A model generated the notes under the pieces. The model was not told where the DNA came from and searched no databases. It worked only from the letters and a program-made list of their open reading frames with translations. The translations under genes were made by a program, and so were the position numbers. From Geosiphon pyriformis (taxonomy: Eukaryota > Glomeromycota > Glomeromycetes > Archaeosporales > Geosiphonaceae), in the NCBI GenBank assembly GCA_016748015.1, contig JAAOMT010000599.1, positions 220,151 to 284,150 of the forward strand: 64,000 nucleotides of DNA, written 5' to 3'. This document shows positions 1-64,000 of this stretch, one piece after another; the first letter of the stretch is position 1; each line of letters begins with the position of its first letter.

Positions 1-2341
1 ATAATAAGACAGTAATTATTTCAATTAATTATAGAATTGTAAATTTTTTTTTGTTAATTAGTAGTCTACTAATTTTAGTTGCTAAAAAAAAAAATTTTTG
101 CAAATATCTGGGTATTTTTTTATTAACAAAAGTTTATTAAAGTTTAACTTAATAAAAACTTATTTAAATATTAAATTTTTTGCTAATAAAATATTAAAAA
201 ACCATTTCTAATAAGCAGTTTTTGTATTTTATTATTAGTTTTAAAACCAAGTTTAATTTTGTTTTTAGTAAAATATATAGTAAGTAATATATTCTAATTT
301 GTAAAAACTTAAAATTAAAATTTGGTTTGTTTTTGAATTTTTTAAGTAATACAATCTATTATCTTTTTTTATATGGCTTAAAAACTTTCAAATTAATATA
401 GATTAAATACAAGTTGGTTTTTGTGTTAAGTTTTTTTAATATTTGTAGTATTTTAGACTGCCAAATTAACTATAAATCTTTTAATTTACAGATCTTAAGC
501 TGGTTTTTTTTTTATTTTTTAAACTTTTTAATTTATTTTAAAATTAGTCTTATAAACAATTTTTTGGTTAATTTGATTCGAATTTTTTGTGGTTATAATT
601 TATTACTAAATGGTTTTTTTTACTTAGGTTTTTAATTTTAAAGTAAATTCTAATATTATTAGTTTTGAGCAGTTTATGTTTTTTTAAAAGATCTTACTTA
701 CTTAAAAAATTTAAAATTGTTTTTATTAAACAATTACATAATAAAAAAAATAGTATTTAAGACTAAAAAATTTTTAAATACTAAAAAAAATTGAATTTTC
801 ATGGCTCTATTCTTGATTGGTTTATATTAGCTATTTAGTTTTTAGATAACTCAGCTTTCTATTATAATAAATTATCTTTAAATATTGGTTCTTAATTTCT
901 AAGTATTTTTAATTTTTGTAAATTTAGTTTGGTTTATAAATAATTATTGGTGTTAATATAATCTGTTTTTCTGTTTTTACTGATAGTTTTTTAAGCAATT
1001 TGAGTATTACTAATACAAAAACTAATACTATGGTTTTTTTTAAAAAATTACAATAATTAAACTACAAATTATTATATTAGTTTTAGAATATATTCTTTTT
1101 TTTTGTGTAATTAAGATATTTTTTAACAGTTAAACAGTTTTGAATATATATTATTCATAATTGGCTTTAGTATTATTGGATTTTTATAATTATTGTTAAA
1201 TTAAGTAACAACATATTGTAAATATTATTAAAAAAAAAATTTAAATATTAGTTAACATAAATTAAAAGATTATTTTAACATTTTAAGCAATAAAAAAACT
1301 AATATTTTAGTTAATACTATTTTATTTTTGGATATAATACTTTTTATATATGTGCAAAAATAATTTATTAAAACTGGTAATAGTATTATTTTTAAAAATA
1401 TAAAATGTTTTATCTGTAAAATTTTTTAAGTAATCTATTATATCTATTAAAAAGTTGGTTTTGGTGTTAAAATTTTAAATAGTAATCTGTTTGAAAACAT
1501 GAACTAAATTTAATTATTATTGATATAACATTCTAATTTTTACATAATAATTGAATTTACAAACAAAATTACAACTAAGATGTATTTTTATTTTATGAAA
1601 ATATTGTATTATAGACTATTAATAAATAAATATTTATATAATAAATATTACCATAGTATTTTGTGTTTATATTATAAAGAAGTTGAATTTTTGGACTATG
1701 TTTTTTTTTGTAGTATGAATATTAAAACTTGTAAAAAGCTGTTAATTAATCATATAACTATCTAAAAAACTTTATCTGACTTATACAGATTTTTATTATG
1801 TATATTCTTATTATTATTTTTGTATTTGTTTAATATTGTTGTGTATTTTATTTTATGTAAAAAATTTGTTTTTAGAAACTGGTTTTATAAGTTTTTATTA
1901 GTTTTTAAAAACACTAAAATTATTAATTATAAAATTATAAACTTTGTGTATAATTTTAAACTGGCTTATAAAAACAATATTTGGCTTGTTTATTCTAAAT
2001 ACTGAGTTTTTATGAAAAAACAATTTGATTTTACAAAATAAAACTATATCTTTAATTATTACCAGTCTGTTATTTGTGCTGTTAAATAGTATAATTAAAC
2101 TACTTAGAATTAATAAGATTTTTGGAATTAATTTTAGTATACACAAATTTTATTCATTTTTTTTGAATATTAAAGATATAGTTTCTATATATATAAATAT
2201 GTATTATTGTTTTAATTGGCTTAAATAACTGATTATATATAGTAAACATATAATTTATACTTAATTTAGATTACTTAATTTAATATATTATACTAAATAA
2301 TATTTGGATCTTATTTATTAAACATAATAAAATAAAAAAAA
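1..2341 (+). mobile_element. Old, AT-decayed LINE copy (3' part, cut by window edge)
   Basis: Non-coding remnant of the same LINE family as the copy at 2.58-9.39 kb. Base 1 aligns with about base 6978 of that copy. Bases near 100-160 still match its segment at 7080-7140. The region at 1580-1765 keeps the C-terminal zinc-knuckle stretch (for example NKYYHSILCLYYKEVEFLDY). Bases 2210-2325 match the element's 3' UTR, followed by an AATAAA-type tail. Differences from the younger copy are mainly C-to-T and G-to-A, so the copy is extremely AT-rich. No long ORF survives, and the left end lies outside the window. The call is firm; the exact alignment needs a computed comparison. Confidence 0.85.
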
Positions 2342-2580
2342 TATTATTATTAAAATTTAGTTTGTTAATTTTTTGTTTTTTATTATTTTAAAAATTATTA
2401 AATTTTTATAATATCTGTTATTATCTTTGTTTTTATTGTTATTATTTTATATAATATTTTTGATAAAAATTTTAAACTTTATTAATTAGTAATATATATT
2501 ATATATTTTAAAAATTTCAAAATTATCAAGATTGTTTTTGTTTATTAGTTAATTTTAATAATAAAAAATAAGAAAAATAA
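2342..2580. other. AT-rich spacer between two LINE copies
   Basis: Short, very AT-rich stretch between the tail of the older LINE copy and the 5' UTR of the younger one. I see no coding potential and no clear target-site duplication. Confidence 0.5.
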
Positions 2581-2583
2581 ATA

Positions 2584-2648
2584 AAAACTTCTTTCTTTCT
2601 TATCTCCGAAAAACCTCAATGAGTTATTTTCTGAAAGAAGAAGTTTTC
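2584..2648 (+). repeat. Inverted repeat in the LINE 5' UTR
   Basis: Bases 2584-2599 can pair with 2633-2648 to give a stem of about 15 bp with one bulged base. The loop of about 33 bases contains the only mixed-composition stretch of the 5' UTR. It lies about 85 bases upstream of the ORF1 ATG. It could be an RNA structure marking the 5' end of the element or affecting translation. No function is shown by the sequence alone. Confidence 0.5.
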
Positions 2649-2732
2649 TGTTTTTCTTGTTAATAATATATTAACATTTCTTTAACTAACAACTCTTTCA
2701 TTGTGGATTTAAAGACTGTTTCTAGTGACAGC

Positions 2733-4586
2733 ATGTCTAGTAAGAAGGCTCCTAAGGGCGTGTTTCACAGTTCTGCTGGTGGTTCCTTTTCACAAAGAAA
2801 GAAAGCTTCTCTTGGAAATGTTAAACACTCTGGTGATGAAAAAGATATTTCTCTAATGTCTGGTTCTGGTGCTAGTGTATATTCTGATGTGAAGAGCCTA
2901 TTTGGGGATGATGAAAATGTTAATATGTCTGGTGGTTTTGATGGTTCTTTTTCAGACTCGGCTGTTAATACTCTCAAGGCTAAACGTGTGAATACTAGTG
3001 CAAATTTCGGTTCTCCTATTGGTTCTCCTGACTTTGAAATGGATGAAAAGATGAAGCCCCTTCCACCCCCCCTTAGGAAAAAAGTTCCTTTGAATAAGAT
3101 TTGGATTGATTTCAAGATCATCAAAACTCCTGTAGAGGTGTTGGTTAAGAAATCATTTGCTTTAGACATCGATCTTTTGGCTGTAGAAGAGAAATTGGCT
3201 ATGCAAAAAACTCAGTTCATCAGAAAAATTTTTTCAAAAATCAATGGTTTTAAGGGGGCCACTACCCCCTCAAAATTTGAAGAGATTATCAGATTGACAT
3301 TTACTTCATCAGAGAACATGGAAAAAGCTGCCTTATTGGCCAGAGAAAATAACATTATGGTAAACAGCAATTTTAAGAGACAAGAAATTTGCTCAGATTG
3401 AGCTGTAGTAATCAAGAAAATTCCCATAAACACACCAAAAGAAATAATAGTCACTACAGTATTTGAGTTTGGTCAAGTGGTGTCAATTCAATTGCAGCTC
3501 ATTAGGCTGTGGCAGAAGGCTGTAGTGAAGTTTGCCAAATTGAGTCAGACAGATCAGTTGGCAGCTAAGTGGTCTTTTTTGATCGGGAAAGATTCAGTGC
3601 ACATGGCCAAAGCTGTGGGGGATCATGAGACATGGACATCTAGAGATTGATATAAGGCATTTTTGTTTACTTTGCCAGTGAGAACAATGGCTTATGATCT
3701 TGGTGATTTTTTGACAGGAGCTGGTGGGAAAACTTGTGTCATAAATCGATTCTTAGACACTGGCAATAGAGTTTGTTGTGCTGTGGTTTGTTTTGAGAAT
3801 GATGAGGTATTGGAGTTTGCATTTTATATGGAGCCTATTTTTGGTGGAATAAGACTTTCTTGGGCTAGATTGGGCCTGGTTCAGTATAAACAGTGTGGGA
3901 AACTTGGTCATTCTGTTCTAAAGTGTGATGCTGAAATCTCAACTCCTCCTAAACTTTCCAAGTCATTTAAAAGGGTTGTCTCTGATGAGAACCGTCTCCA
4001 GTTGGCCAAGCTATATGCGAAAAAGAGTGTGTCTATTTCTCAACCAGTTGTATTTGGCGGCAAATCATGGGCCCAGGTTGTCTCTCTGGTATCTTTGTCT
4101 GATGGTCCTTACTTTGGTTCTGGTTCTGGTTTTGGCTCCTCTTCTGGTGTCTCAGGTGTGATTGGTCACTCGTCTCCTATGGTTCCTGTTTATTTAATTT
4201 TGGAGACTCGTCTTGTTTCTTTAGAGCGTTCTTTGGAACTTCTTACAGATAGGGTGTCTGGTATTGTAAATAAACTTGACAATTTAAACCTGGTGCCCAT
4301 AACTCTTGCCTCCTCCTCTCAGCTCTTGGTTATCCCTGTTATGGCAAATGTGGAATTTGGTTCAGATATAGTTTTGGATGATTCTAAGTCTGTGGTTTTT
4401 CCTCTCTTTTTGGTTTTCTTTGGTGTCTCAAATTTGGGTTCAAGTGGTTCAAAAATTTTGACTTCAAAAGTGGACTGTTTGGAGTCGAAGTTGATGGCTT
4501 TTGAAGCTTTGGTTTGTTCAGTATTGGAGAAGTTAGATCAGATGTGTGCTGGCTCGGGTTCTGCGGTCTCTTTTTTATCTCAATGA
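2733..4586 (+). pseudogene. LINE ORF1 (gag-like RNA-binding protein), two in-frame stops
   Basis: The first ATG is at 2733; the same frame is open from 2703. It runs to TGA at 4584-4586 but is broken by TGA at 3399 and at 3648. The frame is otherwise maintained, giving about 617 codons. The N-terminus is Ser/Gly-rich and probably disordered. A CCHC knuckle lies at about 3886-3930, reading YKQCGKLGHSVLKC: the first Cys position is Tyr (TAT), consistent with a TGT-to-TAT change. A Ser-rich linker and a C-terminal helical region follow. In this class ORF1 binds the element RNA to form the RNP. Both stops could come from G-to-A or C-to-T changes at Trp or Arg codons. The stop codon overlaps the ORF2 start (ATGA). 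Confidence 0.85.
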
Positions 4587-7500
4587 ACAGTTTGGTTTGG
4601 AGAATTGCAACATGTAATATGAGGGGCATGAACATTCCTGCCAAACAGGATGATGTAGTTAGATGGCACATGGACTTTGGAAATAACATTTCTATCATTA
4701 CAGAGACAAAGTTAAAATCTGGCATTAAGTCATGGATCATAAATAAGTTTCCTGGTGTTCATGTTTTTACATCAGAGCTGGATACAGGTTCTTCTGATGC
4801 TGACATGGCAGTTATTATAAACTCTTTTGTGGCTCAGCATGTTTCAAAAATCAATGAAATTCCTGGTTGGTTAATTTCAATTAGGCTCTTGTTTAAGGGC
4901 AAACTTTTGGTTACAATTTTGGATATCTATGCAGATGTATCTGCTGGTGTGCATTTTGGTCAGGCTTTTGCTGTCAACTCCTTGATTGCTAGTGCTATCA
5001 ACTCAAGCTCTTTTGTCATCTTGGGTGGAGACTTCAATGAATCAGATACCAAGAAAAGTACTAGTCTCAGAAAATGTGCAGATCTGGGTCTTGTCAACTC
5101 TTTCAAAGGACATTTTTTGGCTAGTTCACCTATGTGAAGCAACTCCAGAGGTGTGAAAAAAGTTATTGATTATATTTTTGTCAGTGAAAACTTAGTTTCT
5201 GCTCTGATAAAGCGGAACATTAGTGTGGTTATGGAGTTTTTCGACATGAATCATAAGATGATTTCAGTTTTAGTTGGATTGAGGGACCTTCTTGATGTTC
5301 AGCTAAATAGTATTTGCAAACAGGCCAACAGAGACAGGTGGAAGTTTGACTTTAAGGATGCTGACCCTTCCAAATGATTATGGTTTAAGGATAATGTGTC
5401 TGCTGTTCTGTTCTTGGTCATAGGCAGTTTTCTGAATGCTAAGATTCTCAGTGATCTGGATGAGATGTGAGACATGTTGTGTGAGGTTATGGTAAAAACT
5501 GCTAATGCTACGTTTTCTAGGCGCTGGTTTAGTGAATTTGACTGTTCAAAAAACAGACATTTATTGAGGTTCTTTGGACTTGAATTGTTGGTGGCTAAGA
5601 TCATCAAGAGTTTGAATACAGGTAATAAGCATAAGTGTGATGGTCTAATCAAGAGATGGTTTCTGGTCAATTATAAAGAGGCTTTCAAGTTTGATTTTTT
5701 GGTTCAAAATAGGGCTGATTTGGTGGAGGTGTTCAAACATCTGTCTCAGGTTAGGAAGTGTTACAGGAAGTCTAAGTATTATGAATCCAGAATGGCGAGG
5801 GATACAGTGATCCAGAGTGCCATTGATAAACACAGGGAGAATTTCAGTTCTAACAAAGGTGACATGATTAGGAGTATTTTGGAGCAGCCTTTTTGTAAGG
5901 TTGTTTTGAACCACTTGGTTATAAGTGATAAACTGGTTTTAGATCCAATTAAGATAAAAAGCAGAGTCAATGGTATCATGGTTAACTAGATGAGGAAGCG
6001 TATTTTACTTTTGGTAATGTCCTCCAGATGGGCCCACCAATACATGTCTTTGGATTATGTAAAAGATGATGCCTTTTTTGATGTTATGAATGACATCCAT
6101 TTCAGTGAATTGGTGAATGTAATTTTGAATTTATCTGATGGCAAAGCGGCTGGTCTGTCTGGTATCTCTAATGTGCTATGGAAACATTGTGGTGATGATA
6201 TGCTTGAGTGTTTGTTGGGTTTCTTAAATTCTTGCCTAAATATCAGTAAGGTTCTGGCCCTTTGGAAAAAAGCTTGGGTTTCTATGATCCCCAAACCATA
6301 TGAATGGGATGGTATTTTTACGAATATAAGGCCCATTGTATTAATTGAGACAGCCAGAAAGATACTCTCTAAATTATTGTTTAACAGTATTTCTTCAGCC
6401 TGTTCCAGATTTGATGTTCTCCGGAGTGACAATTTCTCAGTCCTAAAGGGTACTTCCATTCAATCTCTGGTTTTTGCTGTTGGTTTGATTGTGGAAGATG
6501 CTCTGGAGAAAAATAGGGAGGTTTGGTTGGTGTTGCAAGATATGTATAAGGCCTATGATTCTGTTGGTTGGTGGCAGTTGGAAGCCAGTTTGAAGCAGAT
6601 CAAAATGTGTGTTGTTTTTCAGAAACTTATATGTAGGCAGGATTAATAGAGTAATGACTGATTTTGGCTTCTTGAATGGATACAATATGCTAGATGATTT
6701 GGATCAAGGAGAGGTCTTCTCTTCTTTCTTGTAGAGAATTTTTTATGACCCTTTGTTGTGCAAGGTTAAGGATCATGAACATTTATATGGTTACAGAATC
6801 AATACCAACTTTGTAGCAAAATCTAGCCAAATTGAGTCTAGTGGTGGTTAGTCTTCATTTTTTACGGCAGGTGCATTTGTGGATGATACTATCTGAATTG
6901 GTAATGATTAAGTATTGACACAACATATATTAGATATTGCAGACAAATTTTTTGAGGTCAATAATATTACAATTAACAGTAAAAAGACTGTGGTGATTCC
7001 TATCAACAAAAGAGTTTTAGATGTGTCTCTGCATATTAATGAACTATCTATCTCTATTGCTAAACAGGTTAAGGCTCATAGATATCTGGGCATTTTCTTG
7101 TCAACAAACAGGTTGTCTAAGCCCAGTTTAGCCAAAGCTCAATCAGATGTCAGGTTCTTTTTCAATATGGTTCTCAGAAAAGCTTTGATGGATAAACAAT
7201 TTGTGTACTTGGTGTCTTTGGTCCTACAACTTATTGTCAGCTATTGCACACAATTCAGCTTTGTTTCTAAAAGTGTCTGCTTGAAATGGGATGTTATGTT
7301 GAGGAAGGGTCTCAAATCTAAAGTGAATTTGTCTCAAGATTTTCCCAGTGAAGCTTTATATCATCTCTCCCTTTATGGTGTAAAGACTTTTAAACAGATC
7401 CAGACTGAAGAAAAGGTGGCTTCATTGGTTTGGTTTTCAAATGCGCCTTGTATTCTGGGGCATTTGTTTGAACACCATTTTTTGAATCTACAGATATTAG

Positions 7501-9247
7501 GGTGGGTTCTATTAAACTCTTTGTGACATTCTGTTAAGTTGAGGGTTAATCCCCTTAACAATTTTCTTACTGGTATGGTTAGAATTTTTTTGGACAATAA
7601 TATATATCTGGCTAACAATTTGCCTTGTGCTTTTTGTGGTGCTGGTCACTTCCTTGTGTCGACAATCTTGGGTAGCTCCTTTTATTTTGGTGTGGTCCCT
7701 TCTTTAAAGCGTTTTGGTGTTGCCTTTGGTGACAGGTTATTGGGCAAAGATGAATCGGTTCTCAGTTAGAGAACTTTTTGCTGCTGGAAGAGACTAAGTT
7801 CCAGGGGTCCTGTATCTTTGTAGTACTCCAAAGTTTCTGCGTACATGGATGGTTACCATCTCATTCCTAGTAGTCTGTCCACAGTCTCTGGTGGCTCAAA
7901 CTTTTTTGATTCAGAAAGATATTTGGTTGTTTGGGAATGTTTACATAAATTCTGGTCTGATGTCTTCACAGTTTATACTGATGATTCTCTGTCTCATTTG
8001 GGCACTGCTGAGGTTGCAGGTGGGACTGCAGCTTATTTTCCCGATGCTGGTGTGAGTATTGGTGTTGAAGTCAGTGGGTTGCTTTCTTCTACTATGGCTG
8101 AACTTTACACTGTTGTTTTGGTACTGGAATGTATTTTTTCTTCGTGCTCAGTTGTTATTAACACCGATAGTTAGGCTACTATTGATGCATGTGCTTTAGA
8201 ATTGGGTTTAATTGCTCCTAATTTCAGGAACAAATGTTAGGTGGAAAGGCGTTATATTCGCAAGTTGATCGAGGATAAAGACCTTTCTGTTGGGTGGGTG
8301 AAGATTCAGATAATGCTCACAATGACAAGGCCGATGCTTTGGCTGGGCATGCTGCTCATTCCAATTTGTCTCTTCCTATGGGTGTTTGGAAAAGGTATGT
8401 CATGGCTCATGATCAGGTTGTCTTGGGCAATGCTCAATATTTTGTTCAGGATATTTATAGGTCTATCTGTCATGCTCAATGGAAGGCTGGTCCTGGCTCT
8501 GTAGTAATAAATGAAAAGTTGATTGTGAGGGTTGGTTGGAAGTGTATGGCTTCAATTTGGCACCTGGACTCCCACATGCTGTTAGGCTTTACAAGCCGAG
8601 CTTCAGCTGTTTTCCATACCTACTTAATGAAGGTAGTCTATAAGAAGTTACCAGTTGCCGTTCGTAAAAAGTTGTATAATAAATGTTATCCTGGGGTTCT
8701 CTGTTTGATGTGTGGTGATGTTGAAGTGTTAGATTATGTGTTTACTTGTCGAAGTGAGACAGCTGTGCATGCTGATATTTTGTTGGGTGGGGCCACTTTG
8801 TGGAAGTCATTGCTGGTGGGCTGCTCTTCAGTGTTCTCTCCTATGTTGCATACTCTGCTTGTTGATTGTCATGATTCAAGGGTGTATATGTGATTGTGTA
8901 AAGGCTTTGTACTGAGAAAATGGGTCGATGAAGCTACTGCACATTTCATGAATTGAAATTGGGCTGTTTTGGTGGTGGCTGATTTTATTCGATGCCTGGC
9001 AGAAAAACACCAGTGTGGTTTATGGTTACCCAGGGCTAAGTTTAGAGTGGACATGGAATGTTGTGATTTGGTTTGTGCTTCAGAAATTTCCGTTGGTTTT
9101 TCAGCTGACTCTATTAAACATTTGTCTGGTGGAGTTGTTTGTCTTCTTGGGATAGATAAGGTGTTTGTTGTTAGTTTTGGTTTGTACAAAGCTAGCCTTT
9201 TTTTTTCTGGTATTTGTGACAGTGTCAAAGTTTACGTAGGTGTGTAG
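4583..9247 (+). pseudogene. LINE ORF2: endonuclease, reverse transcriptase, RNase H (decayed)
   Basis: Starts at ATG 4583, overlapping the ORF1 stop by four bases. Order: endonuclease (ITETKL near 4700, GGDFNE near 5030, IDYIFVS near 5165, and NH where DH is usual near 5250); reverse transcriptase (motif A LQDMYKAYDSV near 6530, FVDD box near 6878); RNase H (VYTDDS near 7972, the Glu of AELY near 8097, INTDS near 8160, HNDKADALAG near 8320); and a C-terminal zinc knuckle near 8706 with Tyr in place of the usual His. In-frame stops are at 5135, 5375, 5468, 5987, 6732, 6849, 6894, 6909, 7524, 7767, 7821, 8172, 8238, 8891 and 8954. Frameshifts lie near 6605-6640 and 8285-8315. Almost all stops fit Trp, Gln or Arg codons hit by transitions. 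Not functional. Confidence 0.88.
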
Positions 9248-9393
9248 TATTGCCTAGATTAGCTTAAGTGGCTAGTCACATATAGCAAATGCATGAGTCA
9301 TATTTAGTTAGATTCACTTAGCTTGCATCTGTATACTAAATAGTGGTTGGGCTACACTCATTAAATGGAATAAAAAAATAAAATAAAATAAAA
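9248..9393 (+). repeat. LINE 3' UTR and tandem A-rich tail
   Basis: The 3' UTR of about 120 bases is followed by AAAAT-type pentanucleotide repeats (9369-9393). The same UTR and tail close the copies ending at 2341 and 11463, so this is the genuine 3' end recognised by the element's reverse transcriptase. Short tandem tails rather than poly(A) are known from I-like LINEs. Confidence 0.8.
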
Positions 9394-10084
9394 TTTTTTT
9401 TTATAATCAATAAAAAATTATTAATTTTTATAATATATATTAAAAACCAAATTAGTTGATTTTTTTGGTTATATTATTTTTAAAATTTATAAATTAATTT
9501 TTTAAATTTGTAATTATATATGTTTTATTTTTCAGTTTTTTAACAATTAAAATATGTAATTATTATATTTAGTTTTAATTCTAAAATATTTTTATTTTTT
9601 AAAGTTTTTATTTAAGTTTATAATTAGTTGAGTATTATTTTATTAATACAGATTTTATATTAAGATTACTTTTTTGGTTTTTTTATTATTATAATTGTTA
9701 ATTTTATAATTAGTTTTAAGTTAATTTTATTAATTAAATTGGCTTTATTAGTTAAATTAATTATTAAACTTATTGATTTTTTGATTTTTTGATTATAAAA
9801 TTGGTTAATATTTTTTTTTGAATATTAAAATAAAAAAATTATTAATAATTTAAACAAAAAATAAATAAATCATAAATAACTTTTAAAATTAAAAAAATCG
9901 AATAATTTAAATTATATTATTAATAAAAAAATATCTATTTAAATAATAATTTTTAAATTATAAACTTTAAATATTAAATTAAATATTAATAAAATCATTA
10001 AATAATTAAGTAATATAGTAAAAAATAGTAATAAATTGGTTATTTATATATATATAATATATTCTTAAAATAAATTTTTTATAT
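9394..10084. other. AT-rich decayed repeat DNA
   Basis: No gene seen. Bases about 9590-9800 resemble about 53170-53370: both carry a run close to ATTAAATTGGCTTTATTA followed by a TTAAACTTATT motif. This points to an older dispersed repeat whose identity I cannot name. Confidence 0.45.
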
Positions 10085-11463
10085 TAAATCTAATATAGTT
10101 TAGTTTTAATTAGATTTGTATTTAATTGTATTGGAATTGAGATTAATGGTTTGATATTTTTTACAATAGCAGAATTAAAGACAATTATTTTGGCTTTGAA
10201 ATATGTCCTAGCTTACAATACTGTTATAGTTTATTCAGACAATTAGATTATCCTAAATGTTTGTACTATAGAATTAGACTTGGCTTTGCCAAACTTTTGC
10301 AATAGTTGCTGATTGAAAAGACATTGTATTATAAATTTAATTAAAAATAAGAGGCTTAGTGTATCTTAGAATAAGGTCAAAGAATATTTAGGTGTGGTAG
10401 ACAATAAGCATACTGATAAGCTAGCCAATTTGGCTTTTTGTTTGAATTTGGTTCTTTTTTTTTTGGTTAATGAAAAATATATTAGTGCTGGTGAGATGAT
10501 GATTTTTGGTAATATTCACTATTTTATTTAAGATATTTTTAGGACTGTTCATTGTGTACATTAGAAGATTAAACTTGAGTCTAATATTATTAATACAAAT
10601 ATGACAAAGAATATAAATTGGATTTAGACCATCTTAATTTGACACTTTGATTTACATATGACAGCTGGCTTTACAAGTAAGTTTACTATTAGTTTGTGTT
10701 CATATTTTATGAAAACTTTGTATTATCATTTACTAGTCATTGTTTAAAAGATTTGTATTATAAAAAGTATCCTAGTGTATTGTGTTTTTATTGTGAAAAG
10801 ATAAAGACTTCTAATTATTTCTTTGTGTGTTCATTTAACTTTAATGCTCATAAGAGTCTGTTTGAGTTATGTTCAATTTAGTGGAGTGTCATGTTGGATT
10901 TAAGCTTGCCATTATTTCATGTTTTGCAAATGCTTTTTTTGTGTATTTTTGATGATGCTATGTATATTGTTTTGTATAAGAGTATTGTGTTTAAGAAATA
11001 GTGTTTGAAAACTATGTTTTTTTTTGATAGTGTTAAAATTGCCAATAGTAAAATGGTCAATTTGGTGCAAAGTTTGGGGATGGCTCACTGGACTGAAGTA
11101 TAGATGGTTAGAATTAAATACAGAGCAATTATAAAAAAAAAAACCTGGTTACATATGATAGTTTAGTGTCTTTTGAGATTTGTAGTCTGTTAATTTTGCT
11201 TTTTAATGATGTTATTAAGTTGTTCAGAATTGTGAAGTCACATGACATTAGTTTTGGTTTCTAGAGACTTTGCAGTTTTTTTTGGTACTAATAATGCAGT
11301 AACTGTTAAAATAGATTTATAGTATTGCTCTAATTGGCCTAAATAACTGGTCATATATAGAAAATACATGATTTGCATTTAATTTAGATCACTTAGTTTG
11401 ATGTATTGTGTTAAATGGCTTTTGGGCCTTACTTATTAAAATAAAATAAAATAAAATAAAATT
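10085..11463 (+). mobile_element. Old 5'-truncated LINE copy
   Basis: Same family as the 2.58-9.39 kb element, matching its bases from about 8010 to 9393. Traces of RNase H remain (near 10215 the catalytic-Asp strand reads VIVYSDN). The zinc-knuckle segment at 10696-10881 (LYYKKYPSVLCFYCEK) and the 3' UTR are also retained. It ends in five AAAAT-type units (11437-11463). The left end is set by loss of similarity and may be further upstream. 5' truncation with an intact 3' end is the usual result of incomplete target-primed reverse transcription. All frames are closed. Confidence 0.82.
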
Positions 11464-12924
11464 TAATTATATGTAAAAAGAATATAAATTCTATTTATTT
11501 AAAATATTAAATTATTGTATTATAATAAATAATAATAAAAAATTACATGTTTAATAAATAAATAAAATTACAATTTATGTAATATTTATTTGTTGTATTT
11601 ATAATTTTATTTTTAATTAAAAACTTATTATTTATTTAAATTATTAAGTATTAAAATTAATTTTTTTAAAAAGTTTAAAATAAAAAAATATAACAAAATG
11701 ATTAAAAAATTTTATAAATATTGTAACTATTAAGCCTAAATTTTAAATTATAATAATAATTATTGATAATATAACAAATCAATTAATAATTAAGCATATA
11801 AAACAAAATTAATTAATTAATTTAAAATAATATGTTTTATTATTAATATTTAAAAAAATATTTGTTAATTATAAAAAAGCTATTTATAATTAAAAACTTC
11901 TACTAAATTCAGTTTTTTTTAAAGTATTAATTTTAAGTATTAAATTTTAAAAATTATAACTATATATTTTTAATAATAGTAAAATTTAAACAAATAAAAA
12001 ATAAAACAAATTTAATTATAATTTTTATTAACCATATTATTAATTTTTAAAATTATATAATTTTAAAAAAATCAATTAATTTAATCTTAAAAATATTTTT
12101 AAAAACATTAATTTTTTTAATTTAAAAAATTTTAATATAAAGATCAATTAAGTTAAATTAAAATTAAATTTTTTAAAATAAACAATATTATATTATTATA
12201 AATCAACCAATTTTATTTTAATAACAGTATTATTATTAAATACTTTAAACTTATTTTTAATATTAATAAAAAAATGTCTTAAAAAAAACAATATAAAATA
12301 TTATAATAACAAAAAACTAATTTTAAAATTGTAAAAAACTTGGCAATTTTAAATATATTAAAAAAAAGTTATACAAAACAGTTTTACAAAATTAATTTAA
12401 GACTAACAAAATTATACAATAATTAAAATTTGTTTTTTTTAATTAATTTTAAAAAATATTAAACACCAAAACAAAACCAATTTTTTAAAGTTTTTTAATA
12501 ATTAGTAATAATTAAAAGTTATTATTAATATTGTTAAAAAAAATAATGATAAAAAAATATATTGTTTAATTGCAATAATATTAATTCAATTTTTTAAGAT
12601 TTTTGGCTTTTAATAATTAAGAAAAAATTATGTAATTAATTAATTAATAATTAATATTAATAATATATATCAAATGTTAAAACACCAAAAATACATAAAT
12701 TTTATAAGGATATTAGCAATAAGCAAAATAAATAAATTTATTCTTTTAAATTTTAATAATAATAGTAAATATTTAAAATAAAATAAATTTTTGTATTTAT
12801 AATGTTATTAATAAAAAAATATTTTGGCTTAAATAAAAGATAATTGATAGCCAGAAATCTTTATTATTTTATCAGTTCTGATAATCAGTTTTCAAAATTT
12901 CTACATTGGCTCTGTACAAAACAC
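11464..12924. other. Extremely AT-rich gene-free DNA
   Basis: No coding potential, RNA gene or recognisable repeat seen. It is probably fully decayed transposon sequence. The last 80 bases or so regain mixed composition and should hold the promoter and 5' UTR of the downstream carrier gene. Confidence 0.5.
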
Positions 12925-14195
12925 ATGGCCGACAAGGAGGAAAATACGACACGATATAACCCCAGTTTTGGGCAAGCTCTTGTGGTCAGTTTTAAAGGCT
13001 TAAAATAGTTGTTTTTATATAAAAAAGTGGAAGGGCTGAAAAATATCTTTATTGACTGCAAATTTTCACTAACTTGGTAGGCTGGAGGAATTGCTGGGAC
13101 CGCAGTAGACACAGCACTCTTTCCTCTGGATACAATCAAAACCCGTCTCCAGTCAAAATCAGGCTTTCATGCTTCCGGAGGGTTTCATAGGATTTATTCC
13201 GGGTTGAGTAGCGCTATTATTGGAAGCGCGCCCGGAGGTGGATTCACTTATAGCCTCTAAACGCGTTCGTGGAGTATGAAGAGTTTGCCCAATTTTTCCA
13301 CTAATTTTCAATTTTTTCTAGCCTCTGCTTTTTTTGTGACTTATGAATACTTCAAAGGGACCTTGGAATTAAAATTTCCTGAGCCAAAATATTTCATACT
13401 TATTCATTCGGCGGCTGGTTCTGCTGGTGAAGTTGTGAGTATAGCTGATTGAATAGGCTTTCTTTTTTAATTGCTCATATGAATTTCTCCTAATTATTGC
13501 ATTAATCAATACGCGTAAGGCTGCCTGCGTTGTACGCGTCCCAACTGAGGTCATCAAACAACGTATGCAAACAAAACAATACCATTCTACTCCGTCTGCA
13601 ATTCGAGCGATTTTAACACATGAAGGGGTGTTAGGTCTTTACCGAGGTTATTTGAGTACGGTATCTCGTGAGGTATTTGCTACCAAATATTTTAACTTGA
13701 TGGGTTTTTATTTTTCTATCTTTCATCATGATTTTTTCAGATACCATTCACATGTCTTCAATTCCCCTTATACGAATATCTTAAAAGACTGATCGCTCAT
13801 AAAACTAATCGACCACGCGTTGAACCTTGGGAAGCGAGTATTTGCGGCTCAATAGCAGGCGGAACAGCGGCCGCACTCACCACACCTTTGGATGTAATTA
13901 AAACTCGGATAATGCTCTCTTCCAAGGTTTATTTAAACGAGTTTAATATTTTCTCAATAGGTTTGCTTGATATTTGTATCTTATAATTTATGCATTATTG
14001 GCATAGCATCAGAATATTCACAAATATTCAGGTGTCGTAAATACTTTCCAACGAATCATATCAGAGGAGGGAGCTCGGGCACTAATCTCTGGCATTGGAC
14101 CACGAGTAATCTGGATTTCAATTGGAGGGAGCATATTCTTAGGTGTATATGAAAAGGTAAAAAAGACATTGGACAAAAATAAGTGGCTAACCTAA
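12925..14195 (+). CDS. PET8: Mitochondrial S-adenosylmethionine carrier (SLC25A26/Pet8 type)
   Basis: Inner mitochondrial membrane carrier that imports SAM for methylation in the matrix. Six exons join in phase: 12925-12984, 13081-13237, 13322-13434, 13520-13672, 13741-13926, 14007-14195. The product is 285 aa, the usual length (yeast Pet8 284). All three carrier signatures are present, one per repeat: [20 protein letters not shown] and [10 protein letters not shown]. The opening [10 protein letters not shown] and the [14 protein letters not shown] stretch are typical of SAM carriers rather than other SLC25 members. Each splice keeps the reading phase; the exon 2 donor (GTGGAT) is weak but yields the expected GSAPGASAFF. 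The first ATG in frame (12925) is used, and no cleavable presequence is expected for this family. Confidence 0.93.
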
Positions 14196-14965
14196 TCAAT
14201 CGGAATTTCTTATCATGATCTCCTTTAGCTTTAATTAAAGACTCAAATACAGGCATTAATTCTTCATTCTCTTGAAAAAATATTATAAATGAAATGAATG
14301 ATTATTCCTGTTTATCGAAGTGGGGTCAAACAGGAAAATTAAAGTGCGCATTTGGAATTGTCAGTTTGATAAACAATTTCACCCCGTCCATCTACCAAGC
14401 TTTTTCGTGAGTGATCCTATGTGCCTCAAAGATCGCTGAAAAGGAAAAGGACTTATTAACGAAAATCATCTTCTAAAAGGCGAAATTTATTAGCAATTTA
14501 TCCGCTGGGATCAAACAACTTTTTCTTGTAACTCAGGTACATATTTCCCAGAAGCAACGAATTTTGAGTGTTTGTTTCTCTTCCGAGGATACTCTGAACT
14601 ATCGATTTAGGTTTATCATTATTAGCGTACGCTTTAGGCATGGAATTCAAGATTATTAGAACTCCCATTCTTATTATTTTCAGCACCTTTTAATTTAGAC
14701 ACGAAAGTTCTTGGAAGGGGAGACTATTACTAGGTCTAAAAATAATCTTAATGTTTAAAGCAAATGTTGCCGGAAAAAAACGGCTGATCTGGAAAGTTTA
14801 TCATGTAGAATATTAATCAACAAGAGACAGCACCTTATTTGTTCCACGATGTTTAAAGTTGCGGGACACAACGTGCTGCAGGCAAGCACAGACCAGGCGT
14901 CCTGTTTTTATTATCCAAAGTTATAGAATCCTAAAATTATATTTTCTAAAGTCGCCGACTTTTTC
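14196..14965. other. Intergenic region between PET8 and RPC82
   Basis: Mixed-composition spacer between two genes on the same strand. It should hold the PET8 3' UTR and the promoter of the Pol III subunit gene. No convincing ORF or RNA gene. Confidence 0.5.
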
Positions 14966-17304
14966 ATGATGTCCAAACACATTGTACGGTTGTGTCGTCA
15001 TATCATCCTGGATGATTTTGGTGAATATGTAGACGTACGTTTTCTATTAGCTGCGTGCTTTTGGACCTTATGACCTTTGTAATAAGCTTTCTTCTCTTTG
15101 ATTTTTTAGAGAGTAGCAAAAGTACTTTTAGAAAAGGGTCGTGTTTCTTTCTACACTATTCGTCGTCTTTCTCAGCTTGACGTTCGAAAAATCAAAGAGA
15201 GTCTCTTGATCCTCATTCAGCATAATCTAGCGTATTGGGCCGAGATCCCTGAGAACAATAGGTCTGTAGTATACTACCACATTGAGATCAAAGAGGTACT
15301 CGCTAGGGATAGGTTTGGGATATATCTACGTCATTGCGACGAATTAACCGGACATGTAAGTTAATGTACGCTTTATTATTGATTTAGAACTTTTTAATCT
15401 AAATATGATTAAGTAACAAGTTTGATTTTCTAAAACACTAAAGGCATATCAAATTCTTCTTTTTCTGTTGTTAAATGGCAAAGTGACTTTGAAATCTCTA
15501 ATTGAAGAACTTGAGGGAATTGGGAAATCAGATAGTAAGTTTTCTAAGTTATATTGGTGATCTTCCTATATGCACACCATATTAATTGGTTTATTCTCAG
15601 TAATCCCGGACATTAAGCTTTGTTTCACCTCACTTGTTGACCACTCCTACCTTATCCCTGTTCAAATATCGGATACGCAGTCTGCTTTGGACAAGAGGAA
15701 TGTTGCTGAAGCGATTAAGCTAAGGGAACAAGCAATTGTTCTTCCTACTAAGAAAGAGCTGGCAGAAATCAGGGCCAGAATTGATCAAGATAAACGGGCC
15801 TCAGACGAAGCTGTCACTCAATCTTTAGTATGTCTATGTTGAATATCCTTTATGTTTGCCAAAAATTCATATCTAACCTAAAACTTTCATTTGACCAAGA
15901 AACGAAAAGCTGACGATCCTAGACCTTTGGATCCCAACAAGGTATACTCGACTGTAATTTTCTAATATTGAAGCAAAATTTTCTCACCTTCTATGGTTTG
16001 TAGGCTCAAAAAACTCAGGAAATCTTAGATGTGAGTACAAACTCTGTTTCAAGACAAAACACAAAATACATAATTAATATGTATTCATTTTGTCTAGGAA
16101 GACATTTATTTCAGGGTCAACTATGAAAGATTTAATATTTTAGAAAGGAATGCTGTAAGTAAGAATTCATTTTATACTGCACTTAGTTTTATCAATTCCT
16201 TTATTCATGACAAACCGGGTTTGAAGCAAATTGTATCTTTCGCTGAAGAACGGTTCAATAAATCGGCAGCTCACGTCATGCGTATGATTCTTCAAAATGC
16301 AAATGAATGGAAATCAAATTATGGAAAACCTGAATCAGGTCTTGATAAACAATCTTTTTATTTAAGCGGGTTTCTCCTTACCATTTTTCGTATCATAATA
16401 GTTCCTTTATCATTCACAACAATCGTAAAAATGATTTCACCATCATCCGGTATTGCTAACGAAATCGTGATAAAAAAGGAAAGGGAAGATCCTACCCATT
16501 ACCAAGTTTTAAAGCATTATCTCGATATATTGGCCGAAAATGATGCAAAATTTTTACGAAAAAAAGATGACCAGATGGGTGGAATATATCTCGTGCTTTA
16601 TCAAGACATATGCGATAAGATGAAACAAACCAAGGTTGAAAGCATCCTGCAAGAAAAATACGGCCGTCATAGTGTCCGTATCTTTCGTATATTACTGACC
16701 AAGGGAAAGTTGGATGAGCACAATGTATGTAAAATTTAATCTGATTTATATATGACATTATCAGATTTCCCGTAGGGCGATATCGTTAATCCCTATTCAC
16801 TTTAAAGATTGCGAGGTTTGCTTTACTGTCGTACCTTGAGACCAGAAAATTATTAAACGATTTATTCCTAGCGGATTATATCCAATTACAAGTAAGATTT
16901 GTTTGAGTTTTAAGATCAAGACGCACATTTATCTTGACCGAAAATGCTAACTCGACAACCCCTGTGGATTTTTTTCACTTCAACAGGAAATCCCCAAAGG
17001 GACAGAAAGAACCCCATCGCGTACTATTTTTCTGTGGTATGTCGACCTGGATAATACATATAAAAAAGTCTTGGCAGATTTGTATCGTTCCCTCGCCAAT
17101 CTTTATGATCGACGTTTGTACGAATGCGGTAAGCGGCAAAAGTTGATTGAAAAGCGAGACCGCGCTTCAATAATAGGAAACGAAGCTTTACTTAGCGAAC
17201 AAGAAAAACAAGCGGCAGCCGTGTTCGAAAAGGTATTGGAAAGGATTGAACGTGCGGAAGTGCGTTTGGTTGAACTGATAATGTTAATGTCAGATTTTAA
17301 ATAG
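14966..17304 (+). CDS. RPC82: RNA polymerase III subunit RPC3/RPC82
   Basis: Subunit of the Pol III initiation subcomplex (RPC3-RPC6-RPC7), nuclear, needed for promoter opening at tRNA and 5S genes. Exons in phase: 14966-15034, 15110-15355, 15444-15534, 15601-15827, 15900-15941, 16004-16030, 16098-16154, 16227-16724, 16808-16891, 16987-17304. The winged-helix start (GRVSFYTIRRLSQLDV, SLLILIQHNLAYW), the YFRVNYERF block and the C-terminal RTIFLWYVDLD followed by a coiled coil match the family. Bases 16339-16401 look like a further 63-nt in-frame intron encoding an odd hydrophobic run. Removing it gives 531 aa, near the human length (534), instead of 552. Three exons are very small (27, 42 and 57 nt). 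The exon 8 acceptor at 16226 lacks a good pyrimidine tract but gives perfect family continuity. Confidence 0.9.
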
Positions 17305-17677
17305 CCAGGGTACTTTTTGGTTTTTATAAATTGCTGGGAGATTTTTCAGTCATCAAAAGCTGTTGAACAGTACCATCTTTTATTAGAATGACAGATACCT
17401 ACGTTTAGACTAAAACACATACTATTAATTAAAAAACTTATAAAAAACTTTTTGTAGTGGAGTAAAATCCTTGTTTCAAAGTCAATTTCGAGACTATTCC
17501 CATCTTTTACTCGACACATACGCTTTCAAAATGTTTATAAAACACCCAGAAATATTTACAATTAAAAATGGTGAAATACCCATTGGATCAATTATCTATT
17601 TTTAATATATACCACAGGTCATATCTAGGCAGATAACCATGCTAGAACGCAACCCATTGCTATTAACTCGCATCCCG
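17305..17677. other. Convergent 3' intergenic spacer
   Basis: Lies between the stop codons of RPC82 (+) and the hydrolase (-). It holds both 3' UTRs, with nothing else visible. Confidence 0.5.
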
Positions 17678-20600
17678 TCATAATTTGGCACGGCCAATAG
17701 CATCACGCAATGGTTCCAAACGGAATTTTACATCTTTCATGGCTTTAGATGTTGGTTCCCACTCTTCATATTGTTTTCGCAGCTTATTCAACTCTCGCCC
17801 AAAATATTCTGACCCCTCCACTGACTTGTCATCTAGTATTCCTCGCATTGCCCATGGCAAGTAATATGGGTTGTAACTTTTCTTTGCCTGGAATTGTTTT
17901 TGAAGCAACTTGCCCCCAGCGGGAGAGGATTCAAAGAGATAACGGACAGCGAGACTGAATCAAAAAGATAAAACATGAATTCAGCATGATGCTTGATAAT
18001 TTCTGAAATGTAATAATTTATGGTGAATACTCACTTGTATACATTACTCTCTTCATATAATGTTGAGTGACCTTCACCAGTCAAAGGGCCAGTAATCACT
18101 TCACTTAAGTACACTAACAGATCGTGATCCTGAATGCCGGCATTTCGTAGTCGAACCGCAAAGACGATCAAATTTGATAGAAAATCGTTCTCACGGTAAA
18201 TAGGACTATCAATGTATACAGCACGAAGTATTGAGGGGTGATTAGCACCAGTAAAAACGCCTGAATAGAGCTGTAAAAAAATGATAGATGGTTAAAGGCG
18301 GGGAATTATATGGGTGGATCAAAGTTTCAATAAAATTATCAATATATACCGGAACAACTTGGTCATCCATGGAGGCAACATACACAACTTTAGCTCCGCT
18401 ATCTGTTAAAGTTTTCAAAGCATCACGATATTTTGTACCAAGATATGAATCTGAATTCCCGAACTCGAATAATTCTCGGGCCGCGTCAGGCTCAAAATAC
18501 TTTACAAACGAAAGGTAAGGAAAAGGGCCATGGGAGATACCAGCCATAGCAAGCAAAGAGATTCGTTGGCGCCTTGGATTTATATGATTCATTTGAATCA
18601 GGCGAGCAAGAAGCATGGTACTGACCGGAGTACCTTGAGAATGTGTTGCAACAAAGATTACGTCGGCTGAAGTTAAGGCTTTATACCATGTTGGGTTGGC
18701 CATAAGATTTCTAAATGAAAGATTTACTCTATCATTGATCTTTCCTTCGCCTTCAAGTGGAATTTCTGTGATCGCATCACTGGGAAGATTAATTCCATAT
18801 TGAGCCAAATACCCAGCGACAGCTTTGCTCATCATATCACAAAATTTAGTCGATGTCCCAGATGGTGGACCAACGACAGCTCTAACAAATTTTTTAGGAT
18901 ACCATCCATGCACCCCAATAATAGCAATCCGTTTCACATCAATTGAAGATCGAGTAAGTTCATCGAGTAATTTTGGAAGACCACTTTCGGGAGCTTTATC
19001 GGGAGGGAAAAAGTATGAATTAATAACGTGTAACGTTTGTTGAACGATAGAGGTTGGCCGTTTATTCGACCGAAATATGGAAAGCTCCTCGAAAGTGGGA
19101 AGCACTTTATTTAGAGAAGCTCCTGGTTTAATAGGTGTTTTTGCTGAAGACAGAGGTAGATTATCAGGTTTATTTTCCAAGGCATTAGAAGGACCATCTA
19201 CAAGGGGAGGTTTAATAACATCTATTATTATTGGCTGCTTGCCAATTTCAGACATCTCAGGCGCTTGTTNNNNNNNNNNNNNNNNNNNNGACAGCTCTAA
19301 CAAATTTTTTAGGATACCATCCATGCACCCCAATAATAGCAATCCGTTTCACATCAATTGAAGATCGAGTAAGTTCATCGAGTAATTTTGGAAGACCACT
19401 TTCGGGAGCTTTATCGGGAGGGAAAAAGTATGAATTAATAACGTGTAACGTTTGTTGAACGATAGAGGTTGGCCGTTTATTCGACCGAAATATGGAAAGC
19501 TCCTCGAAAGTGGGAAGCACTTTATTTAGAGAAGCTCCTGGTTTAATAGGTGTTTTTGCTGAAGACAGAGGTAGATTATCAGGTTTATTTTCCAAGGCAT
19601 TAGAAGGACCATCTACAAGGGGAGGTTTAATAACATCTATTATTATTGGCTGCTTGCCAATTTCAGACATCTCAGGCGCTTGTTGTTGTTGTTGTTGTTG
19701 GTTTTGTTCGATGCAGTCAGTAATTAATTTTTTATCAACATGTGCAAGATGGGACTGTGGCTTTGACACATTTGAAAAAAAATAAAGCCATGTATTTCGA
19801 GATTTAGGTAAAGCTTCTACTAAAGGATTTGGTTCATTTTTCTTAATATGTGGTGATGATGATGATAATGAATCAGTTTCAAAATTTTCTAGTTGGGGAA
19901 CATCATTTTTAGACGTGATGGAAGAGGATCGTGAAGGGGTAGTTGATAAAGTTTGCGAAGGGTTAGGTACTAAAGCTGAAGAAATAGATTCTGATTGAGA
20001 AGGGTCTGAAGTTGTTATAAAGGATGTTGAGGAGGATGAAGCGTTATTATTATTTTCTGGTTCCTCGGTAGTCGGTTCTAGCAAATTGGGATTGGATGCT
20101 GACCAAGGCCCAAATAAGGACCAACGTTTTATCTCGGATGATTTCCGTTTCTTCACACTTCTTATACTCGACGAGCTTGAGTTTATTTTGTGTTGAGCTC
20201 CGTCGGTTGAATCAGATAGGAAATCACGTTCTACCGATATGTTATTTGAAGAACCAGGTTCATCGATAGGAATCATAGATTGTCCTTTAATATTTTCCTT
20301 TCCATCGATAGTATCACTAGCACCTGTTCTCTTTTGATGCGTTAGAGACATGTTTTCTGGTTCCATGGTAATCACCTCTGTTACTGCTTTTGTATAAAGT
20401 TCATTAGCTGAATAAATTTCTGTAGAACCTAAACTTTGATTTATGCCCTTGACACTATGGGTTGCAACACTAACAGTACCAAATTTCCACCATGAATTTC
20501 TAGAGGATGACGACGACGAAAGCTTGACATCTGGATTTTTGGTGCTTTCTGCAACAACAATTGTTTTCACAGTTGATGAGGAAGTTAGATTTGTCTCAAT

Positions 20601-21404
20601 TGAAGGTAATTGGGGTGAATCACTATGGGTTGGTAGTTTCTGTTGATCGTCCGTATTTAGAGTAAGATTATTGATTTTTTTAGAGTTATTAATAGGTTGG
20701 TTTTGCTCGTTTGAAGGTTTCTTGTCAAAAATATCTGAGATAGCCGTAGCAGTAGTTGGTGCACTATTAATCGCAGTTGTTTGGGGTAAATCGGGATTCT
20801 TATGACCATTTGTATCGATCACCGGCAACGAATTTGAAGTTTGAGTTTTTACATTATTAGAGGTGGTGGTAACACTCGAATTTCCTGTTGTGGTCGCATT
20901 TGTTGGATTATAATACCACCAATTACGAATCGAAGTTGAAAACCTTTTAGTATCGTCATGAGTTCTAACGTTGGTGCTTTGTTGTGTTGGGATTGGTATA
21001 GCAGGCGAAGCAGATATTTCCTGTTCTACCAAAGTTGAAGCTATTGATGGAGTCTCTGAGGTATCCGAGGCCGTTTCATTTATTGGAATAGGTAGACTTT
21101 TTGTGGTATTATTAGTTTTCTCCTCAACCTTTTCAGGTTGATTGGGGCTTTTATTATTTTCCTCAAAGCCTCGATTTGGTGCTCTGTTCGTATTTTGTGA
21201 TTTTATAGTTTCAGTTGTATTTTTTTCAACTCTACTATCTTTTGGGTCTGCGCTCATATTAGTGGCGGTAGTAGTAGTAGTAGCAGTAGCGGTAGTAGTA
21301 GTGGTAGAGTCAAGTGTGAAGGATAACCACCAAGGGTTACGGGACATATTTAAGGCTTTTTGATTATATTGCCGTTGAAATAGTTTTAATAGTCGGAGTC
21401 CCAA
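17678..21404 (-). CDS. YML020W-like fungal alpha/beta hydrolase (gene broken by assembly artefact)
   Basis: Large fungal protein of the YML020W type. The function is unknown; a lipase/esterase-like activity is an inference. Minus-strand exons: 21404-18350 (containing a false 395-bp duplication and 20 Ns), 18270-18035, 17954-17678. Collapsing the duplication removes 415 bases, restores one frame and gives 1050 aa (1031 aa from the MSRNPWW Met at 21347). The N-terminal half is Ser/Thr/Asn-rich and disordered, ending in a Gln run. The hydrolase domain begins at IAIIGVHGWYPKK. The likely nucleophile is Ser784 (THSQGT, codon at 18638-18640), with Asp876 in SMDDQVVP and His948 in GEGHS as triad partners. 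The C-terminal exon ends in a basic helical segment. Family assignment is from memory of the conserved blocks. Confidence 0.85.
18875..19269. repeat. False duplication, copy A (assembly artefact)
   Basis: These 395 bases recur unchanged, as far as I can read, at 19290-19684, and the two copies are separated by exactly 20 Ns. The block ends in the middle of a TTG/CAA microsatellite that encodes a Gln run. Two contig ends that overlapped but were not merged would produce this layout. Confidence 0.9.
19270..19289. other. 20-base N gap (scaffolding placeholder)
   Basis: Run of 20 Ns inside the hydrolase coding region, flanked by the two copies of the 395-bp block. The size suggests a fixed placeholder rather than a measured gap. 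Confidence 0.95.
19290..19684. repeat. False duplication, copy B (assembly artefact)
   Basis: Second copy of the 395-bp block at 18875-19269. It continues without a break into the upstream coding region, through the full Gln-codon microsatellite. Confidence 0.9.
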
Positions 21405-22065
21405 AATATTATTAAGACTATTAGTAAAAGTTCACTTTGGAATTCACAGGAGTGATACTATTAAAACTTGGTTAATATGGATTGAATGATTAATAAAATT
21501 TCAAAAAAGTCTAAAAAATTGAAAAGTTCAACAGTATAAGTTTGATATGAAAAAAAAAAAAGGAATTCACAATCAGACAAGGAGACAGACTAGTCAGTTG
21601 TGAAAAAAAAAAGGCAAGAATGTGAACGGAAGAGGTGAGCTTTAGTAGTGATGGTGAATTGATTTGATATATAGTTTTTTTTTAAGAAATTTATATTGAT
21701 TACTGTAATTTTCTAGTAAAGAATTCTTTTTTTTTTTAAATTTCCGCTGTCTTCAATTGAATGATGATGATGATGACATTCAGAGTATTATTGGCTGGAA
21801 AAGATTGCAGATTCGAAGAACTTTGAAATTTTTTTGGGGCAAAAAGTTTTTTCATTAAAAATGATTTTCGCCAAGCTTTACTTTGGTATAATAAATTGAC
21901 ACGCAATTTTCTGTGACGTTTTTAATTGATAAAGGCGACATACGAAGGAAAGAAATGGGTTGTTCGTGGTCATAAATTTCGGGTATCGTGCAAACTAGGG
22001 GATCAACCTTTGAGGAAATAGTTTGAATATAATTATTGATTATGAAAATGAAAATGAAAATGAAA

Positions 22066-22098
<33 letters not shown>

Positions 22099-25000
22099 TT
22101 TTAAAAAAAATGAAGTTTGTGGCTATCAGCTAATAATGATGAAACTTTGCAGATTAAAAATGTTAAGCTCATCACCATCATCATCATAATGATTATAGAA
22201 CATAAAGCAAAAGCCTTTGAGAATCCAAAGTTCCATCACTACCAAAGTTTACCCTAATAGGAAAATTTCTGGGGGCAAAGTTTGTAAATATTATCCAATT
22301 CATTGATTAGGGAGAAACACTGAATTTGTTTTGTGTACAAAAAAAATTATATTTTTGTCAAATTACGAAAATAAAAATTAGTAAATTTCTAAATTTGTCT
22401 ATTGATTTCGTTTCAAGATGTGAAATATTTTTTTTAAAGTGTGAGAAAAAACAATTGGGAAATTTTCAAGTGTTATAGATCCCAACCTAATTCTCAAATT
22501 AGATTTTTTTTTTTTTTTTACGTTTTACGTTTTACGATACTTAACAGTCAAAATTAACAAACACTAAATTACCCTGGTTTTCTTTTTCAAACTTTTCTTG
22601 TTAAAAGCTTACGTGATTCAAAAAAAATAAAATAAAAAAGATCTTCGTAGTGAATGGATAGTATAATAATATCCCATTTTAGAAGTGTAGCAAAATCCCG
22701 CTGCAAGTGAATAAATAAAAATTTTTTGGTATTTTTTAATTCTCACGTATCCCTTTTTTAGTATTAATAACATTGATAAATTAATTGATAATGTATTTCG
22801 ACGATTGACACATTATACAGTTAATGACTTATAAACTTTATACGTAATACCACGCCAGAAAAGTTATAATGAACTAACCTAGAAAATTTTTGTAGAACGG
22901 CGCAGAAATTTCCGAGTTGGAAAATTTTCAAAGTTGGAAGTTTGGAAGGTACACATTCAAAAATTTTATAACTGATTATGTAAATTCGGAATTCAATTTC
23001 ACCTCAAAGTTTTTCACGAGGCTGAGGGGCGTAAACTCAGTGGTTCCCTGATTTGATCAATAGTTGACGAGTTTTTGTCATCATGTTTTTGTAATTGATC
23101 TTATAAATTTGCTCATTATCATAAAGTCCGATGATTCAAAAAGTATCGGAGTTTGATTTCCTAGTTTGTAAGATTAAACTAAAGGGTTGAACTTCTAAAT
23201 CAATTATCCAGGAATCGGGAATTTTATTCCTTCTTATTTTAATATCTTTAAACGTTTTTTTGATGGAAATCTACTTTTGATCACATTATCTGATTCCATA
23301 GGGACCAGGTGGGTTAATTAATTGCCCGAGGTTCTGCCTGTTAATAAAATTATACAAACCCTTTTTTTTTTTTTCAGATCTAAAAATTTAAAAAAACAAA
23401 ATGGCACATGGCCTAATTATTGGTTTATATCTCACGCGGTAAAAGCAAAAGAAAACAGGTAAATCATTTTATTAGGATATCGGAGAAAATTTATAATGGA
23501 TATAAAAATGAAGTTCTTCTTTTAATCCTAAAAAGACCACCCAAGTTGGTTAAATTATACAAATATTTTTAATCGTGAAAGTAAACAAAAACACAATGTT
23601 TATGAATTCGGAAATCTTGTTGTTGTTGGAGAAACTTTTGTTTGGTTGATTGATTGTTGGGAGGGGGGGGGGGTTTGATTTACCGTTTTCAAATCCTCTT
23701 TCATAGAGTTTAAGGTTAAGTATAGTAGTACTGTTAATGATTTCATTCATTCCTACTAAGCACATTCAAAAAATCAGGTTTCGTTATTTATATCTTTATT
23801 CTCAGTATTTTGATTGTGAATCGGTGATTCATTATTAGCCACAATGTAGGAATATTGTATATTATTGGTAGTTTTCAGACCCTGAAGATTCAATCTTTTA
23901 AAATTAGAAATGAAGTTGGGTATTTCCTATTGTGTCAATTTTTGATCTTTCATACTTGATCGCCTAATTGGGAAAGGTTGGAAATGTTTTAAATTTAAAA
24001 ATATGAGCCCATTTTCCATTGTTACAATGATTTAAATGTTGAATGAATTTTATTCTTTAATGTAAATTTACTTAATTGGTTCTTTTAACCAGTTGTGTAG
24101 CCTTTTATTCGAGTTTTTTAGTCGTCAATTCCACGCCACGAATGAGGTAGAATGGGATGAATGGGAACAAGCAATATTTGTAGGGTTTCTCTGATTTTTC
24201 ATACTGTAATTGTGTGAATTAGGAAAAATTTATGACGGAATGAATTTTTTTCAAGTCGAAATGGTTACCAACTTACCATAGTTATACGATCATAAAAGAA
24301 ATCATATCATTTACTACACAAAACTTGGCTTCGGCTCTGACAGTGATACAGAAAGAGTGAGAGAGAGTGAGAGAGAGAGAGTGAGAGAGCGTCCAAAAAC
24401 TTTTTGGGGATCTGGGGTGATGAATCATTATTTCTCAAAAATCAAACATGTAGCATTACAATGATTGGTTTACATTATAATAATCTCTAAATTTTGGCGA
24501 CGAGTTGTAGGACTGCAGGAGACTATCACAAATAATGATTTATGATGCGAAGTAATTAACAGTAAACCTATAAAAAAGCTGCAAGTGTTACTAGGGGCGT
24601 CAAATGGTTCAGGTCAATAAAGGAAATTTGGTAAATTTCAAAGTTTAAACTTTATATTTTTCCTCTAACGTTTTTTAGAATTTCGATTTTTTAAAAAACT
24701 TTTTCGATTCAAATATCGCGTCATCGATATGATGTGCAAAGCTGGAGTTTTCTTGTTTTGTAAAAATAAAATACGGTTTTCGTAATAAACATTTTGGAGC
24801 ATGCTTCTAATTTTGTGGGATTTTTCTAATTTGTGGATTTGTGTATTACCATATATCTTTCTGGTGTTTGTGAAATTTTGACATTTTGAATGTTTTCAGT
24901 ATTACGTTTTTCCAAAATGAGCAGAGAAAATCAAAGTGGAACAAAAGATTGGAAGAATGACCCAGCATATGATGTTTATTGTACAATTCCAAAATTAAAC

Positions 25001-25547
25001 ATTGTTACAGGATTGTTGCTGCGGTACTCTGAAGATCTTTCAATTTGGACTGACCACCATCATATGTTCTAAAGTGTACAAAGGGGAAGTATAAGGAAAA
25101 AATACTCCTTTTTGTTGTTAACAATTCATCACTAATAAAGAAATTCGGCACAGTATAATTAACCAATTTAAATTCAAGCTCTCCATAACCGCTAATGCCA
25201 TTGTACCTGAAACTTTTTTAAATGAGTTGCTCACCCCCAAAATATCACAAACCATCATCTTGAACTATATATGCCTTTGTCGCGTGACGCAGCCATTTCT
25301 CGATTAAATGCAAATTTTTTTCCCACAATTAATGTCAGATCATCTGATGACCATGAACCCTCCCCTAATGTAATCTTTTCCACTTGACGAAAAACTTTCT
25401 ATTGTAGAAAATATCCCACGACTCCATTAATGAATAATTTGTCTATAATTCCCAAATTTGGTGGCTTTATAAAGAGCAATGATTTCTGTCATGGAAATTA
25501 GAAGAAATGAGTTTCGGTCAGGTTGTTAGTCAAATGATGATGGATGA

Positions 25548-25548
<1 letters not shown>
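21405..25548. other. Long intergenic region with simple repeats
   Basis: About 4 kb of mixed-composition DNA upstream of the hydrolase gene. It contains GAAAAT and GAT repeats at about 22043-22098, a GAGAGT-type run at about 24351-24390 and a 12-G run near 23660. The first few hundred bases should be the hydrolase promoter. I see no convincing gene apart from one doubtful small ORF. Confidence 0.45.
24917..25072 (+). CDS. Doubtful small ORF of unknown function
   Basis: A 51-codon ORF starting MSRENQSGTKDWKND and ending in DHHHMF. Its composition is more protein-like than the surroundings, and there is an in-frame Met upstream. I recognise no family and see no splice partner. It may be a chance ORF or a fragment of a decayed gene. 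Confidence 0.15.
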   Translation: MSRENQSGTKDWKNDPAYDVYCTIPKLNIVTGLLLRYSEDLSIWTDHHHMF

Positions 25549-25624
<76 letters not shown>

Positions 25625-25669
25625 TATTGTTGTTGTTGTCTTTGTTGTTGTTGTTGTTGTTGTTGTTGT
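25549..25669. repeat. Compound ATT / TTG microsatellite
   Basis: About 25 ATT units run directly into a series of TTG units. The open reading frames across it (poly-Ile, poly-Leu) are products of the repeat and not genes. Confidence 0.95.
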
Positions 25670-27429
25670 TTTGTTATCTTTTTGTTTGGATTATTAATAT
25701 CTGTAACCTCTAAAATTTTAGAATATTAATATTGTTGAAACACGAAAATAAATCTAACAGTTTATTTAAATTGTTATTTTTGCTATTGCCAAGTATAGAT
25801 TTTTGAAACAAAACTAAAATCCATTAGTTTTATAATATCATATTTGATTTTATAATTATTTAAAATCTATATTTAAAAAATACAATTTAAATTAACTTTT
25901 ATGATCTATTAAATCTTTTTTTTGTTAAAATTATTAATATTTAATTAATGCTTAAATTATTATAACCTCTTTTATTTATTTGATTAAAAATAAAAATTTT
26001 TGAGGATTTACTTAATCTTGGTTAAAAAATACCAAAATAAACTTTTAATATTTATTTCTAATTATGAGATATTTCTAAAATAAACAAAAATACATATTTT
26101 TGGTAAAAAGATTTTTTATTTTCATAAAAATATGTAGTTGTTATGTGTTTGATATTTTTATTTTATAAATAATATTTTCTTTATGTAATATACGTAAATA
26201 GTGTTTTTCTTCAAGATTTGAGAACATTAAAAAACTTTTATTAAATTAATATATTTTTAGAAATTGATTTTTTTTAATTTATTTTCAAATTAAATAACTT
26301 TGTTAAATTTTTGTAATTTTTTATAAGGTAAAAAAGAAGTATTTTGTTGAATTATGGTATTGTGGTAAAGTTAATAATTTGTGATGGGTTGTGATAAAAA
26401 GTATAAAATATTTTATTGTTCAAGTAAGAAAACGGCATACTTTCACAGATCTTATTCTTTCACAAGAATTTATTTTGATAACTTTTGTCTACAATACTCT
26501 ATTCGCTAAAATATTTCCATTTACCAAAATATCTTATATTTCGTCTTGAAAAAACAAAAAATTAAATTAATAAAATTATGTATATAATATTTGAAATAAA
26601 AAAAGTTTGAAAATTAAAATACAAAAACTTTATTTAAAACACACCATTTTTTGAATTGATCAACTTTCTAAACTTCTTTAAGTAAAATAACAAAAAATTT
26701 TATCATAAATTATGTTGATAAAAAATATTTTATAAAAAAATCAATTTTATATATTTAATTATTAATACTTTGATTATTAATACTTTATTATAATAATAAT
26801 ACTTTGAAATTTTATTTTAATTTATTATATACTTTTTGCATTAAAACCATATTCTAAATAATAAAAAAATACAAATTTTTAACTTAAAATATTTTAACAA
26901 TATTTGAAAATGTATTATTGGGATTATATAATATATGTTTTTGAGATTTTGTTAATAATTATTTTGTGTTATTGAGATTATATTATATATTTTTTGAAAT
27001 TATGTTATTATTATTATTGTATTTATTATGAATAATATAAATATTTTAACATTGTATAAATATTTATTACATAATTAATAATTTTTATTTTATATTAATT
27101 TTTTTTAAATTAATATTAGTGTATTATTTTCACTTAATGATTTTTTAAATATAAAAAATAAATATTCATTAATAATGTAAGAAGGTATTTTAAGCAAATT
27201 ATTCCTTTTTAAAAAAAATCAAAATATTTAAATCAATCAAAAGTAAATAATTTTTAAAAAAAACTTTATCAGCGTTAAAGAATGATTGGTTGATCTCTCC
27301 ATCAGATCAATACAATTACCAATTTTTTTATATTTTGATTAGCTTCCCACTACTTTCTTTAAAATATTCAAAAGTTGTTTCAGTTAAAGGGATATAGGAA
27401 ACTTTCAACAAAGAAATTTTTTTCATTAA
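25670..27429. other. AT-rich gene-free stretch upstream of MET5
   Basis: Mostly very AT-rich DNA without coding signal, resembling decayed transposon sequence. The final 150 bases or so regain normal composition and should hold the MET5 promoter and 5' leader. Confidence 0.45.
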
Positions 27430-30400
27430 ATGTCTGCCGCGCTAATTGCCACAGCGGATATTGCTTATGCCGCTAGCAATGTTGTCTACACAATAGAACC
27501 CGCACCCCCAGTGGCTGGTAAATACCATACTATCTTCACCACTGAACTGGTACAGCGCAAGAAAGAAGCTACAAAGAATATCTTTGATCAAACTCCCGAA
27601 TTGCATATACTCCTCGCCAACCAAGACCCATTTTCCAAATTGCATTCTGAAAACGCAAAAGGTGCCTTGGTTTCTGTGCTCACCACTTCAAAAACACTCA
27701 TCCCAGCGATTCCTCATTTATATAAGCTCGCCAATGATAAATCAGCTACGGTTATTCATGTAGCCGTAGAATGCAACCCAGCTACTAATTTGGGTGATTA
27801 CACAGATATAATGGCTGTCAGGCAAACTGGTTTCGCAATGCTTGTGTCTACTGGTGGGCAAGAAACAATGGATATTGCCTTGATTGCCCATGCTTTGGCT
27901 TTAAAGACTGGTGTACCAGTTTTGCATTTTTTCGATTCACATGCCCCTAAATTGGCTTCATCCGCCGCCTCCATTTCATCCGTTTCTTCAATAAAGTCTA
28001 CTACATCTGAATATGAGAAACTGACATATTTTGGCAATGACATTATTAAGAGACTTCTGCCAGAGGCAGATATTGTCAAATATAAAGAGTCGCGTCAGGC
28101 AAGTGAGGGAGACTACCAAAAAGAAATTTATTTTCGACCGGTAAAGGATGCTACAGTAGAAACTGATTCTAATGAAAAATTTGATTATTTCGCTACTGCT
28201 GAGGAAATTTTTAGGCGCTTTAAATCAAATTCTGCCCGATCATATCATTGCCTAGAATTCATTGGTAGTCCCGAAGCAAATTCGCTCCTTATAACTTTAG
28301 GTTCTGGATCGGTTTTGGTGCAACAAACTGTAAAGAAGTACCCCAGCTTAAAAATTGCTATAATCAAAGTTAGACTTTATCGTCCATGGCCAGAAAAGTT
28401 ACTGCTCAATGCCATTCCCAAATCTACAGAAAAGATTGCCATTTTAGAGCAAGTGACTAAACGTACCATAAAGTGGACACCTTTATATTTAGATGTGATT
28501 GCATCATTTCAAAATCGCGAGTTATGGACCGGAGAAATTCCTATGGTTACAAGTGGGCAATATGGTTTATTAGATGAAAATTTAATTGATAACGCAGTTC
28601 TCGCTGTTTTCGAAAACCTTGCTTTAAGTGAACCGCGAAAAGATTTCATCTTTGGAAGATTTCAGTCGCCAAAAGAGCTTCAAAGCATTAATAGTGTGGA
28701 GCCTGTAGGGTTCATAAAACCACCCGCACTTGAAACCTCTTATTTGAAAATGCTCCAGGAAATATTTTCGGATCGATTATTCATCGCAAATGCGACTTCT
28801 AAAGGAAATGTTGGACATTTGGAAACTCTTCAGTCTACGCCTGAATTTGGTTTTGGAGTTTTGATTTCAAAACTCCAAAATCGTACGCGATTCGCTGAAC
28901 TTGTGTCACAACTTGTAAAAAATCCGTCCATCGATATTTCTGAGCCTTTACACAGTGTACTGTCCCTATGGCTTTTGCACAAAGAAGATGCAGAACTATC
29001 AAAAAGTTATGGAAATTCAGCCATCGATCTACTAATCGAATCTCACCAAACTCATCCTATTTTACATAAAATTTTTGAGCACAAAGACCAATTTATCAAA
29101 CCAGCGCAATGGCTTGTTGGTTCAGATGCATGGTCCTATGATATTGGGGGTTCTGGTGTTCACCATGTTATATCATCTGGAAAGGATATCAATTTATTGA
29201 TCATTGATTCTCAACCATATACCAAACGAACAGCGGCTGACCCTGAAAAGCGTAAAAAAGATATTGGCCTTTATGCCATGAATTATGGTGATGTATATGT
29301 TGCATCAGTAGCCTTATATTCTTCATATACTCAAGTATTGCACGCGTTAATTGAAGCCGAAAAGTTTCAAGGTCCCTCCATTGTGCTTGCTTATTTACCA
29401 TATCACAGCGAGAATGACACAACAATCACAGTTCTGCAAGAGACAAAACTAGCTATTGATAGCGGATATTGGCCTTTGTATAGATGGAATCCTGCACTAG
29501 AAAAAGAAGGAAAAGAGCCATTCACTTTGGACTCTGAGCGTATAAAACAAGATCTACAAGCTTTCTTAGATCGGGAAAACCATCTAACTCAAATTGTAAA
29601 TACTAATCCAGAGTTGTCTTCTCTACTAACATCCTCGTTAGAAGCAGAAATTGCTTCACGTCAAAAATTACGTGCGAAATCCGCTTACGAAAAGTTATTA
29701 GATGGATTAACTGGGCCGCCTCTCTTAATACTTTTCGGATCTGATAACGGGAATGCTGAAGGAGTTGCACGTAGATTACAAAAAGGAGCAGTAGCGCGGG
29801 GAGTTAATGCTAGATGCATGGCAATGGATGAGTATCTATTTGAGGAATTGCCCACCGAAAAAAATTTGGTATTTGTTGTATGCACAGCTGGACAGGGAGA
29901 ATTTCCACAAAATGCACGAGATTTTTGGAAAACGATATCATCTACTACTGATATTTCATTGTTGGAAACGAGATATACCGTGTTTGGATTGGGTGATAGC
30001 CATTATTGGCCTCGAGAAGAAGATAAAATATATTATAATAAACCTGGGAAAGATTTGGACGCTCGCTTGGAGTTACTCGGCGGGCAACGGTTATTGCACC
30101 TTGGCTTAGGTGATGATCAAGATCCAGATGGATATGAAACCGGGTTTCAGGCTTGGGAACCTGAACTTTGGAAATCGCTTGGTGTTAAACTGTTGGGCTC
30201 TGTTGTGGAAGAAAAGAGCAAAACAGATGATGATTTGAAAGTCGAATCACGATTTTTGAGAGGTACAATTGTTCAAGGATTAGAAGACACTTCAACTGGA
30301 GCTTTATCTGAAGCAGACACCAAATTAACTAAATTTCATGGAATATATCAACAGGATGATCGTGATTTGCGAGATGAACGTAAAGCACAAGGTCTTGAAA

Positions 30401-31896
30401 AGGCATATAGCTTTATGGTTCGAGTACGCGTACCTGGAGGGGTCTCCACTTCAGATCAGTGGATTGCAATGGATGAGGTTGCGACTAATTACTCTAGCGG
30501 GTCTCTCAAGCTCACAACCCGGCAAGCTTATCAATTACATGGTGTCTTGAAACGTAATCTAAAATCTGCGATTAGAGGCATCAACAAATGCTTACTAGAT
30601 AGTCTTGCAGCATGTGGAGATGTCAACCGCAATGTTATGTGTAATCCAAATCCATACTTGTCCGAAATACACGGACAAGTATACGAATTCTCCAAAAAAT
30701 TGAGTTCTCACCTAACTCCTCAGACTTCTGCATATCATGAAATTTGGCTGGATGACAAACTTGTGGCTGGACAAGCTGTCCAAGATTATGAACCTTTATA
30801 TGGCCCTACTTATCTACCCCGAAAATTCAAGATAGCTATTGCGGTACCTCCGAATAATGATGTTGATGTTTTTGCTCATGATTTAGGATTTATTGCAATT
30901 TCTGATGAAAATGGGAAATTGGTTGGATATAATGTTTCGGTGGGAGGTGGAATGGGGATGACTCACAACAATAAAAAAACATATCCGCGATTGGGTGACA
31001 TTATTGGATTTTGTACACCTGAACAAGGGATTGAAGTGGCTGAAAAAGTAATGCTTGTTCAACGCGATTTTGGCGATCGTACTAATCGTAAACATGCACG
31101 CTTAAAATATACTATTGATGATCGTAGCGTAGAATGGTTTGTCGAAGAATTAGAGAAGCGTCTTGGATTTAGCCTACAACCTAAAAGACAATATACCTTT
31201 GAAAATAACGCGGATAGATATGGGTGGACACAAGGTGTTAATGACAATTGGCACTTTTGTATGTACATCGAAAATGGACGTGTGAAAGATTTCCCCAGTG
31301 CTCCAATTAAAACTGGCCTTCGTGAGATTGCTAAATTGCACAAATGCGATTTCCGCTTAACACCCAATCAGCATTTGATCCTCGGTAATATCGCAGAAAC
31401 AGATAAGCCCGAGATTGAGGCTTTACTCAAAAAATATCAATTAGATAATTTACAGTTCACTGCGTTACGATTGAACTCAATGGCATGTGTCGCATTACCT
31501 ACCTGTGGTTTAGCGATGGCCGAATCAGAGAGATACCTTCCCACACTTGTAGAAAAATTAGAGTCCACAATTGAAGAGGCTGGATTGCGCGAGGATGCAA
31601 TCACAATACGCATGACTGGATGCCCGAATGGTTGTGCAAGACCTTATGTTGCCGAGATCGCATTCGTTGGAAAGGCCCCTGGAACTTACAATTTATATCT
31701 TGGAGGAGGTTTCCAAGGGCAACGATTGAACAAGTTGTACAAGGAGAGTTTAAAAGAGGATGAGATATTAAAAGAGTTAAGACCTATTTTGCATCGATAT
31801 GTAAAGGAACGAGTGGACGACGAGCGCTTTGGCGATTTTGTGATTCGTATGGGATATGTTAATGCTACCACTGCTGGAAAAGATTTCCATGACTAA
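27430..31896 (+). CDS. MET5: Sulfite reductase (NADPH) beta subunit, sirohaem protein
   Basis: Reduces sulfite to sulfide in assimilatory sulfate reduction, working with a flavoprotein alpha subunit (MET10) in the cytosol. It is a single uninterrupted ORF of 1488 aa; yeast Met5 is 1442. The N-terminal part (about 30-750) is pyruvate:ferredoxin-oxidoreductase-like. A flavodoxin-like domain starts near residue 763 ([12 protein letters not shown]). The ferredoxin-like halves and sirohaem/4Fe-4S domain fill about 960-1480. The cluster and sirohaem cysteines are C1353 and C1359 (CVALPTC) plus C1398 and C1402 (GCPNGC), the standard spacing. All key residues are intact. The lack of introns is unusual beside neighbours with up to 14 exons. 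Confidence 0.96.
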
Positions 31897-32613
31897 GAAC
31901 CGCGAAATAATCAAAAAATAATTATTCCATCATATAATCAGTAAATTTCTTGGGGTTTACTTTCATCATTTAGTTTACTATGATGGTTTTAATTTTCCCC
32001 AAGCTCAATCATGGACTATGCTATTTTTTATTGATTTCTGACTGCACATATGGTTTTTCACAATGAAAGTGCCTACTTTAAATCGATATTTAATTAAGAC
32101 ATGCACTAATGCTGTAGTTAAATTGGTTTCCCTCCATTGAGATCTAATAAATTTCTCGCAAAGAAAATCCGTGCTTTTTATATTTAAAAACCGTCGTGAA
32201 TCCTGATCAAATAAAATTTTGATTTAAATTTGCTGTAGTACAGTTATTTGTTGGGTATTTCGATACAGAGTCGAAGTTTTTAATTAAATTTTCAACCCCT
32301 TTTATTAACTATTCCAAAGACCTAGGAAAATGAAAGTAATAATGAGTTACAGAACTATAACCAAAATTCATGATCCTCTACCATCACCTAGCGGGTTTCT
32401 TATTCGCTCAGCCGCCAAAGATTGAAAGGCATCGGACCGCGTGACATCATCGCTCGACAAGGATTACTGGCTAATTGGTCCAAAATTCTAAATTTGTACA
32501 ACTCTGCAATATTATATCAGACTTGGCAATTTCTAAGTCAGTTAACTGATTAACAATTTCGCGTTTGCCCGAATCAAACTAAGTTATAAGAGGTAGGGGC
32601 TTTCCCGTTTTCC
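31897..32613. other. Intergenic region MET5 to chitinase
   Basis: The MET5 3' UTR followed by the chitinase promoter. A GC-richer patch around 32380-32480 stands out, but I cannot assign it a regulatory role. Confidence 0.45.
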
Positions 32614-34152
32614 ATGGCAAAGTATACCCCTCTCCACAGCGTAGAGAACGAAGAGTTCTCACCAGAAAAACACAATCCCTTCCCACAACAGTCCCACAAT
32701 CACCTCCGTTACTCCACATCTCAACAACAACAAGAGGCTTATTTCCAATTCCAAAGGAGAAGACGGAAGCAACTCTTCTTTTTTCTTCTTTTCTTTATCG
32801 TTGGTATTTCTCTTTGGACGACGATTCCAGTGTATTTCTTTCATTCCGACACAGAGGACACTTCAAAAACTTCTCACGGCATACAGAAGCATATAGAAGA
32901 TCAAGATTTGATAATGGCGGGTCGTAAACATATTAACGCTGCCTATTTTGTCTCATGGGGTATCTATGCAAGAGAACACACCGTGTCAAAAGTAGATGCA
33001 GAGAAAATCTCGAATCTTTTGTATGCTTTTGCCAACTTACGTGAGGACGGTGAAGTGTTTTTGGGTGATCCATGGGCGGATATCGAGAAACATTTTGATG
33101 GAGATTCCTGGAATGATCAGGGTACAAATCTGTATGGCAATTTCAAACAATTGGGATTGTTGAAGAAACGATATCGTCATTTGAAAGTGAGTTTGTCCAT
33201 TGGTGGTTGGACTTGGAGCACAAATTTCGCCGGGGTTGTTGCTAACCCTGACGCAAGAAAAAAGTTCGTGGCTACGTCAATGGAACTTTTGAATGATTTA
33301 GGCTTAGATGGGTTGGATAGTAAGTAAATTGATATTTATCCGTTCTAGTCTATTTTCAACTACTAATCATTGGCATTTTTATAAATAGTCGATTGGGAAT
33401 ATCCTAAAGATAGTCAAGAAGCAAAGAATTTTGTTACCTTGTTAAAAGAACTTAGACATGCACTGGACTTATATGCAGAGTCGAAAAATGAAACCAATCG
33501 CTATTTATTGTCTGCTGCTGTACCATGTGGCGAGGCCAAATATAAAGTAATGCGTCTGGAAGAAATGAATAAATATCTCGATATATTTTATTTGATGGCA
33601 TATGATTTTGAAGGGGCATGGTCAAGCCGGGCGAATCATCAATCAAATCTTTATAATGGTGAAGTTTCAACAGATAAGGCTGTTAGATATTACTTGAAAC
33701 AAGGAATTCTATCTCACAAAATTATCTTGGGAATTCCAATGTATGGCCGCGCCTTCAAAAATACCAAAGGACTTGGGCACTCGTTCAATGGGGTGGGTGA
33801 GGGCACGTGGGAACAAGGTATTCATGATTATAAACGATTACCACGCCCTGGAGCCGTTGAATATTTTGATGAGAAAGCAATAGCTAGTTATAGTTACGAT
33901 CCAGATGCCCGGGAATTGATCACTTATGATACACCACAAGTGGTTCAATACAAATGTCGATATATTTACGAGAAAGAATTGGGTGGTTCAATGTTTTGGG
34001 AATTGAGTGGTGATTATGCCACCGATCATGAACGTTCTTTGCTTGCTGCTGCTTATCGCGGATTAGGTGGCGCTGGTGTTTTGGAGAATTCGGATAATCA
34101 TATGTCATATCCCAATAGTAAATACGAAAATGTCAAAAATCAGTATAATTAA
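32614..34152 (+). CDS. Membrane-anchored GH18 chitinase
   Basis: Glycoside hydrolase family 18 endochitinase-like protein, 489 aa, from two exons (32614-33319 and 33389-34152). The intron splits the catalytic motif: exon 1 ends in the codon for the Ile of DGLDIDWE and exon 2 completes it, placing the acid Glu at residue 239 with Asp232, Asp235 and Asp237. Other family blocks are SLSIGGWTWS, YLMAYDFEG and MFWELSGDY. There is no cleavable signal. A cytosolic Gln-rich head and an Arg/Lys patch precede one hydrophobic segment at about residues 53-76, so it is predicted to be a type II membrane protein with the enzyme outside or in the lumen. It probably acts in cell-wall remodelling. The start is the first ATG of the frame. 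Confidence 0.92.
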
Positions 34153-34505
34153 AATGTATATTATAATAATTCTGAAATCTAGTTATTTCATTTGAGATAG
34201 TTTGACAAATTTATTGTAAGTGAACAGATCTTCAGTGAAAACGGTTTAGAAAAGCCATAAGCGAATCCATGTGTAAATTAGTCAGCGAGACACAATCACC
34301 ATTAATACTTTAAATTTTAGTTAATACAAATCTGCTACAAATTTAAATAGATCCTTGTTCTTTGAAATTGAAAGGGATTCGAGTGCTAATAGCCATAAAG
34401 CATATACTTTAAATTCTAATTTGTGTTAATGTAAAAATTTCCATTTCAACTCACCTATGATTTACGAAAACAACCCAAACCATTCGTCTTGGTGGTTTTG
34501 AAATT
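34153..34505. other. Convergent spacer, chitinase and CCT3
   Basis: 3' UTRs of two genes facing each other. No other signal seen. Confidence 0.5.
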
Positions 34506-36724
34506 TTAACGTTCAGCTGGTTCAGCTTCACCTTCCGCTTCCACGGGCCCAGGTTGAGCTTGTTGACCACCCCGCTTTTTAGAGGAAGTACCACTAACTA
34601 TATCGTCTACTCGTAGAAGCAAAGAGGCACTCTAAATATTTAAAATTGTAATAATGGGTCAAATTCGAGGATCGCATGAAACATTCAATAGAAATTAAGC
34701 ATTGAAATTTGACCTCAATTGCCGTTTTGATAGTTTGAACTTTGACTACATTTGGCTCCCAAATGCCATACTCATTCATATCAACGACCGCTCCAGTGAG
34801 GCCATCAATACCCCATGTGTGATTTCCGGTTGCGTGTTTTGCCTAAAAATACCGAGCTATGTTTAATTTAAATTTGAGTGTCTTTTAAAATTATCGTAAA
34901 GTTGAGATAAATGTACCCTTAATTGAGTCAAAACTTTTATTGCGTTACCACCACAATTCTGGATTAATGTTCTTGGAATTACTTCAAGAGATTCGGCGAC
35001 ACCTCTATAGGGCCATTGTTTCAACCCCTCCAGGGTTTTTGCTTTTTCGGATAATCTCACACTGACTGCCATTTCCGTTGCACCTCCACCTGGTGCCAAA
35101 AGTGGATTGAAAAATACATTCCGGGCGACGCTCATAGCATCCTGGAGATTTCTTTCAACTTCATTCAAAATATCCTTGGATGGTCCACGAAGAAGAATTG
35201 TACATGCTTTAGGATTTTTGCATTTAGTAAGGAAGGTGAAGTATCTATTAATCAAGTAAAAAAATTAAAGAAAAATGTCATAATTTTAACAACTTAAGGA
35301 TCTGGAAGAAAACATTGCTATTATCTACTCACTCATCACCAATCTTTTCTACTGAAAAGAGCCCACAACCCACCCCAACATCATTTTCCTTTAAATCTTC
35401 AACACGGTTAACTATTGTTGCCCCTATTGCGCGCGCAATTCGATTATTATCGGTTTTACGAACTCGGCGAATTGCCGTAATATTGGCTTTCAGAAGGTAG
35501 TGTTGAGCAAGGTCTATAAATTGGACAAAATAAAATTGAGCATTATCACAAAATAATTTTAATTACCAAAGATGCCAAGACTCACCAGAAACACCCTTTT
35601 CAGTGAAAACTAAATCTGGCTTGACAGATATGATCCTATCACACATTTCTTTGATCTGTTCCTCTTCAATTTCTAACAACCGACTCCAATGCCTCTCATC
35701 TATTATCTCTGCAGCCGTTTGCGACTCACCCTTTTTATATTCAAGAGGACAATCTAGGAGTACAATACGAGGATTCTCTATTTTACGACGCATACTCGGA
35801 TGGGTGACATCCTTGTTTAACATAATACCATCAAGAACCCTTGAATCTTCAATTTCACCACCGGGAACCTGCCAAAAATATGATAATTATTTTTGAGATA
35901 AAATATAGAATGGAAAATCAATCATCCCAAACCTTTTCAACTCTAGCGTATCGTTTAATATCAACTTCGCGATTCCCATCTTCCTCTTTGGCAACTGTGC
36001 GAACAGCTTCTAAAGCTAGTTTGCATACCAAATCACTCCAGCGACTTACTAACTTTGTGCCAATCGCACTTTGCACTAATTTCAACATTTCCTCTTCATC
36101 GTCCACATTAATAGGTCTCGAGATTTCGTCAATTATTTCGATGGCATCCTCGAGAGCCTTTTTGAATGCGGAAATAATGACAATCGGATGGATATCTCTT
36201 TCAAGATATTGAAGGGATTGTGCGAGTACTTCACCAGCTTCGATTTTTGAAAACAGGTAACCATTCAAATTTGATAATTTGAGCGAGAAAATCGATCAAA
36301 TCAGACCAATGGAAAAATTTCTACCCAAAATGATAACACTAGTTGTTCCATCACCAACTTCTTCGTCCTGCGTCCGACTAAGCTCAATCATGCTTTTCGC
36401 AGCTGGATGGGCAACCTCGACTTCACGCAATATGGCGTTTCCATCGTTGGTGAGCACTATGCCACCCATGGGATCAAGAAGCATTTTAAGCATGGAGCGC
36501 GGCCCAAGACAAGTACGAATAATGTCCGCAACTGTTTTAGCAGCTGTTATATTGGAGACTTGGGCCTTACGGCCACTCTCCCGTTGTACGTTCGTGTCTA
36601 TTAAAAAATAAGATATTTTCCAGATTCATTAAGCCGAAAAAACATCATCCAGAATTTGTACCTGCGCACAAGTTCATGTCACGAAGTAATGAAACTTACT
36701 CATTACAATCACAGGAGCTTGCAT
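34506..36724 (-). CDS. CCT3: Chaperonin TRiC/CCT subunit gamma
   Basis: Cytosolic group II chaperonin subunit that folds actin, tubulin and other proteins in the hetero-octameric TRiC ring. Eight minus-strand exons join in phase: 36724-36700, 36597-36325, 36237-35933, 35868-35586, 35513-35333, 35244-34917, 34842-34714, 34631-34506. The product is 549 aa (human CCT3 545). It begins MQAPVIVMNTNVQRESGRKA. The ATP-site blocks DPMGGIVLTNDGNAILRE and GDGTTS and the C-terminal LLAPGGGATE are intact. The gamma subunit is indicated by the RESGRKAQ start and the overall pattern. Exon 1 is only 25 nt. The start codon lies 259 bases from that of MTU1 on the other strand, so the two may share a promoter. 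Confidence 0.95.
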
Positions 36725-36983
36725 TTTTGGCGGAGTTTCTTAAAGACGCGACGTAAGAGCCAGGCGAGAAAAGAGAAAGAAATATTTTTGTTGCTGTTTT
36801 TGCAATCTACAGATCAGCATAATAATTACATCATTCATAAGATCATCTGATACCAAATTTCCTAATATACAACAATTTCCTTTTGTATCCATGTGATACT
36901 TCTGATTGGCTGTTGAGATCAGTGAAATGTGGTGACTATATTGATTGAACAAACTCCCAAAATAGGCTGATCAGATCTTTACA
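36725..36983. promoter_or_regulatory. Probable bidirectional promoter, CCT3 and MTU1
   Basis: Only 259 bases separate the two divergent start codons, so both promoters and 5' UTRs must share this space. I see no specific factor site that I would name. Confidence 0.5.
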
Positions 36984-39117
36984 ATGCAAAAGTACAAATT
37001 CAAGATGTTTGAGCCAAAATTCTGTCGAATGAATGCACGTTCATGGTTCCATTCTAATATGTTTCCCAAGATTGGTAGTAAAGGTATCAATAAATTTTTG
37101 ATTAAGAGAAGATATCTTTGATGATCTTCTGATATACCATTTAGTGGTAGTTGCTATGTCTGGAGGAGTTGATTCAAGTGTAACAGCCTACTTGTTGAAG
37201 AAGCAGGTAAAGATTAATCAAAATATGATTTGTTGACAAGAAAGATTTTTGAGAGTCAAGATCTTTATATAGGGATACGCGGTTGAGGGTGTTTATATGC
37301 AGAATTGGGATAAAGCTGATGAATTTGGCATTTGCATGAGTGAGAAAGATTGGCAGGACGTTCAAAAAGTTTCTAATCAGTTGAAAATTCCTTGCAGAAT
37401 GGTAAAATAACGGGTTACTTTGATTTTGTCTATGAATTGAATCCGAGATTGTTAAATATTTATACTTTGAATATCAAGGTTAATTTTACCAAAGAATATT
37501 GGTTAAAAGTTTTTACCAGGATGCTGGAAGACTATAGTAATGGTCGGACTCCTAATCCTGATGTTTTTTGTAATCGGGAAATCAAATTTGGCGCCTTTCT
37601 CGAAAAGCATACTACCTCATCATGGGGTGATGAAGTGCCCTGGATTGCAACAGGTGATTAAAATAAAATAGATTCAAAGATTTGATTATTACTTCTGTTC
37701 ATAGCATCTCGTATAATCTTATTTAGGCCATTATGTCCAGATTGAACGAACCAAAAATGAAAAAGTAAAATTGATGCGCGGTACGTTGGCTTTTATTAAT
37801 CTAAGTTTAATTTTTTTTTGCGACATCATGGCGTTATTATTACAATATTATTTTTTGACACCTTTATTTCAAATATCCTAAAAGGATTAGATCTGAATAA
37901 GGACCAAAGTTATTACTTATCTACTGTTCCCGAACAAAGACTCCGAAAGGTAAGTGGAACCTTATTTTGAGATTTTTGATATAATTCATAGTAATCAAGA
38001 TTTCAGGTTTTATTTCCTGTGGGTCACCTTCTGAAAAGCCAAGTCAAATCAATCGCACGATTTGCACAGCTGGTTACAGCCGATAAAACCGAGAGTATGG
38101 GATTATGTTTTGTGGGTCAAAAGGGTAAAAGATTTTCCAAGTTTCTGGAACAATACATCCCAGATCGGCCTGGGAAGATTGTATCAAAAGAAGGAAAGGT
38201 ACTTGGTAACGTATTTTACATTGGTTGTGAATTTCAATTTTCATATTGAAAACTTTTATCTTAATTTTAATCTAGGAGAACATCGTGGTTTGTTCGAATA
38301 CACAATAGGTGAATGTGTACGGATAAATAGTGGCCCAAATCGGCATGTAATTTAAATTTATTCCCAGTATTATCTTCAATGATTCCTTGCTTTCCGATAA
38401 CCAGATTTATTTTGTAGATGGTACTTGCTTAGTAAAAATATTCAAGAAAATACCCTCATAGTCGTACCTAATTCGTGAGTACCCTAATGCATCATTTTAA
38501 AAGAAAATTAATATTAGTTACCAAAATTTCCCTTTTCTTTTATAGGGAAAATCCTTTACTCTACTCAAAAGGATTAATAGCTAGGGATTGGATATGGAAC
38601 TGGGACTCACCTCCAGCAAACTTAAATAATGGTATTTTTATCTTTTATTTTAACTTTGAAACTATTTATAAGAAACTCAGAGGTTTCAATTGATAGGCAT
38701 TGAGGCATTAGCACAAATAAGATATCGACAACCGGCTGGTAGGGTATTTTTTTTCCAAAGAAAACCATTTTCCCAAGTTATCTTTTAATCTCTAAAATCG
38801 CCTTTCTATACTACTAGAAAAATGCAGAATAATATCAAGGTTTAATCATTTCTCCTTTTCACTTTGTTTGGGTGGAATTAATTAACTAAATCCTCTTTTC
38901 AAAGATCTGATGCCAAGATTGAAGTTAATTTTGACAATCCAGTTCGAGCAATTTCCCCCGGACAGGTAAGTCATCAATAAAATATTGAATCTAAGCGCTA
39001 CATATTGTTAATGCAAACGCCTTGAATAACATCTTACTAAACATGGATTTCCAGTATGTTGTGGCTTGGCGAGAGAATTGGTGTCTTGGTGGCGGGATTA
39101 TTGATTTTCCTTTATAA
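36984..39117 (+). CDS. SLM3: Mitochondrial tRNA-specific 2-thiouridylase (MTU1/TRMU)
   Basis: Thiolates the wobble uridine of mitochondrial tRNA-Lys, -Glu and -Gln. Fourteen exons are proposed: 36984-37074, 37145-37206, 37273-37401, 37479-37653, 37727-37780, 37885-37949, 38007-38205, 38276-38329, 38405-38474, 38546-38631, 38697-38738, 38817-38838, 38905-38965, 39055-39117. The total is 390 aa (yeast 417, human 421). Motifs: PP-loop SGGVDSS, the [11 protein letters not shown] cysteine, ATGH, and the persulfide-site cysteine in SMGLCFVG. The N-terminal 30 residues are basic with Phe and Trp, consistent with mitochondrial import. The exon 8/9 junction is the weakest: 38329/38405 keeps phase and gives WYLLSKN, but another pairing is possible. 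Exon 12 is a 22-nt micro-exon. Confidence 0.9.
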
Positions 39118-39457
39118 AAAAGTAATTTACTACTTCCCTTTATTTATCATGTTAAGTGAAACATGTGAGATTATATCATTTAATCTGATATTTTAAAGTA
39201 TAATCTCGATCAAAATTAGAAAATAAAAGCTACTTAAGAAATCTAGGCTATTAATTCAAACCTAATTTTTCTTATTTTTCAACTTATATTATTTTGATAA
39301 TAGATCATTACTTTTATATATTATCTCAGCACTTCACACAAAATTCTCTATTTCTGCTTTCATCGCCTTAATGTGAATTTGCCACAATAAAATAATAGTT
39401 GAGTCATAACCCACTAAAAAGATTGAGAGATAAATATATACCACCCTTTATTCATAG
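39118..39457. other. AT-rich spacer after MTU1
   Basis: MTU1 3' UTR and AT-rich DNA without coding signal. Confidence 0.45.
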
Positions 39458-39553
39458 GAATTTCGTGAACTAGGAATTCGTCGTCTCACTGTACCTTATC
39501 CCGAAAAGGACCCAAGGATAGTTTACTTTCCGGGTTTCAAGGCTTCGACATGA
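39458..39553 (+). other. Orphan terminal-exon-like segment
   Basis: After an acceptor-like TTCATAG, an open stretch of 31 codons plus TGA reads EFRELGIRRLTVPYPEKDP and so on, ending GFKAST. It is clearly more protein-like than the DNA around it. It starts in phase 0, so it could be an alternative last exon of MTU1 joined after 38965. Conserved MTU1 sequence instead fits the exon at 39055. It may be the surviving end of a lost gene. I do not recognise the family. Confidence 0.35.
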
Positions 39554-40080
39554 TTTAATTTGATTTCGATTAAAATTGCCATATGATCTAATATTTATTT
39601 CTTTGTTTTTTTCCAGCAAATCTAAAAAACCAAATTTAAGTTAGCTCTATCTTACTAACTATACCTTTAAATTTGAAAATTAAATAACTTTTTGCAAAAA
39701 ATACTCACAAGATGTCTAGTGTTCTGTTTGGAACCTTTGCAAGTTCCTGATCCGTTTTTCTTTCCATTTTCCATTCTATGAAAGTTTTTGTATGAAATTT
39801 TCTACATTTTATTCATAGCTTAATTTTTTTTATAAAAAAATGCTCAACTACTTTTTGTTGATTGGCTTTAACAAATTATAGTTGAATGTGTTACTTTTAT
39901 ACTTTGGTGAAAAACCAGAGTTTTGAACTTTTAGTTTATTTTTCATTCCTACAAATTCTATCCATGTAATTTTGCAATAAAATTCCCTTGATTAAGAGCC
40001 AGTTTTTTTTTGATCGATTATTGGAATTTTGCTTTAGAATAGACAACTATTTTCAATGTTTTCGAATATTTTTAATGCCT
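39554..40080. other. Intergenic spacer, no gene seen
   Basis: AT-rich DNA between the orphan exon and the 3' end of the acetyltransferase gene on the other strand. Nothing further recognised. Confidence 0.45.
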
Positions 40081-41001
40081 TCACTCTTTTAATAGCTCCT
40101 CATTGGGTTTCTTCAAATTTCTAATGATTCGAGCTGGATTCCCCGCAACGACGACGTAAGGTGGTACATCTTTGGTGACCTACCCAATATTACATAAATC
40201 AGTAAAAAATTTATAAAAATATATTACAAGAGATAATTCCTGATACAGTACCACAGATCCGGCTCCAATTGTTGACTAAAACCGCAATTAAAAGTGAGAA
40301 TTTTTAAAAAATAGAAAAGAAAAAAAGATGAAGAAACATACCCCATCACCAATGGTAATACCCGGTAAAATAATTGAACCGCCACCGATCCATACATCAT
40401 TTCCAATCTTTTCAATTGAAATCAAAATCACATTATAGAGTTAAATATAAATTCTCATTCAAACTAAAAAAAATCCACATACTTTAACAGGAAATGCCAA
40501 CTCTGGTCCTTTGCCTCGTTCAATCGGGTCCACAGAGTGAGTAGCAGGGTATATTGAAACATTGGGGCCAAATAACACTCGATCTCCAATTTCAACACGA
40601 TTACAATCGGCAATGGTGCAATTAAAGTTGGCGTAAAATTCATCTCCGATATGAATGTTGTAGCCCTTTGGGGTGGGAGGTTTATAATTTATAGTATTAA
40701 TATCACAATTAGGAAAAATAAAAGTTTAACATCATGTCCGACTCCTTACGTAATCACACCAAAACGGTGGTTCGATTTCGGCTTTCTCGCCAACACTACC
40801 CAACAATTCATGCATTAATAATTTTCGTTCCTCGGTTCGGACTGAACCTTCACCATCCCGTGATTTTGGGGCCGGGGGTGCTGAATTATTGAATTTTCGT
40901 AATAGCTCGCGTGCTCGAATTCGTTCATTAGTTAGTTCGACTGTGCTTGCTAGGTATGGAAGTCCGCCTAAAGCTTTTTCTTTTTCTGATAGATTGGACA
41001 T
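40081..41001 (-). CDS. Maltose/galactoside-type O-acetyltransferase
   Basis: Left-handed beta-helix acetyl-CoA-dependent acetyltransferase of the Maa/LacA type; the true sugar acceptor in fungi is unknown. Five minus-strand exons in phase: 41001-40750, 40665-40483, 40407-40342, 40275-40252, 40179-40081, giving 207 aa (211 if the upstream Met at 41013 is used). The helical maltose-acetyltransferase N-terminal domain is followed by the typical PFWCDY then GYNIHIGDEFYANFN. The catalytic His lies in the ATHSVDP segment. Hexapeptide repeats (IGNDVWIGGGSII, STIGAGSVV) and the closing VVAGNPARII follow. Exon 4 is only 24 nt. Length and order match bacterial homologues (about 183-203 aa). Confidence 0.93.
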
Positions 41002-41013
41002 GATGATAATCAT

Positions 41014-43449
41014 TATGATAATAGTGATGAATTTATAGAAAAATCTTTAAACAACATTCCATTTTAGAATTCCCATATGCAAAATCGATTATCAGTGGCC
41101 AATAGAAGTTTCAAATGGAAACTTAAAGTAAATTATAAAAAGTAATTATCTTTCACTTTGTATTTCTTTCTTTCCCTCTTTTGCCATTACTGTTTTTTGT
41201 TCTTGTCATCATCACTGCTATTTTGCTATCACCTTGATCTGAAATTAAAAAAATTAGTACTTTTGACCACATATTTTTTTCCTTGACTCTCTATCTCATT
41301 TTTTTAATTTCTTTTCCTATTTGCCATTATTTTTATTTTTTAAAATACTGTAATTACTTACCTTGGTATAAATTGATTAAGAATTAATTTGACCACTTCT
41401 TTCAATGAATTTATTTATACATTAGACAACCAAAAAACTTAACATATTATCAAATATTTTATGTTGTTGGATGAAGCAAAAAAAAATTGCTGTCAAGATA
41501 TTTTTTTTCTAAGATAGCTTTTAAAAATATTAATTTTATTACTCTTACCTTTACCAAAAAATGTTATCTTTATTTACATGTTTTTAATGTCAAGCAAAAA
41601 AAATTTTGAATAACTAAAGCAGTCTTTTTATCAATTTTCAATCTAATTTTATAAAAAAATAAGTTGATACGATTAATTTTTAAATGCAAAAAAGCTAAAT
41701 AACTTAACAAAACAGTAATAAATATATGAATATTAATATTTTAATAAATAAAAATAAAAATAGTACTTGAAAATTTTTTTTGATATTGCTTGAATTTTTT
41801 CAAAATTATAAGAAAATAGTAATTGTATTTAGTAATCTATTTAAATACTATTATGTTATAACTGCAATTTAACACATAATTAAATTATTATATATTTATT
41901 TATTATATAATTTATTAATATTATTACTAAATTTTATAATTTTTTTATAATTTTTATAATTTTGTTAAATTTACTATATACAAATTAAAAAAAAACTATA
42001 TTGGCAAGCCACATATAAAATTTTGTATATATTTTTAGGATAAATTTAGTTGTAACAACCTGTTACATGAAACAACTTCGAAAATAGCTTCAATTAGGAC
42101 CGGAAATTTTATTAAATTTTAAAAAAATAACATGTAATAATAATATGTATTATTTATTTTTATTGAACAAATTAAAGTTAGATTATTAATTTTACTACAA
42201 ATAAATACAATGTTTATTTATTGCAAAATAAGAAATAAACAAATAATTTACTAAATCTTACCTAATTTTGACATTGTTATTCATAAAAATTAGGAATTAT
42301 AATAATAAATAAAATAGCCAATCAGAAATAGGTGTAGTAAAAAAAAAATTCCAGGATTTTTCTTGAAGAATTGCAGAATTTCAAAATTTCAGTATTTTAG
42401 AATTCCTTTCAAAGGAATTAAAGAATTTTAAGGAATCTTATATAACATAAATTATATATATATAGTAAGAATATTAAAAGCAAAAAAAATAATGAAATCA
42501 ATTTAATAGAATTCAAAACAACAATATTCTTTCTTTTAAAAAATAGTTTTCTATAACTTGAAATAAAATTACATCAATATCAATAAAATTATCTATTATT
42601 ATCTAATTTATGTTATTATTACTTAATTAAAAAAATATTAATTCATTTACTCTATTAATACTCTATGTTAATAAAATTCAATACTTAATCACACTGGAAC
42701 AATAGTTCTTAATTATAGTTATTAACAGAATACTAATTTTTTATTTTTTATTTTATTTTTTTTTGTTTTATTTTTTTGTTGTTTACTAATTAATTAAAAA
42801 AATTAAGTACTAAGTATTTAATATCAAAGATAGCCTGGTAAAAAACCCAAAAACAAGAGTAAAAATTTAAGAATAACTTATCAGAAGAGCACAACTGTCA
42901 AAATAAACCAGTCATTACACTAAAAAAAATTTACCAAAAAAACCATCAATTAAATCTCTATATATTATATAAAAAACTCAACCAAAATCTTCAAACTTTA
43001 AAACTTTCAGAAATTATCAACATTTTTAGCTATTGAATACCAAGTTATGGATTTGTTATTTGTAATAATATTTTATATTATTGTATTTTAAAAACCATAT
43101 CTACTACAAGTATATTTTATGTATAGTTTTTTTTAGTAGCAAACTTATAATGTTTGGTTTCTGGGCATTTTTTATATTGTAATATTAATAGATTTTCAAC
43201 TTGCTTAAGCTTATTTTTTTTATTAGTATTATCAACTTAATTGTTCACCAGAACTTGGTCTTAATTTTAAAATATAAGCATCATTTTTTTATATTGGCCA
43301 ATAAATTGTTATAACTATATTATTATCTTATTATAATTGTTATAATTAATAATCAGCTAAACAATCTGTCATATAAATCTTTATACTTTATTATATTTTT
43401 GTTTTTTCTGTGTTATAAAATATAAAATATTGATAATAGTTTTAGGTAT
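41014..43449. other. AT-rich desert, left part
   Basis: Start of about 9.6 kb without a gene. The first 150 bases should be the acetyltransferase promoter. Near 42400-42422 there is a short near-perfect inverted repeat (AATTCCTTTCAAAGGAATT). The rest is decayed AT-rich DNA that I cannot classify. Confidence 0.45.
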
Positions 43450-45800
43450 AATTAAAAGATTTAAGATTATTATTTTATCAAAAAAAATTTTTGTAGTCTT
43501 TTGATTTATAAAGCAAAAAGCTTCAATGACTAAATTATTGTCTTTTTTTTTATTAATATACTATTATGAGAATATTATTTGAATATAAAACTCCACAATT
43601 TTTGAATATAGTATTATTTAAAAATAATAACAACAAACAATACTACAAGATATACTAGACAAGCATAAATAAAAATAAAAAACAGAATTAACAATTATAA
43701 TAAAATATAAATAATTGTTGTTTTCTGGTTATAAATTTGTAATTTTTCATATTTCTTTGATGTTTTTTTCATTAACTTCAGCAATCATTGATTTTAATAA
43801 GATTTGTTTTATGTTGTACAGATATTTAATGAAATTATCTATTATATTAAGATTGGAATTTTAACTATTAAAATATTGTTAAATAAATAATTTGAAAAAA
43901 TACATTAGAAAATAAATTTTTTTATTTTATTATAAGTATTAATATTTAATAATAATTGACTCATAATAAAATATAGGCATTATGCCATTTTTAAATGTTT
44001 TATAAATAAGATATAAGACATAAAATATTGAGTTATTTATTTGTTAATCTCAAAAAAGAGATTATAATCAACTAATATAATTTTTATATAAGATAAAAGT
44101 ATATGATATTCAAAAAAACAATTTTATTCTGCCTTACTTTCAAGTCTTGTATCTAATATATTAGCAAGATTACACAAACTGCTATTTGCTGAAAATATGT
44201 ATTTAATATAAAAAATAGTTTGAGTTCTTGCAGTAAATATTTTTGATATAAATGCATAAATTCATACTTGTTAATTAAGATAAAAAGCTTTTATTAAGTA
44301 ATTTTTAGTATTAACATATATTTTAGTAAGTTGTAACTATTATCATAGAAATTTTTTTTACATAAATTATTGTGACATAAAAAAAAATTATGAACAAAGC
44401 TTTTATATTAATTATAAAACTTTGACTTAAAATTTTTTGATAAGTTTTTATTAATGTAAAAAATACAATAAATTTGGTAGATTATTTTATATACTTAAAT
44501 AATTGTTACATTTACTATAAAATTAGCATTAGTAATAAACATTAATAGTTTTGTTATTGTTGCTTTTTTTGTGTATTTTAAAATCTATTTATATGATTTG
44601 ATAGTTTTATCTAATACAAAGACTTATATAATAAGATGAAATTTTGTATTATTATTTATAATAAAAAAAAGAAAGTGATATCTAATAGCAGTTGGTTTTT
44701 GTTGTATTATCATTTAAAACAATATTATAGTACTATAATCAAAGAATAACTTGTGTAAAAAACATTTAAAATACACAGATAAGCTAATTTTTATTAATTT
44801 CAAACTTTATAACTTATTTAAAATTATTTAATTTGTGATTTATAAGAGTTATTAACAAGCAAAATGTATTGTGCTTTTTGTTGTTATAAACTTTAAATAT
44901 TTATATTGTATTTATAAAGTCACAATTAAAAATAGATACTGTTGGAAATTTCATTTTTAATAATTTTTTTGAATAATAATTGATAGATTTGTACATTTTA
45001 TAAAAAATTAGATTTCTTAAAAAATGTTATCTGAAATTTTTCAATACATTAAAACATATTTTTTAGTATTAAATATAATAAATAATTCTATGTATCATTA
45101 AGAATAATGAAAATTATTTTGCATAAATTTTTGATATAATTAATATTGGCATACCAACTATATCTTTAATGTTTTAATTTAATATTCTAATAATTTTGAA
45201 TGTTGATCTTTTTTTTGGTTCATATTGACTGCCAAATTCACATCCAAAAATGCAATATTTAATACTGCTATCTGAATGTTGTTTTAATTTCTTCTGAATA
45301 ACTTTAAATTCTTGTTATTTATTATAAATCTTTATAATTATATTAATATTTTCTTATGTTACAAAAGCATAACTGGTACAAAGTCTTATAGCTAAATAAA
45401 TATAAAAAAATCTGACACTAAATATGACTGAAATTATAACTAAAAATCTTATCTCTATTTATAGGCACTTGGTTATTTAATTAAAATAGATCTTTATTAA
45501 CATTATTATTGGAGGTTTTTGGTTTTTTTTCTTGAATGTTGCTAATTTTACATTTTCTGGAAGCAGTTGAACCTTCAATAACTGAATTTATCTTTAAATT
45601 ATCTTCTATAATTTGAACTGCTAGACTTATAAGTAAAATAACCAATTCCATACCAGTTGCTTTGTGTAGTTATATTGTAGTAAATATCAATTTTTTTCCA
45701 GAAATTGCTCATCTGGAAGTTCACTAAAATGTGTAGTTAATTTGCTGTAAAAGTCAACTCTTCTACAAAAATCTCATCTGTAGACTACCTTAATGATTAT
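43450..45800 (-). mobile_element. Decayed MULE DNA transposon
   Basis: Minus-strand translation of this AT-rich DNA, read through many stops, keeps the signature of Rhizophagus-type MULE transposases. GCEFGSQYEPKKRS lies near 45.2 kb, YYNIVLNDNTTKTN near 44.7 kb, and KIFTARTQT followed by SSLCNLANILDTRLESKAE near 44.1-44.25 kb, with NCFFEYH after a stop. Order and spacing agree with FAR1-type N-terminus, transposase core and C-terminal part. An upstream segment (NWYGIGYFTYKSSSSNYRR, near 45.55 kb) may belong to the element. Terminal inverted repeats were not found and the ends are approximate. It cannot encode a working protein. Confidence 0.75.
45450..45790 (-). repeat. Dispersed repeat upstream of the MULE fossil (best-preserved copy)
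   Basis: On the minus strand this reads FVEELTFTAN, then about 67 bases later a related FWKKIDIYYNITTQSN, then NWYGIGYFTYKSSSSNYRR. So it carries an internal tandem duplication. Plus-strand relatives with the same two-unit layout occur near 48480-48680 and 49250-49560. The family is not known to me; it is either the MULE's N-terminal part or a separate repeat. Confidence 0.6.
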
Positions 45801-48479
45801 AATAAGAAAATAAAAGAAAAATAAAAGAAATGTAAAAGAAATAGAATTTTGTCAAGGGAAAACGTTTTCTATCCAAGCCTAGAGTTACTAACAAATTACT
45901 GAAATTAGTAACTAATCAATTTCAAAATATTAGTTGTGTTGAAGAAATTTCAAGTGTAATAATCAAAGGATTTGGTTTTTGAATATTTAATTTTTATTTG
46001 AAATATGTAAAAAGTGATTTGTTCTAATTAAGATATCTAAAGTAAAATACTATGGTAAAGTACTATGGAAAGATACATTTTTTTGAAGAGAAAAGCTTTT
46101 TTTTTATACAACTTGTTGTAGTACTAGTCTTTGAACTTGCACTTTTTTTTTGCTCTAATTTCAGTAAATTAAAGATATATTTTGGTAAATTACAAGTTAT
46201 TTCTACAAATTATTGATTATTTTGGTCAATTTTTATTAATTTCGACGAATTTTGACTATTTTAAATGGTTCAGGATATTGTGTAATTTGATTATCTTAAT
46301 TTTTATGATTCAAATCAGGTTATTAATTGAGTGATAATATTTGATAATTTAATTAAATAATAAGTGATAATTGAAAAAATAATAGTATATGCTAATTAAT
46401 AATAGGAATTATGAGGATAATTTTATGCTAATTAATAGCTAAAATTCTACTGGTAACAACATAATTTAAGAGTTGATTAATTAATTCTATATTAGAAATT
46501 GATTTTAAATTAGGATAAAAATAACTTTAGTCTTTAAACACATGATTTTTTACTAAACATATATACATATTTTCCTTTAAAAATGAACTAATTATTTCTT
46601 TTTACTTTGTATTTACACTAAAATATTAATCTTAATATGATATATAATATATAAAATATTATATTTAAAATTGTCAATATATTATTAATTATAATACTAA
46701 TTAATATATCTAAGTAAATATTATCTAAAATAGTTTGAAGAGTCAAATTTTGAATAATCTGTTGCTTTTAACATTTTAAAATCTATAATTTATACTTAAT
46801 ACACAAATTTCCATGTTTAAATTTATAATATACAAGTTTTTTTATAACTTAAGCACTATTTGAAACAAAAAAAACTTCTTGTTGTACAAGAATAAAAGCA
46901 ATTACACCAAAAAATTTGATGTGTTTTTATACTACAGATAATATGTATTAAATTCAAAAATCATGTGATGTGATATATGTAATTTATTTTTAACTATGAA
47001 AATGATTAATATTATATAATTTAATACAGATTGAGATGTCGATCACTGCGCCATATATAACACGTGTTACACGTACCATATATGGCGCAGTAATCGACGA
47101 AACAACTACATTTACGTGCCACAATATTAAATTACGTGCTTTTCCGAGATTATTACAATTTTTTTTGTAACAGATTATTACAAATCTATTAATTCTTACC
47201 AATTTTATTAATTTTAATTAAAATAAAAAATTACTTGGAAATTTTAAAATAAATATGTTTAATATTTTTAATAATAAAAATAATAATTTAATATTAATAC
47301 AATAAAAATTTAATTATAATTATTAAAAAATATTGTTTATTTAAATATAGATTATTTTTAATATTAAAGTAAAAATAAAATTTTTTTTTGTTTTAATTAT
47401 AAATAGTTTTTTTAAATTTTATAATATTATTCTTAAAAAATTAATAAAAATAATTATTTAAGCATAATAATTATAAAATAAAAAACTTAGAAATTTGGTT
47501 TTTAATTTTAATTAATAAATATATTTTAAAAATTAAAAGTTTTAATATTATTTTATAAGTTTTAATATTTAAAAAGTTTTTTTAAAGTAAAAACAACTAA
47601 ATAATACTTTTTTAAAATGTTTTTAATAATATAAAAAAATCAATTTTTAATTATTATAAAAACATTATTTTTAATTTTAAATATAAGTTTTTTCTATTTA
47701 AAATATTATTTAAGCAATTAATTAACTTTGTTTTAATATAATTACTATAATTATAAAAATTTTTAACAATAAATTAATAATTAATTAATTTATTTTTTTT
47801 GTGATTTTTTTTATATTTGCTTAAATAATTAAAAAATCAAAACTAATTTTTTTATTTTTAATTTAAAACAATCTTTTTTAAATACTAAATAAATATTTTT
47901 TTTTGATGTTTTTTAAAGTATTATTTTTATTTTAAAATTTGTCTTTTTTTATAAATAATAAAATATTAATTTTATCTGATTTTTTGGTATTTATATTAAT
48001 TATAATATTTAATCTAAATCTGATTATAAATACTAATTTTTTTTTTATTTAAATAATAATATATAATTAAATTATTTATTATGTTAAATTCCAATTAATT
48101 TTACCAATTTTAATAATAAAACAAGTTATATTTCTATTGTTATCAATAAAAATTGAGTCATTAATTAGCATAAATTTATTTTTATAATTTTTATTATTAA
48201 ATAATATATATTATTGTTTAATTTATTACTTATTATTTAATTAAATTATTAAATATTATTATCTAATTAATAATTTAATTTGTATAATATATAAGCATAA
48301 TTAAATATAATAATTATATTTTACAATACTTAAAATTTGTAATATTTAAAAATTTACCAAAATAATTTATAGTCTATTAAAATATTTAAAAACTCAATAT
48401 TTTTTATTTATTGTTTTAAAATTTACAATTTTTATTAATATTTTAAAATTAATTTATTACTAATTTTAGTATTAGTTTA
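45801..48479. other. AT-rich desert, middle part
   Basis: No gene recognised. Composition is almost entirely A and T apart from the hairpin island near 47.04-47.15 kb, listed separately. Probably decayed transposons. Confidence 0.45.
47038..47098. repeat. GC-richer hairpin island in the AT desert
   Basis: Arms 47038-47060 and 47076-47098 are inverted copies (about 20 of 23 positions pair), each containing ACTGCGCCATATAT or its complement. Between them lies a perfect 12-base palindrome, TAACACGTGTTA (47058-47069). The island keeps several CpG sites, while the surrounding kilobases are nearly pure A and T. It may be a miniature inverted-repeat element, a protein-binding palindrome or an RNA hairpin. 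Confidence 0.8.
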
Positions 48480-48680
48480 ATTATTAAAAATTTACAGATA
48501 AGATTTTTTTGTAAAAAAATTAACTTTTACAATAAAATAACTATATATTATTAAAAAAATCTACAGTTAAAAATTTTTGGAAAAAGATTTAACTTTTATT
48601 ACAAAATAATTAAACAAGTAATTAATATAAAATTGGTTATTTTATTATAAATTTAATAATTTTTATTTATAATAATATTA
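48480..48680 (+). repeat. Dispersed repeat, decayed plus-strand copy 1
   Basis: Two related units starting near 48505 and 48572 (TTTTTGTAAAAAAATTAAC, then TTTTTGGAAAAAGATTTAAC) precede AAATTGGTTATTTTATTATAA. This is the same layout as the minus-strand copy near 45.6 kb. Confidence 0.55.
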
Positions 48681-49249
48681 ATAAATAAAATTAATATTAA
48701 TAATATTACAAAAAACTATTAAAACTTTTAATAATATTAAAAAAATTGAATTATTAATTAGCATATAATATTACTTTATTTTTTTAATTATTATTTAAAT
48801 AATAACTTAATTTATATAATATATAAATATAATTAAAAACAATAATCAAATTATAAAATATATTAAACTATATAACATTTAAAAATTTGTTAAAATATTT
48901 GAAAATTTAATAAAAAATTCAATAGTTTATTAAAATAAATTACAGTTTACTAAAATACATATTTGGTTTTAAGTTTATAAAAATATTAGCAAAAAAAAGA
49001 GTATTAAAACTTAAAATAATGCTATAATTAAATAAATATAAAAAAACTTTACTTTTTAAGAAAATATGTTATATTTTATCAATTATTACAAATAAAAAAT
49101 AAACTTGTCTATAATTTTTTTTCTTAAAATTAAATCATTTTTAATTAATACTTTGAAATTAATTAACTATTAATTTTAATAGACCAAAATTAGTCTTTTT
49201 ACAAATTTATAAAGAAATATTGTTGTTTTTTTATTTACTTATTATTTTT
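48681..49249. other. AT-rich spacer between repeat copies
   Basis: No coding or structural signal seen between two copies of the dispersed repeat. Confidence 0.4.
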
Positions 49250-49560
49250 ATATTATTGAAAATACAGTTAAGATTTTCTATAAAAGAATTAATTTTTATT
49301 GCAAAATAATTTTACATTATTAAAGAACTTACAATTAGAATTTCTGTAGAAAAGTTGACTTTTATCACAAAATAACTATATAAATTTATTGGTATAAAAT
49401 TGGCCATTTCATTATAAGTCCAACAGAATATATAGTCTAAAGTATAAAAAAATACTTTGAAGATAAAATAACTTATTAGAGTTTTATTAACAACAGAATT
49501 AAAAGAAAAATTGACATTAACAACATTAAAAAAAAACGCCAGTTTAATTTAGAATATTTT
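49250..49560 (+). repeat. Dispersed repeat, decayed plus-strand copy 2
   Basis: Again two units about 67 bases apart (near 49272 and 49339), followed by GGTATAAAATTGGCCATTTC and a TATAAGTCCAAC segment equal to the TYKSS region of the 45.6-kb copy. It is the least decayed of the plus-strand copies. Confidence 0.6.
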
Positions 49561-50616
49561 GCTAATATATTGTATTAAATAGCAATTGGGCCATATTTTG
49601 TTAAAGTATAATAATAAAAAATAATGTTAATAGTATTTTAATCAACATAAAAAAATCTCTTTTTTTAACAAAAATTATTTTTATTAAAATTGTTTTTAAT
49701 GTTATTAAATTAATTTAAAATATTTTTTAAATCTTCTTTTTTGAAAACAAGTATTAATTTAAAAAATTAAAAATAAATACATTTTTAGAAAATATGAAAA
49801 TTTAAAATTAATTACATATTATTGTAATTTTGTATTGTTTTCAATAATTAAGATTTAAAGCTTATAATTAACAAACAATAAATTTGATTATTAAAACATT
49901 AAATTTTATACTTTTAGGATAATATTTGTTGCAAATATCTTAAATATTTACAAACATTGTTTAAATTATTTAAAACAAAATATTTATACATTTTTTTAAG
50001 CAATGGAAACTTAAACTTCAAAAAACTCTTAGAATTATTGATCAAATGATGTTTTTTTACACATTCTTAAAAATAAAACACAAATCGCATTTTTGATTAT
50101 TAGTAAAAATAAGTTATCCAAAAATTGCAAACTTTTTATTTTAATTATTAAGATCCCAATTAAGTAAAATTAAAATTATAAAAGATTAATCACAATTAAA
50201 ACCCTTTAATAAAATTGGAAATCATAATTAAGATAATTATTAAAGCTTATTTTTACTTTATATTGCTTGCTCGATTTTCACTAAAGATTGCTTTATTCAG
50301 TATTTTAAATGGAATTAGGTTCATGGTTATTGTTAAAAATACTTAATAGTAATAGAATTTAACAATTCAAAGTTTCTTTAATCAAAGATAAATTTTCCAA
50401 TGAATTTAATTAAAAGAATTTCTTTTACTACTATAGGCTGCATTTTACCAATAATCTGGTAATCAATAACCGATGCGTCAGAATAACGTAATTCCCAAGA
50501 AAAAGATGGTGATCATGTTTAAGTTATTCCGGGTTGTAAATTGATAAATTACCGACCTAAAAAATATCCGCTCTTTTTTAAATCAATTATTTTGATTCTC
50601 TTTATTATTAGCGTCC
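49561..50616. other. AT-rich desert, right edge, and PPX1 promoter
   Basis: AT-rich DNA without genes. Composition becomes mixed from about 50440, which should be the upstream region of the polyphosphatase gene. Confidence 0.45.
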
Positions 50617-51913
50617 ATGAACTTTGATTTTATTGGCTTACTTGAAAGACTGGTTGAAAAAAACCTTTCGTATGATAACAAGTCGAAACAGAAAAATTGT
50701 TTTATCGTCATAGGAAATGAATCTGCAGGTAATTTTGCGTGTTTATGTGATTATGTCTGGAATTAACTTAATAGATACCTTTTGCTTAATCCCCATGTCT
50801 TTTTTTTGGATTAAAGATCTCGATTCAATTATCGGTTCTCTGGGTTATGCTTACTTGAATCAAAGATTAGGCGGCACAAGTGATGATATTTATCTTCCCG
50901 TTATCCAAATACCACGACAAGATCTTTCTCTTCGGCCTGAATGTGAATTTGTATTTCGGGAATGTGGAATCAACACCCAAAATTTTGTGTTTATAGAAGA
51001 TTTTCAGGCCCAGTCTGATTCACTCACAGCAAATTATAATGTTCGTATCGTTATGGTTGATCATAACAAATTACTTCCTTCTTGGGAGAGATTCACGGAT
51101 CGAGTTGATGTCATACTTGATCATCATCAAGACGAAGGGTTGTATTTAAGAGCACAGCCACGATGGATTGAACCTGTTGGTTCCGCTTCATCTTTAGTAG
51201 TTCTAACGTGTCGTGGAAGATGGAAAGCGGAATATGACGAGAATGACGAAGAAACAAGATTGTGGGATAAAAAAGTAGCAAAATTACTATTGGCTCCAAT
51301 ATTAATCGATACGGTTCTTTTAGATTTTTCCAAAGGCAGGACAACATCCAAAGATCAAGAAGCTGCAAATTTTCTACTTAATATCCTTCAGCCTGATAAT
51401 AATTGGAATCAGCTCATCAAGGAATACTATAATAGCATTCAAGAAGGACGTTACAGTGTTTTTCATCTCCAAACCAGTGATTTACTTCGAAAAGATTATA
51501 AAGAATGGTCCTCGGTTGGAGATTTTCATCTGGGAATGTCGAGCGTTACTTGGTATTTGGATGCCTGGATCGAAAGGGATTGTGGACTCGACACTTGGAT
51601 CAAGCATCTTAGAACTTATGCTGAAAAAAAACAACTGGATTTATTTATTGTGATGACAACTTATCATCATCCAGAAGGATTTCAAAGAGAGTTAGTAGTA
51701 TATCCGATTGCGGATGCTTTGAAGAACGGAGAATTTATATCCAAATTATTGAATTCTGATCTCAACTTGGAGGATTATTCGTCTCAGCATGTTCTACCCG
51801 GAAAACTGGGAGGAATTTTTCTTTATCAGCAAAAAAACCTAAAATGGTCCCGAAAGCAGGTATACCCTTTCCTCAAAAGTGTACTCCAATCAATGCCAGT
51901 GGTTAAGCCATAA
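50617..51913 (+). CDS. PPX1: Exopolyphosphatase (DHH superfamily, Ppx1 type)
   Basis: Removes terminal phosphate from inorganic polyphosphate, a major phosphate store in mycorrhizal fungi. Two exons, 50617-50728 and 50817-51913, join in phase to 402 aa (yeast Ppx1 397). Metal-binding motifs: GNESAGDLDS across the splice junction, VDHN at residues 119-121 and DHH at 139-141. The C-terminal DHHA2 domain contains the HVLPGKLGG block. The internal intron contains an in-frame Met, but starting there would lose GNESAGD, so the upstream ATG is chosen. The protein is probably cytosolic, as no signal peptide is visible. It stands alone between AT-rich regions. Confidence 0.94.
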
Positions 51914-53150
51914 AACTTTGACCGTTTTGGGTAATGGATTGATTGGAAGAGATATTCTAGAAGCTGTTTTAATTTATGAAACCATTTTTCAAAAACCACT
52001 TGTCAAAAGTTCCCATATATTCAATAACCAAGACTCAAAATTGTGAGAGAATTGGCATTCATTGTTTCTTAACTAAGCTTTCTTTAAATTTTTGATTATT
52101 ACATGTTTACAAGTTTAGAAAAATAAAGTTTGTTTTGCTTTTATTTAACACATTATTTTACATATATTTATATAAAATTATTTTGTTTTTTTTGCCCTAT
52201 TTAAACAAAATTTGTAAATATATTAATAAAATTTATCAAAAAATTTTATGTAATATAATTTTTTTTAATAGTAAATAAAGAAACCAAAAAACAAATTAAC
52301 AAGTAAAAAATATTTTATTTTTGTAATTAATTTATTAGCTTAATAATTATAAAAATAATTATAATAATATTTTTTTATTTATATATTAATATAAAATAAT
52401 TAGTAAATTACATAAATAAATTGATTTTAAAAACATTAATTTATAATTTTTTTTTTCTTTTAATTTTATAATTATAATGAAACAAACAATAAAAAAATAA
52501 CTTTTACTTTTTTTTATAATAATTGTTTTTACAATTATTTAAAAAACTTTTTTAATTACAAAAACAGTTAAATAAAATATTGTAAAAATACTGTTTTTTT
52601 TAATATTATAAATAAAAAACAGTTTTTAATTGTTTTAATAACATCTTTTTTTTCGTTAAAAATTTTTTAAAATAATATTTTAAATCTAAATTTAATATTA
52701 TTAATACTATTTAAATAATCAAAAAAAATTAAAACAGTTAAAACACAACTTTTATTATTATTTAATATTATACTAATAAATTTTTTTATTATTTTTAAAA
52801 AAAGTTTTTCTTTTAGCATTTTATATATTATTAGTTCTGTATTTTTAAATTTTTTATTATTGTCTTAAAATTTGTTTTTTTTTTTAAAATTTAAAAATTT
52901 AAAATTTATTTATTATTATTATTATTATTAATTAGTTTTAGTTTAATTATATTAATAATACTCTTTTTAATTAAAATAACAACAACAATAATAATAACAA
53001 TATATTTATTAAAATAAATATAAATTAAAATTTAATTATATTGTTTTTGTTATTGTATTTTGTAAAAATATTTATTATTAAGTTAAAAATTATTAATTTT
53101 TTATTAATTATACAGTTAATAAAATTATTTAAATATATAATCAAACATGT
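51914..53150. other. PPX1 3' UTR and AT-rich DNA
   Basis: About 230 bases of probable 3' UTR, then nearly pure A/T sequence with no recognisable features. Confidence 0.45.
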
Positions 53151-53470
53151 TTTATGCTTTTGTTATTTAATTTATTATTAATTTTAAAATTTAAATTTTA
53201 TGCTAAGACTTGTTTTTTGAATTTTTTTGTTGTTGTTGTTGTTGTTGTTATTGTTGTTGTTGTTGTAATTATTAATTCTATAGTTAGTTTTAAATTAGCT
53301 TTTTTGAAATATAAGTTAATTAAATTGGTTTTATTAATTAAATTTATTGTTAAACTTATTAATATTGGTTTTATAATTAAAAATTTATTAAATAATAAAA
53401 AAATATTTAATAAAAATAATAGTGCTTTAAAAGCTTTAGATTTTTAATATTAAATTTAATACAAAAAAGA
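53151..53470 (+). repeat. Decayed repeat related to 9590-9800, with GTT microsatellite
   Basis: Bases about 53280-53370 resemble 9690-9775. A GTT run (53229-53266) lies inside. A 97-codon open frame crosses it, but it is low-complexity Val/Leu/Ile/Lys sequence created by the repeat and by AT bias, and I do not call it a gene. Confidence 0.45.
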
Positions 53471-53479
53471 TTACTGTTT

Positions 53480-53680
53480 GGTTAACTGGTTTAATTTTGG
53501 TAATAATAGTTTGGTTGTAATTATATAAAAAATGACATTTTTAAATAAATTTACTTTAGTAGATTTAACATAATATGTTTGATTTATATGTAAAAAATAC
53601 ATAAATTATATTTAATTTTGAATACTTAGTTGTTGTATTCTATTAAATAATAATAAAACTTTACATGTTAAATAATAATA
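53480..53680 (+). mobile_element. Decayed LINE 3' end (fourth copy)
   Basis: Bases about 53577-53625 match the 3' UTR shared by the three LINE copies at the left of the window; compare the AAAATACAT...TTTAATTT...CTTAG order near 11360-11395. The tail is AATAATAATAAAAC-like. The copy is same-strand and very decayed, and its 5' part cannot be followed with confidence. Confidence 0.55.
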
Positions 53681-54553
53681 ATAAATTTGATAAAATAATT
53701 TTAAATTATTATAAAAAAACTTTGTTATTATGTGTTATTATAAATTCAAGATAAAATTTAACTAAGTAAGTTTATACAATTTTATAATACCAAAAAACTA
53801 TTTTTGGTGTCTGATCTAGTTATACTTAGAGCGAATTTTTATATTAAATCATATTTATTATTATCAAATAAGAGTCAATTTATACAATAATATATAGTAA
53901 ACAACAAAAATTTTAAATCAATGCTAATAATAAATACATGAACTAATATTTACTATTATAATTATATGTAGTCATTACAAAAAAATGTGGACAAGCAATA
54001 TACAGCGAGTTGAAGAGAAGATGTATCACAAAGTTGGTTAGCGAATTTCGAACTCTCTAGTTATGTCATAATTAAATAAAGTAATGCTTAATAAATATCA
54101 TTCATCTATTTTTAGATTTTCTTACATTGTGAAAAATGGTTTGGATCTCAAACAATTTTACACTTTGAAGATTTGTAGATCAGCTTATCTAACTCATTGG
54201 AATCGGGGGACTAATGCAAGAAATACATGTGTAATAATGGTGGATATAGACAAGATATTTTTACTAGAAATTTAATACCAATTGCCTAGCTTTCAAAAGA
54301 TAAACAATCTGAAGCCTGGTGTCACGTGAAAGCAGACATTAGTATTATATTGAAACATGGAACCTGACAACAAAGGCCTAAAACTCGAGAATTACACCTT
54401 ATTTTATTGCAGATCAAAAACACAACATAATGCATGCATAATTCTTCAAAAACCCTTAATTATCGAATGATTGCAAATAGAATGTTCATGAGTGGTAGCT
54501 TCTGCTATTTAGTTCCATAAATTATCAGCTTCCAACTTTCCTGTTCAGGAGGG
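53681..54553. other. Intergenic DNA, no gene seen
   Basis: AT-rich at first, then mixed composition from about 53980. Small open frames (for example at 54084-54275) lack family features or splice partners. Confidence 0.4.
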
Positions 54554-54970
54554 TTAATTGTCCAAAGAAACTTCTTGGCTAATAATATCACCGTTGCACA
54601 CAGAGCAAACACGAATTGGATACTGATGCCCACGTTGTGATTTAGTGGACCTACCTATGTCAAAGTTCATGGCCGGATGATTCATTGCTGTTGTTCGACG
54701 TTTTACGCGTATATCTATTCGTTTTGATTCGTGTGTGTTTGTTTGCCAAACCAAATATCGGTTTTTTTGTTTGTCTTTATGCATGTTGTCTCTGTTGTTA
54801 TTAATAGTAAGGAAATTGGAAGCCCTCACATTGATTAATATGGCGGACCACTTAATGAAATAAATTACGATATATTTATCCAGATAAGTTTTCTTGATTT
54901 CCTTTCGTGCAACACAAGAAATTTTCTTTCTGAAGTTCAAAAGAACACAAGTTTTAAAGGTATGACCCAA
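54554..54970 (-). CDS. Hypothetical ORF, 138 codons
   Basis: Minus-strand open frame with a basic middle region and a C-terminal CSVCNGD that could bind a metal only in part. Start at 54970, stop at 54554. I recognise no domain. Splice sites or homologues would be needed to call it real; chance is a fair alternative. Confidence 0.2.
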   Translation of the reverse strand: MGHTFKTCVLLNFRKKISCVARKEIKKTYLDKYIVIYFIKWSAILINVRASNFLTINNNRDNMHKDKQKNRYLVWQTNTHESKRIDIRVKRRTTAMNHPAMNFDIGRSTKSQRGHQYPIRVCSVCNGDIISQEVSLDN

Positions 54971-56169
54971 GGACTTATTAGTCTAAGCCTTTAGCTTTGA
55001 GCCCCATTCATCATCCTGAAAAATACGAGTCATAGCGGTTGAGGCTCAGGGCAACAGGTTTTTCATTTTTATTGATCAAAAATATAATTCAGGCGGATTT
55101 CGTCACGTTTGGTCGCCGGCCGTAATAATATCCACCGAGAATTATAGAACCACATACATGCGAACAAGCCAATTAATTTCAACACGGCATGAAATCAACC
55201 AATAGTTCCACAGGCTATATAATCTTGTACGGTAATTGGGTCGGTTTGACGTGGTACGAATGCAATTTTTTAGGCAGGAGAAATTAAAAACTCATCTTCA
55301 GTTGCCTATTTCTTGGAAAATTTACTCGAATTTTTACATCTCAACCTCTTCTTTTTTTCGTTGTTCATATTTCACTTTCCTTTTACTTTCCGTCGCAGCC
55401 TCCGCTCGAAAATAGAGTTTTTATCGGGTTCTTGGCTTAACTTCTCACAGCCTTGATCATTGAACAATCCTGAACCCAAAATCATCTTTCCCACTCAACA
55501 AATCCCTTTTTTTCACCATCATCATCGACATTTCTCAAACACAAATTCATTGTATAGATAGATACAATTTTATTTCTTAATTTGTGAATATAAAAATAGA
55601 CTTGTAATTCAATATCATCTATCTCAAGGAACAAAAACAATAATAGGGCTAAAAATTGACGACGGGCATCTTATTTTTTATATATTATTAACTGCTCAAT
55701 TTAGTTTACAGCGACAAAATAAGTACTCTTTTTGTATTATATTTAATAATTCCGTACAATCCCTCACTCGTGTTCATGATCATGGAAATTTCCCTGACAC
55801 ATTAAAATAAATAGAAGTTAATAATAGTTGCAAAAATCCGGTTCATATTCTCTCATTTTCAAGCCCCTCTCTCCCAACCTCCTTTGCCTCCTTTACTACC
55901 TTACAACCCGCCTGGGACTAACCCACACAACAAACTCTCCCTTAAAACTCAAACAATAGAAACTGGTCTTTTGACAAAATCGTTCTATTATATACTTTCA
56001 CTTTTCTAATAGCAAATTGTTCTGCTACTTTACTATTGAACTCTCGTTTCTTTTTCTTTTACTTGGGTTTTATTTTTTTCGGGACGAAGCGGAAAATATA
56101 ACTATTCTTAAAGCTTAAGAACATTAATAACCAACCCTAAATTTCAAATCACATATTCTTCTGATATAA
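54971..56169. other. Upstream region of the chitin synthase gene
   Basis: About 1.2 kb of mixed composition with pyrimidine-rich stretches near 55320-55540 and 55850-56060. This is typical of a long fungal promoter and 5' leader. No gene seen. Confidence 0.45.
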
Positions 56170-59100
56170 ATGGAGACGGGATACCCCCCACCAGCACGAG
56201 GGGCCACAATTAATCGTGGCAAGACTCTCAGCAGGCCTGAACGTTACCAGCCAGCCACTCCGCTACTCACAGGTCAAAAGGAGAGTTCATCTTGGGATCC
56301 ATGGGTTGTTTTTTCGCGTGTTGTCACTTTTTGGGCACCTGGAGCTCTATTATCGTCCATAGGTCATCTTGGTGATAAAGGTTCACAACAAGCGTGGCGA
56401 GAAAAGATTGCACTATGTTTCATCGCACTCATTATGAGCGGCATCGTCGCCTTCTTGACTATTGGCTTTGCTGCTGTGCTATGTCCACCGTCACAAGCAA
56501 GTAACCCTCAAAATTTTTTGCACTATGGCGATTCACCAGGTAAATAAAAATCGTTAAAAATTGAAGAGTTTAAATTTTTAGTATTAACTGTCTGTTTAGC
56601 TAAGAGTTACAAGAGCTTATATTTATTTCATTGAAATCACATATTTAAAAAAGTCACCTCAATACGTTTAACTTAATTGATCATAACCGTTAACTTCAAT
56701 ATTTAACTAAACTTTTAGGAAATCTTGGTATCCTCGGTTGGCAGTTTAACATCTCATCTTCAGATAATCGTGGCAACAAAGCTCTTGACTTTTATGCATT
56801 GAACGCACAACAAAATGGGCAAGATATTACAAACAGGTTCAGACGTGACAATAACCAAATTGCAGCATGTCAAGGGGATATCAAAAAGTTCATGGCCGTT
56901 AAAATGCCATTATGCCAAGACCCGACTCAATGTCCTCTTCCACTATCACCTGAAACTTTTAATCTTTTCAAAATCTACAACACCACTAAGCGAGTTGGTT
57001 ATGATTGGAAACAATTAGCAAATAGCACCTTGAAAAATTATATGGTCATCGATGGAAATGTCCTAAATCTTGATCCATATATGAACGCCAATCGAAACCC
57101 AATACCTAATGATGACGTAGATCTTGCCATTCGCACAGTATTAGGCACTGATCACGTCCAGGGTGGTAAAGATGGCACTCGTCTTTTCTTTGGAAGGAAG
57201 GAATTGAAGGACACTGTCAATTGTCTGGTAAAAAAATATTTTGCTGGAAATATTGATAAAGAAACAATTGGTTGCTTCACTTCCCAACTCTTCTTATATG
57301 TTTCATTGACCGTTATTTTGAGTATTGTCATGGTTCGATTCTTCATGGCCTGTGTTTTCGATTGGTTCATCTCACATCGTCTTGCTCTAGAACCAAAGAA
57401 ATCAGATAAAGCTGTCGTGTCTCCACAAGTTAGTGGCGCCGGTGGTCGTGCTGCTCCATGGGCTCAACGTAATGAATCTGGTTCTGTAATCAAAACTATT
57501 GGCATGGATGACGTAGGCAATGATCTTTTCACAGTATTACTGGTCACTTGTTATTCTGAAGGTGAAGAAGGTCTTCGATGCACTTGTGAATCAATGGCTG
57601 CTACTGACTATCCGGATGATCGTAAATTGTTATTTTTGGTTTGTGATGGTATCATCACTGGTCATGGTAACGACAAGAGTACCCCGGATATTTGTGTCGA
57701 TATTTTGGAATTATTGCCTGAATTCAAAGATCCTCAACCTCAATCTTATATCGCTGTCGCTGCTGGCTCCAAACAACACAATATGGCTAAAGTTTATGCT
57801 GGTCATTTTGGTAAGTTAAATTCATGAGTCAGGTTGATCCGTAGTGGCTATTTCATCTCCCAAGTTCTAATATGATTATTGAGTATCACTGATTTATACA
57901 TTTTTAATCAAACATAGTCTACAAAGATCGTCGAATTCCAACTATCTGTGTGGTTAAATGTGGTGGTCCTGACGAACAAGGCAAACCAAAACCTGGTAAT
58001 CGTGGTAAACGTGATTCTCAACTGATTTTGATGAACTTCTTCAGTCGCGTCACCTATAATGATCGTATGACTAGTTTGGATTATGATTTGTTTCGTAAAG
58101 TTCATCGCCTTATGGGCGTTACCCCCGATTTTTTTGAGATTGTTTTAATGGTATGTTCACACCTTTTTAATACTCCTCATTTTACATCGTCTTTGAAAAT
58201 TACTAAATTAAACTCAATAAACTTTCTTTCGTATTAAAGGTGGATGCAGATACTAAAGTATACCCTGATTCACTCCGCTTATTAATTAACTGTATGTGTA
58301 ACGATCCCTTGATCATGGGTCTTTGCGGTGAAACCAAAATTGCAAACAAAAAAGATTCTTGGGTCACAGCCATTCAGGTCTTTGAATATTACATCTCTCA
58401 TCACTTGGGTAAAGGTTTCGAATCTGTATTCGGTGGTGTGACCTGCTTGCCAGGTTGTTTCTGTATGTATCGTCTTAAAGCAAGGAAAGGTGATGACGAT
58501 TGGGTACCAATCATCACTAAGCCAGAAATTGTTCAGGAATACTCGCAAAATACTGTCGACACTTTACATCAAAAGAATTTATTGTTACTTGGAGAAGATC
58601 GTTTCTTGACCACACTGATGTTGCGTAATTTCCCACATCGAAAAATGATGTTCTGCCCCCAAGCCGTCTGCAAAACTATTGTGCCCGATGAATTTAACGT
58701 ATTACTGTCACAACGTCGTCGATGGATTAACTCTACCATTCACAACTTAATGGAATTAGTTCTTGTCCGTAATCTTTGTGGGACTTTCTGTTTTTCGATG
58801 CAATTCGTTATCTTCATGGAGTTGATCGGTACCGTTGTATTACCAGTTGCTATCATGTTGACTTATTCATTGATCATTGGTGTCATTCTGAAACCACCAA
58901 AGGATTTTGCTGATGGTATTCCATTGCTCATGTTGGGGATGGTTCTCGGTCTACCAGCCATTTTAATTCTCATTACTACACGAAAAATTGTATACATTGC
59001 GTGGATGTTGATTTATTTATTGGCTTTACCTATATGGAATTTCGTTCTACCCACCTACGCTTACTGGCATTTCGATGACTTTTCATGGGGTGAAACAAGG

Positions 59101-59625
59101 TTTGTAAAAACCAAAAATAAATGGTTGATTTTGATGGTTGATTTTTATCATTACTAATTTGTTTATCACCCCCTATTACTTGTGATTTACAGAAAGGTTG
59201 AAGGTGAAGGTAAAGGTGATGACCACGGTAAAAAGGATGGTGTATTCGAAGCTTCCAAAGTACCATTGAAACGCTGGGAAGACTGGGAACGTACACGTCT
59301 CCGAAAAGTGAAACGTGACGCTGAACGTCAACGACAAGCACAACAAATGGCACCAGCACATCTCACACACTCTGCCATATCAGGTGAGGATGATGATAAA
59401 GGTCTGGTAGATAATCAATATTACGCCGAAACCTCTTCAATAACATCAGCAGTATCACAAGACATTGGTCTACCACAACAATATTATGATTATTCAGTGG
59501 GTGGTGGTAATAATTCAACAGCACCAGGATATCCACCGCAACATTACGATCAATATAATCAACAACAGCGACCACCACAAGATCAATACGGTAATCAATA
59601 TGGTGGGCAACAGGGTCATTATTAA
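56170..59625 (+). CDS. Chitin synthase, class IV (Chs3-like)
   Basis: Processive GT2 enzyme making cell-wall chitin from UDP-GlcNAc at the plasma membrane. Five exons in phase: 56170-56539, 56719-57810, 57918-58150, 58240-59099, 59193-59625, giving 995 aa. Membrane segments at about residues 80-104 and 313-337 flank a large extracytoplasmic-type domain. The catalytic core begins near [12 protein letters not shown], with DAD at 567-569, GEDR at 683-686 and QRRRW at 723-727. Several C-terminal membrane helices follow, then a cytosolic Lys/Arg-rich and Gln/Tyr-rich tail. The DDVGND...TCYSEGE pattern and the lack of a myosin domain favour division 2, class IV. All catalytic motifs are intact. Class is inferred from motifs, not a tree. 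Confidence 0.93.
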
Positions 59626-60792
59626 GGAGACAATTATAATCAACTCTTTACTGGAAACATTACAACATTTAACATTATTCCTTAATAAAAATTGCATTGG
59701 GCGGGTCACCAGGCGGGTGAACCTATTGTGTGTGTGTAATTGTTACTATTACAATGACTGTTATAATATAGAAGCTGAGCGATATGCGAGAGAAATTTTT
59801 GTATTTTTTTTTCTTTTCCTCGCCAATCACTTGGTGACAGGCTGTGTTCTTTTTGTAGACAAAAAAGTAATTTTATATAAATAGTGTGAATTTGGCTTTA
59901 CTATAAACTTTTTCACTTCGTATCTACCAAAAACTCCACTACCATTATCATCGCCACCAGTAGTGTCACCTTTGAATGTATTCCTACAAGAGGTTATTCT
60001 CTTTGAAATTTAATCCCAACCCGCATTCTCATAAGAATGAACTTTGATAAAAAGTTATACTCCATCTTCACTATCAACTCCCATCAAAAGTGTAGCTTTA
60101 AAATAATGATCTTTCCACCATCATCACCATCATCACCCTCATTCTCTCTTTTATAAATATATACACAAAGGTTCCAATATCTTTGGAAATAAATGTGAAA
60201 CAAATTACATATAAGGAGGATGTGAATGGTCAATAATTGATATGTGTGCTATACTTTTACTTAAAAATGAAAGGAATTAAAGGGGTAGGGAATTCATTTC
60301 TGAAATATCATTAAATTAATAATGTGAAGTAATTTCCATTCTTATTACTATTACCATCATCATCATGTTTTTAACAATGAAATTAAAAAATTAATCTTTC
60401 GACAATGTCATCTGCAAAGACTTGAAACAATTTCTCTTTAAGTTATTTGTCGGCATGATATTATGTCTAAAAAAAGCGTGTGATTGTGAGATTTGTCCCT
60501 TAAAAAATCATTTGAGTTAGGATTTTTGTATGGTCTGCGGGTTAAATAATAACTTTGCCTGAGATCCTGGTAATTTTATGACGTTTATATATAGCTTGGA
60601 TTAAATAGATTTAAAAATGAAATATTAGGGATAAACTGTTTGTTGGAAAAATCATAATTTGATTAGTTTTAAAAATCGCTTCATATAAATTCGAACTTTT
60701 CTTAGTAGGAAATGGAATGATTTTCTTCTACTTGACACAAATATCATATTCCCTTCATCATAACAATCCCGACACCGATAAACCTTTATTGT
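59626..60792. other. Convergent spacer after the chitin synthase gene
   Basis: 3' UTR of the chitin synthase and downstream region of the minus-strand gene. It includes ATC-rich short repeats (about 60115-60150 and 60355-60365). No gene seen. Confidence 0.45.
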
Positions 60793-62198
60793 TTAATTCA
60801 AAAGATCATTAAGTGACATCCCACTTGGTCTTTCATATTTTATCTCCACTACATCATCATCACCATCATCGTTATATTTTTCTATTTCTTGTGCTTCCTC
60901 TTCTGCCTCATCTTCATACTCATCCATAACTTCATCTAGATCTTCCATTTCAGGATCTGATTGATGATCACCAAAGTCTTTTAATGTTTCTATCAGAATT
61001 TGGCTAGCACTACCTATGGGGTTTTTTTCTCTGTGAGATTGAAGAAATATGATAAATAAAAGGTAATAATGTGGTTTGCAATGAATCAGTTGGGACTTTG
61101 GTTTACCTCAAAGTGTGCAAAACCCTTATTAGTTCATCCTTTAGAGGAGTGTGATGGAAAATTTCAACCATCTTACGACATTGATCTATGCTAAAGATTG
61201 AGGCAGACGGTCGAGGCCACACACATATTAATATATGTGAGATTTGAAGAAGTGAAAAAAATGTGGCCCTTTAATTACCATGTTTTAAATTTTACTTCAT
61301 CATTAGGCAAATTTTGTCCGTATTTCCGAATTTTATTGAGTGTTGTCTAAAAATTTTTGATATATTGAAAGATTATTTTTAAATTTACGCTCTGGAAAGC
61401 TAGCATATCTTTTGTTACCTCAACGATATCCGGTTTTGGTAATGGAATCTTTTGGTCAGATGCATAACTCTTTGGATGAACCCCGCGTAAGTTTCTGGGA
61501 TCAATAAGTAAATGATGCTCAGATCCTTGAGGAAATATGCTCAAGTGAAAATCTTTTTTAGAAGTAAAGTTTAAATAAATTACAATATGGTCCAAAGAAA
61601 TATTAGAGCAGGGATATAAAAAAAGACGAAATACTTACATGGAGCTTCTCCTTTAACATATCCGTTTGGCTTTGGCGAAATCATTCCATACCAATCATCT
61701 CCTAACGGAATAATTCCTGTAAATTTATCTATATATGAGGCCTGTAATAACATGTAGAAAACGTCGCTTTCATACTGATTTAAAATGGTTAATATTTTCA
61801 AATAATAAAGGTTAAATACTAAAATCAATGATTTCAACTAAAATTAATTTACTTCATCTTTCAACTGTGTACTTAAGGTTATCCAATAAATGGACACGAT
61901 TGGGAGTCTGATCTCATGTTTTGAGAATCCAATGATGGAAAGTATTGGAGGCAACTCTGGGGCTAATCACAAGGGAAGTAAAAAATTTGAACCGCGGCGC
62001 GAAGGATCCGAAAACTCGAATTAGCTTAATGTAATAAGAATAGGAATAGGAATAGGAATAGGAATAGGAATAGGAATCTGAGTGATTCTCTATGAGTGAT
62101 TAATTGAACATTGGATTTATCTGCACTTACTAGAATCATCGGCAAAAATTGGAGTTAGGCAAATTGACATGGCAAGATGTCCACATGCGAGGGTCCTG
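60793..62198 (-). CDS. Integrator complex subunit 14-like protein (5' end not found)
   Basis: Seven minus-strand exons join with perfect phase: about 62198/62195-62131, 61962-61853, 61741-61639, 61552-61419, 61346-61279, 61190-61107, 61030-60793. The order of blocks recalls INTS14 after its VWA domain: CGHLAMSICLTPIFADDS, PILSIIGF, a GDDWYGM strand, HLSIFPQGSEH, then LNKIRKYGQNLPNDEVKF and a helical segment. The C-terminus is very acidic and ends SGMSLNDLLN. INTS14 pairs with INTS10/INTS13 in the Integrator complex that cleaves snRNA and nascent transcripts. The N-terminal VWA exons should lie further right but were not found. The fifth junction (61279/61190) is the least certain. Exon structure is confident; identity rests on remembered family patterns. 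Confidence 0.55.
62041..62076. repeat. Hexanucleotide microsatellite (TAGGAA)6
   Basis: Six exact TAGGAA units inside an intron of the minus-strand gene. Confidence 0.97.
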
Positions 62199-63608
62199 CT
62201 GATATACAGATTAGCTTTATATGTAAAAATTGAGGTATTCTTAGATTTTTTGATTGAATTTTTAATCTTGAAATGAGATGAACCGGAGCAATATCAATGG
62301 GAAAATTTTCCAAATTCGGAACTCATTATATTTCCAAATCTCTCCCACCTTTTGTTGAAGATCCACTCATTATAGTAACTTCCATGTTTTTTTTAAGGAT
62401 GGAATGTTTTTAAATATTCTATTTAAAAAATGATCCAAATTTGAGCGGGAATCTGGAGTATTTATATTTTCCGAGTTCTAATCAGCAGATCAGCCTATCA
62501 TTAGAATCTTGAGACAACTACAATATGGAACAATTGATTTTTGGGAATTATTATTTTTATGAAAAATTAGTTAAATTGAATAAAAATTTAGATATAAAAT
62601 CTTTAAGAATAAGTTTATTCAAAGATTATTATTTTTTTTTTAAAAAAATATCTTAATGTTTTTTCTTGTGGATTTATTTTAAAATAACAAAAATATATAT
62701 ATAATTGAAATGACAATTATAAAAATTTCATTGATATTTTTTATCATGAAAAATTTTTACAAATGCGTCACATTTAAAAAATTTTTAAATTACATTTTTC
62801 TTTAATTATACAAATAAATAAGGTTACTTTAAAAATTATTTTCATTTAAATTTAAGTAATTATTAATAGTATTAAATTAAAAAATATTCACTCCAAAAGC
62901 AAAATGTCTTACACTTTATCTTTTAAATAAATAAAATAAAAGATTTTAATATTTCCTTTATTTTAAAGAAAATTTGAAATCATTCACCGTTATAGATATT
63001 TTCATTAAGCATATAAATTTTTTTGTGAAATAGATACAATGATTAAAAATTATGAATTATAAATAATCAGTTTTACAATAATACCCTATTAATCTTATGT
63101 TCTTATTTCTAATTTAGTACTCCCTTTTTACTTTTGTAAATTTATTTTTTAATTATCATCGATAAAGACATACATGTTAAAAACAAAATCTGTGGATACG
63201 TTTGGATCCAATAAAAATATTCCAATTTCTTTAATTGAATTATTTTTACTCTCCGAGATAGAGCTTTATTAAACTTTTAAACTTTCAATGGATTATAATT
63301 CTGAATTTCAAAGAAATAAAAATTTTCAGGTTTGAACTACCATATCAGATTTTGGATTTCATTTAATAGCATAAGTTCAATATGTAAGATACAGAAAAAA
63401 TAAGAATTCTCATTTGAAATTAATAAAGAAAAAACTTTTTTCTCCCACTAATTTTAGTAGGGTTTGTCTCTTATAATATTAAAATTTTTTGAGGTTAACA
63501 TTGTTAGGTGTTTGCACCTTATAAAGCCACATCATATTTACTGATATATGATCGTAAAAATAAGTTTTCCATGAATTTTTTCAACCAACTCATTATATGG
63601 TATGATAC
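62199..63608. other. AT-rich DNA before the terminal gap
   Basis: The first 350 bases have mixed composition and may contain upstream exons of the Integrator-14-like gene that I could not resolve. The rest is AT-rich with no visible gene. Confidence 0.4.
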
Positions 63609-64000
63609 NNNNNNNNNNNNNNNNNNNNNNNNNNNNNNNNNNNNNNNNNNNNNNNNNNNNNNNNNNNNNNNNNNNNNNNNNNNNNNNNNNNNNNNNNNNN
63701 NNNNNNNNNNNNNNNNNNNNNNNNNNNNNNNNNNNNNNNNNNNNNNNNNNNNNNNNNNNNNNNNNNNNNNNNNNNNNNNNNNNNNNNNNNNNNNNNNNNN
63801 NNNNNNNNNNNNNNNNNNNNNNNNNNNNNNNNNNNNNNNNNNNNNNNNNNNNNNNNNNNNNNNNNNNNNNNNNNNNNNNNNNNNNNNNNNNNNNNNNNNN
63901 NNNNNNNNNNNNNNNNNNNNNNNNNNNNNNNNNNNNNNNNNNNNNNNNNNNNNNNNNNNNNNNNNNNNNNNNNNNNNNNNNNNNNNNNNNNNNNNNNNNN
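63609..64000. other. Assembly gap (Ns) to window end
   Basis: 392 unknown bases run to the window end. The missing 5' exons of the neighbouring minus-strand gene may lie here or beyond. Confidence 0.98.

Follow-up and report, generated by a model that had tools for sequence, protein, structure and literature searches.

Integrator has been described as absent from yeast or as restricted to metazoans (PMC7347597, PMC9006982); the original prediction for this locus started from the view that yeasts and most fungi usually count as lacking the complex. In humans, INTS13 pairs with INTS14 in an entwined heterodimer; the pair serves as a nucleic-acid-binding arm and positions the INTS9–INTS11 nuclease, and human INTS14 has at its N-terminus a VWA domain of 200 residues, on which INTS10 docks (PMC7347597). 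In the same work, the LG(PISD) linker motif, which threads an INTS13 loop, was described as metazoan. Besides an upstream sequence element (USE) and a TATA box, plant snRNA genes carry the 3′ box CA(N)3-10AGTNNAA, and they are served by the DSP1 complex (PMC5079582). Here we compare with these systems a gene at one end of a 64,000-nucleotide stretch of Geosiphon pyriformis DNA (the window), together with the 124.7 Mb assembly containing it.

The gene had been proposed to consist of seven phase-consistent minus-strand exons, and this was confirmed: running from 62195 to 60793, the exons splice in phase into 275 open codons closed by a terminal TAA, and all six introns (72–174 nt) are GT-AG. The exons and the region upstream of them are as follows.

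63609..64000, no strand: run of N, 546 bases in total, continuing past the window end; could hide 5′ exons
62196..63608, minus strand: upstream stretch, 5–33% GC; no VWA and no convincing 5′ exon found
62131..62195, minus strand: exon a, TLACGHLAMSICLTPIFADDS; opening of the INTS14 beta-barrel, from human residue 215; phase 2 at its 5′ end
61853..61956, minus strand: exon b, KLPPILSIIGFSKHEIRLPIVSIYWITLSTQLKDE; barrel; contains KLPPILSIIGF..., aligned by the model to LEIVGF..
61639..61774, minus strand: exon c, YESDVFYMLLQASYIDKFTGIIPLGDDWYGMISPKPNGYVKGEAP; barrel, against human 309-336, FCVLLHGSLKVEGMVAIVQLGPEWHGML
61419..61552, minus strand: exon d, FHLSIFPQG...; barrel end and linker toward the helical domain
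61279..61346, minus strand: exon e, TTLNKIRKYGQNLPNDEVKFKT; start of the alpha-helical domain (human 414-433)
61107..61190, minus strand: exon f, IDQCRKMVEIFHHTPLKDELIRVLHTL; helical domain
60793..61030, minus strand: exon g; end of the helical domain, acidic tail and TAA stop

Two changes distinguish this model from the first reading: the exon at 61956-61853 is included, and the fifth and sixth exons are joined through a TG/C codon, exon e ending in TG/gtaatt (slashes mark the junction). The added exon b bridges the CGHL and W-Y-G-M exons; its splice sites are good, and the introns on either side are canonical (GTAAGT..CCAG and GTAAAT..TCAG). For the mid-barrel, DQTPNRVHLLDNLK from another frame was also weighed, and was dropped because it does not splice in phase. 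Due to the phase 2 start of exon a, an upstream exon must exist, and the modelled gene is 5′-incomplete. The first intron is the largest (174 nt, 37% GC), and within it TTCCTA-type hexamers repeat over a short distance, at about 62035-62080 on the minus strand.

The predicted INTS14-like order of blocks is present in the spliced protein, as CGHL...TP...DD, W-Y-G-M, LSIF.QG and KIRKYGQNLP. End-to-end alignment of the fixed model to human INTS14 211-490 gave a BLOSUM62 score of 72, where shuffles averaged 10.8 ± 5.5. Of the 211 aligned columns 64 are identical (30%), and the match runs over human residues 215-490; z was about 11, a value inflated by the choice of exon b (61956-61853, ..ILSIIGF..) partly through spliced alignment to the same human protein. 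Across several matrices, and with either partner shuffled, z stayed at 9–11 and none of 1000 shuffles was as good. The human C-terminal query was identical at every position to PDB chain 6SN1_B. Control alignments (INTS13, the INTS14 VWA, reversed INTS14 and the fungal INTS11) gave no signal, with z from −1.1 to 1.6. Signal was also found in parts of the model: exon a alone, against human 216-229, was equalled by 2 of 2000 shuffles and exon c alone by 1 of 2000, exons e and f together were matched by 20–61 of 2000, and the barrel exons a–c gave pairwise z of 6.5–10. Exons b and d taken singly showed no signal over shuffles, and the linker in exon d is not conserved. Exons a, c and e are collinear with human 216-229, 309-336 and 414-433.

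Compared with human INTS14 (VWA9, PDB 6SN1 chain B), the fungal protein has in common the CGHL barrel start, the LLHGSLK..LG.EWHGM strand pair, the KIL...LP helix and the F..ELNRLRKA helix, in the same motif order, but it has shorter barrel inserts and an extra acidic C-terminal tail, and neither the VWA domain nor the LG linker motif was recognised in it. By eye, the fungal linker is HHLLIDPRNLRGVHPKSYASD; because LG(PISD) was described as metazoan, we do not treat it as defining for the whole INTS14 family.

Profile searches of the spliced exons gave a mixed outcome. On the barrel fragment the sole Pfam family was IntS14_b-barrel (PF19435), but its 15.7 bits lie under the curated cut-off of 25 (E 0.033, or 0.016 when the open frame preceding exon a was added). 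The match covers profile positions 93-128 and falls over exon c, where exon c is expected. Pfam gave no match to IntS14_C (PF20504), the C-terminal alpha-helical domain, in the modelled protein, and phmmer of the protein against PDB did not retrieve INTS14; weak matches of the helical part to Choline_kin_N and a T4 portal family were below cut-off and inconsistent, and were discarded. Genome searches with PF19435 or human INTS14 returned nothing, including at this very locus, and hence blanks from that kind of search are not taken as absence. When human INTS14 was spliced freely against the whole window, the locus was not unique, and other places scored as high or higher (another stretch at 59.5 and the locus at 52; when the intron penalty was made cheap, 95.5 and 69). 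Thus the case holds only if the fixed model is read together with the Pfam profile and genome context; on sequence alone the locus is a probable, not a proven, INTS14.

Genome context is the strongest support. We searched the assembly for INTS2, INTS6, INTS9, INTS10, INTS11, INTS13 and INTS14. INTS11 lies on contig C333, at 67% identity to human over 456 residues, and its spliced protein matches INTS11 far better than CPSF73 by phmmer (4e-241 vs 3e-103); CPSF73 is a separate gene on C366. INTS9 lies on C324 (best exons 38–43% identity, phmmer INTS9 6e-64). A metallo-lactamase on C203 was rejected as INTS9, as it reads by eye as CPSF100, which is also a separate gene. INTS13 on C282 gave a spliced alignment of 129 against 56 ± 4 for shuffles, matched PF10221 above cut-off (1.2e-17) and retrieved INTS13 from PDB (1e-15); a stretch resembling the INTS13 cleavage-module-binding motif did not outscore shuffles, and we set it aside. 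INTS2 on C284 has five collinear exons and matches PF14750 above cut-off (2.4e-13), and INTS6 on C317 gave 176 against 48 ± 6, with its barrel, PF25462, above cut-off (1.3e-17). Fungal and metazoan Integrator thus have INTS2, INTS6, INTS9, INTS11 and INTS13 in common, with CPSF73 and CPSF100 as separate genes, while INTS10 was not found in the fungus. Of the four other subunits named for checking in the original prediction, INTS9, INTS11 and INTS13 were found and INTS10 was not.

Because these subunits lie on separate long contigs, contamination is an unlikely source. The gene convergent with the INTS14-like gene, at 58207-59625 on the plus strand, is a chitin synthase (PF03142, 1.7e-166), from which we take the host to be a fungus. 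Since human INTS13 and INTS14 are entwined, INTS13 in this genome strongly raises the prior for INTS14. The claim of an INTS14-like gene was therefore borne out, with no other Pfam family on the barrel fragment and five other subunits in the genome, and the locus is very probably an INTS14 gene. Because INTS11, INTS9, INTS2, INTS6 and INTS13 share the assembly, we accept it with good confidence as a fungal INTS14 orthologue, comprising at least the beta-barrel and alpha-helical domains, within a retained Integrator.

Other explanations have to be weighed against this one. INTS14 and Ku have a VWA–barrel–helical architecture in common (PMC7347597, PMC11377751), and Ku70/Ku80 follow the overall domain order of INTS13/INTS14 (PMC7347597), so that a Ku-type or other unrelated gene might merely resemble INTS14; however, no match to a Ku family came from Pfam even with E allowed to reach 10, and the alignment is specific to INTS14 and absent with INTS13, which makes this reading very improbable. 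The remaining alternatives turn on the missing N-terminus. In the 1.4 kb upstream (62131-63608), spliced alignment of the VWA scored 30 against 28.8 ± 1.8 for shuffles, no VWA was found in the 6.9 kb past the 546-base gap, and the genome-wide search gave one chance match only (C359, E 6.35), which was dropped for want of coding context there. The VWA query was a single human sequence. The INTS10 family search of the genome was empty, which proves nothing, as the same tool likewise missed the INTS14 barrel. Immediately across the gap that lies upstream of the gene, about 1 kb after the window ends, an ORF on the plus strand (L001:1367-1585) has a TnpB/Fanzor-type zinc finger (PF07282, E 2.4e-6, above cut-off).

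These observations could point to a degenerate or 5′-truncated relic, a vanishing gene whose VWA exons were lost, perhaps through mobile DNA: neither a VWA nor a 5′ exon was found in 62196-63608 or in the 6.9 kb past the gap, and the zinc-finger ORF sits right beyond it. We regard this as improbable, given that the frame is intact with canonical splice sites over seven exons, that the partner INTS13 and four other subunits are in the genome, and that the missing exons can sit in the gap. A variant of the orthologue explanation, that this INTS14 lacks a VWA, works without INTS10 and keeps only the INTS13-binding barrel and the helical domain, would accommodate both the VWA that went undetected locally and genome-wide and the empty INTS10 search. 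Both negatives are weak, however, in view of the upstream gap, the single human VWA query and a search of the same kind having overlooked the INTS14 barrel, and we consider the variant rather unlikely; loss of the VWA jointly with INTS10 is an attractive but unproven idea. Named in advance as speaking against an Integrator subunit were profile searches placing the protein in another family, or a lack of other subunits together with the lack of a VWA domain; no other Pfam family matches the barrel fragment, the other subunits are present, and the VWA domain was not found. With these alternatives weighed, we keep to a fungal INTS14 orthologue within a retained Integrator.

By homology, fungal INTS14 would pair with fungal INTS13 through entwined barrels, and the pair would form a nucleic-acid-binding arm that delivers the INTS9–INTS11 nuclease to nascent Pol II transcripts; INTS2 would belong to the backbone and INTS6 to the phosphatase arm. 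Pre-snRNA would be the likely ancestral substrate. Twelve snRNA genes of this genome were compared (five U2, four U1, two U4 and one U4atac-like; L027-L038). TCCCAYAATT occurs exactly at −68 to −83 in 10 of the 12, where 0.013 would be expected, and near −36 a TATA-like box is seen in most of the genes. Downstream of the mature 3′ end, at +12 to +37, 10 of 12 have AGTGGGG with at most one mismatch; 3.0 would be expected, and 300 shuffles never gave more than 8. When the U4 group was scored with a matrix derived from six U1/U2 copies, the p values were 0.001 (the held-out U4 gene L036), 0.08 and 0.02; the two remaining U2 genes (L027 and L029) and a U1 gene (L035) failed this matrix, with p of 0.11, 0.15 and 0.23.

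This arrangement is like that of plant snRNA genes, with an upstream element and TATA-like box, and with an element containing AGT that follows the mature 3′ end; CA(N)3-10AGTGG, akin to the plant 3′ box, is matched by three of the U2 copies and by one U1. The fungal element is AGTGGGG, whereas the plant one is AGTNNAA, and the plant nuclease is CPSF73-I, whereas this fungus has a true INTS11. TCCCAYAATT is a candidate plant-like fungal USE, and the AGTGGGG element common to U1, U2 and U4 genes a candidate fungal 3′ box. We hypothesize that Integrator reads the latter in this fungus, in which case the precursor would be cut upstream of the AGTGGGG-type element after U1, U2 and U4. The analysis shows the gene model, the families of the other subunits and the elements flanking the snRNA genes; assembly of the complex, its nucleic-acid binding, the cleavage and the link of Integrator to the 3′ element are what we infer here. 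The full picture, in which Integrator works in this fungus with an arm reduced to INTS13 and a VWA-less INTS14 (INTS10 being lost), forms snRNA 3′ ends at an AGTGGGG box and links the animal and plant systems, is quite unlikely to hold in all its parts.

INTS14 is a known family, to which the fungal gene adds a member. A search of mainly open-access literature found no paper on a fungal Integrator, and automated database annotations of such subunits may exist. Integrator appears to be kept in this fungus: a fungal set of INTS2, INTS6, INTS9, INTS11, INTS13 and very probably INTS14 argues that the complex predates the animal–fungus split and that its loss came later, in yeast-type fungi. A similar late loss was reported for the Fanconi pathway in early-diverging fungi (PMC11061109). 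The fungus offers a system for asking how snRNA 3′ ends were formed prior to the takeover by the yeast Nrd1-type route, and its candidate 3′ element is directly testable.

Two of the snRNA copies deserve separate mention. The best Rfam match of L038 (C191:8134-8277) is U4atac, at 43.7 bits against a cut-off of 53 and better than U4, a sequence match which suggests that a minor spliceosome is present. The U2 copy L031 (C270:307558-307746) is without the upstream element and keeps the 3′ element, and it may be a retrocopy of a 3′-extended precursor.
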